From a virus, in IMG/VR virus record IMGVR_UViG_3300040815_000620, positions 1 through 42,568 of that record: DNA of 42,568 nucleotides. One strand, written 5' to 3'. The notes beneath the pieces were generated by a model, which saw only the letters and a list, made by a program, of their open reading frames with translations, was not told where the DNA came from and did no database searches. Every line of letters begins with the position of its first letter. Position 1 is the stretch's first letter. Shown piece after piece: positions 1 to 42,568 of this stretch. A program made the translations under genes and the position numbers.

Positions 1-152
1 GCTAAGTCGCAATCAAGGACATTATTTCCGTAATGATTTATACCAGTGTCGCCTTGTCGAAGAACGCCCTGTACAAAGTTAGATAATATTAATGGCTTTT
101 CTGGACTATTATTTTTTGGCGGGATTCCAGCGTGGTAGCTCACTACTTTCAT
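1..152 (-). CDS. Partial CDS, N-terminus of a probable glycan-module protein
   Basis: An open reading frame starts with ATG at 152 and runs off the left edge of the window. It reads MKVVSYHAGIPPKNNSPEKP and stays open for about 50 codons. A good Shine-Dalgarno (GGAGA, near 160-164) lies 7 bases before the ATG. The start lies inside the end of the upstream glycosyltransferase gene (44-base overlap), as is common in this operon. The visible part is too short to assign a family. Its position as the next gene of a glycosyltransferase operon suggests a sugar-related role, but that is inference from context only. Confidence 0.65.
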   Translation of the reverse strand, partial: MKVVSYHAGIPPKNNSPEKPLILSNFVQGVLRQGDTGINHYGNNVLDCDL

Positions 153-1830
153 TTACAGTTCTCCATGCATATCCATTTCTAAGTTCGTGTACATCAAATT
201 GGCAATATGCCAAGTGAGCAAAAAACGCATCTGTTGTATCTCTATCGGGCATTTTTGGATTATCAACATTTTGTAGTTTTGTTTCACAGATACTTTGTGC
301 TGCATTAGGACCCAAAACGATTGCTGGTTTACCTTCCATTAATGCTTCTACAGCAGCGATACTATTATATGTAACTAAACAATGCACATCGTCTGCAAGA
401 GCTGCTTGGATGGTTTTATCAGTCACTCTTTCTGTTCTATTAGGTTTTAACCTTATTTCGATTGGTCTGCTAGTATATTTTTTCAATTCTGCAACAACCT
501 GTTTAACCCATTCTTCAGGCATAGGTTGGCCAAAGAGTCTCATAGCCTTATCACTAGGAGGACAAATTAATATCTTTTTACCTAGCGAATGCTTACGATA
601 TCTATATCCATGTGCTTTAGCTCTATCCATCGGACGTTCGATGATTCCGTCCATGAACTGCATATTATTTTTTGTTACTCTGTGTAACCATTTATTTTTA
701 AAATTACCAAAGTATCCAGTATCAAGTGTATAAAAAGTTCTACCAGATTGTTTACACTTTTCTATTGCTTTACGACTGCCGCCGCCAACACCTCTAATAA
801 CCAATGCTGTATCGTCATTTAAATGATCTGCATATGAACTTACTACACCATTACTACCCATTGCAAAGTTTTCTAAAATAGGATCATACCTGTGTCCTTT
901 TCTTTCAAAGTTTACTTCGCTTGTGTCAATTGCTATTATTTTTCCCATGTGACCTTTTACTCTTTCTGTAATCGATTCCCAAGTATTTCCTTCATAATAC
1001 TTAGCTTCAGGATCTACTAGGTAATTTAATACCGACTTTAATATTTCTTGTTTATCGTCATTAACTTTCCAAGTGTTTGGAGTTAGTTTATGTTTAGCGT
1101 TTGCTGCTTTATTTGCAAGATAACTTTTTTCTGCTAGGTACCAGTCAGCTGCATATTCACATAATCTATAACTTTTAAACCACGGTCCGCCATCGGTGTA
1201 GTGTATTGCAGCAGGAACAGTTTTATCATCTTCTTGATAATAACCTACTAACCAATTCCATTCATGACTTAAACGGCCTATATCTCGATCTTCTAACCAA
1301 CTAAACCTATGTAAAAATTTACCGTCAATGTCGGGATTATTAATAAAGTCTTTTGTTAATTTTCTATTCTTAGGATGCTCACAGTTAAACAACATGCATG
1401 AGCTCCAATTTTTCCTAGGATATACTGTCTGCTCTTGTCCGTCCATCTTAGTCATAGATTTAGGTGTATAGTCATGTTGTACGCACATTACTGCATAATT
1501 CTTTTTATTTTCTATAGATTCTTCAATTACTTTCCAAAGATTCCTTACGTCTTTTTTAAACAGAAAGTCACAGTCAATAAATAATGCCCAACCTCTAAAT
1601 TCACAAAGTTCAGGAACAAGAAATCTAGTAAAGGTAAATTCAGTAGAGGCAAGTTTATCTACATCTCTCCAATACAGTCCTCTATCACGCATTTCGTTTT
1701 GTTTGATAGGATATATTTCAATACTATTAGGATACTTGGCCGTATCAAGAATACTCTGTCTACAAACTTGATATGCAAGCTCTTCTCGACTGTCGTATCC
1801 GATAAAAACTCTAATTACGCCGTCTTTCAA
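109..1830 (-). CDS. Two-domain glycosyltransferase: GT8-like domain fused to a polysaccharide-type C-terminal domain
   Basis: The N-terminal part (about residues 1-230) begins RVFIGYDSREELAYQV and has an acidic FIDCD motif near residues 84-88. This resembles the DxD motif of GT-A fold, GT8-like transferases that bind nucleotide sugar through a metal ion. The C-terminal part (about 320-573) resembles the neighbouring 316-aa protein at 2620-3570; both share an RLxPxRxER-like stretch and an LAYCQ motif near the end. The gene is therefore a fusion with an in-operon paralogue. I chose the TTG at 1830 because GGAGG (1836-1841) sits 5 bases upstream; a longer reading from a TTG at 1872 has no ribosome binding site. 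Likely role: transferring sugars to a virion or host-surface glycan. The substrate is unknown. Confidence 0.7.
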   Translation of the reverse strand: MKDGVIRVFIGYDSREELAYQVCRQSILDTAKYPNSIEIYPIKQNEMRDRGLYWRDVDKLASTEFTFTRFLVPELCEFRGWALFIDCDFLFKKDVRNLWKVIEESIENKKNYAVMCVQHDYTPKSMTKMDGQEQTVYPRKNWSSCMLFNCEHPKNRKLTKDFINNPDIDGKFLHRFSWLEDRDIGRLSHEWNWLVGYYQEDDKTVPAAIHYTDGGPWFKSYRLCEYAADWYLAEKSYLANKAANAKHKLTPNTWKVNDDKQEILKSVLNYLVDPEAKYYEGNTWESITERVKGHMGKIIAIDTSEVNFERKGHRYDPILENFAMGSNGVVSSYADHLNDDTALVIRGVGGGSRKAIEKCKQSGRTFYTLDTGYFGNFKNKWLHRVTKNNMQFMDGIIERPMDRAKAHGYRYRKHSLGKKILICPPSDKAMRLFGQPMPEEWVKQVVAELKKYTSRPIEIRLKPNRTERVTDKTIQAALADDVHCLVTYNSIAAVEALMEGKPAIVLGPNAAQSICETKLQNVDNPKMPDRDTTDAFFAHLAYCQFDVHELRNGYAWRTVNESSELPRWNPAKK

Positions 1831-2593
1831 TGTCTTCCTCCACACAATTTTCACCGTATTGTATTTCAACAATTTTTAACGGCTTGTTAGTTTCATTTGC
1901 AAGCATATGCCATTCTCTAGTGTCTATATGTAAAGATTGATGTAGCGTATACTTACCTCTTAATTCGTAGTCTGTAGAAGCACTATCTATAGTATATACA
2001 GACGCAGTGCCTTCTGACACAAACCAGTGTTCTGCCCTTTGTTCGTGTCTCTGCATACTTAAAGTTTTTCCTGGATCAACTGTAAGTTCTTTTACTTTTA
2101 CTGTCGGACCATTTTCGTGTAATACTCTATAGTATCCCCATGTTCGGTGTGTTTTAGGTTGTTTCCACTCTTCTAATATCCAACTACTTGAATTTTTCTT
2201 ATCATCACCGCCAACACCGAAAGCAAATTCTACCCACGGTGTTGATCCGTATGTATCGTATTCGGGCGTTGTACTGTTTGTTCTATCTCCGCCATTGGCA
2301 AAGATAATCTTAGTACCACTAGCATTTGTTGCTAGTAGTTTATATATAGCACCACATGCTGTGTCATCGGCATCATCAAAACTAATGACTTGGTCAACCA
2401 TTTTTAAATTTTTTATTATTTCAAGTCTTTCTTGAAAGGGCATGAACGGTCTACCCTTTTTACGAGTCAACCATTCATCAGAGTTAAGGCCAACAACTAG
2501 TGTGTTGCCAAGAGCTTTTGCAGCTTTAAAGAAAGCTATATGACCGCTGTGTATTGGATCAAAGCCTCCTGTAACTAGAACAATGTTTTTCAT
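1811..2593 (-). CDS. Cytidylyltransferase-like nucleotidyltransferase fused to a cupin domain
   Basis: Residues 9-18 (GGFDPIHSGH) carry the HxGH signature of the cytidylyltransferase superfamily (RfaE/HldE C-terminal, glycerol-3-phosphate cytidylyltransferase type), which activates sugar or polyol phosphates with a nucleotide. The C-terminal 100 or so residues form a phosphomannose-isomerase-type cupin with plausible metal ligands (RHEQRAEHW and a later EWHML). The two activities in one 260-aa chain suggest that one sugar phosphate is both isomerised or epimerised and nucleotidylated for the adjacent glycosyltransferases. The ATG at 2593 has no Shine-Dalgarno, but a perfect late-promoter box lies 5 bases upstream. 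The 3' end overlaps the next gene's start by 20 bases. The exact substrate cannot be read from the sequence. Confidence 0.75.
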   Translation of the reverse strand: MKNIVLVTGGFDPIHSGHIAFFKAAKALGNTLVVGLNSDEWLTRKKGRPFMPFQERLEIIKNLKMVDQVISFDDADDTACGAIYKLLATNASGTKIIFANGGDRTNSTTPEYDTYGSTPWVEFAFGVGGDDKKNSSSWILEEWKQPKTHRTWGYYRVLHENGPTVKVKELTVDPGKTLSMQRHEQRAEHWFVSEGTASVYTIDSASTDYELRGKYTLHQSLHIDTREWHMLANETNKPLKIVEIQYGENCVEEDIERRRN

Positions 2594-2598
2594 GTATA

Positions 2599-2606
2599 TA
2601 TTTATA
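2599..2606 (-). promoter_or_regulatory. T4-type late promoter box, leaderless spacing
   Basis: On the minus strand this reads TATAAATA, the T4 late consensus, and is followed by exactly 5 bases and then the ATG at 2593. With T4 geometry (box about -13 to -6) transcription would start at or next to the A of the ATG. A 16-base stretch including it (ATATTTATATACGCAG on the plus strand) recurs upstream of groES. Confidence 0.75.
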
Positions 2607-2619
2607 TACGCAGTTTATT

Positions 2620-3570
2620 CTAACAATAAGGATTGATTAATTTATTTGGATACATTGGTTTTAAGTGTTGCCAAGGTAGACCTTGTTCTATTTCGTCTGT
2701 TCGCCATTGACAATATGCAAGATTGTTAAGCCATTGTTGCCGGTCAAACAGTTCTGGTTTTTCTAGAGTAGATAATGATTTATTACTTACAGGCCAAGCC
2801 ATTGAGCTAGGACATAAACTAAATGTAGGTAATCCTTCACATGCGCTTTCGGTGAGTGCATTAGTGTTAAATCCTACTACAGCCCAGGCTTTTTTAAAAT
2901 CTTCATACAATCCTTCGCCACCATTTAACAATCCTGCACCTGAATTATTTTGACTTATTTCAAAATTACTAATACTACAACGATTAATAATTTCCATTTG
3001 GCGTTCTACTCTAGCTGGATGTAAGCGTACAATAATTTTTCTATCTGTATACTTGCGTATTTCTTTAAGAGTGTTAACTAGGAATGCATCATAAGTACCA
3101 TGTTTTTTCAATAGATTTTTTAAACTACTATCGCCAGGCCTTTGTAATAGTAATAAGATAGCAGATCCCGGTTGTTGCCAATCTTTAATTTCTATGTGTT
3201 GTTCTGACTGTACTTTATCCCATCTATCACGAGGACAATTTTCTGCATTGTATTCTCCTTCGTCATGAAAATAACTCCACCAACTAAATCGATGATACGC
3301 TTTTGGATTTGGATAGTTTGGCATATTTCGACGAAACACGGCTGACTCGGCACATATATAAGGTTTGCCGCTATAGCGGATAAATTCGTAAATATGTCCT
3401 AGTTTTTTTTGACGCTTTTGTTCTAGTATATTACTTTGTAAAAATATGTCTGCGCTATTGATAAGATCTTTATCTTCCCATTCAGCCAACTTAATATTAG
3501 GGCCGCCGACGATAGGATGATTTCTATATGCAGGTTTTATAGCAACGATTAAAGGTTCAGAGTTTTTCAT
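2620..3570 (-). CDS. Polysaccharide-biosynthesis-type protein, paralogue of the C-terminal domain of the fusion at 109-1830
   Basis: A 316-aa protein without membrane segments. It shares with the C-terminal half of the 109-1830 product a basic motif (IIVRLHPARVERQ here), a mid-region in which a small hydrophobic stretch precedes ALTESACEGLPTF, and a terminal LAYCQWRTDEIEQG. The pattern of a late RLHP, then a conserved acidic E in a helix followed by GxP, is reminiscent of GT-B fold and capsule-polysaccharide (KpsS/KpsC-like) transferases. I make that assignment with modest confidence. It overlaps the upstream methyltransferase by 14 bases, so the two are probably translationally coupled. Function: probably sugar transfer or glycan export in the module; donor and acceptor unknown. 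Confidence 0.6.
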   Translation of the reverse strand: MKNSEPLIVAIKPAYRNHPIVGGPNIKLAEWEDKDLINSADIFLQSNILEQKRQKKLGHIYEFIRYSGKPYICAESAVFRRNMPNYPNPKAYHRFSWWSYFHDEGEYNAENCPRDRWDKVQSEQHIEIKDWQQPGSAILLLLQRPGDSSLKNLLKKHGTYDAFLVNTLKEIRKYTDRKIIVRLHPARVERQMEIINRCSISNFEISQNNSGAGLLNGGEGLYEDFKKAWAVVGFNTNALTESACEGLPTFSLCPSSMAWPVSNKSLSTLEKPELFDRQQWLNNLAYCQWRTDEIEQGLPWQHLKPMYPNKLINPYC

Positions 3571-4111
3571 TTACAAAATACATTCCTGTTTTTTCCAAGA
3601 ATCTGTGTTTCTTCTTTTTACCCATTGTAGAAACTCTACGCAATTGGTTTGTTAGAGTTTGATCGAATCTAAAACCATACTGCTTCATAGTGTTGATCCA
3701 ATAAGGAGGATCTTGACAGTTTACATGATGATATCCTGTTTGTCCTACTACTGCATGAGTCATAATTACATTTTTACATTTTTGCATTGCTTGTACATAA
3801 TTTGGAATATATTCTTCGTATACATGTTCAACAAATTCAACGCTCCATCCTATATCAAATATTTTATCTACTGGTGCAGGACCTGTTGTAAAATCGTGTA
3901 TTAAAAAATTATTTGTATTATATCTATCTAGCGTATAGTCACCGTCGATGCCTAAAACATTAAATCCTTTTTGTTCTGCTAGTTGCACCATGCCACCTGG
4001 ACCGCAACCGATATCTAAAAAACTCTTATGTCCTAAATTTTTCAGCCAATCTAACGCACCTTCGTCTAAATGCGTTAGGCCGTTGTGACCTCCTAGATGT
4101 TCTTCTAACAT
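3557..4111 (-). CDS. Class I SAM-dependent methyltransferase
   Basis: A 184-aa protein with the glycine-rich SAM-binding motif I at residues 30-40 (SFLDIGCGPGG), followed about 20 residues later by an acidic strand end (VLGIDGD) that would bind the ribose hydroxyls. A WSVEFVEHV segment matches the motif IV region of Methyltransf_11/23-type enzymes. The position between two glycosyltransferase genes suggests methylation of a sugar or of a lipid-linked glycan rather than DNA or protein, but this is context inference. The start ATG overlaps the stop of the upstream gene by one base (TAATG), and the 3' end overlaps the next gene by 14 bases. Confidence 0.8.
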   Translation of the reverse strand: MLEEHLGGHNGLTHLDEGALDWLKNLGHKSFLDIGCGPGGMVQLAEQKGFNVLGIDGDYTLDRYNTNNFLIHDFTTGPAPVDKIFDIGWSVEFVEHVYEEYIPNYVQAMQKCKNVIMTHAVVGQTGYHHVNCQDPPYWINTMKQYGFRFDQTLTNQLRRVSTMGKKKKHRFLEKTGMYFVNEKL

Positions 4112-4761
4112 TAAATATTCCTTACTATAAATTTTTTATATGTGTTAAGATACTTATCTTTCTCTTTTTGCTTACCCTTTAAAGTAAGAAACACACTTTG
4201 ATTACCATTTTTACCTATACTCATCCAATATAATCTAGGCGGCTGTTCGTGAAATGTATATTTTTTGCTAAGTTCGTATAATACATTTTGGTCATGAAAA
4301 GGTGCCCATTGTTCGATAGGTTTAGCTAATAACATGTCAGAAAATTCTTTTCTAAAACCTGGCTCACCGTATGTTACTAATCCTGCTAACCAATGTTTGT
4401 CTTTTAAATGTCTTAATACTGTTATACGCTTTGCAACTTCTTCAAACTTGCTAGGTGTAGTTTTTCTTGTGCAAATAGTATCAGCATCAAGTGTCATAAC
4501 CATATCTTTGTCACTAAACTTTTCAGCAACTTTTAAAAATCTTACACTTTGAAGATATCCTATTTTTACTGTGTCATTAGGAAATTCTCGTTGCTCCGAA
4601 GTATACTCTACACCGTCAACTTTTTCAATGTGTGTGGGATTTACAACATGGACATGACAGGTTATCCAAGGATTAAAATACTTAATACTGCGGACTAAAT
4701 GTATAGCCCAATCATCATAATAAGTTTGATCACATCCAACTAATATATTATAGCGTGGCAT
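4111..4761 (-). CDS. GT-A/GT8-like glycosyltransferase
   Basis: A 216-aa protein beginning MPRYNILVGCDQTYYDDWAI. An LDAD motif at residues 91-94, at the end of a hydrophobic strand (DMVMTLDADTIC), is the expected metal and nucleotide-sugar binding DxD of GT-A glycosyltransferases. A second conserved-looking segment (FHDQNVLYEL) resembles the DQ motif of GT8-like enzymes. It is shorter than usual (about 250-300 aa) but looks complete. It overlaps the upstream 151-aa gene by 14 bases. It probably works with the other glycan-module enzymes; donor sugar and acceptor are unknown. Confidence 0.7.
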   Translation of the reverse strand: MPRYNILVGCDQTYYDDWAIHLVRSIKYFNPWITCHVHVVNPTHIEKVDGVEYTSEQREFPNDTVKIGYLQSVRFLKVAEKFSDKDMVMTLDADTICTRKTTPSKFEEVAKRITVLRHLKDKHWLAGLVTYGEPGFRKEFSDMLLAKPIEQWAPFHDQNVLYELSKKYTFHEQPPRLYWMSIGKNGNQSVFLTLKGKQKEKDKYLNTYKKFIVRNI

Positions 4762-5203
4762 CTTCCATTCCTGCGACTCTCAGCTTTACTACATTAGTTA
4801 TCTGCCATTGCTTCTGATCAAGACCTTTTAAGAGTCCTAACCATTTATTTCGCAGGAGAGCAAACTCGTTGATAATTTTTTCATAATCAACTACATCTGC
4901 TTCACCGTCTACATATTTTTCTACGTCACGACTTGATAAAGCTCTTTGATAATTTTCAAGATACTTCTTAAAATACGAACTTCTTAGTCGCCGTAATTCG
5001 ATATTAAGATAATAAAGTATTGCTTCAATTTCTTGAAGCTGATTAAACCGATGTTCAACGATACCGGGCATTTCTGCCGCGGCTCGTTCAACATTACCTT
5101 TTAATTTAACTTCCATACGGGCTTCTGTAAGTTCGCTTTCAAAGTGTGCTACAGCATCTGGTATTTTAGATACATTACGACTTACTTCGCTATACCAACC
5201 CAT
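4748..5203 (-). CDS. Conserved marine T4-like phage protein of unknown function, downstream of uvsX
   Basis: A 151-aa, mostly helical protein. Charged heptad-like stretches (HRFNQLQEIEAILYYLNIEL, then LRRLRSSYFKKYLENYQRAL) suggest a coiled-coil or helical bundle, and there are no signal or membrane segments. The stop of the 77-aa gene upstream is immediately followed by this ATG. The position after uvsX suggests a recombination or replication accessory role. A highly diverged UvsY (recombination mediator, about 137 aa in T4) is a possibility I cannot support from motifs. I recognise the family only as a conserved unknown in this phage group. Confidence 0.7.
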   Translation of the reverse strand: MGWYSEVSRNVSKIPDAVAHFESELTEARMEVKLKGNVERAAAEMPGIVEHRFNQLQEIEAILYYLNIELRRLRSSYFKKYLENYQRALSSRDVEKYVDGEADVVDYEKIINEFALLRNKWLGLLKGLDQKQWQITNVVKLRVAGMEDATL

Positions 5204-5437
5204 TTAGTCTTCCCATTCATCAACAGCGTCTTCATCTGGGTCGTTATCAATATCTAAATAATAAGAGATTGCATCATCTAACTCAGTATCATTTCCTAGT
5301 GCATTTGTAAATGCTTCGTCAGATGCTCCGTAGTCGGCACATATTTCTATGTAGCGTTCTGCAACTATATCTATAGTTTTCTTATCAATATTTTCTTTAA
5401 ATAACATCCAAATGTCAACTATTTGTGCTTCATCCAT
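5204..5437 (-). CDS. Small acidic protein of unknown function, coupled to uvsX
   Basis: A 77-aa, very acidic protein: the C-terminal third is almost all Asp and Glu (DNDPDEDAVDEWED at the end). Its ATG overlaps the end of uvsX by 8 bases (ATGGATGA), and its Shine-Dalgarno (GAGGAG) lies inside the last uvsX codons, so translation is probably coupled. The acidic tail could mimic DNA or bind a basic protein such as a recombinase or ssDNA-binding protein, but this is only a guess from composition. It has no recognisable domain. Confidence 0.7.
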   Translation of the reverse strand: MDEAQIVDIWMLFKENIDKKTIDIVAERYIEICADYGASDEAFTNALGNDTELDDAISYYLDIDNDPDEDAVDEWED

Positions 5438-6515
5438 TAACAGGCTCCTCGATTGGGTTATCAGTTGTTTCTTCTACAACTTCTGAGGTATTTACCACAG
5501 ATGCTTCTTTTAGAAGATAATCTGACATAACCTTATCGAGCAATTCGCCATTCCAATTTTTACGATAGTCTAGTAGTTCTTCACCATCAGTTGTAACATA
5601 CTTCAAACGGTTTCCGCTTTTTTCAATTAAACCTTTTGCTTCAAATAACTCTACTAATCCGCTATAAGGATTCATACCTGTTTCGTATGGAATCTTTACT
5701 TGCACACCTTCAAACGGTTTTGCATAGCGAGTCTTCATTACTTTACAGCCTGCACGAATACCCATAACTTGACTGATCTTATTACCATCAGCGTCTTCTT
5801 TTAGTTTCAACTTTTTCATTGCAACTACAATAGATGATGCATAGATAAAGCCTTGACCACCTGAGATCTTGTCATCTGGATCAAACATATCTTGCGATGC
5901 ATATGTATGGTTAGTACATACAAGTCCTACATTGTAACTACCAATCATGTTAACTGTGTTACGAACAAGTGCAGTTAATTGCTTAGGCTTACGACCCATA
6001 TCACCTTTCATATCACCCTTTTGAAACTGATCCATGTCAGTGGGTGTTAACAACATACCTAAACTATCAACAACAAACAACACCTTAGGACGATCTTCTT
6101 CGTTCATTGCTTTATAGTCTGTCATAAATGTTGAAATAGTTTTTGCTACATCATCAATCATTGACATATTAAGTTTAAGTAGTTTTTCTTCGCTTGTGTC
6201 TACATCTAATGCTTGTAGCCATGATTCGTCAAGTGCGTTCTCTGAGTCAATTAGTACTACAAAGATACCTTGATCCTGTGCGTGTTTTACAATATTACCA
6301 GAACAAAAATAACTTTTGCCTGCGCCTGATTCTCCTGCAAACACTGTAACTTTACCTAGCGGAACACCTTTATTAAAGTCGCCGCTAATAAGATAGTTTA
6401 GTGCATACGAGCCTGTGCTGATCCAATCAGTAGGATCATTAAAGCCAGAACTCATACCTGTGATAGATTTTGTTAGGTCCTTACGGAACTTACTAACATC
6501 AAATGATTTAGCCAT
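5430..6515 (-). CDS. uvsX: UvsX, RecA-like recombinase
   Basis: A 361-aa RecA/RAD51-family strand-exchange protein for phage recombination-dependent replication and repair. The Walker A box is GESGAGKS at residues 61-68. The Walker B-like strand is VLFVVDSLGML, and an L2-like loop (DDKISGGQGFIYASS) follows. The length is close to T4 UvsX (391 aa). A helical C-terminal tail rich in Glu, Val and Thr ends the protein. The ATG at 6515 follows a good Shine-Dalgarno (AAGGAG). It lies downstream of gp32 across a hairpin that may set the ratio of the two proteins. It should act with gp32, its single-stranded-DNA partner in T4. Confidence 0.95.
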   Translation of the reverse strand: MAKSFDVSKFRKDLTKSITGMSSGFNDPTDWISTGSYALNYLISGDFNKGVPLGKVTVFAGESGAGKSYFCSGNIVKHAQDQGIFVVLIDSENALDESWLQALDVDTSEEKLLKLNMSMIDDVAKTISTFMTDYKAMNEEDRPKVLFVVDSLGMLLTPTDMDQFQKGDMKGDMGRKPKQLTALVRNTVNMIGSYNVGLVCTNHTYASQDMFDPDDKISGGQGFIYASSIVVAMKKLKLKEDADGNKISQVMGIRAGCKVMKTRYAKPFEGVQVKIPYETGMNPYSGLVELFEAKGLIEKSGNRLKYVTTDGEELLDYRKNWNGELLDKVMSDYLLKEASVVNTSEVVEETTDNPIEEPVNG

Positions 6516-6529
6516 GGTTTCTCCTTGTT

Positions 6530-6567
6530 AAAAACCGGGCATACAACATTGTGTTGCAGAGGCCCGG
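6530..6567 (-). terminator. GC-rich hairpin with T-tract between gp32 and uvsX (attenuator-like)
   Basis: On the minus strand CCGGGC (6567-6562) pairs with GCCCGG (6540-6535), with an inner stem CAACA/TGTTG (6544-6556). A run of five T follows (6534-6530). This is a rho-independent terminator shape just after the gp32 stop and before uvsX. It probably terminates most gp32 transcripts while letting some read into uvsX. Confidence 0.7.
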
Positions 6568-6575
6568 GGCGTATT

Positions 6576-7577
6576 TTAGTTTGCTTGTCTTGAACGGATC
6601 ATTGCAAGAATGTCACTTGCATTACCGTCTGCTGATGCAGGTTCAGTTGCAGGTGCCGCTGGAGCAGTTTCTGCTACTGTTTCTGCTACTGGAGCAGTTG
6701 GTGTTGCGTCTGCTACTGGGGCAGTTTCTTGCGTTCTCGATGTTGCTGTACCGTTTGTAGATGATACATTAGGATCACCTGTTCTAGCTGCCATTCCCGC
6801 TGGACGGAAATACTGGCCAAAACGCTCTGCATCGTAAGCCTCGCCATCAACAGATGCTTCAAACATCTCTTTCATTACCTTAAGCTCTACTTCGCCTGGC
6901 TTTTTCGGAAGGAAGTCTGACATATTAAACAACCCGTGTGTGTTAACTGCATTCATCTCTGCATCAGTTAATGGACGCTCTCTACGAGCCCAGTTTGATG
7001 TTGAGTAGTCTGCATAACCACCTTTGCTTGTTTTAGCAAGACGGAAGTCTACACCAGCAGTATAATCTGTTGGCAATTCTTCCATGTCTGGATCCATTAG
7101 TGCCGCTTTAATAATTTGGAAAATTTGTGGACCAATAATAAATCTACGGATTGGATTTTCAGGTGTTGTATCTTCACCAAGTGGATTATCTACAACAAAG
7201 CCTTGGAAGATATATGAACGCTTCTTCCAATATTTACGACCCATGTCTTCAAGACTTGTGTCTTTAAACCAACCTCGTACTTCATTTAGGATTTCACAGG
7301 TTTCGCCATACATTTCCATACATGGAATTTGTACTTGTACTGGACGAGAGTCTGTCTCGCCTTTAATTCCAGCAAATGGAAGTTTGATCATCAAACGCTC
7401 TTTCCAAAAGAAAGTGTTTGATTCGTCGCCATCTGGCAAGAAACGAAGCGTTGAAGTTTCGCCTTCTTTCATATTCCAAAATGGGTAAATTGCGTTGTCG
7501 CCACCTGTGTTAGAACCGCCGCCTGTGCGTGATTCTTGTTCTTTGAGCTTTGCTCTGATTTCTGCTAATGATGCCAT
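6576..7577 (-). CDS. 32: gp32, single-stranded-DNA-binding protein
   Basis: A 333-aa protein with the architecture of T4 gp32 (301 aa): a basic N-terminal self-interaction segment (MASLAEIRAKLKEQ), an OB-fold core (about 30-235), a low-complexity Ala/Thr/Pro/Glu linker (about 255-310) and a short C-terminal tail (ASDILAMIRSRQ). It coats ssDNA and organises replication and recombination proteins. T4 gp32 binds zinc through one His and three Cys. Here only two Cys are seen in the corresponding region (C86 and C94) and no CxxC pair, so zinc binding is probably lost or altered. The gene has its own sigma70-like promoter upstream and a hairpin terminator downstream. Confidence 0.93.
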   Translation of the reverse strand: MASLAEIRAKLKEQESRTGGGSNTGGDNAIYPFWNMKEGETSTLRFLPDGDESNTFFWKERLMIKLPFAGIKGETDSRPVQVQIPCMEMYGETCEILNEVRGWFKDTSLEDMGRKYWKKRSYIFQGFVVDNPLGEDTTPENPIRRFIIGPQIFQIIKAALMDPDMEELPTDYTAGVDFRLAKTSKGGYADYSTSNWARRERPLTDAEMNAVNTHGLFNMSDFLPKKPGEVELKVMKEMFEASVDGEAYDAERFGQYFRPAGMAARTGDPNVSSTNGTATSRTQETAPVADATPTAPVAETVAETAPAAPATEPASADGNASDILAMIRSRQAN

Positions 7578-7640
7578 AGTTATGCCTCCTTTATATGTTG
7601 CCTATTGCATTGTGCCTTTGTTTTGTATAGCACAATATAT

Positions 7641-7669
7641 ACTATACAATACTATTTAGTAGAAGTCAA
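7641..7669 (-). promoter_or_regulatory. Sigma70-type promoter for gp32-uvsX
   Basis: On the minus strand TTGACT (7669-7664), a 17-base spacer and TATAGT (7646-7641) form a near-consensus host promoter in the 115-base gap before gp32. The -35 end overlaps a 10-bp inverted repeat (TTTAGTAGAA 7655-7664 with TTCTACTAAA 7675-7684), which could be an operator or a processing hairpin. Confidence 0.8.
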
Positions 7670-7684
7670 GTGTTTTCTACTAAA
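7655..7684. repeat. 10-bp inverted repeat overlapping the gp32 promoter
   Basis: TTTAGTAGAA (7655-7664) and TTCTACTAAA (7675-7684) are perfect complements with a 10-base loop. The repeat lies just after the end of the 581-aa gene and over the -35 to spacer part of the gp32 promoter. Read on the minus strand it has no following T-run, so it is not a clear terminator for the upstream gene. Confidence 0.6.
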
Positions 7685-7692
7685 TTTTTGAA

Positions 7693-9438
7693 TTAAATGG
7701 ATAAACCAGCTAATTCTCTCATTTTGGTCATTTCAGCATCGTGTTCGTCACTTGCTTCTTGCCTCATTGAGTGTTCTTCAAACTTGTGTTTTATTGCCTC
7801 AATAAATTCTTTTGCGCCATTGATATACTGTTCGCCGTAATCTTTTTCTACTGCTGTTAGTACTGCTGTTTCACCTTTTGGAAACTGTCCTGTTTCTCTG
7901 TCAAACAGTGAAAGCACAAACTCAGTTACAGGAACTTGAGGCTTTTCTTCTGCCTTGCTGATTGCTCCGCTAGGATCAATAGCAATATCTATATTATCTT
8001 CTTTTTCTTGTGATTGGTAATATTTTAAAAATTCTTCATGCTTAGGATGTGTTTCTGCTGCATCAGGATTCTTTGTGTAAATTTTTAACCAACCCTTGTA
8101 TTCTGGATCGTCATGCATTTCTTCAACTGGTGCATTTTCTAATCCATTTTCAACAACATCGTCTGCCCAGTTTTCAAAACTTTCAAAGTCCATGTAGTCT
8201 GCTGGATTATCATCTCCACCGTATAGGTCTTGATATTCATCGTATGAACTTGGCTGTCCGTCATCATTGTCTTCGTCTTGATGATCTTCCCAAAACTCGT
8301 CAGCCATGTCAATTACACTACTGTATGTATCATGAAACTCGTGCATTTCCATGTCTTGTGCATCGTCGGCCATTTCTTTATATAAAGCAATATCATCAAT
8401 GCCATATAATTCTTGGAAATTATCTTTGTGTGGATAATGACTTTCGCCTAGCAAATCCTCAGGACCAAGTTCTTTTGCTTTGGTCTTTTCGTTTACTAAC
8501 TTATAGATATACGGAAACACATCTTTTAATTCTTCGTTAAACTGTTTAATAGTTAATTGGTCAATCCAATTACTTGCTATATCTTCTGGAACTTCTTCCA
8601 ATACAGGCTGTTCGTATGATGCAACTGCTTCTTTATAATAAGACTCTTTTTGCAGTCCTTCTACAGTCTTTTTAACCGCTTCAATTCTTTCGTATACTGC
8701 ATCCATATATTCTGATAAACTTTCAGCCATTACACTTGAGCGACCCATGTAATTTTTAAACTTACGCAATTTAGCAAGTTCTTCCGAAAGTGAAACAATG
8801 TGCTTTCCGAAATCATCATAAGCATTTCCGCCTTCGCTTACATGACGAGCCATTGCTCTTGCACCATTTAAATGTCTGTATGGATATTTAAATCTTTCTC
8901 CTTCAGAACTTTCAATATAAATTGCTTCAATGTGTTGTGTTCGGCCAGCTGCTAACTCTTGATTAATTGGTTTATTATGTTTAAGTGCTAGTCTAGCAGT
9001 ACCTAAATCTTGGTAACTTGTTTTGCTTGTTCCATACATTTTTGATTCGCTCATGTTTTGTTCTCCGGATGTGCTTGCTAAAAATTTGTAATCTCTGCGG
9101 TTGAGATTTGACTTTGTTATGTCTCTTGTGTCAAAATTTAATAATCTTTTCTTAGCAAAATAACGCAGTTCTTTTAGAAATCCATACCATTTTTCTTTTG
9201 TAAATTTATCTTGACCTTCAATAAAGTTATTACTGTACATAACATTTAAACTTTTTTCATCAACACTAATACTAACTTTGCCTAGATTTTTTTGACCTTC
9301 TTTAAAATCAAAATCAAAAAATCTAGCTTCTTTAGGTACATTAGTAACTATACCTTCTGCCGTGCCGATTGTAACACTTGGAAAGCGTCCTCTAATTTTA
9401 TTAAACAATTCTTCGCCGATGAGTTCTAAGTTTTTCAT
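7693..9438 (-). CDS. Large conserved protein of unknown function next to the terminase gene
   Basis: A 581-aa soluble protein with no domain I recognise. The N-terminal third is mixed and basic. The middle is helical (LSEELAKLRKFKNYMGRSSV, then SLSEYMDAVYERIEAVKKTV). Residues of about 370-470 are strongly acidic (for example DEFWEDHQDEDNDDG). The C-terminus is helical. I start at the ATG at 9438. A longer reading from TTG at 9453 adds five codons but would begin inside the end of gp17. The ATG has no Shine-Dalgarno but has a late box 5 bases upstream. The late box and the position right after gp17 suggest a virion or assembly protein. Confidence 0.75.
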   Translation of the reverse strand: MKNLELIGEELFNKIRGRFPSVTIGTAEGIVTNVPKEARFFDFDFKEGQKNLGKVSISVDEKSLNVMYSNNFIEGQDKFTKEKWYGFLKELRYFAKKRLLNFDTRDITKSNLNRRDYKFLASTSGEQNMSESKMYGTSKTSYQDLGTARLALKHNKPINQELAAGRTQHIEAIYIESSEGERFKYPYRHLNGARAMARHVSEGGNAYDDFGKHIVSLSEELAKLRKFKNYMGRSSVMAESLSEYMDAVYERIEAVKKTVEGLQKESYYKEAVASYEQPVLEEVPEDIASNWIDQLTIKQFNEELKDVFPYIYKLVNEKTKAKELGPEDLLGESHYPHKDNFQELYGIDDIALYKEMADDAQDMEMHEFHDTYSSVIDMADEFWEDHQDEDNDDGQPSSYDEYQDLYGGDDNPADYMDFESFENWADDVVENGLENAPVEEMHDDPEYKGWLKIYTKNPDAAETHPKHEEFLKYYQSQEKEDNIDIAIDPSGAISKAEEKPQVPVTEFVLSLFDRETGQFPKGETAVLTAVEKDYGEQYINGAKEFIEAIKHKFEEHSMRQEASDEHDAEMTKMRELAGLSI

Positions 9439-9443
9439 ATTAA

Positions 9444-9451
9444 TATTTATC
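9444..9451 (-). promoter_or_regulatory. Late promoter box, leaderless spacing
   Basis: Minus-strand GATAAATA overlapping the gp17 stop, 5 bases before the ATG at 9438. It differs from the TATAAATA consensus only at the first base. Confidence 0.7.
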
Positions 9452-11027
9452 AATAGTTAGTCGATATGAAGATGGGCATTGGCGGCTCATAGTCTTCTTC
9501 GTTTTCCATACTTTTAAATGTATTATATACTCTTGGATCCCAATCTTTTAGTACACTCATTATTCGTATCACAAGTAATAATGCACTAATTAGGTCATCT
9601 GTTTCGCCCACTTTTGCTTTATATGTAGAGCCTGTTGCAACAAATCCTTTAAGCTCGCTTATTAAAGCACCTGAATGTATTAACATCTTGTCGTTTTCTA
9701 TCATTGTTTTCATTCTACTACAAGCACTAATTTTTGTGCTGTGAGTTGTATTAAACCCTTTGCGGAATTTGCGTACATGTCCTTTACGCATAGGTTCACT
9801 AACAAACAATCCTGGAAGATTTTCTTCACCAAAATCATTTATAACAATTAAACATGCTTCACCAATTGAGTTGTTTTCTACGCTCCAATATATACCTTGT
9901 GGATTACTTGTTTCTGTTTCTATATGGTCAAGTATGTCTTTTAACACTCTAATTTGTCCTGTAATAGGAGTAGTGTTATGCCGCCATTCTGCAACTTGTG
10001 TATAACTAGGAAGTTCAAATACTTGTATAGCTGCATAATCACCACCGGTACCCATACTAGGATCAAGTGCTATTACATATGTTAAATTCTTGCTTAATTT
10101 TTTAAACCATCTTGTTTGACCCATATTCATCATAGGCGTAGTTGGTTCAAGAGTTGAAAGTTTTATACTATTAATTAAGGTTTCATCAAATATTAAGAAT
10201 TCACATTCGTATTCACGACGGAATTTTTCTTCGCCAATACGGCCAATTTCTTCTGTTTTCCATTCATCGTCTCTGTCAGGATGTTCGCTCCAGTGACATG
10301 TAAAAGAATGGAAACCGTTAACTCCTAGATCTTGTTCGTTTCCATGTTCGTCAAATTTCTTTTCTGCCTCTTTCCAGATAATAGCAAATGTGTCTTCGTC
10401 TGAGTTTGGTGTGCTAGTAATAATAGCACGACCACCTGTTGCTAGTGTAGGCGAAATACTAGTCCAAAACTCTTCGGCGATAGTGGGACTTACAAATGCA
10501 AACTCATCACAGTATAGCAATGATATAGACATACCTCTTCCTGTATTGCCTGTTGTTGTTGCACTTACTATTCTACTGCCGTTTTCAAATTCCATACTGC
10601 CTTTGTTGTAGTTAACAACACCAGCTCTAATATGATCAGGACACAGTTCATATGCATATCTTACTCGTTGCATAATTTCTTGTGCACCTGTGTATTTGTG
10701 AGCCGCAATAAGCACAGTTTGATCTGGATTAAACATTGCATACCACAACAAATATATTGCCGCACAAGTAGTCTTACCTGTTTGACGTGGTAACATGTTT
10801 ATGTTAAATCTATAATTATGATAACTTTTTAACAGTCGTTCTTGATATGTGAAAGGATCAAACAACAACTTACCTTTGGTTGGGTGTTGAATAAACGCAA
10901 ACTTTTGTGCAAAGTACAGATAGCCCGTGTCAGGATGCATACACTGCATCAAATCATTAATTTGTTCTTCAGTGTAGGTTTCTCGCTGATTGGCTTTTTT
11001 GGTAAGGACGCCGTCTAAACTCTTCAT
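9450..11027 (-). CDS. 17: gp17, terminase large subunit
   Basis: A 525-aa DNA-packaging motor of T4 type. The ATPase domain has Walker A LPRQTGKTT at residues 79-87 and Walker B SLLYCDEF with D174 and E175. The C-terminal nuclease domain has D322 (VIALDPSMG), D330 and a late acidic pair in ETDDLISALL. It cuts concatemeric DNA and drives it into the prohead together with gp16. It is shorter than T4 gp17 (610 aa), mostly because the N-terminal region is compact. The ATG at 11027 has no Shine-Dalgarno; a GTTAAATA late box is 5 bases upstream and a strong terminator just before that separates it from the preceding gene. Confidence 0.95.
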   Translation of the reverse strand: MKSLDGVLTKKANQRETYTEEQINDLMQCMHPDTGYLYFAQKFAFIQHPTKGKLLFDPFTYQERLLKSYHNYRFNINMLPRQTGKTTCAAIYLLWYAMFNPDQTVLIAAHKYTGAQEIMQRVRYAYELCPDHIRAGVVNYNKGSMEFENGSRIVSATTTGNTGRGMSISLLYCDEFAFVSPTIAEEFWTSISPTLATGGRAIITSTPNSDEDTFAIIWKEAEKKFDEHGNEQDLGVNGFHSFTCHWSEHPDRDDEWKTEEIGRIGEEKFRREYECEFLIFDETLINSIKLSTLEPTTPMMNMGQTRWFKKLSKNLTYVIALDPSMGTGGDYAAIQVFELPSYTQVAEWRHNTTPITGQIRVLKDILDHIETETSNPQGIYWSVENNSIGEACLIVINDFGEENLPGLFVSEPMRKGHVRKFRKGFNTTHSTKISACSRMKTMIENDKMLIHSGALISELKGFVATGSTYKAKVGETDDLISALLLVIRIMSVLKDWDPRVYNTFKSMENEEDYEPPMPIFISTNY

Positions 11028-11032
11028 GCTAG

Positions 11033-11040
11033 TATTTAAC
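11033..11040 (-). promoter_or_regulatory. Late promoter box for gp17, leaderless spacing
   Basis: Minus-strand GTTAAATA with exactly 5 bases (CTAGC) to the gp17 ATG. The two first bases deviate from TATAAATA, but the position matches the other leaderless cases in the window. Confidence 0.6.
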
Positions 11041-11041
11041 C

Positions 11042-11068
11042 AAAAAAATAGGGCCCTAAGGCCCTATT
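11042..11068 (-). terminator. Rho-independent terminator after the 1001-aa gene
   Basis: Minus strand: AATAGGGCC, loop TTAG, GGCCCTATT and then a T-run (seven T in total counting the stem end). The 9-bp stem is perfect. It lies 10 bases after the stop of the 1001-aa gene and directly before the gp17 late box. Confidence 0.9.
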
Positions 11069-11077
11069 GATTATAAA

Positions 11078-14000
11078 TTACTTTGATGTTTTTGCAGCTA
11101 GTTCAGCGTACAATCTATCTTTAATAGATTCTACTGCCATTGCATTGTCACCGTCTTGTGCTTTAGCATAGGCTTTTTTCTTTTTGTGTATTCCACCTGA
11201 CTGATACATGTAGTCATCATCTTTGTATTCTTCGTCTGGTGAATTGTCCCAGCCATCTTCTTCCACATCTTCATATGGTGATGGATCTTTGATTCTAATA
11301 TCACCTGGGTTTTTGTTTGAGTTAGGGCCGCCTGATAGTTTGATAATATCACTTAGTTCACCGTGATCTTCATCTGGTGAATTATCCCAACCTTCTCCTC
11401 CTCCGCATGGTGAATCAGCATCGTGATCTCCACCGCATGTAGCACACGGCATTGGACCTTGTGGTTCTGCTGGCATTTCAGTATCCATTGGCATGTCAAT
11501 TGCACCAACTGGTGCTGCATTTTCCATACCTGCATTTTTAAGAATTTTTAATAGATCGCCTACTTCGCCTGCGTTATCACCGCTCATTGATATATTCATT
11601 GATGCAGCTTCGTTCATTGCTTTTTTCATTCCATAGTCCTTGCTTTGTGTTATTGCTGTGTTTACAGTTCCAGCACTAGCAGCTCCTGGCTTAATAGTGC
11701 CTCTAACTGGTTGGCCTCTTGCATTTTTAGGATTAGCTAGTTTATTAGGATCCATACCTTGTGGTTTAGGTACTTCTTTTTTAGCACCTGCAGGATCTTC
11801 AGCAGCCGGATTAATAATTTTTCCTCCAGCGTCTTGAATCATTTTAGTAAGTTTTTGACCTTCTGGACTGTCTACTTTTATTGTAGGTCCACTTGTCTTT
11901 CCTGCACTGTCATGATAAATGTAAAATGCAGCACCATTTGGTGTTAGTTTTGTATTTGCAAACTTAGGCTTTTGATCATCTAGTTTTAGATCGGCGCGAC
12001 TTGCATCTGGAATGGCAAATATTCCTGCTGAGTTAACTTTGCCTTGTCCGCCGCCAGCGTTTGGACCAACTCCTAGTTTACCTAGAATTTGATTTAGTTC
12101 CTCTAGCTCAGAACCACTCATTTCTGCTTGTAAGTCTGCTGTTAAATCTCTATTATAAAGTTTTTTATAGATAGCAACAACTTTTTGATAACTGTTAGGA
12201 TCTTTTAGTTTTTCTAAATATCTATAGATTTTTTCTTCATCTGTACCAAACATTGTATGTCCAGCAGCTTTTAATGCTCTAGCCACTTCTTCATGATTAT
12301 TAACTTCTTCAGGTGGTGGAGGAGCAGTATCATTATTTTGTTTAGCACCTGCTGGATCTTCTGGATCTGGAACAGCATCGGCTTTATCAAATAGATCTTT
12401 ATACTGTGCATATGCTGGTCCAACTTCGGGATCGTTAATTTTGTCTCTGTGCTTGTCTAAGAGTTGTCTTAGTTCTTTATATTCATCTGCTGAAAGAGCT
12501 TCGTCTAATCTTGAAAGTGTTTCGAGCATAGATCTCATATCAAACTGTTTACTTTGTACTTGTATGCCAGCATTTTTAGCAACATCTTTTGCGTAGTTAT
12601 CAAATGCTGTATTGCCCCAGTTTTGTTTTTGTGATTCTGTATTTCCCGCTTCTTTATTTGCGCCTGCTGGATCTTCTTCTGCACTTTTTGCAAGTAGTTC
12701 TTCAATTCTTGCAAAGTCGGACTTCATAGCATCATCAATAGCACCTTGTGGATTTTTTGAATAACTAAGTAACTCTGCAGCTGTATCTGCACCTGCATCA
12801 CCGTCTACTTTAATACCTGCAATTTCTTGCGCTCTTTTTACACCTGCAACTGTTGCTGGTCCATAAAATCCGTCTGCTTTAATTTTCTTTAAATCTGCGT
12901 TGTTATTAGCAGTTCCAATACGCATCAAAACAGTTTGCACTGCTGCTGCCGATGCTGATTTTACTTTACCTCTGTTGGTTGCTTTTAGTAACCCTTTAGC
13001 CTGCTTTGACTCTAGTTCTTTAGGCATGTCATTAGCAATCCATGCTTCAACATCATCTACTGCTTTTTTAATTTGTTCATCACTTGAATAATCAACTGCT
13101 GCATCTGCTTGATTATCTTGTGCATCATCTTGTTTTGCTTGATCAGCATTACCTGCTTTCCACATGTCATATCTGTTGATAGCATCTGAGATTTGATCAT
13201 CTAGATCATCTCCAAATGGTTCGCCGTCTGCTATTGCATTAAGTTCTTTGTAAAGTTGTTCTAGTTCTTCTAATTCGTCTGCAGCAAGAGCTTCTGCTAA
13301 TAATTGATCTGCATAACTTCTTGCTTGCCAAGATTCATTAGGTCCTGTGTCCCCTGGTTTTCCTGATTTTGCATCTTCCATTGCTTTTGTAAGCAGTTCC
13401 ATAAATCTTGCATACTTCTTTTTAGCATCTTCTAATTTTTGATTAGTAGCTGGATCTTTTTTAGCACCTGCAGGATCTTCGCCCTTTGCTTTATCAGCTA
13501 CTTTTTGAAATCTAGCTGATTTTTCTGGATCTGACTCTTTGTATTTTTCAGCAACTTTTTCTGCTTGTTCAACTTTGCTTTGTGGTAATAAGCCTGCTTC
13601 AGCAATGTCTTCCATTTGCTGTCTATTAGCGCCACCTGCTGTTTTTACTTCCTTACCTTCTAAGTAACAAAATCCTTTGCCATTAGCTCTATAAAGGCCG
13701 TCTAATCCCAGTGTACGAGCTGCATGAGCAAGCACATACGCACTATCTGTTCTGCTACCAGCTTCGCTCTCCATTTTTGCTACATCGTCTAAACTCATTC
13801 CAGGCTTTGCATATTTTGCTACTATAGCGTCAAGTTTCTCGTTGCCGCCTTTGGATGCTTCGCCTTTGCCCTTTTCAAAAACTTCCCAACCATTTTTATT
13901 AGCAATATATTTTTTTAATTCGTCTTCGCTTTTACCATGCAAATCAAAAACTTCACCGTCTTTATTTTTTATTTGGATTTTCGGTTGGCTTCGATCAACA

Positions 14001-14083
14001 TTAACATTAACCATACTACCATTTGATTGTATAGTATATGCTTTTCTTTCTAATAAGTTTAAAATGGATCTAATATCGTTCAT
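11078..14083 (-). CDS. 1001-aa modular repeat protein with peptidoglycan-binding-like and annexin-like segments; probable virion protein
   Basis: Four copies of an EDPAGA(K/N) linker (about residues 202, 470, 575 and 762) divide the protein into modules. Residues 372-442 resemble a PG_binding_1 domain (DGFYGPATVAGVKRAQ, then VDGDAGADT). Residues 606-670 resemble one annexin repeat (GTDEEKIYRYL, then Y..DLTADL and SGSELEEL). Helical modules with LxADELEELEQL-type sequences recur near 261-284, 522-550 and 650-671. The C-terminus has a Cys cluster (CATCGGDHDADSPC), two GWDNSPDE copies and a basic His/Lys stretch. The ribosome binding site GGAAG is within the end of the upstream gene. I cannot assign a function; position in the packaging block suggests a capsid-inner or tail-associated protein. 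Confidence 0.75.
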   Translation of the reverse strand: MNDIRSILNLLERKAYTIQSNGSMVNVNVDRSQPKIQIKNKDGEVFDLHGKSEDELKKYIANKNGWEVFEKGKGEASKGGNEKLDAIVAKYAKPGMSLDDVAKMESEAGSRTDSAYVLAHAARTLGLDGLYRANGKGFCYLEGKEVKTAGGANRQQMEDIAEAGLLPQSKVEQAEKVAEKYKESDPEKSARFQKVADKAKGEDPAGAKKDPATNQKLEDAKKKYARFMELLTKAMEDAKSGKPGDTGPNESWQARSYADQLLAEALAADELEELEQLYKELNAIADGEPFGDDLDDQISDAINRYDMWKAGNADQAKQDDAQDNQADAAVDYSSDEQIKKAVDDVEAWIANDMPKELESKQAKGLLKATNRGKVKSASAAAVQTVLMRIGTANNNADLKKIKADGFYGPATVAGVKRAQEIAGIKVDGDAGADTAAELLSYSKNPQGAIDDAMKSDFARIEELLAKSAEEDPAGANKEAGNTESQKQNWGNTAFDNYAKDVAKNAGIQVQSKQFDMRSMLETLSRLDEALSADEYKELRQLLDKHRDKINDPEVGPAYAQYKDLFDKADAVPDPEDPAGAKQNNDTAPPPPEEVNNHEEVARALKAAGHTMFGTDEEKIYRYLEKLKDPNSYQKVVAIYKKLYNRDLTADLQAEMSGSELEELNQILGKLGVGPNAGGGQGKVNSAGIFAIPDASRADLKLDDQKPKFANTKLTPNGAAFYIYHDSAGKTSGPTIKVDSPEGQKLTKMIQDAGGKIINPAAEDPAGAKKEVPKPQGMDPNKLANPKNARGQPVRGTIKPGAASAGTVNTAITQSKDYGMKKAMNEAASMNISMSGDNAGEVGDLLKILKNAGMENAAPVGAIDMPMDTEMPAEPQGPMPCATCGGDHDADSPCGGGEGWDNSPDEDHGELSDIIKLSGGPNSNKNPGDIRIKDPSPYEDVEEDGWDNSPDEEYKDDDYMYQSGGIHKKKKAYAKAQDGDNAMAVESIKDRLYAELAAKTSK

Positions 14084-14085
14084 GG

Positions 14086-14646
14086 TTAACTTCCTATCGG
14101 GCTCTTGTTGTTTTGTGTATCGCCAATGTCTTTTGACTCACCAGGTTTAATACCTTCAACAGGATCAATAGCTCTTTCTTTACGAGCAGTTTCAAGCTCT
14201 TTTAAAAGATCCATTGTTCTGTTTTCACCGACACTATCTTGGCCGCTATCGCCGCCCATGTCTTCTGTGTTTAGTAAGGATTCGTATGGCTGTTCTTCTT
14301 TTGTATCTTGCTGATATTCTTCTACAGGATCGCCTTCGCCACGCACAATAATATGGCTATGTCCTACTCCAGTTTCAGTTACAAGATATTGTTCTAATAC
14401 AAATGCAGTTACAGGATAGTTTACTTCAACATCGAAATGTGTTACTTCACAGTTGCTTAACTGTGGAAAATCTAATGGTTTTTCTGTTATTGGTGTTTTC
14501 TTTCCGGTACTTATACCAACAATATCATATTTTGTCATTGCTGATTCAAGCCTGTCTGTAAAGTGTTCTGGTACTTCACCAGCTACTCTAACCTTAAATT
14601 TGTAAGTCTTTTTAGACTCTGTTAAAAATTGTGCAAATGTTTTCAT
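14086..14646 (-). CDS. Conserved phage structural-block protein, unknown function
   Basis: A 186-aa protein. The N-terminal 100 residues look like a compact alpha/beta domain (VRVAGEVPEHFTDRL, then VTHFDVEVNYPVTAFVLEQY); the rest is acidic and low complexity (EEYQQDTKEEQPYESLLN). The start, MKTFAQFLTES, is a pattern seen at the start of several head-related proteins of T4-like marine phages, as far as I recall. It has an AGGA ribosome binding site and a late box further upstream. The stop is followed two bases later by the 1001-aa gene, whose Shine-Dalgarno it contains, so the two are coupled. Possible role in the head; not demonstrable here. Confidence 0.65.
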   Translation of the reverse strand: MKTFAQFLTESKKTYKFKVRVAGEVPEHFTDRLESAMTKYDIVGISTGKKTPITEKPLDFPQLSNCEVTHFDVEVNYPVTAFVLEQYLVTETGVGHSHIIVRGEGDPVEEYQQDTKEEQPYESLLNTEDMGGDSGQDSVGENRTMDLLKELETARKERAIDPVEGIKPGESKDIGDTQNNKSPIGS

Positions 14647-14666
14647 TGTAACGATCCTATTATATG

Positions 14667-15155
14667 TTATTTATCCATATTCTTAAGTTTTTCTAGCAGA
14701 CTATTGCGATCTGTAACTACATATCCTTCGCCTTGTACTACATCTCCTTCAATGCCGCCGTCCTTGTCCATTTTTTCTTTTTTAAGTTGTAAGTCGACCA
14801 TCTTAAGTTTTTTATCTAATTTAGCAACTTTAGCGTCTAGGTTAGTTTTTAGCATATTGCCAGCAACTTCGAATACTCTACCACTATAACGGCTTTCGAC
14901 ATTCATTCCTAAATCCATTAGATCTTCGTATGCTTGCATTGCCTTATCAGCAACTTCATTTAATTCTTTATCTGCTAATTCACCTAAACCCTTTACTTGT
15001 GGTAATGCAGCACTAATTTTATCTAGTTCTTCAATACTGCGCACAGTGTCTCGTTGTTCAACAACTGCTTGTTGAACTTTGTCATTATTTTTCGACTCTT
15101 GAATTATTTCTTTAGAATCGGGTAGGTTTAATAATTCTTCTAATTTTTTAGTCAT
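14667..15155 (-). CDS. 16: gp16, terminase small subunit
   Basis: A 162-aa protein, almost exactly the length of T4 gp16 (164 aa). It is fully helical with a long central coiled-coil-like region (NMLKTNLDAKVAKLDKKLKM, then VDLQLKKEKMDKD), the feature that builds gp16 ring oligomers. The motif ESRYSGRVFEVAGNMLK is typical of the T4-like family as I know it. It recognises phage DNA and stimulates gp17 ATPase and nuclease activity. It lies in the same transcription direction as gp17, separated by two virion-type genes. A late box AATAAATA lies upstream and GGCGAGAA serves as ribosome binding site. Confidence 0.85.
   Translation of the reverse strand: MTKKLEELLNLPDSKEIIQESKNNDKVQQAVVEQRDTVRSIEELDKISAALPQVKGLGELADKELNEVADKAMQAYEDLMDLGMNVESRYSGRVFEVAGNMLKTNLDAKVAKLDKKLKMVDLQLKKEKMDKDGGIEGDVVQGEGYVVTDRNSLLEKLKNMDK
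14668..14675 (-). promoter_or_regulatory. Late promoter box for the 186-aa gene
   Basis: Minus-strand GATAAATA overlapping the last codons of gp16, about 21 bases before the ATG at 14646. An AGGA ribosome binding site lies between them, so this is a normal leadered case. Confidence 0.6.
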
Positions 15156-15180
15156 TATTTCTCGCCATTAACTGCTATTT

Positions 15181-15188
15181 TATTTATT
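15181..15188 (-). promoter_or_regulatory. Late promoter box for gp16
   Basis: Minus-strand AATAAATA immediately after the gp4 stop, about 25 bases before the gp16 ATG, with a GGCGAGAA ribosome binding site between. Confidence 0.55.
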
Positions 15189-15623
15189 CTATCGGCGGCC
15201 TTGGTGAAAAATATCTGTTTCATTTACAACACGGAAATAAAGTCCTTGTTGTTTACACCACGCTCTTGCAGCTTCCCATTTAGCCTGATTTAAAATATAA
15301 TGTGCTTGATTATGCTTGCTACGACCAACTTTTTCTCTAATAGTTTGATTAGCTGGTTTAACTTCGATAACTTCTACTCTTTGTTTGCCATTGCGATCGA
15401 CATAAGCAACAAAGAAATCAGGAACATAAATTGTATGTTTTCCAGTTAATGGATTTCGATAAGGTATTTTTACTGCTTCGCTCGCCCACTGTGCTACATT
15501 GGGATGCTCGTCACAAAATCTCATAAATGCAAACTCCCAACTTGATCTATAAGTTGGTGTTTTGCGTCCTACATATTTTTGAGGTTGTTTAAGTTTGAAC
15601 TTTCCTTGCGCAAAGTGTGCCAT
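15189..15623 (-). CDS. 4: gp4, head-completion protein (nuclease-like)
   Basis: A 144-aa protein matching T4 gp4 (also gp50/65, about 150 aa). The TnsA-like endonuclease N-terminal fold is visible: SSWEFAFMRFCDEHPNV, then YVPDFFVAYVDRNGKQRVEV and IEVKPANQ. The PDF...EVK pattern holds the Asp and the Glu-x-Lys of a PD-(D/E)xK-type active site. In T4 this protein is added to the filled head before tail joining; loss gives defective heads. It lies one base after the 120-aa gene. Confidence 0.9.
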   Translation of the reverse strand: MAHFAQGKFKLKQPQKYVGRKTPTYRSSWEFAFMRFCDEHPNVAQWASEAVKIPYRNPLTGKHTIYVPDFFVAYVDRNGKQRVEVIEVKPANQTIREKVGRSKHNQAHYILNQAKWEAARAWCKQQGLYFRVVNETDIFHQGRR

Positions 15624-15624
15624 G

Positions 15625-15987
15625 TTACACCACTATATTGCGTTTTTCTAATTTTTCTACAGTTTCTGTTCTTTTAAAACCTAAACTAGAAGTTGAATCT
15701 CTGTTGTAATTTAAAACTTCTGCAACAACTGAACTAAGCTGTATTTCATTAAGTCCTTTTAATGTATCTAACAGTTGAAAAACATTTACATTATCAATTT
15801 TTGCTTGTTCTAGTAGTATAGTTGATGTACTAATTGCTGCTGTTTGATCAAAACCTCTTTTTGTAAAAAACCCAACAACAGCATCGACTTGGTTACTTGG
15901 AAAACTTAATTTTTTTGTAAAGTATTTGTTGAAAAATTCAGTTGTTTGTTTTTCTGAAGTTGCAGGTGCTTTTGGTAGACTTGACAT
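15625..15987 (-). CDS. Conserved small protein of unknown function between the tube-like gene and gp4
   Basis: A 120-aa helical protein. A segment FPSNQVDAVVGFFTKRGFDQ is followed by helices (LLEQAKIDNVNVFQLLDTLK, then LSSVVAEVLNYN) and a basic C-terminus. There is no catalytic motif. Its ATG overlaps the stop of the upstream gene (TAATG), and gp4 follows after one base, so it is co-translated with virion genes. I know this only as a small conserved protein of marine T4-like phages; a tail or head accessory role is a reasonable guess. Confidence 0.7.
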   Translation of the reverse strand: MSSLPKAPATSEKQTTEFFNKYFTKKLSFPSNQVDAVVGFFTKRGFDQTAAISTSTILLEQAKIDNVNVFQLLDTLKGLNEIQLSSVVAEVLNYNRDSTSSLGFKRTETVEKLEKRNIVV

Positions 15988-17252
15988 TATGTAGATCCTT
16001 TTAATGCTGCTTTTGCGCTGGCAGATAAACTATTGTAGTTTGCAGTATTTCCGTTTACCCCTCCGGTACCTCCTGCATTTTGGTATGCTTTATTGTTTGC
16101 AATTCTAGCAGCACTATCTTTAGCTGCCTCAGTGTTGTTTGCAGCTTTTGCTAATGCAGATAACCCAGTAACAGCCGCTGTAGCTAATACTAAGTCTTTT
16201 GCTCCGCCCGAGCCTCCATTTTTAGGAAAAAATGTGTTTGCTACACCGCTAACATCTGTACCAGCTGCTGCACCAATTGCGCCTTTTAATAAACTAAATC
16301 CTTCAGCTCTAATACCTTCACTACTTAAATTTCTCACATTGCTAATTAGATTTGCCGCTGCTAAACCTGCTTCTAGAGGACTACTAAATGAACCATCATT
16401 TGTAATAAAGTCATATAAACTTATGCCAGCACCGATAGCGCCGCCGACGCCAAGTGATCCGCCACCTAATAAACTAGCAGGACTAGGTGTTGTATCATAG
16501 TGCGAAGGATCTGCAAATCCTTTAGGATTATCTGCACTAACACTCCCTCTGTCATACCATACTGCTTCATACTGTACTGTCATATTATTTGACATTGTAC
16601 CTGCGCCATCGGCAGAGTCAACGCTGTCATGACCCCAATCTGAAATTGTAGGATTAACTAGTGTGTATGTTGTATAAGTTTTTCTAGTTAATTGACTAAT
16701 TTGTATTGATTTAAAAAACGGTTCGCTTTGATTGTTATCTAAACCATATCTGTATTTGTTTAATTCTTTTCCTTGATAAGTGTTATCACCTGGTGAATTA
16801 CCACTAATTTGTCTATTATATGCTTCGGGTAAGGCACCATAGTTACCATCTGCGAAATAGTATCTATAATATGCTTCCATTAGTGCAGATGTTATACCTA
16901 AATTGTCATCATGAAACTGAATTGCTACAGGTTGGTAACTAATACTAGTTTGTACATTTTTAATTCTATTGTATTTTTTCTTAGTATCAACAGTAGCAGT
17001 GTACTTAGGTAAATCTGCCGACTTAACAAGTAATCCAATTTCTCTAGTGTGTCGTTGTTTCAATTCAGGTAATATGCTTGCCGGTAAATCATTTATTTCA
17101 AAAAATACATGATAGAGAAATTTTGTCTTAGGTGCTAATCTAAAAGCATCTGTGACAAAGGTTTTACTTGCGTGTCTAAAGTCACCAAGGTTACCTTTTG
17201 GGCCTAGCGCCCCGCTTGCTAAATTATCTAAAAATCCTGTGAACTTTGCCAT
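15987..17252 (-). CDS. Tail-tube-like baseplate protein (gp54/gp48 type)
   Basis: A 421-aa protein whose first 260 residues follow the phage tail-tube fold pattern, as does gp19 just upstream: FLYHVFFEINDLP, LLVKSADLPKYTATVDTKK, then a long strand (VAIQFHDDNLGITSALMEAY) and a final NNMTVQYEAVWYD strand. The C-terminal 150 residues are Gly/Ala/Ser-rich and probably flexible or bound in the baseplate. In T4, gp54 and gp48 start and cap the tube on the baseplate; which of these it corresponds to is unclear. It has a late box 5 bases before its ATG and no Shine-Dalgarno. A terminator separates it from gp19. Confidence 0.65.
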   Translation of the reverse strand: MAKFTGFLDNLASGALGPKGNLGDFRHASKTFVTDAFRLAPKTKFLYHVFFEINDLPASILPELKQRHTREIGLLVKSADLPKYTATVDTKKKYNRIKNVQTSISYQPVAIQFHDDNLGITSALMEAYYRYYFADGNYGALPEAYNRQISGNSPGDNTYQGKELNKYRYGLDNNQSEPFFKSIQISQLTRKTYTTYTLVNPTISDWGHDSVDSADGAGTMSNNMTVQYEAVWYDRGSVSADNPKGFADPSHYDTTPSPASLLGGGSLGVGGAIGAGISLYDFITNDGSFSSPLEAGLAAANLISNVRNLSSEGIRAEGFSLLKGAIGAAAGTDVSGVANTFFPKNGGSGGAKDLVLATAAVTGLSALAKAANNTEAAKDSAARIANNKAYQNAGGTGGVNGNTANYNSLSASAKAALKGST

Positions 17253-17257
17253 ACTAA

Positions 17258-17265
17258 TATTTATC
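17258..17265 (-). promoter_or_regulatory. Late promoter box, leaderless spacing
   Basis: Minus-strand GATAAATA, 5 bases (TTAGT) before the ATG at 17252. No Shine-Dalgarno can be seen in that space. Confidence 0.7.
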
Positions 17266-17286
17266 AGATTAATTAACTGGGTAGAT

Positions 17287-17317
17287 AAAAGAAAAGGGGT
17301 ACTATTGAAGTACCCCT
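17287..17317 (-). terminator. Rho-independent terminator after gp19
   Basis: Minus strand: AGGGGTAC (17317-17310), loop of 7, GTACCCCT (17302-17295) and then TTTTCTTTT. It lies 27 bases after the gp19 stop. Confidence 0.9.
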
Positions 17318-17343
17318 ATAAAGATTAGGAACTCTTTTTATTT

Positions 17344-17973
17344 TTAAGCACCACCGCCGGTAACTAGAGTATTTGTAGTTCTGCCAATAGCAGTACCAAT
17401 ACCTGTACCTTGTGGTGATTGTACAGCATTGTCATATCTAATATTTAATGCAATACTTACTGGGTCTGTTGAGTTAGAATATGCTAACTGATTGTAGTTT
17501 GCACTTTCAACATAACAGCCGTATAATTCAAATGTTTCTAGTACAGTTGGTGTATTAGCACCATTACCACCGTCTAAGATTTCAATTCTAGTTGTGAACT
17601 TATAATCTTGTCCTGATGCTGCACTTGACTGTTCATAAAAGTCAAATTGTTTCTGAAGTTGTTCGCCAACAAGTTTTTGTACATTGTTGTTAACATCTTC
17701 ACGCAAGTTAAGTGTAATTGGTTCCCAACTGTGTTTACCTGCTAGATAAACTCTCGAGTTGTAAATGTCTATAGTCATTTGTTCAAATGACACATTTGGA
17801 CGAGCTACATCAATAACTTGTTTTGTTAGTTCTGTTGTTGGTGTTGATACACCGAAGTTTTCTAATGATACCCTAAAACGATATTGTAGTTTGGGCATCA
17901 ACAGGCCTTGGTTGCTTGCAGAATCTCCGCTAGCCAAAGGCACTGTAATTTTTGATAGTGTTGATATTGCCAT
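17344..17973 (-). CDS. 19: gp19, tail tube monomer
   Basis: A 209-aa protein with the T4 gp19 tail-tube pattern (163 aa in T4): MPKLQYRFRVSLENFG at the first strand, FEQMTIDIYNSRVYLAGKHS, WEPITLNLREDVNN and a strand pair including VLETFELYGCYVESANYNQL. It polymerises into the inner tube through which DNA passes. A Gly/Thr-rich tail is extra. It follows gp18 directly, as in T4. It has an AGGAG ribosome binding site and a GCTAAATA late box, and its own terminator, as expected for a very abundant protein. Confidence 0.93.
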   Translation of the reverse strand: MAISTLSKITVPLASGDSASNQGLLMPKLQYRFRVSLENFGVSTPTTELTKQVIDVARPNVSFEQMTIDIYNSRVYLAGKHSWEPITLNLREDVNNNVQKLVGEQLQKQFDFYEQSSAASGQDYKFTTRIEILDGGNGANTPTVLETFELYGCYVESANYNQLAYSNSTDPVSIALNIRYDNAVQSPQGTGIGTAIGRTTNTLVTGGGA

Positions 17974-17996
17974 TTAATTTGCTCCTAATCTATATG

Positions 17997-18004
17997 TATT
18001 TAGC
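17997..18004 (-). promoter_or_regulatory. Late promoter box for gp19
   Basis: Minus-strand GCTAAATA between the gp18 stop and gp19, 23 bases before the ATG, with AGGAG between. Confidence 0.6.
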
Positions 18005-18008
18005 AATT

Positions 18009-21000
18009 TTACAGTCCTGCTATTTCCCCAGTATTTTTCAGTCTTAGCGGAATGTAAATAAATTCAACTGCCTTAACTGGTTCAATAGCAATGTCTAAGT
18101 GTAGCTCATTTCTATCAATTCTACTTGGAGTGTTGTTTGATTCATCACAAACTACAAGGAAGTCATAAAGTGCTCTTTGTCCTACTAACTCAAGTAGTAA
18201 GCTCTCTGCAGCGCCTTTGATTTCATCGCGTGTAATTTTATCATTTGGTTCAAACAAGTATGGTTTAGCAAGTGTGTTAAGCTGGCTTCTTAAGTAGATA
18301 ACAAGTCTTGCAACATTAATTCTGTCTAAGCTGCTTGCTGCTAGTTGTCTGGTCTTTTGCCCAAATGCTACTAAGCCTGCACCTGTAATGAATGTAATTG
18401 GATTAACTGCATTTGCATACAATGTATCTCTTTGACCTTCATTAAGTGCTATTGACTTAAATTCGCCTTCTGAGTCAATAAATCCTGTTGAACTAGCGTT
18501 TGTGATTCCACCGCGTCTTGTACCTGCTGGTGCAAACCATGGAAAGCTAACTTGGTCGCTTAGTGCTATTGTTCTCATCATCATGTGTGAAGGAGGAACA
18601 ACAACATTATTGCCAAAGTTATCACTTGTAAATCCACTTGGATAGTAAACACCTAAGTATGGATCTGTAGTTACAAGTCCGTCGTCATTATCTTCAAGAG
18701 CTAATGATTGGTTTGTAGCCCAGTTATTAATTGAAGTAGCATCACTTGGTAGTCTGAATGGTGAATCACCTAACACAAATGCTGTTAAGCCTCTGTCATA
18801 ATTTAGTGATTTCATTTCGCCAATTAATTCTGGATAACCTGGGCAAGACATTAAGTTAAACAGTCTTGATTCATCATCTCTAATATCTTCATTACTGTTT
18901 ACTAGTGCTTGTAATGCTTGTACAACTACCTTACGCTGTGCTTTGCGTCCAAATGTACCTGCACCGTTTTCTTGGTTGCCTGATTCAGTAACCCAACGGT
19001 TAGCATGATAACTTGCCATTGACTCGTCACCGTATCTACCATTGTCTGTTGCAGTATTAATGTAATTTCTTACATATTTCTTAACATTAAATCCACTTCT
19101 GCGTAGATTCCATAACAACATACCTTTTGGATATAGTGCCGGATCTGGACAGTCAGGATCAACATAATCGCTGGCTAGTAGATCTGCAATTTCACCTGCT
19201 GTTGCACTATTGGCACCTGCTGTGTTATATCTAACATCTGCAAACAAAATTCCTTCTTCAGATGTTTGGTCGCCGCTGTCTACTAAGAACCATCTGTTAG
19301 CTATTGGTAAATCAGTTCTTGCTGCATTAAATTTATAAAGTTTTGGATAGTTTTCTAAGTCCGAAGTATCAATCCAAAGATCACCTGTTACTAGTGCTGT
19401 TCCATCACTTTGTGTTGTTGGAGTTGTAGCAGCTACAAGTGGTCCTTCTGGATCTGGTGTTTTTGTATCGTCTGCATCGTAGTAAGGACTTGCTATAGAA
19501 CTTTCTCCGCTTGCTCCGTCATATAGTAACCCTACCCATTCGCTACCGTTGTGTACTAGCATGTCTACTTCATCAACAATTGAGTTATACCAAAGTCTTC
19601 CATCTGCTGTTGTTGCAGTAATTTGATTATCACTTGCTGTGAAGAATCCGTTACCTTGATCGTTAACTGGTGACCAAAGTGTTGCTTGGAATTGCTTAGG
19701 ATTCGTAGCACTTGTTGTTCCTGGTACATAAATTAAATTTGGTGTACCGCTTGTTGGACTTACATATGGCGTAAATCCAGCTGCAAGTAAAGCGCCATCC
19801 GTGTCAACAAAGCGGATTTCGCCACCTAGTGCATGTTGGATAATAACTTTGTTTTGTGCATTTACTGTTGCAGTAACATTAGTAATGTTTGCATCGTTAA
19901 TTGCGCCTGCCATTGTTGTAGCATCGCTTGCAGCGCCTGAATAGTTTGCTTGTACTGTCACTGCTGTTTCAAAAGCTGCACTGCCATTGTCTGTAGTTTG
20001 TACAGTAAATGATGCTGAACCCGAAGGTATTGAACCAATTACAATTTTTCCACCTGTAATTGTAGTAGGAGCAACGCCTCTTCTACGCTGTAGTTTAATT
20101 GTTGCAAGTGGTTGTGCGTCTCCAGCAACATTAGTTTCTGCATAAAGGTCGCCTGTTAGTAGATTAGTTCCACCATTAGTTGCATCTAATTCATATAATG
20201 CTGTTTGATTATCACTATACATTGGTGCTTTTACAGTTTCCCAAAGCTCTGTGCTGTTGTTCCACTTCTTAACAACAATGTTTGCACCTAAGTTAGGTGT
20301 AGTTGTTTTTAACCAAATACTACCAGATGGTCTTGATATAGTGTCTCCACTTTTCCACTCTGGAATGTTTGTATGCTTACCAATTTGTAGTGCTGGTGGA
20401 TAGTATGTACCTGCTGTAATTCCTAATTCTGTAAGCCTATCAGTGTCTCCAGCAATTACAATAGGACCGCCCAAAGAACTGTCATCTGCTCCGCTGCTTG
20501 ATCCGTCACTATAAATTTCTAATTTTAAGTCAACAGCTGCAGCTGTAATTCCAGGAATACTTAATCCTTGTATTGTGCTAACAACATCACTTATTGTATC
20601 TGAACTATTAATTGTTACACTAGTTCCGTTAATTATAATAGCTGCTGTTCCTGCAAAAGTTGGGTTTGAAGTAGTACCTTGTATTGTTGGCCAGCTCTTT
20701 GTCCACGGATCGCTACCAACAAGTACCCAAGTACCTGCACTATTTCTATAAAACACTCTTAGCAATGTTGTTGTTGCAACGATTGCATAAGTTCCAACAC
20801 TACCTACACTTGATACCGGAATTTCACCTGCATAACCATTAGTAAGTAGTGAACCTGTGTTAGTTAATTCTGTTGAGTCAGTAATCACATAAGGCACTTT
20901 ATTAGTGAAGACTTGACCGCTGTTTAATACAGATGCACCATTCCATTCTTGTATACCCCACAAGCTGTTTGATGTATCTAACCAATATGTTCCGTCTGCT

Positions 21001-21389
21001 GGATTAGCTGCAGGAGCAATTGAAGTTGCATCTAGTTCTGCTAGGTCAACATTTGCTCTAACTACCCAAGCTCTGTTTGCTACTCCTAGATATGAGTAAG
21101 CCGCTTGTAAACCATATTCGTTTAGCTCGCCGCCGTGTATTGCATTGTTGTTTGAATCTGTTTTGAAAATCGGATCGCCAAATGTATCTGCTAGATCTCT
21201 TTGAGATGTAAGCAAGTATGGTGTTCCTGCATTAGCTGCTAATGTTCCAGGTGCTGTACCTGTTCCTGCAGCATTTGTTTTATTTGAAGCCGAAGCAACA
21301 AAAATCATTGGTGTTGTACCTGGTTCAGCTGGGGTATAGAAACTTTCGTCTATTACGCTGACCTGTACGCCGGGTGATACTAGTGCCAT
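18009..21389 (-). CDS. 18: gp18, contractile tail sheath protein with a very large insertion
   Basis: A 1126-aa protein against 659 aa in T4. Residues 1-128 (MALVSPGVQVSVIDESFYTP onward) and about 710-1126 (with NVARLVIYLRSQLN and LLELVGQRALYDFLVVCDE) are the conserved sheath parts that make the contractile lattice around the gp19 tube. In between lies an insertion of about 580 residues with Trp-containing GDLWxDT...W modules (near 131-160, 355-385, 411-430, 595-622, 668-702). There is also a segment near 246-330 that resembles flagellin or hook-associated IN motifs (IIINGTSVTINSSDTI). The insert would project from the sheath surface. It has AGGAG and a GCTAAATA late box. Confidence 0.93.
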   Translation of the reverse strand: MALVSPGVQVSVIDESFYTPAEPGTTPMIFVASASNKTNAAGTGTAPGTLAANAGTPYLLTSQRDLADTFGDPIFKTDSNNNAIHGGELNEYGLQAAYSYLGVANRAWVVRANVDLAELDATSIAPAANPADGTYWLDTSNSLWGIQEWNGASVLNSGQVFTNKVPYVITDSTELTNTGSLLTNGYAGEIPVSSVGSVGTYAIVATTTLLRVFYRNSAGTWVLVGSDPWTKSWPTIQGTTSNPTFAGTAAIIINGTSVTINSSDTISDVVSTIQGLSIPGITAAAVDLKLEIYSDGSSSGADDSSLGGPIVIAGDTDRLTELGITAGTYYPPALQIGKHTNIPEWKSGDTISRPSGSIWLKTTTPNLGANIVVKKWNNSTELWETVKAPMYSDNQTALYELDATNGGTNLLTGDLYAETNVAGDAQPLATIKLQRRRGVAPTTITGGKIVIGSIPSGSASFTVQTTDNGSAAFETAVTVQANYSGAASDATTMAGAINDANITNVTATVNAQNKVIIQHALGGEIRFVDTDGALLAAGFTPYVSPTSGTPNLIYVPGTTSATNPKQFQATLWSPVNDQGNGFFTASDNQITATTADGRLWYNSIVDEVDMLVHNGSEWVGLLYDGASGESSIASPYYDADDTKTPDPEGPLVAATTPTTQSDGTALVTGDLWIDTSDLENYPKLYKFNAARTDLPIANRWFLVDSGDQTSEEGILFADVRYNTAGANSATAGEIADLLASDYVDPDCPDPALYPKGMLLWNLRRSGFNVKKYVRNYINTATDNGRYGDESMASYHANRWVTESGNQENGAGTFGRKAQRKVVVQALQALVNSNEDIRDDESRLFNLMSCPGYPELIGEMKSLNYDRGLTAFVLGDSPFRLPSDATSINNWATNQSLALEDNDDGLVTTDPYLGVYYPSGFTSDNFGNNVVVPPSHMMMRTIALSDQVSFPWFAPAGTRRGGITNASSTGFIDSEGEFKSIALNEGQRDTLYANAVNPITFITGAGLVAFGQKTRQLAASSLDRINVARLVIYLRSQLNTLAKPYLFEPNDKITRDEIKGAAESLLLELVGQRALYDFLVVCDESNNTPSRIDRNELHLDIAIEPVKAVEFIYIPLRLKNTGEIAGL

Positions 21390-21425
21390 TGTTATTCTCC
21401 TATCGTGGACATTCGTTGTTAGTAT

Positions 21426-21433
21426 TATTTAGC
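21426..21433 (-). promoter_or_regulatory. Late promoter box for gp18
   Basis: Minus-strand GCTAAATA, 36 bases before the gp18 ATG, with an AGGAG ribosome binding site between. Confidence 0.55.
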
Positions 21434-21500
21434 ATATAATTTTAAAAATGTGGTAAAAATCCAGGTCGAAAAGGGACCGAAAAGGTGAGGTAAATACAAT

Positions 21501-21836
21501 ATGAGACCTTTATGCTTGTGCGGACAGCGTCCTGCGGCTATAAATTATCGCAAGGGTGACAAAACTTATTATAGAAAGAAATGCGAAACTTGTTTACGCA
21601 ACGGAACCGGTCACGGTATTCCTAAATGGAAGCTAAGTGGATATGAGAAAAAAGATATCTGTGAAAAATGTAGTTATACTAGCAAACACAGAGAACAATT
21701 TAATGTATTCCATATAGACGGAGATCTAACCAATTGTCGGCCGAGTAACTTAAAAACTGTGTGTGCTAACTGTCAACGGATAATGCAAAAGGAAGGTGTT
21801 AAATGGAAGCAAGGTGACCTTTTACCCGACTTCTAA
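21501..21836 (+). CDS. HNH-like zinc-ribbon protein on the opposite strand
   Basis: A 111-aa Cys-rich protein: C5/C7, C28/C31, C54/C57, C79, C88/C91. The part from residue 54 has the order of an HNH fold (CxxC, then FHIDGDLTNCRPSNLKTVC and ANC), with H71 and D73 in the expected place. The usual final His after the last CxxC is Gln (CANCQR), so nuclease activity is doubtful; it may be a structural zinc protein. It is the only plus-strand gene between 109 and 23213 and overlaps the end of gp1 tail-to-tail by 38 bases. A GGTGAGG ribosome binding site precedes the ATG. I recall similar proteins being common in marine T4-like phages without a known function. Confidence 0.75.
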   Translation: MRPLCLCGQRPAAINYRKGDKTYYRKKCETCLRNGTGHGIPKWKLSGYEKKDICEKCSYTSKHREQFNVFHIDGDLTNCRPSNLKTVCANCQRIMQKEGVKWKQGDLLPDF

Positions 21837-22392
21837 GTTCTAACAATGTTCCATTATTATCTATAACTTTGTCAAATGAAACATTAGCCCAAGCCCATTC
21901 TGACTTGTGAACATCTTGTGGTTCAACACCAATATCAACATACATCCTAAACCATACAGGATCAGGACCTCTTCTAACACGCCAGATTTTTCCACCTAAA
22001 CTTTGTATCATATTTGCTTCGTTCTCAAAGCGTACATCTGGGATTACAAAGTTTTTTGTAGGATTTTTTATTAATTCTTGTTTTACTAAACTAACCCATA
22101 TACTGTCATCAAAACCATTACGCATACAGTCTGTGCCAAATTCTTGTAGTACTAGTCTCGGAGTAATAGTTCTTCCAGTTTCTTTAGACCAAAACTCGTC
22201 TTTCTTTTCGCGCCATTCTCTAGACTCTTCGGTATCGCCTTCTAACATCTCACGATTCCAACTAAACACAGTTGCTACACCATCTTTAAGTTTATCCGCA
22301 AACGATACTTTTGTGTATTCATAATCTTGTACCAGTGTATCGGCAACCGTGCCTTTACCACTACCTATTAGTCCGCAAATACCTATAATCAT
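21799..22392 (-). CDS. 1: gp1, deoxynucleoside monophosphate kinase
   Basis: A 197-aa kinase with the P-loop GLIGSGKGT at about residues 7-15 and a DVRFENEANMI segment, as in T4 gp1 (241 aa). It phosphorylates dNMPs (in T4 also hydroxymethyl-dCMP) to dNDPs to feed phage DNA synthesis. It is shorter than T4 gp1 but has the same N-terminal and central pattern. It has its own near-perfect sigma70-type promoter, so it is expressed early or mid infection although it sits among late genes. An AAGGA ribosome binding site precedes the ATG. Confidence 0.9.
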   Translation of the reverse strand: MIIGICGLIGSGKGTVADTLVQDYEYTKVSFADKLKDGVATVFSWNREMLEGDTEESREWREKKDEFWSKETGRTITPRLVLQEFGTDCMRNGFDDSIWVSLVKQELIKNPTKNFVIPDVRFENEANMIQSLGGKIWRVRRGPDPVWFRMYVDIGVEPQDVHKSEWAWANVSFDKVIDNNGTLLELRSRVKGHLASI

Positions 22393-22418
22393 AAGAGATC
22401 CTTTACAATATTGTTTAT

Positions 22419-22447
22419 ATTATAATAGGATCTGGACTGTTTGTCAA
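22419..22447 (-). promoter_or_regulatory. Consensus sigma70-type promoter for gp1
   Basis: Minus strand: TTGACA (22447-22442), 17-base spacer, TATAAT (22424-22419). Both hexamers match the bacterial consensus exactly. It ends about 26 bases before the gp1 ATG and lies between gp13 and gp1. Confidence 0.9.
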
Positions 22448-22454
22448 GAGTTTT

Positions 22455-23213
22455 TTATCCGATAGTAAAGTAATATCCAGTGCCACCAGACACTGCTGTT
22501 GATACTTCTTGTTCTAATTTTTCCATCTCTGCTGCTGCTTCTGCTTTGAGTGCATCACCGTTAAGTTGTCCACCACCTTGTGGGCCAGCAATAGTAGCAA
22601 ATTTTGATCTCGCTTCGCCTAACATCATTTTACAGGCTGCAACAGTATAATCTTTTATCCATTGTTTTGCAAGATAATCATCAAGTAACTGTTCGTCTGG
22701 TCTATAGTTATAGCATAAAAGCATAAGTGTTTCTTCTGTACGAGAACGCTGTAAGATAGTTAATTGTTTTGTAGTTGTATTCCATTTAAACTCAATAAAC
22801 GATCCAAACATTCTTCCTACTAATTCTTGGTATTGGCTAAAGAAATCATAAGTTGCAAGTCCGCCCATATTAGAACTTGCTAACAAATATGTATTTGTGT
22901 ATGCTAAATTAAATGGTTCAAACAATGTACCACCATCGCCTCCACCGGACCGCGATCCTATTGATCTACGGAAAATTTTCCTTACTTCAACAATCTCACT
23001 TGGCAATGTATAAGTGTTTTGATCAACAACTGTTGGCATAAAGAAATAACTTTCCTCGACCGAATTGTCAGATCTTTGTCTAAATCTTGTTAGTGCTTTA
23101 GTTAATGCTGTTTCATAGTGTGTAGGATCAAGTTCTACATCAACCATTCCACCGCCAAGCATGTGATACACATAGTCAAATACTTCTTGTTTCTTAGTTT
23201 TTAATGTGGCCAT
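22455..23213 (-). CDS. 13: gp13-like neck protein
   Basis: A 252-aa protein that I assign to the gp13 head-completion/neck family (T4 gp13 is 309 aa). Visible features are an N-terminal helical part (LKTKKQEVFDYVYHMLGGGM), a strand (NTYTLPSEIVEVRKIF), the segment FFSQYQELVGRMFGSFIEF and a helical end with WIKDYTVAACKMMLGEARSK. With gp14 it closes the filled head and joins it to the tail. I choose the ATG at 23213 (GGAGA nine bases upstream); an upstream TTG reading adds six codons without support. Divergent from gp14. Confidence 0.8.
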   Translation of the reverse strand: MATLKTKKQEVFDYVYHMLGGGMVDVELDPTHYETALTKALTRFRQRSDNSVEESYFFMPTVVDQNTYTLPSEIVEVRKIFRRSIGSRSGGGDGGTLFEPFNLAYTNTYLLASSNMGGLATYDFFSQYQELVGRMFGSFIEFKWNTTTKQLTILQRSRTEETLMLLCYNYRPDEQLLDDYLAKQWIKDYTVAACKMMLGEARSKFATIAGPQGGGQLNGDALKAEAAAEMEKLEQEVSTAVSGGTGYYFTIG

Positions 23214-23232
23214 ACGAAAAGTTCTCCACAAG

Positions 23233-23240
23233 TATTTATC
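23233..23240 (-). promoter_or_regulatory. Late promoter box for gp13
   Basis: Minus-strand GATAAATA about 19 bases before the gp13 ATG, back to back with the plus-strand box for gp14. Confidence 0.65.
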
Positions 23241-23244
23241 TTAC

Positions 23245-23252
23245 GCTAAATA
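23245..23252 (+). promoter_or_regulatory. Late promoter box for gp14, leaderless spacing
   Basis: GCTAAATA followed by 5 bases (TGTAT) and the ATG at 23258. It supports that ATG over the earlier ones, and it is separated by only 4 bases from the divergent gp13 box. Confidence 0.65.
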
Positions 23253-23257
23253 TGTAT

Positions 23258-24421
23258 ATGCCAAGACTTAGTTTATATAAACCAGAAAAAGGCAAAGATT
23301 ATGAATTCATAGACAAACGCATCTATGAAATGTTCACAGTAGGTGGCACAGACGTCTTTGTACACAAATATTTAGGACCTAAAAATCCTGATAGTGATTC
23401 AGCGACTGCTGATCAACCTCAATATGATGCTGTGAAAGAAACTAACATACAAGATATGTTGTTTATGGAAAACAGAGATCGAAAATACGATCCAGACATT
23501 TATAATATGCGTGGAATTTACAATGTACAAGACATTGACTTTAATATGAGTCAATTTGGTTTATTTTTAACCAATGATACACTGTTTATGACAATACACA
23601 TTACAAGCTCTGTAAAGACTCTTGGTAGAAAAATTATAGCAGGTGATGTAATTGAATTACCACACCTCAAAGATGAATATGCATTAAATGATTACAGTGT
23701 TGCATTAAAGAGATTTTTTGTAGTCGAAGATGTTAACAGAGCCGCTGAAGGATTTTCACCTACATGGTATCCGCATTTATACAGAGTAAAACTAAAACAA
23801 ATTGTTGATTCACAAGAGTTTAAAGAAATACTTGATTTACCAGCTGAAGAGGACAATCCGGGAGGTAATACTTTACGAGATTTGCTTTCTACATATGAAA
23901 AAGAAATGCAAATTAACAATGCTGTTGTTGCACAAGCCGAAGTAGATGCTGCAAAATCAGGATATGATACTAGTCATTTCTTTACACTAGCAACAGATGA
24001 AAATGGTGAAGTTGATCTTGTTACTGTCGACACTAATTCATTAGATGCAAGTACTCAAAATGAACTTGCTGATAGAGTAATGCAAACTCCTACACGAGAA
24101 GGATATCAAGGTTATCTATTAGGTGATGGTATTCCAGGAAACGGCGAAGCATTTGGACATGGAATAACATTTCCATCAGGCAGTGTTGAAGGCGACTTCT
24201 TTTTAAGGACAGACTTTATGCCAAATAGACTATTTAGAAATGACGGCACACGCTGGGTTAAACAAGAAGATAGTGTGCGCATGACAATGACTAACACAAA
24301 TACAAGAACCCATCAAAAAGGTACATTTGTTAATAATACAAATACAGACGAAATTGGTGGAGAAACTGTGCAGGAAAGACAAAGTCTTTCACAAGCACTC
24401 AGACCTAAGGCAGACAATTAA
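23258..24421 (+). CDS. 14: gp14-like neck protein with extended C-terminus
   Basis: A 387-aa protein (T4 gp14 is 256 aa). The N-terminal half is typical of this neck family in T4-like phages: RLSLYKPEKGKDYEFID, VFVHKYLGP, DMLFMENRDRKYDPDIYNMR and SQFGLFLTNDTLF. It joins gp13 on the completed head. The C-terminal extension has a GDFFLRTDFMPN...LFRNDGTRWV module that resembles modules in gp18 and the tail fibres. The ATG at 23258 is preferred because of the late box; two earlier ATGs (23204, 23252) exist without support. The stop overlaps the next ATG. Confidence 0.85.
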   Translation: MPRLSLYKPEKGKDYEFIDKRIYEMFTVGGTDVFVHKYLGPKNPDSDSATADQPQYDAVKETNIQDMLFMENRDRKYDPDIYNMRGIYNVQDIDFNMSQFGLFLTNDTLFMTIHITSSVKTLGRKIIAGDVIELPHLKDEYALNDYSVALKRFFVVEDVNRAAEGFSPTWYPHLYRVKLKQIVDSQEFKEILDLPAEEDNPGGNTLRDLLSTYEKEMQINNAVVAQAEVDAAKSGYDTSHFFTLATDENGEVDLVTVDTNSLDASTQNELADRVMQTPTREGYQGYLLGDGIPGNGEAFGHGITFPSGSVEGDFFLRTDFMPNRLFRNDGTRWVKQEDSVRMTMTNTNTRTHQKGTFVNNTNTDEIGGETVQERQSLSQALRPKADN

Positions 24422-24693
24422 TGATAGATTTTATAATATTTGGCATAGTAGACAATGCCATAATGATCCTCGGCGCAATGACAGGATTAAGTATAGAAAA
24501 ATACTTACCCCGAGCATTTCAAAAAGGTATAGGAACAGTAATAGGAGCTGGCATTGGTAATGCCGTCAGTGATTTTATGGGCGGAGCAACTACTGCAAGC
24601 TGGGACTTAGCATTTGGAACAGCCTTTGGCTGTATCATTGGTTTAATTTTTATTCCTATTTTTAAATTTATATCCATTAAATGGAGTAGATAA
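24421..24693 (+). CDS. Small glycine-rich membrane protein, unknown function
   Basis: A 90-aa protein with two or three hydrophobic stretches: DFIIFGIVDNAIMILGAMTG near the start, a Gly/Ala helix (GIGTVIGAGIGNAVSDFMGG) and LAFGTAFGCIIGLIFIPIFK at the end, followed by a basic tail. The ATG overlaps the stop of gp14 (TAATGA). I recall a similar small protein lying next to gp14/gp15 in marine T4-like phages without a known function. Hydrophobicity suggests inner-membrane insertion, so a role in assembly at the membrane or in DNA entry is possible. Confidence 0.75.
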   Translation: MIDFIIFGIVDNAIMILGAMTGLSIEKYLPRAFQKGIGTVIGAGIGNAVSDFMGGATTASWDLAFGTAFGCIIGLIFIPIFKFISIKWSR

Positions 24694-24694
24694 T

Positions 24695-26158
24695 ATGCAA
24701 CACTTCTATGACGGGCAAATACGCAGATATATTACACAAATTGTAAGATTAATGAGTAATTTTTCTTATAAAGACGGCGACGGAAAAATTGTCGAAGTTC
24801 CTGTAATGTACGGTGATATAACTCGTCAAGTTGGTCATATACTGAGAGACAACTCAGAAAATAAAATACCTAGTGCGCCTCGCATGGCAGTATATATTAC
24901 TGGTCTTGAAATGGATACTACTAGGCTAGCAGATAGTAGTTATGTTAATAAACTTAACATTCGTGAAAGAGCGTATGATAGTGATGGTAAAGAATATCTA
25001 AACACTGAAGGAAAAAATTACACAGTAGAAAGATTGATGCCTACACCGTATACTCTTAGCGTAAATGTAGATTTATGGACAACTAATACCGATCAGAAAT
25101 TACAGTTAATGGAACAAGTATTAATGTTGTTTAATCCTAGTTTAGAAATCCAAACTACAGATAACTATGTTGACTGGACTAGTTTGAGTGTAGTAAATTT
25201 AGCTAGTATTGGATTTAGTTCTAGAACTATACCAGTGGGCACAGAGAGCGAAATCGATGTTGCACAGTTAGGATTCACTACACCAATATATATTAGTCCT
25301 CCTAGTAAAGTTAAACGCTTGGGTGTTGTTACTTCTATTGTACAAAGTATATACGATGAAAGCAGAGGAACTATTGAACTTACTGAAAGTAGACCGCAAC
25401 TGCAAGCAGGAGCTGATAATAGTGTTCCTAGCGCAGACATTAAAACAACTGTATCGATTACTCCGACCGGAGAAATTGACAGAAAATATAATAATAGTGG
25501 TGTGTTTAAAGAAAATGCCGATACTGTAATTACAAATACTTTTAAGGATTATGAGCTACTAGTAATGGGTACAACTGCGAAAATTATCAGAAAAGGTGTA
25601 GTAGGCAGTGTATCTTGGGATGCTTATATAAAAGCATTTCCAGAAACATTTGAGAGTGGAATTACTGAGTTAAGATTGCAAAGAAAAGATCTAGCATCCG
25701 AAATAAGTGGTACAGTAGCAATTAATTCTACAGATGACTCTGAACTTATTATAAACTGGGACGCTGATACACTACCAAGTGATACTGTGTTTACAAGTTC
25801 ACTAGGTGATGCTAATAAAATACACTATATTATTGATCCAACTAAAACAAGTCCTGTAAATTTAAAGCAACAAGGCATTCGTATACTTTTATTAGATGAA
25901 AGTATTGGAGACTTAATTAATGAAGACGGAGCCGATGCTTGGAAAAACGCAGATGGTACTGATTTTATTGCTAGTGCTAATGATATTGTTGAATGGTCGG
26001 GCACTGAATGGACTATTGTATTTGATGCAAGCGAATACTCCGGAACAGCATATACAACTAACCTTAACACAGGTGTACAATATAAATGGGACAGCGGAGA
26101 ATGGATACTTTCGTTTGAAGGTGAATATCCAAATGGCACTTGGCGATTAAAATTCTAG
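24695..26158 (+). CDS. 15: gp15, tail sheath stabiliser (tail terminator) with long C-terminal extension
   Basis: A 487-aa protein; T4 gp15 is 272 aa. The first 230 residues follow the gp15 pattern: FYDGQIRRYITQIVRLMSNF at the start, VPVMYGDITRQVGHI, PRMAVYITGLEMDTTR, the middle PTPYTLSVNVDLWTTNTDQK and a later YISPPSKVKRLG. It caps the tail tube and sheath and makes the joint with the neck. The extra 250 residues include beta-rich segments and a final run of Trp-containing strands (EWSGTEWTIVFD, KWDSGEWILSF). Same transcript as gp14. Confidence 0.88.
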   Translation: MQHFYDGQIRRYITQIVRLMSNFSYKDGDGKIVEVPVMYGDITRQVGHILRDNSENKIPSAPRMAVYITGLEMDTTRLADSSYVNKLNIRERAYDSDGKEYLNTEGKNYTVERLMPTPYTLSVNVDLWTTNTDQKLQLMEQVLMLFNPSLEIQTTDNYVDWTSLSVVNLASIGFSSRTIPVGTESEIDVAQLGFTTPIYISPPSKVKRLGVVTSIVQSIYDESRGTIELTESRPQLQAGADNSVPSADIKTTVSITPTGEIDRKYNNSGVFKENADTVITNTFKDYELLVMGTTAKIIRKGVVGSVSWDAYIKAFPETFESGITELRLQRKDLASEISGTVAINSTDDSELIINWDADTLPSDTVFTSSLGDANKIHYIIDPTKTSPVNLKQQGIRILLLDESIGDLINEDGADAWKNADGTDFIASANDIVEWSGTEWTIVFDASEYSGTAYTTNLNTGVQYKWDSGEWILSFEGEYPNGTWRLKF

Positions 26159-26171
26159 CATAATTATTAGT

Positions 26172-26603
26172 ATGGAAAAGATTGTTTGTAGTGGAGCTCT
26201 GTTCTACACTCTTGATACTAACCGATTTTTGTTTTTACATAGAACTAAAGGTAAACAAAACAACCTTTGGGGATTAGTAGGTGGCACAAATGAAGGCGCA
26301 GAAACGCCTTGGGAAAGTTTAAAAAGAGAAATTACAGAAGAAATTGGCTCAGTTGAAATTAGAAAAACTATACCTTTAGAAACTTTTATTTCTAATGATA
26401 GTAAGTTTCAATTTCACACATATCTTTGTGTTGTGGATAAAGAATTTTTGCCTGTGTTAAACGACGAACATGATGGTTATTCTTGGGTGTCATTCACTAA
26501 GTGGCCGAAACCACTACATCATGGGTTACGAAATACACTAACAAACAAAACAAATCAAACAAAATTAGAAACAGTTTTTAAATTAATCGAGTTAATTACT
26601 TAA
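26172..26603 (+). CDS. NUDIX hydrolase
   Basis: A 143-aa protein with a complete NUDIX box at residues 38-59: G38, E44, R52, E53, E56 and E57, as in Gx5Ex7REUxEExGU. It would hydrolyse a nucleoside diphosphate linked to another group, using metal bound by the Glu cluster. The substrate (dNTP, sugar nucleotide, capped RNA) is not determinable. The position after gp15 and before a 2OG-type oxygenase, with tight spacing, places it in an accessory string at the end of the plus-strand block. Confidence 0.88.
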   Translation: MEKIVCSGALFYTLDTNRFLFLHRTKGKQNNLWGLVGGTNEGAETPWESLKREITEEIGSVEIRKTIPLETFISNDSKFQFHTYLCVVDKEFLPVLNDEHDGYSWVSFTKWPKPLHHGLRNTLTNKTNQTKLETVFKLIELIT

Positions 26604-27185
26604 ATGCAGAAAAACTATTTAGAAAATTTTGGATTTTATCGAGAAAAAATTCCGCAAGATCTATATCAAATGTTGTTAGAAGAATGTATTAACTGTTCTG
26701 ACAGAGAACATGTTCAATCAGGTCTAACCGGTGATGGAGTGGCTATTCATTATAGATTAAAAGATACTGCTCAATTATTAAACAAATATATTGCAGACAT
26801 TGTTATGAAATATGAAGAAGATTTTCCAGGATTAGGTAGAATCGGAGTATTAACTAACAATGTACCTTATAAAATAGATAATCAATGGATTAATCATCAA
26901 AAACAAGGACAATTTATTCCTAATCATACACATGAAGGAATTTATAGCTATACCATTTGGATTAAAATGCCTGATATAAAGCAAAGTAAATATGCAGGAA
27001 ATTTTCAATTTACTTATACCAATATTATTGGTAACCAATGCATAAAAACAATAAATTTAAGTAAAGAAAATGAAGGTGAACTTTTATTTTTTCCTTCAAA
27101 ACTTACTCATTGTGTATACCCATTTAGCGAATCTAATGATATACGCATGTCAATTAGCGGAAATATTCTTTTAGACGTAGGATAA
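26604..27185 (+). CDS. 2OG-Fe(II) oxygenase-like protein (phage PF13759-like)
   Basis: A 193-aa protein with the residue pattern of the phage 2OG-Fe(II) oxygenase family: H108-x-H110 (FIPNHTHEGIYSYTIWI), a distal H169 (FFPSKLTHCVYPF) and R181, in a double-stranded beta-helix arrangement. It has an HxH where classical enzymes have HxD/E, as do two other proteins in this window. It would use O2, Fe(II) and 2-oxoglutarate to hydroxylate an unknown substrate. It starts directly after the NUDIX stop and is followed by a cupin-like gene. Activity is likely but the substrate is unknown. Confidence 0.7.
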   Translation: MQKNYLENFGFYREKIPQDLYQMLLEECINCSDREHVQSGLTGDGVAIHYRLKDTAQLLNKYIADIVMKYEEDFPGLGRIGVLTNNVPYKIDNQWINHQKQGQFIPNHTHEGIYSYTIWIKMPDIKQSKYAGNFQFTYTNIIGNQCIKTINLSKENEGELLFFPSKLTHCVYPFSESNDIRMSISGNILLDVG

Positions 27186-27187
27186 AA

Positions 27188-27544
27188 ATGGAAGAAAATA
27201 AAAATGTAAGCACTACTGATTATGGGTATGAAATAACATGGATTACCCAAGAGTCCTATGGCGGGAAAATACTAGTTTTTGAAAAACCTTTTAAGACAGA
27301 ATTTTGGTTTAATAACAAAACTGAAAAGTCTTGGTTTGTAAATAACGGATCATTTGTTTTTAGATGGATAGATACATCAAATGGGCAATTATTTCAACAA
27401 GAAGCCAAAGAAGGATTTGTGTTTACAGCAAAACCTCTTGTACCATGTGCTATAGAATGCACTTCCCCAGGTAGTTTATCTGAGGTTAATAATGGTTATT
27501 TTGACAACGATAAATTTATAGTAATTCATAAAGGAGGTTATTAA
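27188..27544 (+). CDS. Degenerate cupin-fold protein
   Basis: A 118-aa protein with the strand order of a phosphomannose-isomerase-type cupin: GGKILVFEKPFK, EKSWFVNNGSFVFRWID, KEGFVFTAKPLVPCAIE and EVNNGYFDNDKF. In such cupins the segment before the WFV strand normally carries HxH metal ligands; here it reads TEFWFNNKTEK with no His. The last strand-loop lacks the usual His as well (VPCAIE). It probably keeps the fold but not the metal chemistry. The stop overlaps the start of the 85-aa gene (TAATG). Confidence 0.55.
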   Translation: MEENKNVSTTDYGYEITWITQESYGGKILVFEKPFKTEFWFNNKTEKSWFVNNGSFVFRWIDTSNGQLFQQEAKEGFVFTAKPLVPCAIECTSPGSLSEVNNGYFDNDKFIVIHKGGY

Positions 27545-27801
27545 TGAAAATTTCAGACTCTCTTAAATATAAAAAAGATTTAAAAAATTTTACTTTAGCT
27601 GTAGAAAAGGTTACAGATCCTAAAAGAAAAACATATTTTCAAAAGTTAGTTGACGAATTTAAATATCAAATTAAAATGATCGACGAAACCCATAATTCCG
27701 CAAATGCTGGAAAAATACAGCCATCAATTCTACAAGAAAATTTAAAAGATTTAACAAATATTAGATATCAATTAGAAAATTTAATTAAAGACATAAAGTA
27801 A
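27544..27801 (+). CDS. Small helical protein, unknown function
   Basis: An 85-aa, basic, helical protein (LKNFTLAVEKVTDPKRKTYF, then LQENLKDLTNIRYQLENLIK) that could form a helical hairpin or short coiled coil. It has a clear AAAGGAGG ribosome binding site inside the end of the previous gene. It ends one base before the end of the convergent tail-fibre gene, and no terminator is visible at the junction. No function can be assigned. Confidence 0.65.
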   Translation: MKISDSLKYKKDLKNFTLAVEKVTDPKRKTYFQKLVDEFKYQIKMIDETHNSANAGKIQPSILQENLKDLTNIRYQLENLIKDIK

Positions 27802-28683
27802 TTATATATTTGACATTCTTTTTATAGTAATTGTTCCAAACATACTTGAGTGAGATTGACATTGATATACATAATTTGTGTTGTTAGTAATGTTTTCAGG
27901 TATTCTCCAATACAATGTGCCACTTGACTTTCCTTGTGCTGCAGAATTTAAACTTATATTGCCTGTACTGCTAACATGAACTAGGTTAGTAGTTAAAGCA
28001 GCAAGTGTATTATCTTGTAATTCAAATGGATGTCCTGAAATATTGTCCAAATCAAATGCTACTGTTGTACCTGATAGTACATAAATTGTAGGATTGTTTC
28101 CGGTATAGTGACTGTTGAATGTATAAGCAGATGTGCTAATATTATCAACTCTATAAGTTGCAGCACAGTGTTCATAAATGTCATGTATTTCAAGTTGTGC
28201 TGTTTGAACATCAGTTAAATCGTGAAATGCAGAAGATCCGCCACTTGCTGTACTGTTAATTGTAATGCTATCACTACCTGCATTTGTAGTAAGAGTAATA
28301 TTAGATCCAGCTACAAGTGTTAGAGTGTCTTCTGCCAAATCTGCTTCAACCGTTGTTTGACCTGCAACTGCGATATATTTAAAAGCATTTTGGTTGGGTT
28401 CACCACCACCGCCTGCTACTGATGAACTAATTGTTACTGAATCATTATCTGCATTGGTAGAAATAGTTGTGTTAGATCCTGCAACTAATGTTAGTGTTCC
28501 GGAAGCAGTATCTGCAACTACACTATCTTGTCCATCTACAGCAATAGTACCAAAAGAATTAGGTATTACAATGCCGCCGGCGCCGCCTACAATATTCCAA
28601 ACAGTACCATTGTACTGCCAAGTTGTAGTGCCCTCTGTAAAAGCATCACCGTTGTTTGGGTCTGCTGGAAAATTAATTGCCAT
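27802..28683 (-). CDS. Tail-fibre-like virion protein with cupredoxin-like C-terminal domain
   Basis: A 293-aa protein. The N-terminus (MAINFPADPNNGDAFTEGTT, ending in NGTVWNIVG) is a head motif common in marine phage fibre proteins. Two 45-residue repeats follow (44-88 and 101-145), each with IAVxGQ, TLTLVAGSN and DSxTI. The C-terminal domain (about 186-290) is cupredoxin-like, with H218 (SGHPF), C275, H278 and M281 (YQCQSHSSM). The Cx2Hx2M spacing is that of amicyanin. It lies just downstream of the subtilase in the same direction and has GAGGT as ribosome binding site. Confidence 0.7.
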   Translation of the reverse strand: MAINFPADPNNGDAFTEGTTTWQYNGTVWNIVGGAGGIVIPNSFGTIAVDGQDSVVADTASGTLTLVAGSNTTISTNADNDSVTISSSVAGGGGEPNQNAFKYIAVAGQTTVEADLAEDTLTLVAGSNITLTTNAGSDSITINSTASGGSSAFHDLTDVQTAQLEIHDIYEHCAATYRVDNISTSAYTFNSHYTGNNPTIYVLSGTTVAFDLDNISGHPFELQDNTLAALTTNLVHVSSTGNISLNSAAQGKSSGTLYWRIPENITNNTNYVYQCQSHSSMFGTITIKRMSNI

Positions 28684-28699
28684 TGTTTACCTCTTACTG

Positions 28700-28707
28700 T
28701 ATTTATT
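28700..28707 (-). promoter_or_regulatory. Late promoter box for the 293-aa fibre gene
   Basis: Minus-strand AATAAATA overlapping the end of the subtilase gene, 16 bases before the ATG at 28683 with GAGGT between. Confidence 0.55.
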
Positions 28708-31261
28708 AATCTGGTACATATCCTGATGGACCTGCAACTGTTGGATCACCTACGTCTCCGTCTTGGAATATGTTTCTAATTGTTGCCAATGATGGTTTAC
28801 TGATTACCGGAGCAATGTATGTGTTATGGAAAGCATAACCTAATGGGTTATTTGTTTGAATACCTGCTTGGGTACGCATATCGTCTGTCCATTCAGGCGC
28901 AAGACTTCCACCTTCCCATAGACTTGTATACTCAAACATACAGAAGTTAAGTAGATACAAGTATTCTTTTGCGGCTACTTCAAATGCATCAGGATCGGTT
29001 TTGAAAGCATCTGCTGGACTGTTATACCCTGATGGATCCCACTTGCCTGCGTCATATGCTTCTACCATTGCATTATATAAATCGCCAGTATTCCAATCAG
29101 CTGCTAAGAACTGATATAATTTTATGTCATCTGCAGGTAATCCGTGCATATGTATTGTGTGGAATACATGTTCAATAACTTCTTGTGCATCTTGATCGCC
29201 ATCGCCTGGTGCTCCACCTGTTGAGTTTAGATACCACACCATATCGTTTTGTACAGTAGTATCAAACAAGTCTGTTAGATTCCAAAATATAATGCCAGCA
29301 TCTGTTAAAAAGTTTGTGCTATAGTCTGAGCCAGCACCTCTTGCTACTCTTTGTATTGTTGGTACCCCTGCATGATATGTTCCTGCGTCACCACTAAGTG
29401 TTTTAATTAACGCCCTTTGGAGTGTTCCATTAATGCCTGAGCCATTTGGATCTGTAAACAGTTCAAACATACGAGCAACTTTTTCTAACCACGCATCTGG
29501 AACTGCTGTTTGTCCTCCAACTGCGCCGGCACCCATTATCCTTACACCATTTACAGTAACTTCCCGTTTAAAGAAGTCACTACCATCGCCAACAACATTG
29601 ATAATTGCACCATTGTTGTATTCTGGATCTGCTTCTACTACTGGTACTGCTGGAACTTCTGCCGGAGTATAATTAGGGAAAATTCCCTCTAATTTAAGAT
29701 TTGTTCCGTTTACTTCTACAGGTTGTCTTCCGTATCTTGAAAATAAAATATTAGTTGAAGCACCTAACAAAGATGTAGAAAAATTTAAGTAGTCGTTGTT
29801 ACTGCCAGTATCATACATTAACGGTTTTGCATCTGCTTCTATTTTTGTTTTAAGTTGAGCTGGTGTTAATCCTGGTTGTGATTCAAGATGAAGTCCTGCT
29901 ACGCCACAAACTTGAGGTGCAGCAAAACTTGTACCACTATTAATACCTATTCTAAAGTTTTCATTCAATGGATATTCTGCATCTGTTTTGTTATTGATTG
30001 TGCTAGTTGCCGCAACTATATTTGTTCCAGGTGCCCAGATGTTTACTCTAGATCCTTTGCTGCTAGATGATGCTGTTCTATCTTTGTATACACCTTCGTC
30101 GTCAAAAACATTTATATCAATATTTCCAACAATAAATGCATCGTCCGAATGCGGACTAGAACCTCGATGATAATATCTACCAGTTGCCCCGTAAACAACT
30201 TCGTTATCGAAATCTATACTTCCACTTATATCACCTTTAAAATAATCATTACCTGATGCAATAAAGACATGTACACCAGCTGAAATAAGTTCCTCTACGT
30301 CTGTATCAACTGATGCTACTCTAGCAGGAAAACTTCTTGTTATAGCTGATAACGGAACTACAATTCCTGTCCCGGCCCACAGAGCAGTATTATCAGTGTA
30401 ATCTACGCCCCAGGTCCAGCCTGTTCCTCTATAAGTTCCGCTTGTAGGATTTCCTGATATTTCACTAAGAAATCCCCAACTCATATTTACTATTGTAGGT
30501 CGTTTATATCCTGTAATCGGATCAACAGGTTTGTTATTATGCCATTCTTTAATAACATCAAAACAATCTGATACTGGTGTTCCTGTACCCGAATCTCCTG
30601 GTCCTTCAAGGCCTGAAATCTTCATCGAATAAATTCTAGATTCTTTACTAAACCCATATGTTTTTCCTGCAACAATACTTGCACACATGGTTCCGTGTCC
30701 GTCAAAGTCTCTATGATAACTTGCACTCTGTGTTCCTGGTAACCCAGATGCTGTATACCAATCTATATATTGATATCGATTGTTTCCTTGACTGTCTTGA
30801 AAATCAGGATGTGTTGGTTCTATTCCACTATCTTGAACAACAACATCAACACCTCTTCCTTGCAATGCATAATCATAATTTGTTGAAGTTGAGGCAGAAT
30901 TTTTATATAAGTTTTCCTGTATGATTGATCTTTTTAACCCCCAATTTACATATTGGTCATTATCAAGTGTTGTTGGTTTTGTAAAATTTGCAAACTGTGT
31001 TGATAGTTTTCCTATTTTTATATCTGTTCTCTGATCTGGTGGAATTTCAACAGCTAGTATTCTCGGATCAGATTGTAATGCAGATGCTTCTTGGTCAGTG
31101 AGCATAAAATGAGTTTGTCTAAGACTTCCTGGTCGTGCATTAGCTATGTCAACACTTCTATTAGGAATAGGTCCATCGCCGGAAGTTGCAGTAAGTTCTG
31201 CTTCAACTTCTGCTAAATTTACACCTTTATTTACAATTACAGTATATTCTTTTTCACTCAT
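28706..31261 (-). CDS. Subtilisin-like serine protease with a large C-terminal domain, in the tail-fibre block
   Basis: An 851-aa protein. Residues 1-80 look like an inhibitor/propeptide-type region (SALQSDPRILAVEI). The S8 catalytic domain (about 100-500) keeps all key residues: D144 (VVVQDSGIEPTHPDF), H189 (DGHGTMCASI), the oxyanion N338 (ASGND) and S445 (NSGTSFAAP). The C-terminal 350 residues are of unknown fold and hold EHVFHTIHMHG at 696-706, a His-rich possible metal site. There is no signal peptide. Flanked by two fibre-like genes, it may be a virion-associated protease that degrades host surface proteins or processes fibres. Its start follows the stop of the upstream fibre gene by one base. 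Confidence 0.88.
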   Translation of the reverse strand: MSEKEYTVIVNKGVNLAEVEAELTATSGDGPIPNRSVDIANARPGSLRQTHFMLTDQEASALQSDPRILAVEIPPDQRTDIKIGKLSTQFANFTKPTTLDNDQYVNWGLKRSIIQENLYKNSASTSTNYDYALQGRGVDVVVQDSGIEPTHPDFQDSQGNNRYQYIDWYTASGLPGTQSASYHRDFDGHGTMCASIVAGKTYGFSKESRIYSMKISGLEGPGDSGTGTPVSDCFDVIKEWHNNKPVDPITGYKRPTIVNMSWGFLSEISGNPTSGTYRGTGWTWGVDYTDNTALWAGTGIVVPLSAITRSFPARVASVDTDVEELISAGVHVFIASGNDYFKGDISGSIDFDNEVVYGATGRYYHRGSSPHSDDAFIVGNIDINVFDDEGVYKDRTASSSSKGSRVNIWAPGTNIVAATSTINNKTDAEYPLNENFRIGINSGTSFAAPQVCGVAGLHLESQPGLTPAQLKTKIEADAKPLMYDTGSNNDYLNFSTSLLGASTNILFSRYGRQPVEVNGTNLKLEGIFPNYTPAEVPAVPVVEADPEYNNGAIINVVGDGSDFFKREVTVNGVRIMGAGAVGGQTAVPDAWLEKVARMFELFTDPNGSGINGTLQRALIKTLSGDAGTYHAGVPTIQRVARGAGSDYSTNFLTDAGIIFWNLTDLFDTTVQNDMVWYLNSTGGAPGDGDQDAQEVIEHVFHTIHMHGLPADDIKLYQFLAADWNTGDLYNAMVEAYDAGKWDPSGYNSPADAFKTDPDAFEVAAKEYLYLLNFCMFEYTSLWEGGSLAPEWTDDMRTQAGIQTNNPLGYAFHNTYIAPVISKPSLATIRNIFQDGDVGDPTVAGPSGYVPD

Positions 31262-31262
31262 A

Positions 31263-32519
31263 TTATACTAAATTTACCCAACTGCCGTTTTCGTAACCTT
31301 GAAATTTGTTATCAGTTGTGTTGTAAATTATATCTCCGTTTTGCGGTGCTAGAGCATTCCTTGTAGTTGTTGTAAAACTTGCCATGCGCAGTGGCGAATT
31401 TTGTAATATAATACCATCTGGTGCAGTTATTGTTAGTGTACTTGCACTATCTAGCTTTGGCAATCCTGTACCGTTAGTAACAAAGGATTTTGCATAAGCA
31501 TAGTTACTAACAGTTAGATCATTTTCAACTGTTAAGTCACTGTTCATTGTAACTGCTGGTGTAATTGTTATAATACTGCTGTCATCTGTTGTTATATTTG
31601 ATGCTGCTAGAGTGAAGTTACCAGTGCCGCCGCCGGCAGCATCTTCAAATGTAAATATGCCGGCACCATCAGTTGTAAGAACTTGTCCTACTGTGCCGTC
31701 TGTTATTCCTAAATCTGTTAAAGTATTAACAGTTGGATAAACTGGTTGTACCCATTGATTACTGTCATCATCCTCTACATATACATATAATTTTGCACTA
31801 GTACTGTCAAACCATATAGATCCATTAGTTGGTTCTTCGGGCACTGCATCTGACACACTTATACTTGTGTCGCCGCCGCCTGTTCCTGGCTGCGCAGCTG
31901 TAATAGTATTACCCATTCCGGTGTGACTAGTACACCAGTAATATAATGTTTCTGGAGTACTGCTAGTAATTGTAATTTGAACACTACGCTGTGTTGCACC
32001 TGCAAAACCTTGTATATATTCTGCCTTTGTAACAGGATCGTTATCTAATTTATAGATAACTTTTGTAGTGTATGAAGTTCCGGCACCAAGTTCTCCATTT
32101 AGATTATCAGCACTAAAACTTAATGGATGAATGTTTGCTGTTCCACCAATGCTATTAGGAAAATATTCATTAGTTGGTTCATCTTGATTAAAGATATAAG
32201 TATATCCTACTACTAACGATAATGTAGGTTTGTACACACCGTCAATAAAATATTTGTTGCCTGCTTCTAAACCATCAGGATCAACTCCTACAGTTACAAT
32301 ATATTCTACAATTCCTACTCCACTTGAAATAAGTTCTTGTGATATATTACCAGAAGTTAATACAGTGTACCCTCCGGCTAATTTGCCAGAGTATAATCTT
32401 AAAGTATTTGATTGCTTGTCAAAGAATACTTCTCCGCTATTACCGACATTTCTATCAAGAAAATCATCCGGTCTTGGAATAATCCGTATTCTGTCTACAA
32501 TTGGTGCTTGATTTGCCAT
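31263..32519 (-). CDS. Tail-fibre-like virion protein with an internal cupredoxin-like domain
   Basis: A 418-aa protein. The N-terminus (FLDRNVGNSGEVFFDKQSNT, LRLYSGKLAGG) and C-terminus (NGDIIYNTTDNKFQGYENGS, WVNLV) are typical of phage fibre and collar modules. A further NGSIWFDSTS module sits near 232-240. The domain at about 88-208 is cupredoxin-like with H131 (IHPLSF), C196, H199 and M202 (YWCTSHTGM), matching type 1 copper ligands with amicyanin spacing. Its ribosome binding site (AAGGAAG) lies in the 3' arm of a 12-bp hairpin whose loop is the late promoter. It is followed after one base by the subtilase gene. Confidence 0.72.
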   Translation of the reverse strand: MANQAPIVDRIRIIPRPDDFLDRNVGNSGEVFFDKQSNTLRLYSGKLAGGYTVLTSGNISQELISSGVGIVEYIVTVGVDPDGLEAGNKYFIDGVYKPTLSLVVGYTYIFNQDEPTNEYFPNSIGGTANIHPLSFSADNLNGELGAGTSYTTKVIYKLDNDPVTKAEYIQGFAGATQRSVQITITSSTPETLYYWCTSHTGMGNTITAAQPGTGGGDTSISVSDAVPEEPTNGSIWFDSTSAKLYVYVEDDDSNQWVQPVYPTVNTLTDLGITDGTVGQVLTTDGAGIFTFEDAAGGGTGNFTLAASNITTDDSSIITITPAVTMNSDLTVENDLTVSNYAYAKSFVTNGTGLPKLDSASTLTITAPDGIILQNSPLRMASFTTTTRNALAPQNGDIIYNTTDNKFQGYENGSWVNLV

Positions 32520-32528
32520 TATAAAACT

Positions 32529-32562
32529 TCCTTCACAATATATTTATGCTTATTGTGAAGGA
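32529..32562 (-). promoter_or_regulatory. 12-bp hairpin with the late promoter box as its loop; masks the fibre-gene ribosome binding site
   Basis: TCCTTCACAATA (32529-32540) and TATTGTGAAGGA (32551-32562) pair perfectly over 12 bp. The 10-base loop (32541-32550) contains minus-strand CATAAATA (32548-32541). The Shine-Dalgarno AAGGAAG of the fibre gene lies in the 3' arm, so RNA reading through from groEL would hide it. RNA started from the loop promoter lacks the 5' arm and leaves it free. The same hairpin could also act as a weak terminator for groEL (GTTTT follows). Confidence 0.8.
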
Positions 32563-32569
32563 GTGTGTT

Positions 32570-34246
32570 TTACTGATCGTACTGAGGTGCTAAACTTCTT
32601 TCGCCTGCACTAGGAGCTGGTCCAATCACACTCAAATCTTCTTCATCATTGTCTTCGTAAATTGCACAATCTGTTATTAGTAGTAGTCCTGCAATACTAG
32701 AAGCATTTTTTATTGCTTTTTGCACCACAGTTACAGGGTCAATAATTCCTATGTCAAACATGTTTCCGTATTCGCCTGTGGCTGCATCATAGCCAAACTC
32801 TGCATTACCTTTAGATACTTCGTTAGCAACTACATCAGGACTATCACCTGCATTGTATACAATTTGTTTTAATGGCTCTTCTAATGCTTTTAATACAACT
32901 TGTATTCCAGCATCCTGTTCTGAGTTTGCACCTTTAAGTGATTTGAGCTTACTCATAACTCTAATTAATGCAACGCCGCCTCCGGGTACAATACCATCTT
33001 TTAATGCTGCTTTAGTAGCATGAAGTGCATCGTCAATTCTATCTTCTTTTTCTCGTAGTTCAATCTTTGTAGCAGATCCTACTCTAATAATACTCACTGC
33101 TCCGGTTAAGTTAGAAATGCGTTTTTGTTGTCCTTTATCTGTAAAGACATCGTCGCCTCTTGGGGCATCAATGTAGTGTTCAATTTTGTCTTTAATATAT
33201 TGAGCAATCACACCCTTGTCACCGTGTCCTCCGATAATCGTAACTTGGCTATCTGTAATTTCTACACGATTTGCTTGGCCACAATCTTCTATTTCTGCTG
33301 TTTCAACTTTTTTACCTGTTTGATCAGAAATAACTTTACCACCAGTTAGTACAGCAATATCTTCACAGTATTTGGTGCGCATTTTACCCTTCCAATCCGG
33401 TGGTTTAACAGCACAACAACTAATAGAACCATTTAATGTATTAATTACAAGTGTTGCTAATACATCTGTTTCAACTTCTTCGGCCATAATTAAGAATGGT
33501 CGTTTTGTAGCGACTAGTTTTTCTAATATAGGAAGAATGTCATTCATATTTAAAATCGGTCTGTCGCAAATAAGAATGTAAGGATTTTCTAAAACACATT
33601 TTTGTTTTGGTGCATTCACAAACTGCGGCGACAAATAACCATGTTCATATTGAAAACCATTAACTTTCACTAATTCATCTTCGTAAGACATGCCAGGCTC
33701 AACTGAAACTAATGATTGATAAGAAGGTTCATCGCCACCAAGTGCTTCTGCAATTAGTTTTCCTAGTTTTTCATCATTATTTGTAGCGATAGATGCAACT
33801 GATTCAACTGTGTCTCTATCTTCACATTTCTTTGCATCTTCATTTAAAACTTTTAATACTTCGTCAACAGCAAGATCGATTCCTCTTTTTAAATTAATAC
33901 CACTAATACCAGCTGTTAGAAATTTTTGTCCTTCATTAATCATTTTTTGTGCAAGAAGTGTTGCTGTTGTTGTACCGTCGCCAATGTCATCAAAAGTTTG
34001 ACTAGCAGCCATTTTAATCATTCTTACACCTGTATCTTGCAACTTGTCTTTTAGCCAAATTTCTCGTGCAACTGTTACACCATCTTTAGTAACATGAGGA
34101 GGACCAAATGTTCTTTGAATAATAACATTTCTTCCCTTAGGACCTAGTGTAACTTTAACAGCATCTGCTAGGATGTTTACACCTTCGATAATTTTTTTGC
34201 GACCTTCGTCACCGTTAGCTACTATTCTTGGTATAATTTTACCCAT
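32570..34246 (-). CDS. groEL: GroEL, chaperonin 60
   Basis: A 558-aa full-length group I chaperonin. The nucleotide site is intact: TLGPKGRNV (33-41), TKDG and GDGTTTAT (near 89-96), and the later DDALHATKAAL with the Asp expected at the E. coli D398 position, then GIVPGGGVALI. The C-terminus ends in ERSLAPQYDQ rather than the GGM-repeat tail of many bacterial GroELs. It is coded with groES (8-base overlap). T4-like phages normally supply only a co-chaperonin (gp31) and use host GroEL, so a phage-coded GroEL is unusual. It probably folds phage virion proteins, perhaps the capsid or fibre proteins. Confidence 0.96.
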   Translation of the reverse strand: MGKIIPRIVANGDEGRKKIIEGVNILADAVKVTLGPKGRNVIIQRTFGPPHVTKDGVTVAREIWLKDKLQDTGVRMIKMAASQTFDDIGDGTTTATLLAQKMINEGQKFLTAGISGINLKRGIDLAVDEVLKVLNEDAKKCEDRDTVESVASIATNNDEKLGKLIAEALGGDEPSYQSLVSVEPGMSYEDELVKVNGFQYEHGYLSPQFVNAPKQKCVLENPYILICDRPILNMNDILPILEKLVATKRPFLIMAEEVETDVLATLVINTLNGSISCCAVKPPDWKGKMRTKYCEDIAVLTGGKVISDQTGKKVETAEIEDCGQANRVEITDSQVTIIGGHGDKGVIAQYIKDKIEHYIDAPRGDDVFTDKGQQKRISNLTGAVSIIRVGSATKIELREKEDRIDDALHATKAALKDGIVPGGGVALIRVMSKLKSLKGANSEQDAGIQVVLKALEEPLKQIVYNAGDSPDVVANEVSKGNAEFGYDAATGEYGNMFDIGIIDPVTVVQKAIKNASSIAGLLLITDCAIYEDNDEEDLSVIGPAPSAGERSLAPQYDQ

Positions 34247-34547
34247 GTTGCGTGTCTCCTTTAAGTTTACCTAATACTTCGTGTTCCTCAAGAATAAGAA
34301 ATTCTTCAGAATTTATTTTAATTTGGTGTCCAGCATATTTTGGATAAACTACAGTGTCACCGGTTTCAACCACCATCGGCATAACTTTACCATCATCATT
34401 AATCTTGCCCGGACCTACAGAAATAACCTTACCTTTAGTAGGTCTTTCTTTAGTGTCATCAGAAAGAACAAGACCGGATTTTGTTTTATTTTCGTCTTCG
34501 ATTTTTTGTACGAGAATTCTATCTCGTATAGGTACAAATTCTTGCAT
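34239..34547 (-). CDS. groES: GroES, co-chaperonin
   Basis: A 102-aa protein clearly of the bacterial GroES type, not T4 gp31. It starts FVPIRDRILVQKIEDE, has a mobile-loop region (NKTKSGLVLSDDTKERPTKG, with the GLVL contact like GIVL in E. coli), then KVISVGPGKIN, GDTVVYPKYAG and EFLILEEHEVLG. It caps the GroEL ring encoded next to it. A perfect TATAAATA late box is upstream with a good ribosome binding site (AAGGAG). So the pair is expressed late, when capsid and tail proteins are made. Confidence 0.96.
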   Translation of the reverse strand: MQEFVPIRDRILVQKIEDENKTKSGLVLSDDTKERPTKGKVISVGPGKINDDGKVMPMVVETGDTVVYPKYAGHQIKINSEEFLILEEHEVLGKLKGDTQHG

Positions 34548-34580
34548 GTTATCTTCTCCTTAGTAACGACATTTGCAAGA

Positions 34581-34588
34581 TATTTATA
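34581..34588 (-). promoter_or_regulatory. T4-type late promoter box for groES-groEL
   Basis: Minus-strand TATAAATA, 33 bases before the groES ATG. It shares a 16-base stretch with the box at 2599-2606. Confidence 0.75.
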
Positions 34589-34620
34589 TACGCAGATAAA
34601 ATTTATTAAAAGATTTGGTA

Positions 34621-35064
34621 TTATTCTGGCTTAGTTGGCCAAACAGGATCCCACGGGTATCTAGTTTGGGTTGTGATATTACGGAGTGCAGTTCTGTATG
34701 TTGTCCACTCTGCTCTCTTTGCTACAGTCATTGTTGCAGATATATCAGGAAGTCCTGTATAGTCAGATTCTAAAAGTAATTGATTACGCTTTGATTTAAC
34801 TGCTTCTTCTAACTCAGACTGGGTTTTTGGCATTGTGATATAATGGTCGCCAGTTCCATGATGTAATTCGCCATAATCACCATTTTGTAATTTGTTGTAA
34901 AGTTCTACAGATAGTGGTTCGCTAGAATCTGGGCTTGCATAATATTCACAAAAGTTTTCACAATCTCTAAATTGTACTTGACACCAAACTTCTTCAACAC
35001 CCATAACATAACAAGCGTTTTGTACCGCTACAACATCGCTTATTGAAACATTTTTAATAGCCAT
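34621..35064 (-). CDS. Phage tail assembly chaperone-like protein (Phage_tail_APC type)
   Basis: A 147-aa protein. The C-terminal 55 residues show the tail-assembly-chaperone pattern: RNQLLLESDYTGLPD, then AEWTTYRTALRNITTQT and YPWDPVWPTKPE, as in PF16778. The N-terminal half has a mixed fold with several Cys and no family I recognise. Such proteins are often coded next to fibre or tail genes and help fibre assembly, which fits the fibre genes just beyond groEL. It has a TATAAATA late box and GAGGAG ribosome binding site. Confidence 0.75.
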   Translation of the reverse strand: MAIKNVSISDVVAVQNACYVMGVEEVWCQVQFRDCENFCEYYASPDSSEPLSVELYNKLQNGDYGELHHGTGDHYITMPKTQSELEEAVKSKRNQLLLESDYTGLPDISATMTVAKRAEWTTYRTALRNITTQTRYPWDPVWPTKPE

Positions 35065-35089
35065 TCTGACTCCTCACTTATTACATATG

Positions 35090-35097
35090 TATTTATA
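35090..35097 (-). promoter_or_regulatory. T4-type late promoter box for the tail-chaperone-like gene
   Basis: Minus-strand TATAAATA, 25 bases before the ATG at 35064, with GAGGAG between. Confidence 0.7.
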
Positions 35098-35746
35098 CAA
35101 TTTGATTCAAATCTTTATATCCTAAATTTGGTCTTTTATCGTAAATCCATTCAGGATAAAACGGCCCATCTTTATCAATATAATGAAAAAATCCTTGTAT
35201 GTGATAACTATTTATACCCGCTTCAAATTTATCTCTCCAGTGTTCTATATCTACACCTCTATAGATTAAAATATCTCCCGGAGTTTGTTCAATCATTATT
35301 CCAGGATTATTTGCACTTACAAAATTACCCAATGATGTAGTTCCGTAAGAATCTTTATCAACATACATACCCCAATTATAATCAGTATCTGTGTTGTTGT
35401 AATTGAATGAAAAACAGGCTGTTGTGCTTATTTCACAACTTTCTCTATCTTTATGTCTTTCTAGTTCTTGTCCAGGGCGATATACTCTGTAGTAACTGTA
35501 AGTAGGACACAACCTTAAACCAGTATTTGCTTCCATATGGGGTAGTAAAAAATATAACATTGTTTCCATTAATGTGTCTGCATATACTGAATGAGAAAAC
35601 GGAACCTGTCCATCTGCTTCCTCGGGTTCAAAACTGTTTTCTTCTTTCATTAAACAATATTTAGATACTACACTACAGATATCTTTTGGAATAATTTGTT
35701 TACAATCAACATACATATTTTGTTTAAATAGTTCTTCGTTTGTCAT
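35093..35746 (-). CDS. 2OG-Fe(II) oxygenase (prolyl-hydroxylase-like)
   Basis: A 217-aa protein with H98-x-D100 (LERHKDRESCEISTTACFSF) and a distal H169 (IYRGVDIEHWRDKFEAG) in a double-stranded beta-helix order, followed by FFHYID. The last His segment has the EHWR...F.G pattern known from a group of phage and bacterial 2OG oxygenases that lack the typical RxS arginine. It probably hydroxylates a protein or small molecule. It is the third gene of a four-base-overlap operon (ATGA overlap with the upstream PKHD-like gene). Substrate unknown. Confidence 0.75.
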   Translation of the reverse strand: MTNEELFKQNMYVDCKQIIPKDICSVVSKYCLMKEENSFEPEEADGQVPFSHSVYADTLMETMLYFLLPHMEANTGLRLCPTYSYYRVYRPGQELERHKDRESCEISTTACFSFNYNNTDTDYNWGMYVDKDSYGTTSLGNFVSANNPGIMIEQTPGDILIYRGVDIEHWRDKFEAGINSYHIQGFFHYIDKDGPFYPEWIYDKRPNLGYKDLNQIV

Positions 35747-36528
35747 CTAAATGGGTATCCTAAATTCCAGGCAACTAAGCTATACCGGGTTCCTTTTGTT
35801 ACAGGAGTAACTTGATGATGAATATGTGAAGGAAAAACTATCACAGAGCCCTGTGGCCTTATTTCTTTGCAAGTATGATATCTCTTATCTGCATGAGGGC
35901 CAAAATCAAATCTTAAATTGCCGCCTTTATATTCTTCTGGTCGGTTTAAACTAATTGTTACACTTAATTTTCTAACTTTTCCGATTAGATTATCGTTTGT
36001 GCTTGCTAGATTATCTTCTGTTAGAGGATTTCCAAATGTATCTACCATCGGAGTACCGTCAGATTTTAATTTGAACTTATCAGTGTCAGGATCAAACTTT
36101 CGATATGGTTTTGAACCCATATCAACATGCCATCCGTAAAATTGTCCAGGACCATATTTAGTAAATTGGAATTCTTCAGTATAATCCCAATCAAAATTCC
36201 AATTTGCATTTTTGTTTGCTTCGGCTACAAACGCCTGGACCATGTCATAAAGATAAGGATCGCTTAACCATGTAATATTAGAATCTCTTACATATGCTTT
36301 TTCGGGTTCGATTCCTTTTTTCTTTAATCCTTCCATAGTTAGATCATTGGCTGCAACATCAAATCCTTCTGATTTATGTTGCCAACCTCCAGTTGTAGCT
36401 GTAGAAACTTCTTTGCCAAATGCTTTTTCTTGTTCGTGCATTTTAGCTAATCCTGCTTCTATAATTGCATCACACACTTCAGGTTTGATAGCAGATTCAA
36501 AGTACCAATAATCGTAATCTAGTATCAC
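35743..36528 (-). CDS. PKHD-type 2OG-Fe(II) oxygenase with an inserted loop
   Basis: A 261-aa protein with all expected ligands: H134-x-D136 (YGWHVDMGSK), H238 (FPSHIHHQVTPVTKG) and R248 (KGTRYSLVAWNLG). This is the pattern of the PKHD hydroxylase group (PiuC-like). About 45 residues rich in Asp, Lys and Asn lie between the HxD and the core strand RKLSVTISLNRPEEY, longer than usual. The start is GTG at 36528, overlapping the stop of the upstream gene (GTGA). It is a likely active hydroxylase; the substrate is unknown. Confidence 0.85.
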   Translation of the reverse strand: MILDYDYWYFESAIKPEVCDAIIEAGLAKMHEQEKAFGKEVSTATTGGWQHKSEGFDVAANDLTMEGLKKKGIEPEKAYVRDSNITWLSDPYLYDMVQAFVAEANKNANWNFDWDYTEEFQFTKYGPGQFYGWHVDMGSKPYRKFDPDTDKFKLKSDGTPMVDTFGNPLTEDNLASTNDNLIGKVRKLSVTISLNRPEEYKGGNLRFDFGPHADKRYHTCKEIRPQGSVIVFPSHIHHQVTPVTKGTRYSLVAWNLGYPFR

Positions 36529-37148
36529 TTAAACAACGCTCCGTGTACATGGCCGATAATAATTTTCATCTCACCTTTTGTAACTTTATTGATTTTAAAA
36601 GGTACAAATGCCGGAAAAATTAATATTTTACCGATATTTTTGATATTATGGTCGCTAGTATCAGTGTTTAAAAATTCAATATCACCACCTTCGTATTCTG
36701 TTTCATCTGATAAATTAACAATCCAGGTCATTTTTCTTGTTGGTGCAAGTAGATTAACATCAATATGCCAATCATAATAACAATTTTCAGTGTATTTGTA
36801 CACCTGAGGGAAATCTTGATCGATTATTCCTAACAAATCAAAGTTATAAATTTGATCGTTAGCTGACTTAGTTACATCTCTAATCTTATCAAAAGGAAAT
36901 CCAGTTACATCTCCTCTTAATTTTTGTCTAAAACCTTCGTGTAATTTTGTATCACCGTGAACTTTTATAGGCATCCACAGTTCGTCTATTGTATTTTCTT
37001 CTATAAGTCTGCATTCTTCTTTTGTAAAAACATCACTAAAGTTTACAGAAGTTATTTGCAAACTAGGTTCAATTTTTTCTGGCATGTCTTGTTCAGATCT
37101 TTGCTCTGCTAAATCTGTAAAGCCGGCACTATTTTCAGGTCCATTCAT
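36525..37148 (-). CDS. PKHD-like 2OG oxygenase homologue with missing ligands (probable pseudoenzyme)
   Basis: A 207-aa protein of the same family as its neighbour, with H128-x-D130 kept (YYDWHIDVNLLA). The distal motif is FPAFVPFKINKVTKGEMKII: the metal-binding His is F184 and the 2OG-binding Arg is M194. Both are intact in the next gene. It therefore probably cannot bind iron and 2OG normally. I start at the ATG at 37148 because AGGAGG lies 6 bases before it; an upstream TTG reading adds eight codons. First gene of the operon that also holds 35743-36528 and 35093-35746. Confidence 0.7.
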   Translation of the reverse strand: MNGPENSAGFTDLAEQRSEQDMPEKIEPSLQITSVNFSDVFTKEECRLIEENTIDELWMPIKVHGDTKLHEGFRQKLRGDVTGFPFDKIRDVTKSANDQIYNFDLLGIIDQDFPQVYKYTENCYYDWHIDVNLLAPTRKMTWIVNLSDETEYEGGDIEFLNTDTSDHNIKNIGKILIFPAFVPFKINKVTKGEMKIIIGHVHGALFK

Positions 37149-37216
37149 ATTTTTCCTCCTGTTGAAGTACAATTACTTATCTTAGTAGTTAACAGAGTTA
37201 TATTTTTTCTGAACCG

Positions 37217-37224
37217 TATTTACT
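37217..37224 (-). promoter_or_regulatory. Possible late promoter box for the minus-strand oxygenase operon
   Basis: Minus-strand AGTAAATA in the 122-base divergent gap, 68 bases before the ATG at 37148. Weak: two mismatches to TATAAATA. Confidence 0.3.
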
Positions 37225-37243
37225 TTTGAGATATATTCCAAAA

Positions 37244-37251
37244 GTTAAATA
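37244..37251 (+). promoter_or_regulatory. Possible late promoter box for the plus-strand cassette
   Basis: GTTAAATA, the same variant as used before gp17, 19 bases before the ATG at 37271 with an AGGA ribosome binding site between. It would start the transcript of the oxygenase-halogenase cassette. Confidence 0.45.
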
Positions 37252-37270
37252 TACATGATTAGGATAGAAC

Positions 37271-37870
37271 ATGATGTTACCAGAAGATGCAACATATAGT
37301 CAAATACTATTAACTGAAGAAGAACAAGCAATTATCGAAAACGATATTCTTGGATACTATTTTCCTTGGTTTTATATTAGCAAACAAACAACTTACATAT
37401 ATCAGGACCATGTTCCTAAAGAAATACGCGATGGCGAATATGTCAATGGGCCTTTTTTAAGTCATTCATTATTACGCAGGACCGAAGAAGAACATATAAA
37501 ACATACAGAACGACATATAAATGATTATAGTGAAGGATACTATGAATTTTTTATAGGAATCTTTCATCGTTGGATGAAAGCAAACAATAAAGAATATAAA
37601 AATATCTTTAGAGCTAATCTTAATTGTAATTGGTACAATGGTGATGATGCTGTAACAGTTCCACACGAAGATCATACATGGCCTCACCATAATTGGTTGT
37701 TGTATCTTACAGATAATCCTGGAGCACCAACTCTTATTTGGCACAACGATAAATGGTTAGAACTACCTGCAGAAAAATTTATGGTTTCAGATTTTAAAGG
37801 ATGTTACCACGCACACAAATATCCTAAAGTAGGTGAAAGACGAGTTGTAGTAGTAATTACCTATGTCTAA
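37271..37870 (+). CDS. 2OG-Fe(II) oxygenase-like protein, first gene of the halogenase cassette
   Basis: A 199-aa protein with H132-x-D134 (VTVPHEDHTWPHHNWLLYL), then strands GAPTLIWHNDKWLELPAEKF and a distal His (H180 or H182, GCYHAHKYP) followed by R190/R191 (GERRVVVVITYV). This is the complete order of iron and 2OG ligands. The first 100 residues are of unknown type and rich in aromatic residues. It starts with ATG after AGGA at 37261-37264 and overlaps the next gene by 8 bases. The role is presumably linked to the halogenase genes further on in the same transcript. Confidence 0.65.
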   Translation: MMLPEDATYSQILLTEEEQAIIENDILGYYFPWFYISKQTTYIYQDHVPKEIRDGEYVNGPFLSHSLLRRTEEEHIKHTERHINDYSEGYYEFFIGIFHRWMKANNKEYKNIFRANLNCNWYNGDDAVTVPHEDHTWPHHNWLLYLTDNPGAPTLIWHNDKWLELPAEKFMVSDFKGCYHAHKYPKVGERRVVVVITYV

Positions 37871-38504
37871 TTTAGATTTTAATTCAATAGATCAAACAAT
37901 TATAATGCACATGAAGGAAGAAATTCCTAAAAACATCTGCAACAATATATCTAAACAGATTTTAAAGTACAAAGACAGTGACAATAAAAACACCGATGCT
38001 AAAATGATTAAGAACAGCAATTTTGGTTGCTGGCGCGGAAAGCCCCATTTACATAATGGATTTGACGAAGAAACGTCTAAATACTTAATGAATAAAATAT
38101 TAGAAGTATCAAATTTATACATGCAATCATTGCCTCAACCTACAAATTTAAACATGCAACAAGTACATGTTACTAAGCAATGGAATGTAAATGCTTGGTT
38201 TAACGCAAATGACAAAGGCGCGGAAAACAGAGAACATGCGCATACCGGAAATTTAAATTTAGTAAGTGGTGTTTTTTACTTCCAAGGTACAGGAACTGGA
38301 TTCATAGAATTTATTCCACAACACTATATGTATAGAACAACACATGTTGCTTGGCCTTACCATGGTACTTCGTATTATGAACCCAATGACGGTGACATTT
38401 TATTGTTTCCTAGTCATTTAGTACACAAAGTTCATAGTAATCCTATCGACAGGCAGAGAATTAATATGGCATTTAATGCAGGATTAAGTTTAGAGGAGTT
38501 TTAA
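37863..38504 (+). CDS. 2OG-Fe(II) oxygenase-like protein (PF13759-like)
   Basis: A 213-aa protein with H125-x-H127 (NREHAHTGNLNLVSGVFYF), H188 (LFPSHLVHKVHSN) and Arg at 197/199 (DRQRINMAFNAG). These match the phage 2OG-Fe(II) oxygenase family also seen at 26604-27185 and 41519-42145. It lies immediately before the first halogenase (the stop overlaps that ATG, TAATG), so the two are co-translated and may act on one substrate. I infer the activity from the motif pattern only. Confidence 0.7.
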   Translation: MSNLDFNSIDQTIIMHMKEEIPKNICNNISKQILKYKDSDNKNTDAKMIKNSNFGCWRGKPHLHNGFDEETSKYLMNKILEVSNLYMQSLPQPTNLNMQQVHVTKQWNVNAWFNANDKGAENREHAHTGNLNLVSGVFYFQGTGTGFIEFIPQHYMYRTTHVAWPYHGTSYYEPNDGDILLFPSHLVHKVHSNPIDRQRINMAFNAGLSLEEF

Positions 38505-40033
38505 TGAAGATTGTAATTGTAGGTGGTGGTACAGCAGGATGGATCACAGCATTGATTGCTAGTGCAAGGCATCCTGATCACGAAATTACTGTTATTGAAA
38601 GTAGTAAAATAGGAGTAGTCGGTGTAGGTGAAAGTACTACAGGACATTTTACTGATGTACTAGTTAACTGGGCTACAAATTACGGATGTGATCAAAACGA
38701 ATTTATTAAAGAAACCGGTGCAACATTAAAATATGCTATAAAGCATAAGGGGTGGACAAATAATATAGACGATTATTATATAGGCCCTATTGATGGCACA
38801 CATACCACTAGTGCGACTCCCGATTGTTTATTTAATTTTGGATTAGACAAACTACAAAGAAAAGAAATGTTAAATCTTTCTCGTTGTGGTTATTGGATTT
38901 ACAACGAATTAAGTAATTTTAATAAATTTAAAAAAGAATTTATAGACAATCATCATGCATATCACATAGACGCACACCTTGCAGGGCAATATTTTAAAAA
39001 AGTTGCGCTTCGTCGACTTAACACTAAACACATTGATACCGAAGTACTAGATGTAAAACTCAATGATAAGGGATTTGTGAAAAGTTTGGTGTTATCTAAC
39101 CAACAAATATTAGACGGTGATTTTTTTATTGATTGTTCAGGATTTAATCGTGTGGTAATGAAACATCTTCCTAGTAAATGGGTAAGTTTCCAAGACAACT
39201 TGCCTCTAAACACAGGGTTGCCGTTTCATTTAAAATACAAAGAAGGCGAAGTTCCAGAACCATATACAACTGCCTGGGCGCAAAAAGCAGGTTGGATGTG
39301 GCAGATACCTCTAATGGATCGCAAAGGATGCGGATATGTTTATTGCGATGCTTATACAACTCCTGACAAAGCCCAAGAAGAAATAGAAACAATACTAGGA
39401 CAAGAAATAGATCCTATCAGAGTAATAAAATTTGATTCAGGGCGGCAAGAAAGTGCTTGGATTAAAAATTGTGTTACTATCGGACTTAGTAGTGCCTTTT
39501 TAGAACCGTTGGAAGCAACTAGTATTCATTCAACTATTGTACAAGCTAATAATTTATTCTTTGAATATGTAAAACCTACTATCGAACAAACTATAAATGA
39601 AGGAAGTATGGCAATATATAACAAACGAACAAGAAAATTATACGATGACATTAAAGATTTTCTAGTATTGCACTACATGGGTGGCCGAGACGACAGCGAA
39701 TTTTGGAAATATATTAAAACCGGAGTAACTCAAACCGAGTTTGTAAAAGAATTATTAGAAATGGCAAAATATAGGACACCGACATTTAACGATTTCCCTC
39801 ATTACCAAGGTAGTGCTGGTTGGCCGTTGTACAGTTATGTTATGGAAGGTATAAATGTTCTTAACAAAGATATTGCTAGTTCAGAAATAGATTTTAGCTT
39901 GCCGGAGGGTAATTTATATGAGCTAACACAACATAGTCATTATGAACTTAAAAATCATTGGGCAAATGAGACACAATATTGTTACTCTTATAAAGAGTTT
40001 ATTGAATATTTTAGAGGATTACGAAATTTATGA
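38504..40033 (+). CDS. Flavin-dependent tryptophan-halogenase-family enzyme, copy 1
   Basis: A 509-aa enzyme. The FAD-binding GxGxxG is at residues 7-13 (GGGTAGW) and is followed by VIESSKIGVVGVGESTTGHF. WMWQIP at 264-269 is the WxWxIP signature of flavin-dependent halogenases. K76 (ATLKYAIKHKGW) and E337 (FLEPLEATS) stand where the catalytic Lys (K79) and Glu (E346) of PrnA are. It should use FADH2, O2 and a halide to make HOX and halogenate an aromatic substrate. A related viral enzyme, VirX1 from cyanophage Syn10, is known to iodinate diverse small molecules. The substrate here is unknown, and no flavin reductase is seen. Confidence 0.93.
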   Translation: MKIVIVGGGTAGWITALIASARHPDHEITVIESSKIGVVGVGESTTGHFTDVLVNWATNYGCDQNEFIKETGATLKYAIKHKGWTNNIDDYYIGPIDGTHTTSATPDCLFNFGLDKLQRKEMLNLSRCGYWIYNELSNFNKFKKEFIDNHHAYHIDAHLAGQYFKKVALRRLNTKHIDTEVLDVKLNDKGFVKSLVLSNQQILDGDFFIDCSGFNRVVMKHLPSKWVSFQDNLPLNTGLPFHLKYKEGEVPEPYTTAWAQKAGWMWQIPLMDRKGCGYVYCDAYTTPDKAQEEIETILGQEIDPIRVIKFDSGRQESAWIKNCVTIGLSSAFLEPLEATSIHSTIVQANNLFFEYVKPTIEQTINEGSMAIYNKRTRKLYDDIKDFLVLHYMGGRDDSEFWKYIKTGVTQTEFVKELLEMAKYRTPTFNDFPHYQGSAGWPLYSYVMEGINVLNKDIASSEIDFSLPEGNLYELTQHSHYELKNHWANETQYCYSYKEFIEYFRGLRNL

Positions 40034-41529
40034 ACATAGTCATTGTTGGTGGGGGTACAAGTGGCTGGACAACTGCACTAATTTTAGCACACGAACACCC
40101 TAACCACACATTTACAGTAATTGAATCATCAAAATTTGGTATTATAGGTGTAGGTGAAAGCACTACAGGGTATTTTACAAACTTATTCGACGGAAGGTAC
40201 GGACTGTCTTTAAAAGATTTCATGTTAAAGACAAATGCTACTCCAAAATATGCCATTCGGCACATAAATTGGGCTCCTGATGTTACAGATTACTATACTG
40301 CACCCATTGACGGTAGTTATACTAGCGGATTAGACCAAGATCTGTTTTTCTATTGGGGTATGAACAACTTGCCTCGAAAAGATCTTGGAAAAATTAGTCG
40401 ACTTGGTAATTTTATTGATAAAAAGTTTACATTATTTCATAAAACAGATCAAGATTTTGTAGATTATAATTTCGCATTACATATAGACGGTATGAAAACT
40501 AGTGAATATTTAAAAAATCACTGTTTACAATTAAAAAATGTAAAATTAATAGATACAGAAGTGATTAATGTTAATCTTGACGATAAAGGTTTTATAAAAT
40601 CTCTAAATTTGTCTAATCAAACAGATATTGGTGCAGATTTTTTTATAGATTGTAGTGGATTTAAAAAAATCTTAATAAATGAGTTAAAAGAAAATAATTG
40701 GATAAGTTATAAAGATCATTTACCAGTTAACACTGCAATACCGTTTTTTACACAATATAACGAACAGGAATGTCCCGAATTATATACGACTGCCTGGGCA
40801 CAAAACAACGGATGGGTGTGGCGCGGTCCTCTTGCACACCGAAGAGGCAACGGATATGTATTCAGTGACGATTTTATAAGTATAGACGATGCTATAAAAG
40901 AAGTAGAAACAGCATACGGACATAGTATTGATCCTATAAAAGTTGTAAAGTTTGATGCAGGAAGGCTAAAACAATCTTGGATCAAAAATTGTTTTGCTAA
41001 CGGATTAAGTTCGCAATTTTTAGAACCCATGGAAGCTACAGCAATACATCATACTGTAGTGCAAACACAGATCTTTAGTAAACAGTTTTTAAAAAATACA
41101 ATTGAAGATACATGTAATGAATATTCTCAAAAAATATATAATGAAACAAATGCTAAATCTGTAGATGATTATATGCATTTTTTAAACATGCATTATATGG
41201 GGGGAAGAACAGATACTGAATTTTGGAAATATGTTACTAATAATTCGGCAACAGAATATAATAAAACACTAATTGAAAGTTCTAAGTCAAGAATTCCAAG
41301 TAGATACGATTTCCCTACATATTACGGCAGTGGAGGCGGTCCGTTATATAGTCATGTTATGTATCAAATAGGCTTAATTAATCCAGAAATTGCAGTAAAT
41401 GATTTAAGTAGAATACACACCCAAGATGATATTGAACATGCATTGTTGGACATGCAAGATGAATGGTATAATACTATGTCTTATTGTATGACTAGCGAAG
41501 AGTTTCACCAGTATAGATTTAAAAATTAA
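40030..41529 (+). CDS. Flavin-dependent tryptophan-halogenase-family protein, copy 2, altered WxWxIP motif
   Basis: A 499-aa paralogue of the preceding gene, clearly related over the full length (both start with an IVIVGGGT(A/S)GW motif and share VIESSK and VGESTTG). K73 (ATPKYAIRHINW) and E335 (FLEPMEATAIH) are in the catalytic positions. WxWxIP reads WVWRGP (262-267), with Gly in place of Ile. The gene starts 4 bases inside the previous one (ATGA overlap), so the pair is translated together. It could be an active enzyme with another substrate or a partner subunit. It converges with the 41519-42145 gene (11-base overlap). Confidence 0.9.
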   Translation: MNIVIVGGGTSGWTTALILAHEHPNHTFTVIESSKFGIIGVGESTTGYFTNLFDGRYGLSLKDFMLKTNATPKYAIRHINWAPDVTDYYTAPIDGSYTSGLDQDLFFYWGMNNLPRKDLGKISRLGNFIDKKFTLFHKTDQDFVDYNFALHIDGMKTSEYLKNHCLQLKNVKLIDTEVINVNLDDKGFIKSLNLSNQTDIGADFFIDCSGFKKILINELKENNWISYKDHLPVNTAIPFFTQYNEQECPELYTTAWAQNNGWVWRGPLAHRRGNGYVFSDDFISIDDAIKEVETAYGHSIDPIKVVKFDAGRLKQSWIKNCFANGLSSQFLEPMEATAIHHTVVQTQIFSKQFLKNTIEDTCNEYSQKIYNETNAKSVDDYMHFLNMHYMGGRTDTEFWKYVTNNSATEYNKTLIESSKSRIPSRYDFPTYYGSGGGPLYSHVMYQIGLINPEIAVNDLSRIHTQDDIEHALLDMQDEWYNTMSYCMTSEEFHQYRFKN

Positions 41530-42145
41530 AACTTAGTGATATTCGACCATCACTTTCGTCATCTGTAACATTCTGTTCAACATAATGACTAACATGGCTA
41601 GGGAATAATACAAGCATTCCTTCTTTAGGTATAAACCAGTGAGAATTATTTGTTTGTGGATTATCTACTATAATGTCATTAGATGCGTAAATACTTTGAA
41701 TATTATGCATACGATCATATTCATTTACACTTCTATTAAAAACAATTCTTCCGCTATTACTGGGAACTTTGATATAATACACTCCGCTAACAAGCGCATT
41801 TGCATGTATATGCTCTCTATTGTATGTGTATTTTGTATTTAAATTATACCAATAACTAAAACTATTAATATCATGTGGAACTTGCCATCCATCTAGGATA
41901 GTACCAACCGACGGTTTAATAAAATTATCAAATAATTTACCTGTTTCGTCATAATCATACGGCATTGGGTAAATATCATTAGTTTGAAAGCCTCCAGCGT
42001 TGCTACGCTGTCGTCTGACATTAGGAACATTTTTATCTAAGTGATATACATGTTCACTTATCTTGGTGTTATCTATATCTTCAACATAAGTAACATAAGC
42101 AGATGTAACAAACATTGGATGGTGTTCTAAATGTATATTGTTCAT
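41519..42145 (-). CDS. 2OG-Fe(II) oxygenase-like protein between halogenase genes
   Basis: A 208-aa protein with H112-x-H114 (NREHIHANALVSGVYYIKVP), SGRIVFN, H187 (LFPSHVSHYVE) and R201 (GRISLSFNF), matching the phage PF13759-like family. It is on the minus strand between the second halogenase and the third, and is transcribed from its own TATAAATA box placed 5 bases before the ATG with no Shine-Dalgarno. It may work on the same substrate as the halogenases, but it is regulated separately. Confidence 0.72.
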   Translation of the reverse strand: MNNIHLEHHPMFVTSAYVTYVEDIDNTKISEHVYHLDKNVPNVRRQRSNAGGFQTNDIYPMPYDYDETGKLFDNFIKPSVGTILDGWQVPHDINSFSYWYNLNTKYTYNREHIHANALVSGVYYIKVPSNSGRIVFNRSVNEYDRMHNIQSIYASNDIIVDNPQTNNSHWFIPKEGMLVLFPSHVSHYVEQNVTDDESDGRISLSFNF

Positions 42146-42150
42146 GCAGA

Positions 42151-42158
42151 TATTTATA
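42151..42158 (-). promoter_or_regulatory. T4-type late promoter box, leaderless spacing
   Basis: Minus-strand TATAAATA with 5 bases (TCTGC) to the ATG at 42145. Perfect consensus. Confidence 0.75.
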
Positions 42159-42184
42159 GGTAATCATTAAAGGAAAATACTAAA

Positions 42185-42568
42185 TTGAATAAGTTAGAAA
42201 AAATTTCAGTTGTAGGAGGCGGTACAGCAGGACTTGTTGCAGCCTTAATTTTAAAAACTCGGTTTCCTGATAAAAAAATAAATCTTATTAGATCAGAAAA
42301 AATTGGTACTATCGGTGTTGGTGAAGGATCTACTGAACACTGGAATGAATTTATGAATTATATCGGAGTAACTTGGCGTGATATAATAAAAAATTGCGAT
42401 GCTACACTAAAATCTGGTATTATGTTTAAAGGTTGGCACGATAAAGATTATTTACATAGTATAGGTCCTGAGCACGAAGTTCAAAACGGTCAATACAGAA
42501 TGTATTACGGAAAAATGATTTCTCATAACATGTCAAACAACACATTAAATCCTATCTTTACCTGGGAA
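42185..42568 (+). CDS. Flavin-dependent tryptophan-halogenase-family protein, copy 3 (partial, runs off the window)
   Basis: An open frame of 128 codons reaching the right edge. It starts at TTG (42185) with AGGA at 42171-42174; no in-frame ATG is available, and a TAA lies upstream in frame at 42161. The start reads VVGGGTAGLVAALIL, then IGTIGVGEGSTEHW and ATLKSGIMFKGW (K76, as in copy 1). These match the FAD site and the catalytic Lys of the family. It is more diverged from copies 1 and 2 than they are from each other. The rest of the gene, including the WxWxIP motif, lies outside the window. Confidence 0.88.
   Translation, partial: MNKLEKISVVGGGTAGLVAALILKTRFPDKKINLIRSEKIGTIGVGEGSTEHWNEFMNYIGVTWRDIIKNCDATLKSGIMFKGWHDKDYLHSIGPEHEVQNGQYRMYYGKMISHNMSNNTLNPIFTWE

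Follow-up and report, generated by a model that had tools for sequence, protein, structure and literature searches.

A conserved hairpin enclosing a late promoter box and the Shine-Dalgarno sequence of a tail gene behind groEL in an uncultured T4-like phage

Gene neighbourhood and structure of the hairpin

The window analysed in this work was the whole of virus record IMGVR_UViG_3300040815_000620 (42,568 nucleotides, 42.6 kb), which belongs to an uncultured T4-like phage and displays a T4-like gene set (tail sheath, tail tube, UvsX-like recombinase, gp32-like SSB, terminase, and baseplate genes). On the minus strand, groES and groEL are followed after a spacer of 50 bases by a gene for a 418-aa protein, and the hairpin studied here lies inside this spacer (Table 1). 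The 418-aa gene had been named a fibre gene from the sequence alone; this typing was weak. No Pfam match was obtained for the protein and the PHROG matches were to baseplate wedge (the best) and tail fibre families, so that "tail/baseplate structural protein" is a safer name. This gene and the one encoding an S8-protease-domain protein nearly abut (31261-31263) and have no late box between them; therefore, the hairpin may control both. Many host-type enzymes are encoded at 26604-27544 and 35743-42145 of the window, including two adjoining tryptophan-halogenase-like proteins, several 2OG-Fe(II) oxygenases, and a cysteine-dioxygenase-like protein.

Table 1. Positions of genes and leader features in the groES-groEL-tail gene region of the window.
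Feature	Position	Strand	Remarks
groES	34239-34547	minus	Overlaps groEL start; Pfam Cpn10, PHROG 3188
groEL	32570-34246	minus	PHROG 5725 (1e-137); stop codon 7 nt before the hairpin
418-aa tail (baseplate/fibre-type) structural protein	31263-32519	minus	PHROG 708 baseplate wedge (6e-19); tail fibre families weaker
S8-protease-domain protein	28706-31261	minus	
Late box TATAAATA of the groES-groEL operon	34581-34588	minus	
Probable groES block	34540-34580	minus	UCUUGCA (34580-34574) with UGCAAGA at the start codon (34546-34540); Shine-Dalgarno sequence in the loop
5' arm UCCUUCACAAUA	32551-32562	minus	Present only in RNA reading through from groEL
Loop AGCATAAATA	32541-32550	minus	Carries the late box CATAAATA (32548-32541)
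3' arm UAUUGUGAAGGA	32529-32540	minus	Carries the Shine-Dalgarno sequence AAGGA (32533-32529)
Predicted late start (+1)	32535	minus	Six bases past the box; inferred from T4 late-promoter geometry

In the RNA sense of the minus strand the hairpin reads UCCUUCACAAUA-AGCAUAAAUA-UAUUGUGAAGGA, with a perfect stem of 12 bp (100% complementary) and 10 nt between the arms. The arrangement put forward by the sequence-only reading, with the late box as loop and the Shine-Dalgarno (SD) sequence in the 3' arm, was confirmed in its exact coordinates and complementarity, the SD lying entirely within the arm at 9 nt from the AUG at 32519. Only 4-5 of the stem pairs are G-C, and A-U pairs close the stem at the loop. 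This is the longest perfect hairpin of the window (loops up to 16 nt), and dinucleotide shuffles of the whole window contained on average 0.23 stems of 12 bp or more; a chance origin was ruled out by the shuffles together with the conservation described below. The hairpin also folds when read on the plus strand, but there its tail is poor (score 2.7) and no gene start is evident, and this reading was discarded.

The motif ATAAATA was matched 13 times in the window, 12 of them on the minus strand and mostly just 5' of minus-strand starts, which makes a late promoter in the loop credible on sequence grounds. In T4 late promoters the box is located at about -13 to -6. With the start accordingly set six bases past the box, the predicted RNA begins within the 3' arm, so that its leader measures 16 nt and excludes the 5' arm. 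The motif NATAAATA, reported for late promoters of the T4-like cyanophage S-PM2 (PMC2984593), shows the same relaxed first base as the boxes found here (CATAAATA, GATAAATA, and AATAAATA); the likeness with S-PM2-type cyanophages concerns the promoter motif only, and no description of a sequestering hairpin in them was found in the literature searched. Upstream of the tail gene, groEL lies on the same strand with no other terminator between. The closest promoter on that side is that of groES, whose late box is found 335-343 bases ahead of groEL in close relatives and, in several distant ones, about 346-348 bases ahead of it. Sigma70-like sites did not exceed chance.

Elsewhere in the window, an 11-bp hairpin (AUUUAGUAGAA..UUCUACUAAAU, 7654-7685) was observed upstream of the gp32-like SSB gene (6576-7577), followed before this gene by a sigma70-like TTGACT-17-TATAGT (about 7668-7640, minus strand); together they probably mark the close of a late unit and a promoter for early transcription.

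Conservation, predicted accessibility, and association with groEL

The stem was kept in every contig found with groEL before the tail gene, which provided eight distinct leaders including that of the window. These contigs encode GroEL proteins with 82-92% identity to that of the window, in addition to copies of the same phage, and carry the 418-aa homologue as the next gene in all cases. Stem length in the relatives was 12-14 bp, with one internal mismatch in L131 and in L027 (same leader), and the late box at the hairpin upstream of the gene was present in all of them. Pairing across the eight leaders reached 97.1% of cells vs. 39-57% for controls slid by 1-3 columns. Compared to the window, changes in the arms were mostly compensated or led to G-U pairs: L132 and L133 presented double changes at two adjacent pairs (A-U to G-C and C-G to U-A, converting the CAC/GUG region into CGU/ACG), which probably reflect a single event on one branch, and wobbles appeared as U-G in L160 and L133 and as G-U in L129. 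The presence and covariation of the stem in related phages, named as a check by the sequence-only reading, were in this way borne out. In the same relatives, fourfold-degenerate sites of groEL were only 36-45% identical to the window, whereas the 5' arm differed at 0-3 of its 12 positions. Since this arm is neither promoter nor SD and yet stays constant, pairing would be the simplest reason for its constancy.

Folding of the leaders of the window and eight relatives gave opening costs for the SD of 8-13 kcal/mol in the read-through RNA as compared to about 0-2.6 kcal/mol in the predicted late RNA, and the computed probability of the SD being unpaired in the RNA coming from upstream was at most 0.054. 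Folding thus upheld the expectation that the SD would be sequestered in RNA arriving from groEL and accessible once transcription begins at the predicted late start. When the upstream 80 nt were shuffled, the SD was never buried as deeply (0/300 for the window and 0/200 for each of the eight relatives). Judging from the usual ribosome footprint, a ribosome terminating at the groEL stop codon would disturb only the base of the stem.

A comparable calculation pointed to a probable second block, of the soc type and acting on the start codon, at groES. There the start codon can pair with the stretch that separates the late box of groES from the predicted start of the late RNA. Opening of the groES start region would cost 10.1 kcal/mol in the read-through RNA of the window vs. 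1.5 in its late RNA, and 5.5-11.5 vs. 0.5-3.5 kcal/mol in seven relatives, partly via a shifted register. The evidence was weaker than for the tail gene because 1-11 of 300 shuffles attained such costs and the sequences share ancestry. As groES and groEL overlap, such a block could affect both genes.

The association of the hairpin with groEL was apparent among the best 80 of 272 matches to the tail gene, to which the following contrast applies. Around 14 distinct homologues not located behind groEL kept the late box, 25-36 bases before the start, and lacked the stem except for one weak case; their stems amounted to 3-7 bp, the exception being a 10-bp, A/U-rich one with two wobbles. Stem-poor homologues occurred both behind opposite-strand genes (L014, L022, L032, and L037) and behind same-strand genes, 2OG-oxygenase-like and others (L030, L031, L033, L034, L038, and others). 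The idea that the stem is a general feature of the late promoters of these phages was rejected, the other boxes of the window and the hairpin-less relatives having no such stems.

From the side of groEL, relatives with 60-67% identity had neither a tail gene nor a late box directly downstream. Most of the distant phage groEL operons inspected (L135-L154 and L159) ended in strong bidirectional terminators (e.g., GGCGC..GCGCCTTTTTT), several of which precede an apparently convergent gene, and the groEL genes retrieved from genome contigs were all remote (35-43% identity). When viral contigs were scanned twice for the hairpin pattern CCTT..ATAAATA..AAGG, the groEL-tail gene family alone yielded leader hairpins comparable to this one; the remaining matches had, for the most part, weak stems or long loops and seemed to be due to chance. 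A strong 16-bp hairpin around an ATAAATA was seen in an unrelated contig (L115:3836-3865). The scan with 7-mers in loops recovered T4 gene e and served no other use, as the control 7-mers overlap the same loops and are partly contaminated.

Known systems and alternative explanations

The leader of T4 gene e, AAUACCUUC-UAUAAAUA-CUUAGGAGGUAUU, forms an 11-bp stem around UAUAAAUA and shares with the tail-gene leader a late box (TATAAATA) in the loop region and the SD in the 3' arm; the block of upstream RNA and the free SD of late RNA are predicted for the tail-gene leader as well. The computed switch was also the same, with SD costs of 11.1 kcal/mol in read-through and 0.3 kcal/mol in late RNA. 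In T4 this block is experimentally documented, about 100-fold, and the upstream transcripts are early (PMC3014915). Differences lie in the two late boxes of gene e, in the position of lysozyme after nudE, and in those early upstream transcripts, whereas the present gene encodes a tail protein, is preceded by groEL, and lies downstream of an operon equipped with a late box of its own.

Reviews list soc, 49, I-TevI, I-TevII, I-TevIII, segB, and Aeh1 mobE as similar cases (PMC3014915; PMC2988022). The three I-Tev genes, segB, and mobE resemble the present locus in having late or middle promoters beside RNA hairpins by which the ribosome binding site is hidden in polycistronic early/middle RNA (PMC2988022), a likeness of description and not of sequence; they are homing endonuclease genes, whereas the gene studied here encodes a virion structural protein. 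T4 soc, counted among the sequestered T4 genes (PMC3014915), has a late box upstream of a foldable start region, but in our foldings its stem paired the start codon and left the SD in the loop, so that it resembles the groES leader and not that of the tail gene; it was discarded as a match to the latter because its SD cost behaves differently. Of the two T4 parallels initially invoked, gene e therefore proved to have the same arrangement (PMC3014915; PMC2988022) and soc a looser one. None of the cases listed in the reviews concerns a tail gene located downstream of chaperonin genes; thus, in the best reading, the tail-gene leader joins the class of late-promoter hairpins of T4 e, I-TevI, and mobE at a new gene pair.

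Other roles for the hairpin were considered. It could mainly serve to terminate the groES-groEL transcript as an intrinsic terminator, or form its 3' end, the late promoter being packed into the loop to save space and the SD overlap being a by-product. Distant groEL relatives do close the operon with strong terminators, and TTTTAA(TT) follows the stem in L129, L130, L132, and L133 (U-tract scores 4.4-4.5). This tail is not conserved, being AGTGAATA in L160 (score 1.8), AGTTTTAT in the window (2.6-3.3), and TTATAATA in L134, L158, and L131 (3.5); the distant terminators score 5.0-6.0, above the 1.8-4.5 of the hairpin, while SD pairing is kept in all relatives. A conserved G+C-rich stem with a direct U run, as in intrinsic terminators, was not found, given the few G-C pairs, the A-U closure at the loop, and the loss of the U tract in L160. 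The hairpin was not listed by a simple terminator scan, a result that is uninformative since the scan covered loops of up to 8 nt and this loop has 10. We consider the terminator unlikely as the main explanation; weak termination is possible in the four relatives with a U-rich tail, not in L160.

A role at the DNA level, as the operator of a dimeric repressor or an aid to opening of the late promoter, would fit the dyad symmetry around the late box, and I-TevI does repress its own late promoter through an overlapping operator (PMC2988022). Paired changes in DNA would look alike, but most of the single changes in the arms are tolerated as G-U pairs, which fits an RNA helix and not a DNA palindrome; moreover, no such repeat surrounds the remaining late boxes of the window or those of relatives, and the SD lies entirely inside an arm. 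An inverted repeat without RNA function thus seems very improbable. We give equally little credit to a hairpin for mRNA stability or RNase III processing at the groEL 3' end or the tail-gene 5' end: a stable stem of 12-14 bp right after the groEL stop could protect a 3' end, but it would have no need to coincide with the SD and the late box in all relatives, and the late RNA would not contain it.

Proposed role of the hairpin

The leader thus combines a hairpin overlapping both late box and SD, conservation with covariation, a tie to groEL, and a predicted accessibility switch; transcription start, read-through from groEL, and translational repression are what we infer for it. The hairpin is likely to act in cis as a translational insulator, in the manner of T4 gene e, separating the tail gene from the groES-groEL read-through RNA. 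RNA polymerase reading through groES-groEL would produce an RNA with both arms, in which the 12-bp hairpin would pair the whole SD and block binding of the 30S subunit, so that tail protein would not be made from chaperonin messages. RNA polymerase with a gp55-type late sigma factor would instead recognise CATAAATA in the loop and start about six bases downstream of it, inside the 3' arm; the resulting short late RNA, without the 5' arm, would leave the SD free and allow the tail protein to be made.

Given the conserved late box in front of groES, the read-through RNA may itself be late, and the block may then act as insulation and not as a timing device. In T4 the blocked RNA is early or middle, whereas here the nearest upstream promoter is late; hence, either groEL is fed by an early promoter that escaped detection, or the block serves to keep two late units apart. 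A point against the proposed insulator is that in other phages the tail gene has no such hairpin, even where the gene upstream of it is on the same strand. A more tentative extension, which we regard as possible but rather doubtful, is that groES (start codon paired, as in soc) and the tail gene (SD paired, as in e) would both be silenced on read-through RNA and each translated only from its own late transcript. If so, with a late operon upstream, the effect of the block would be to make the protein amounts of neighbouring late genes independent of each other, and not to postpone the expression of a late gene; the literature found describes no such purpose for the T4 examples.

The contrast between leaders with and without groEL suggests that a chaperonin operon inserted or kept before a virion gene called for translational insulation. 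A block of the T4 lysozyme type would in this way extend, with comparative evidence, to a new gene pair in a divergent lineage of uncultured T4-like phages.
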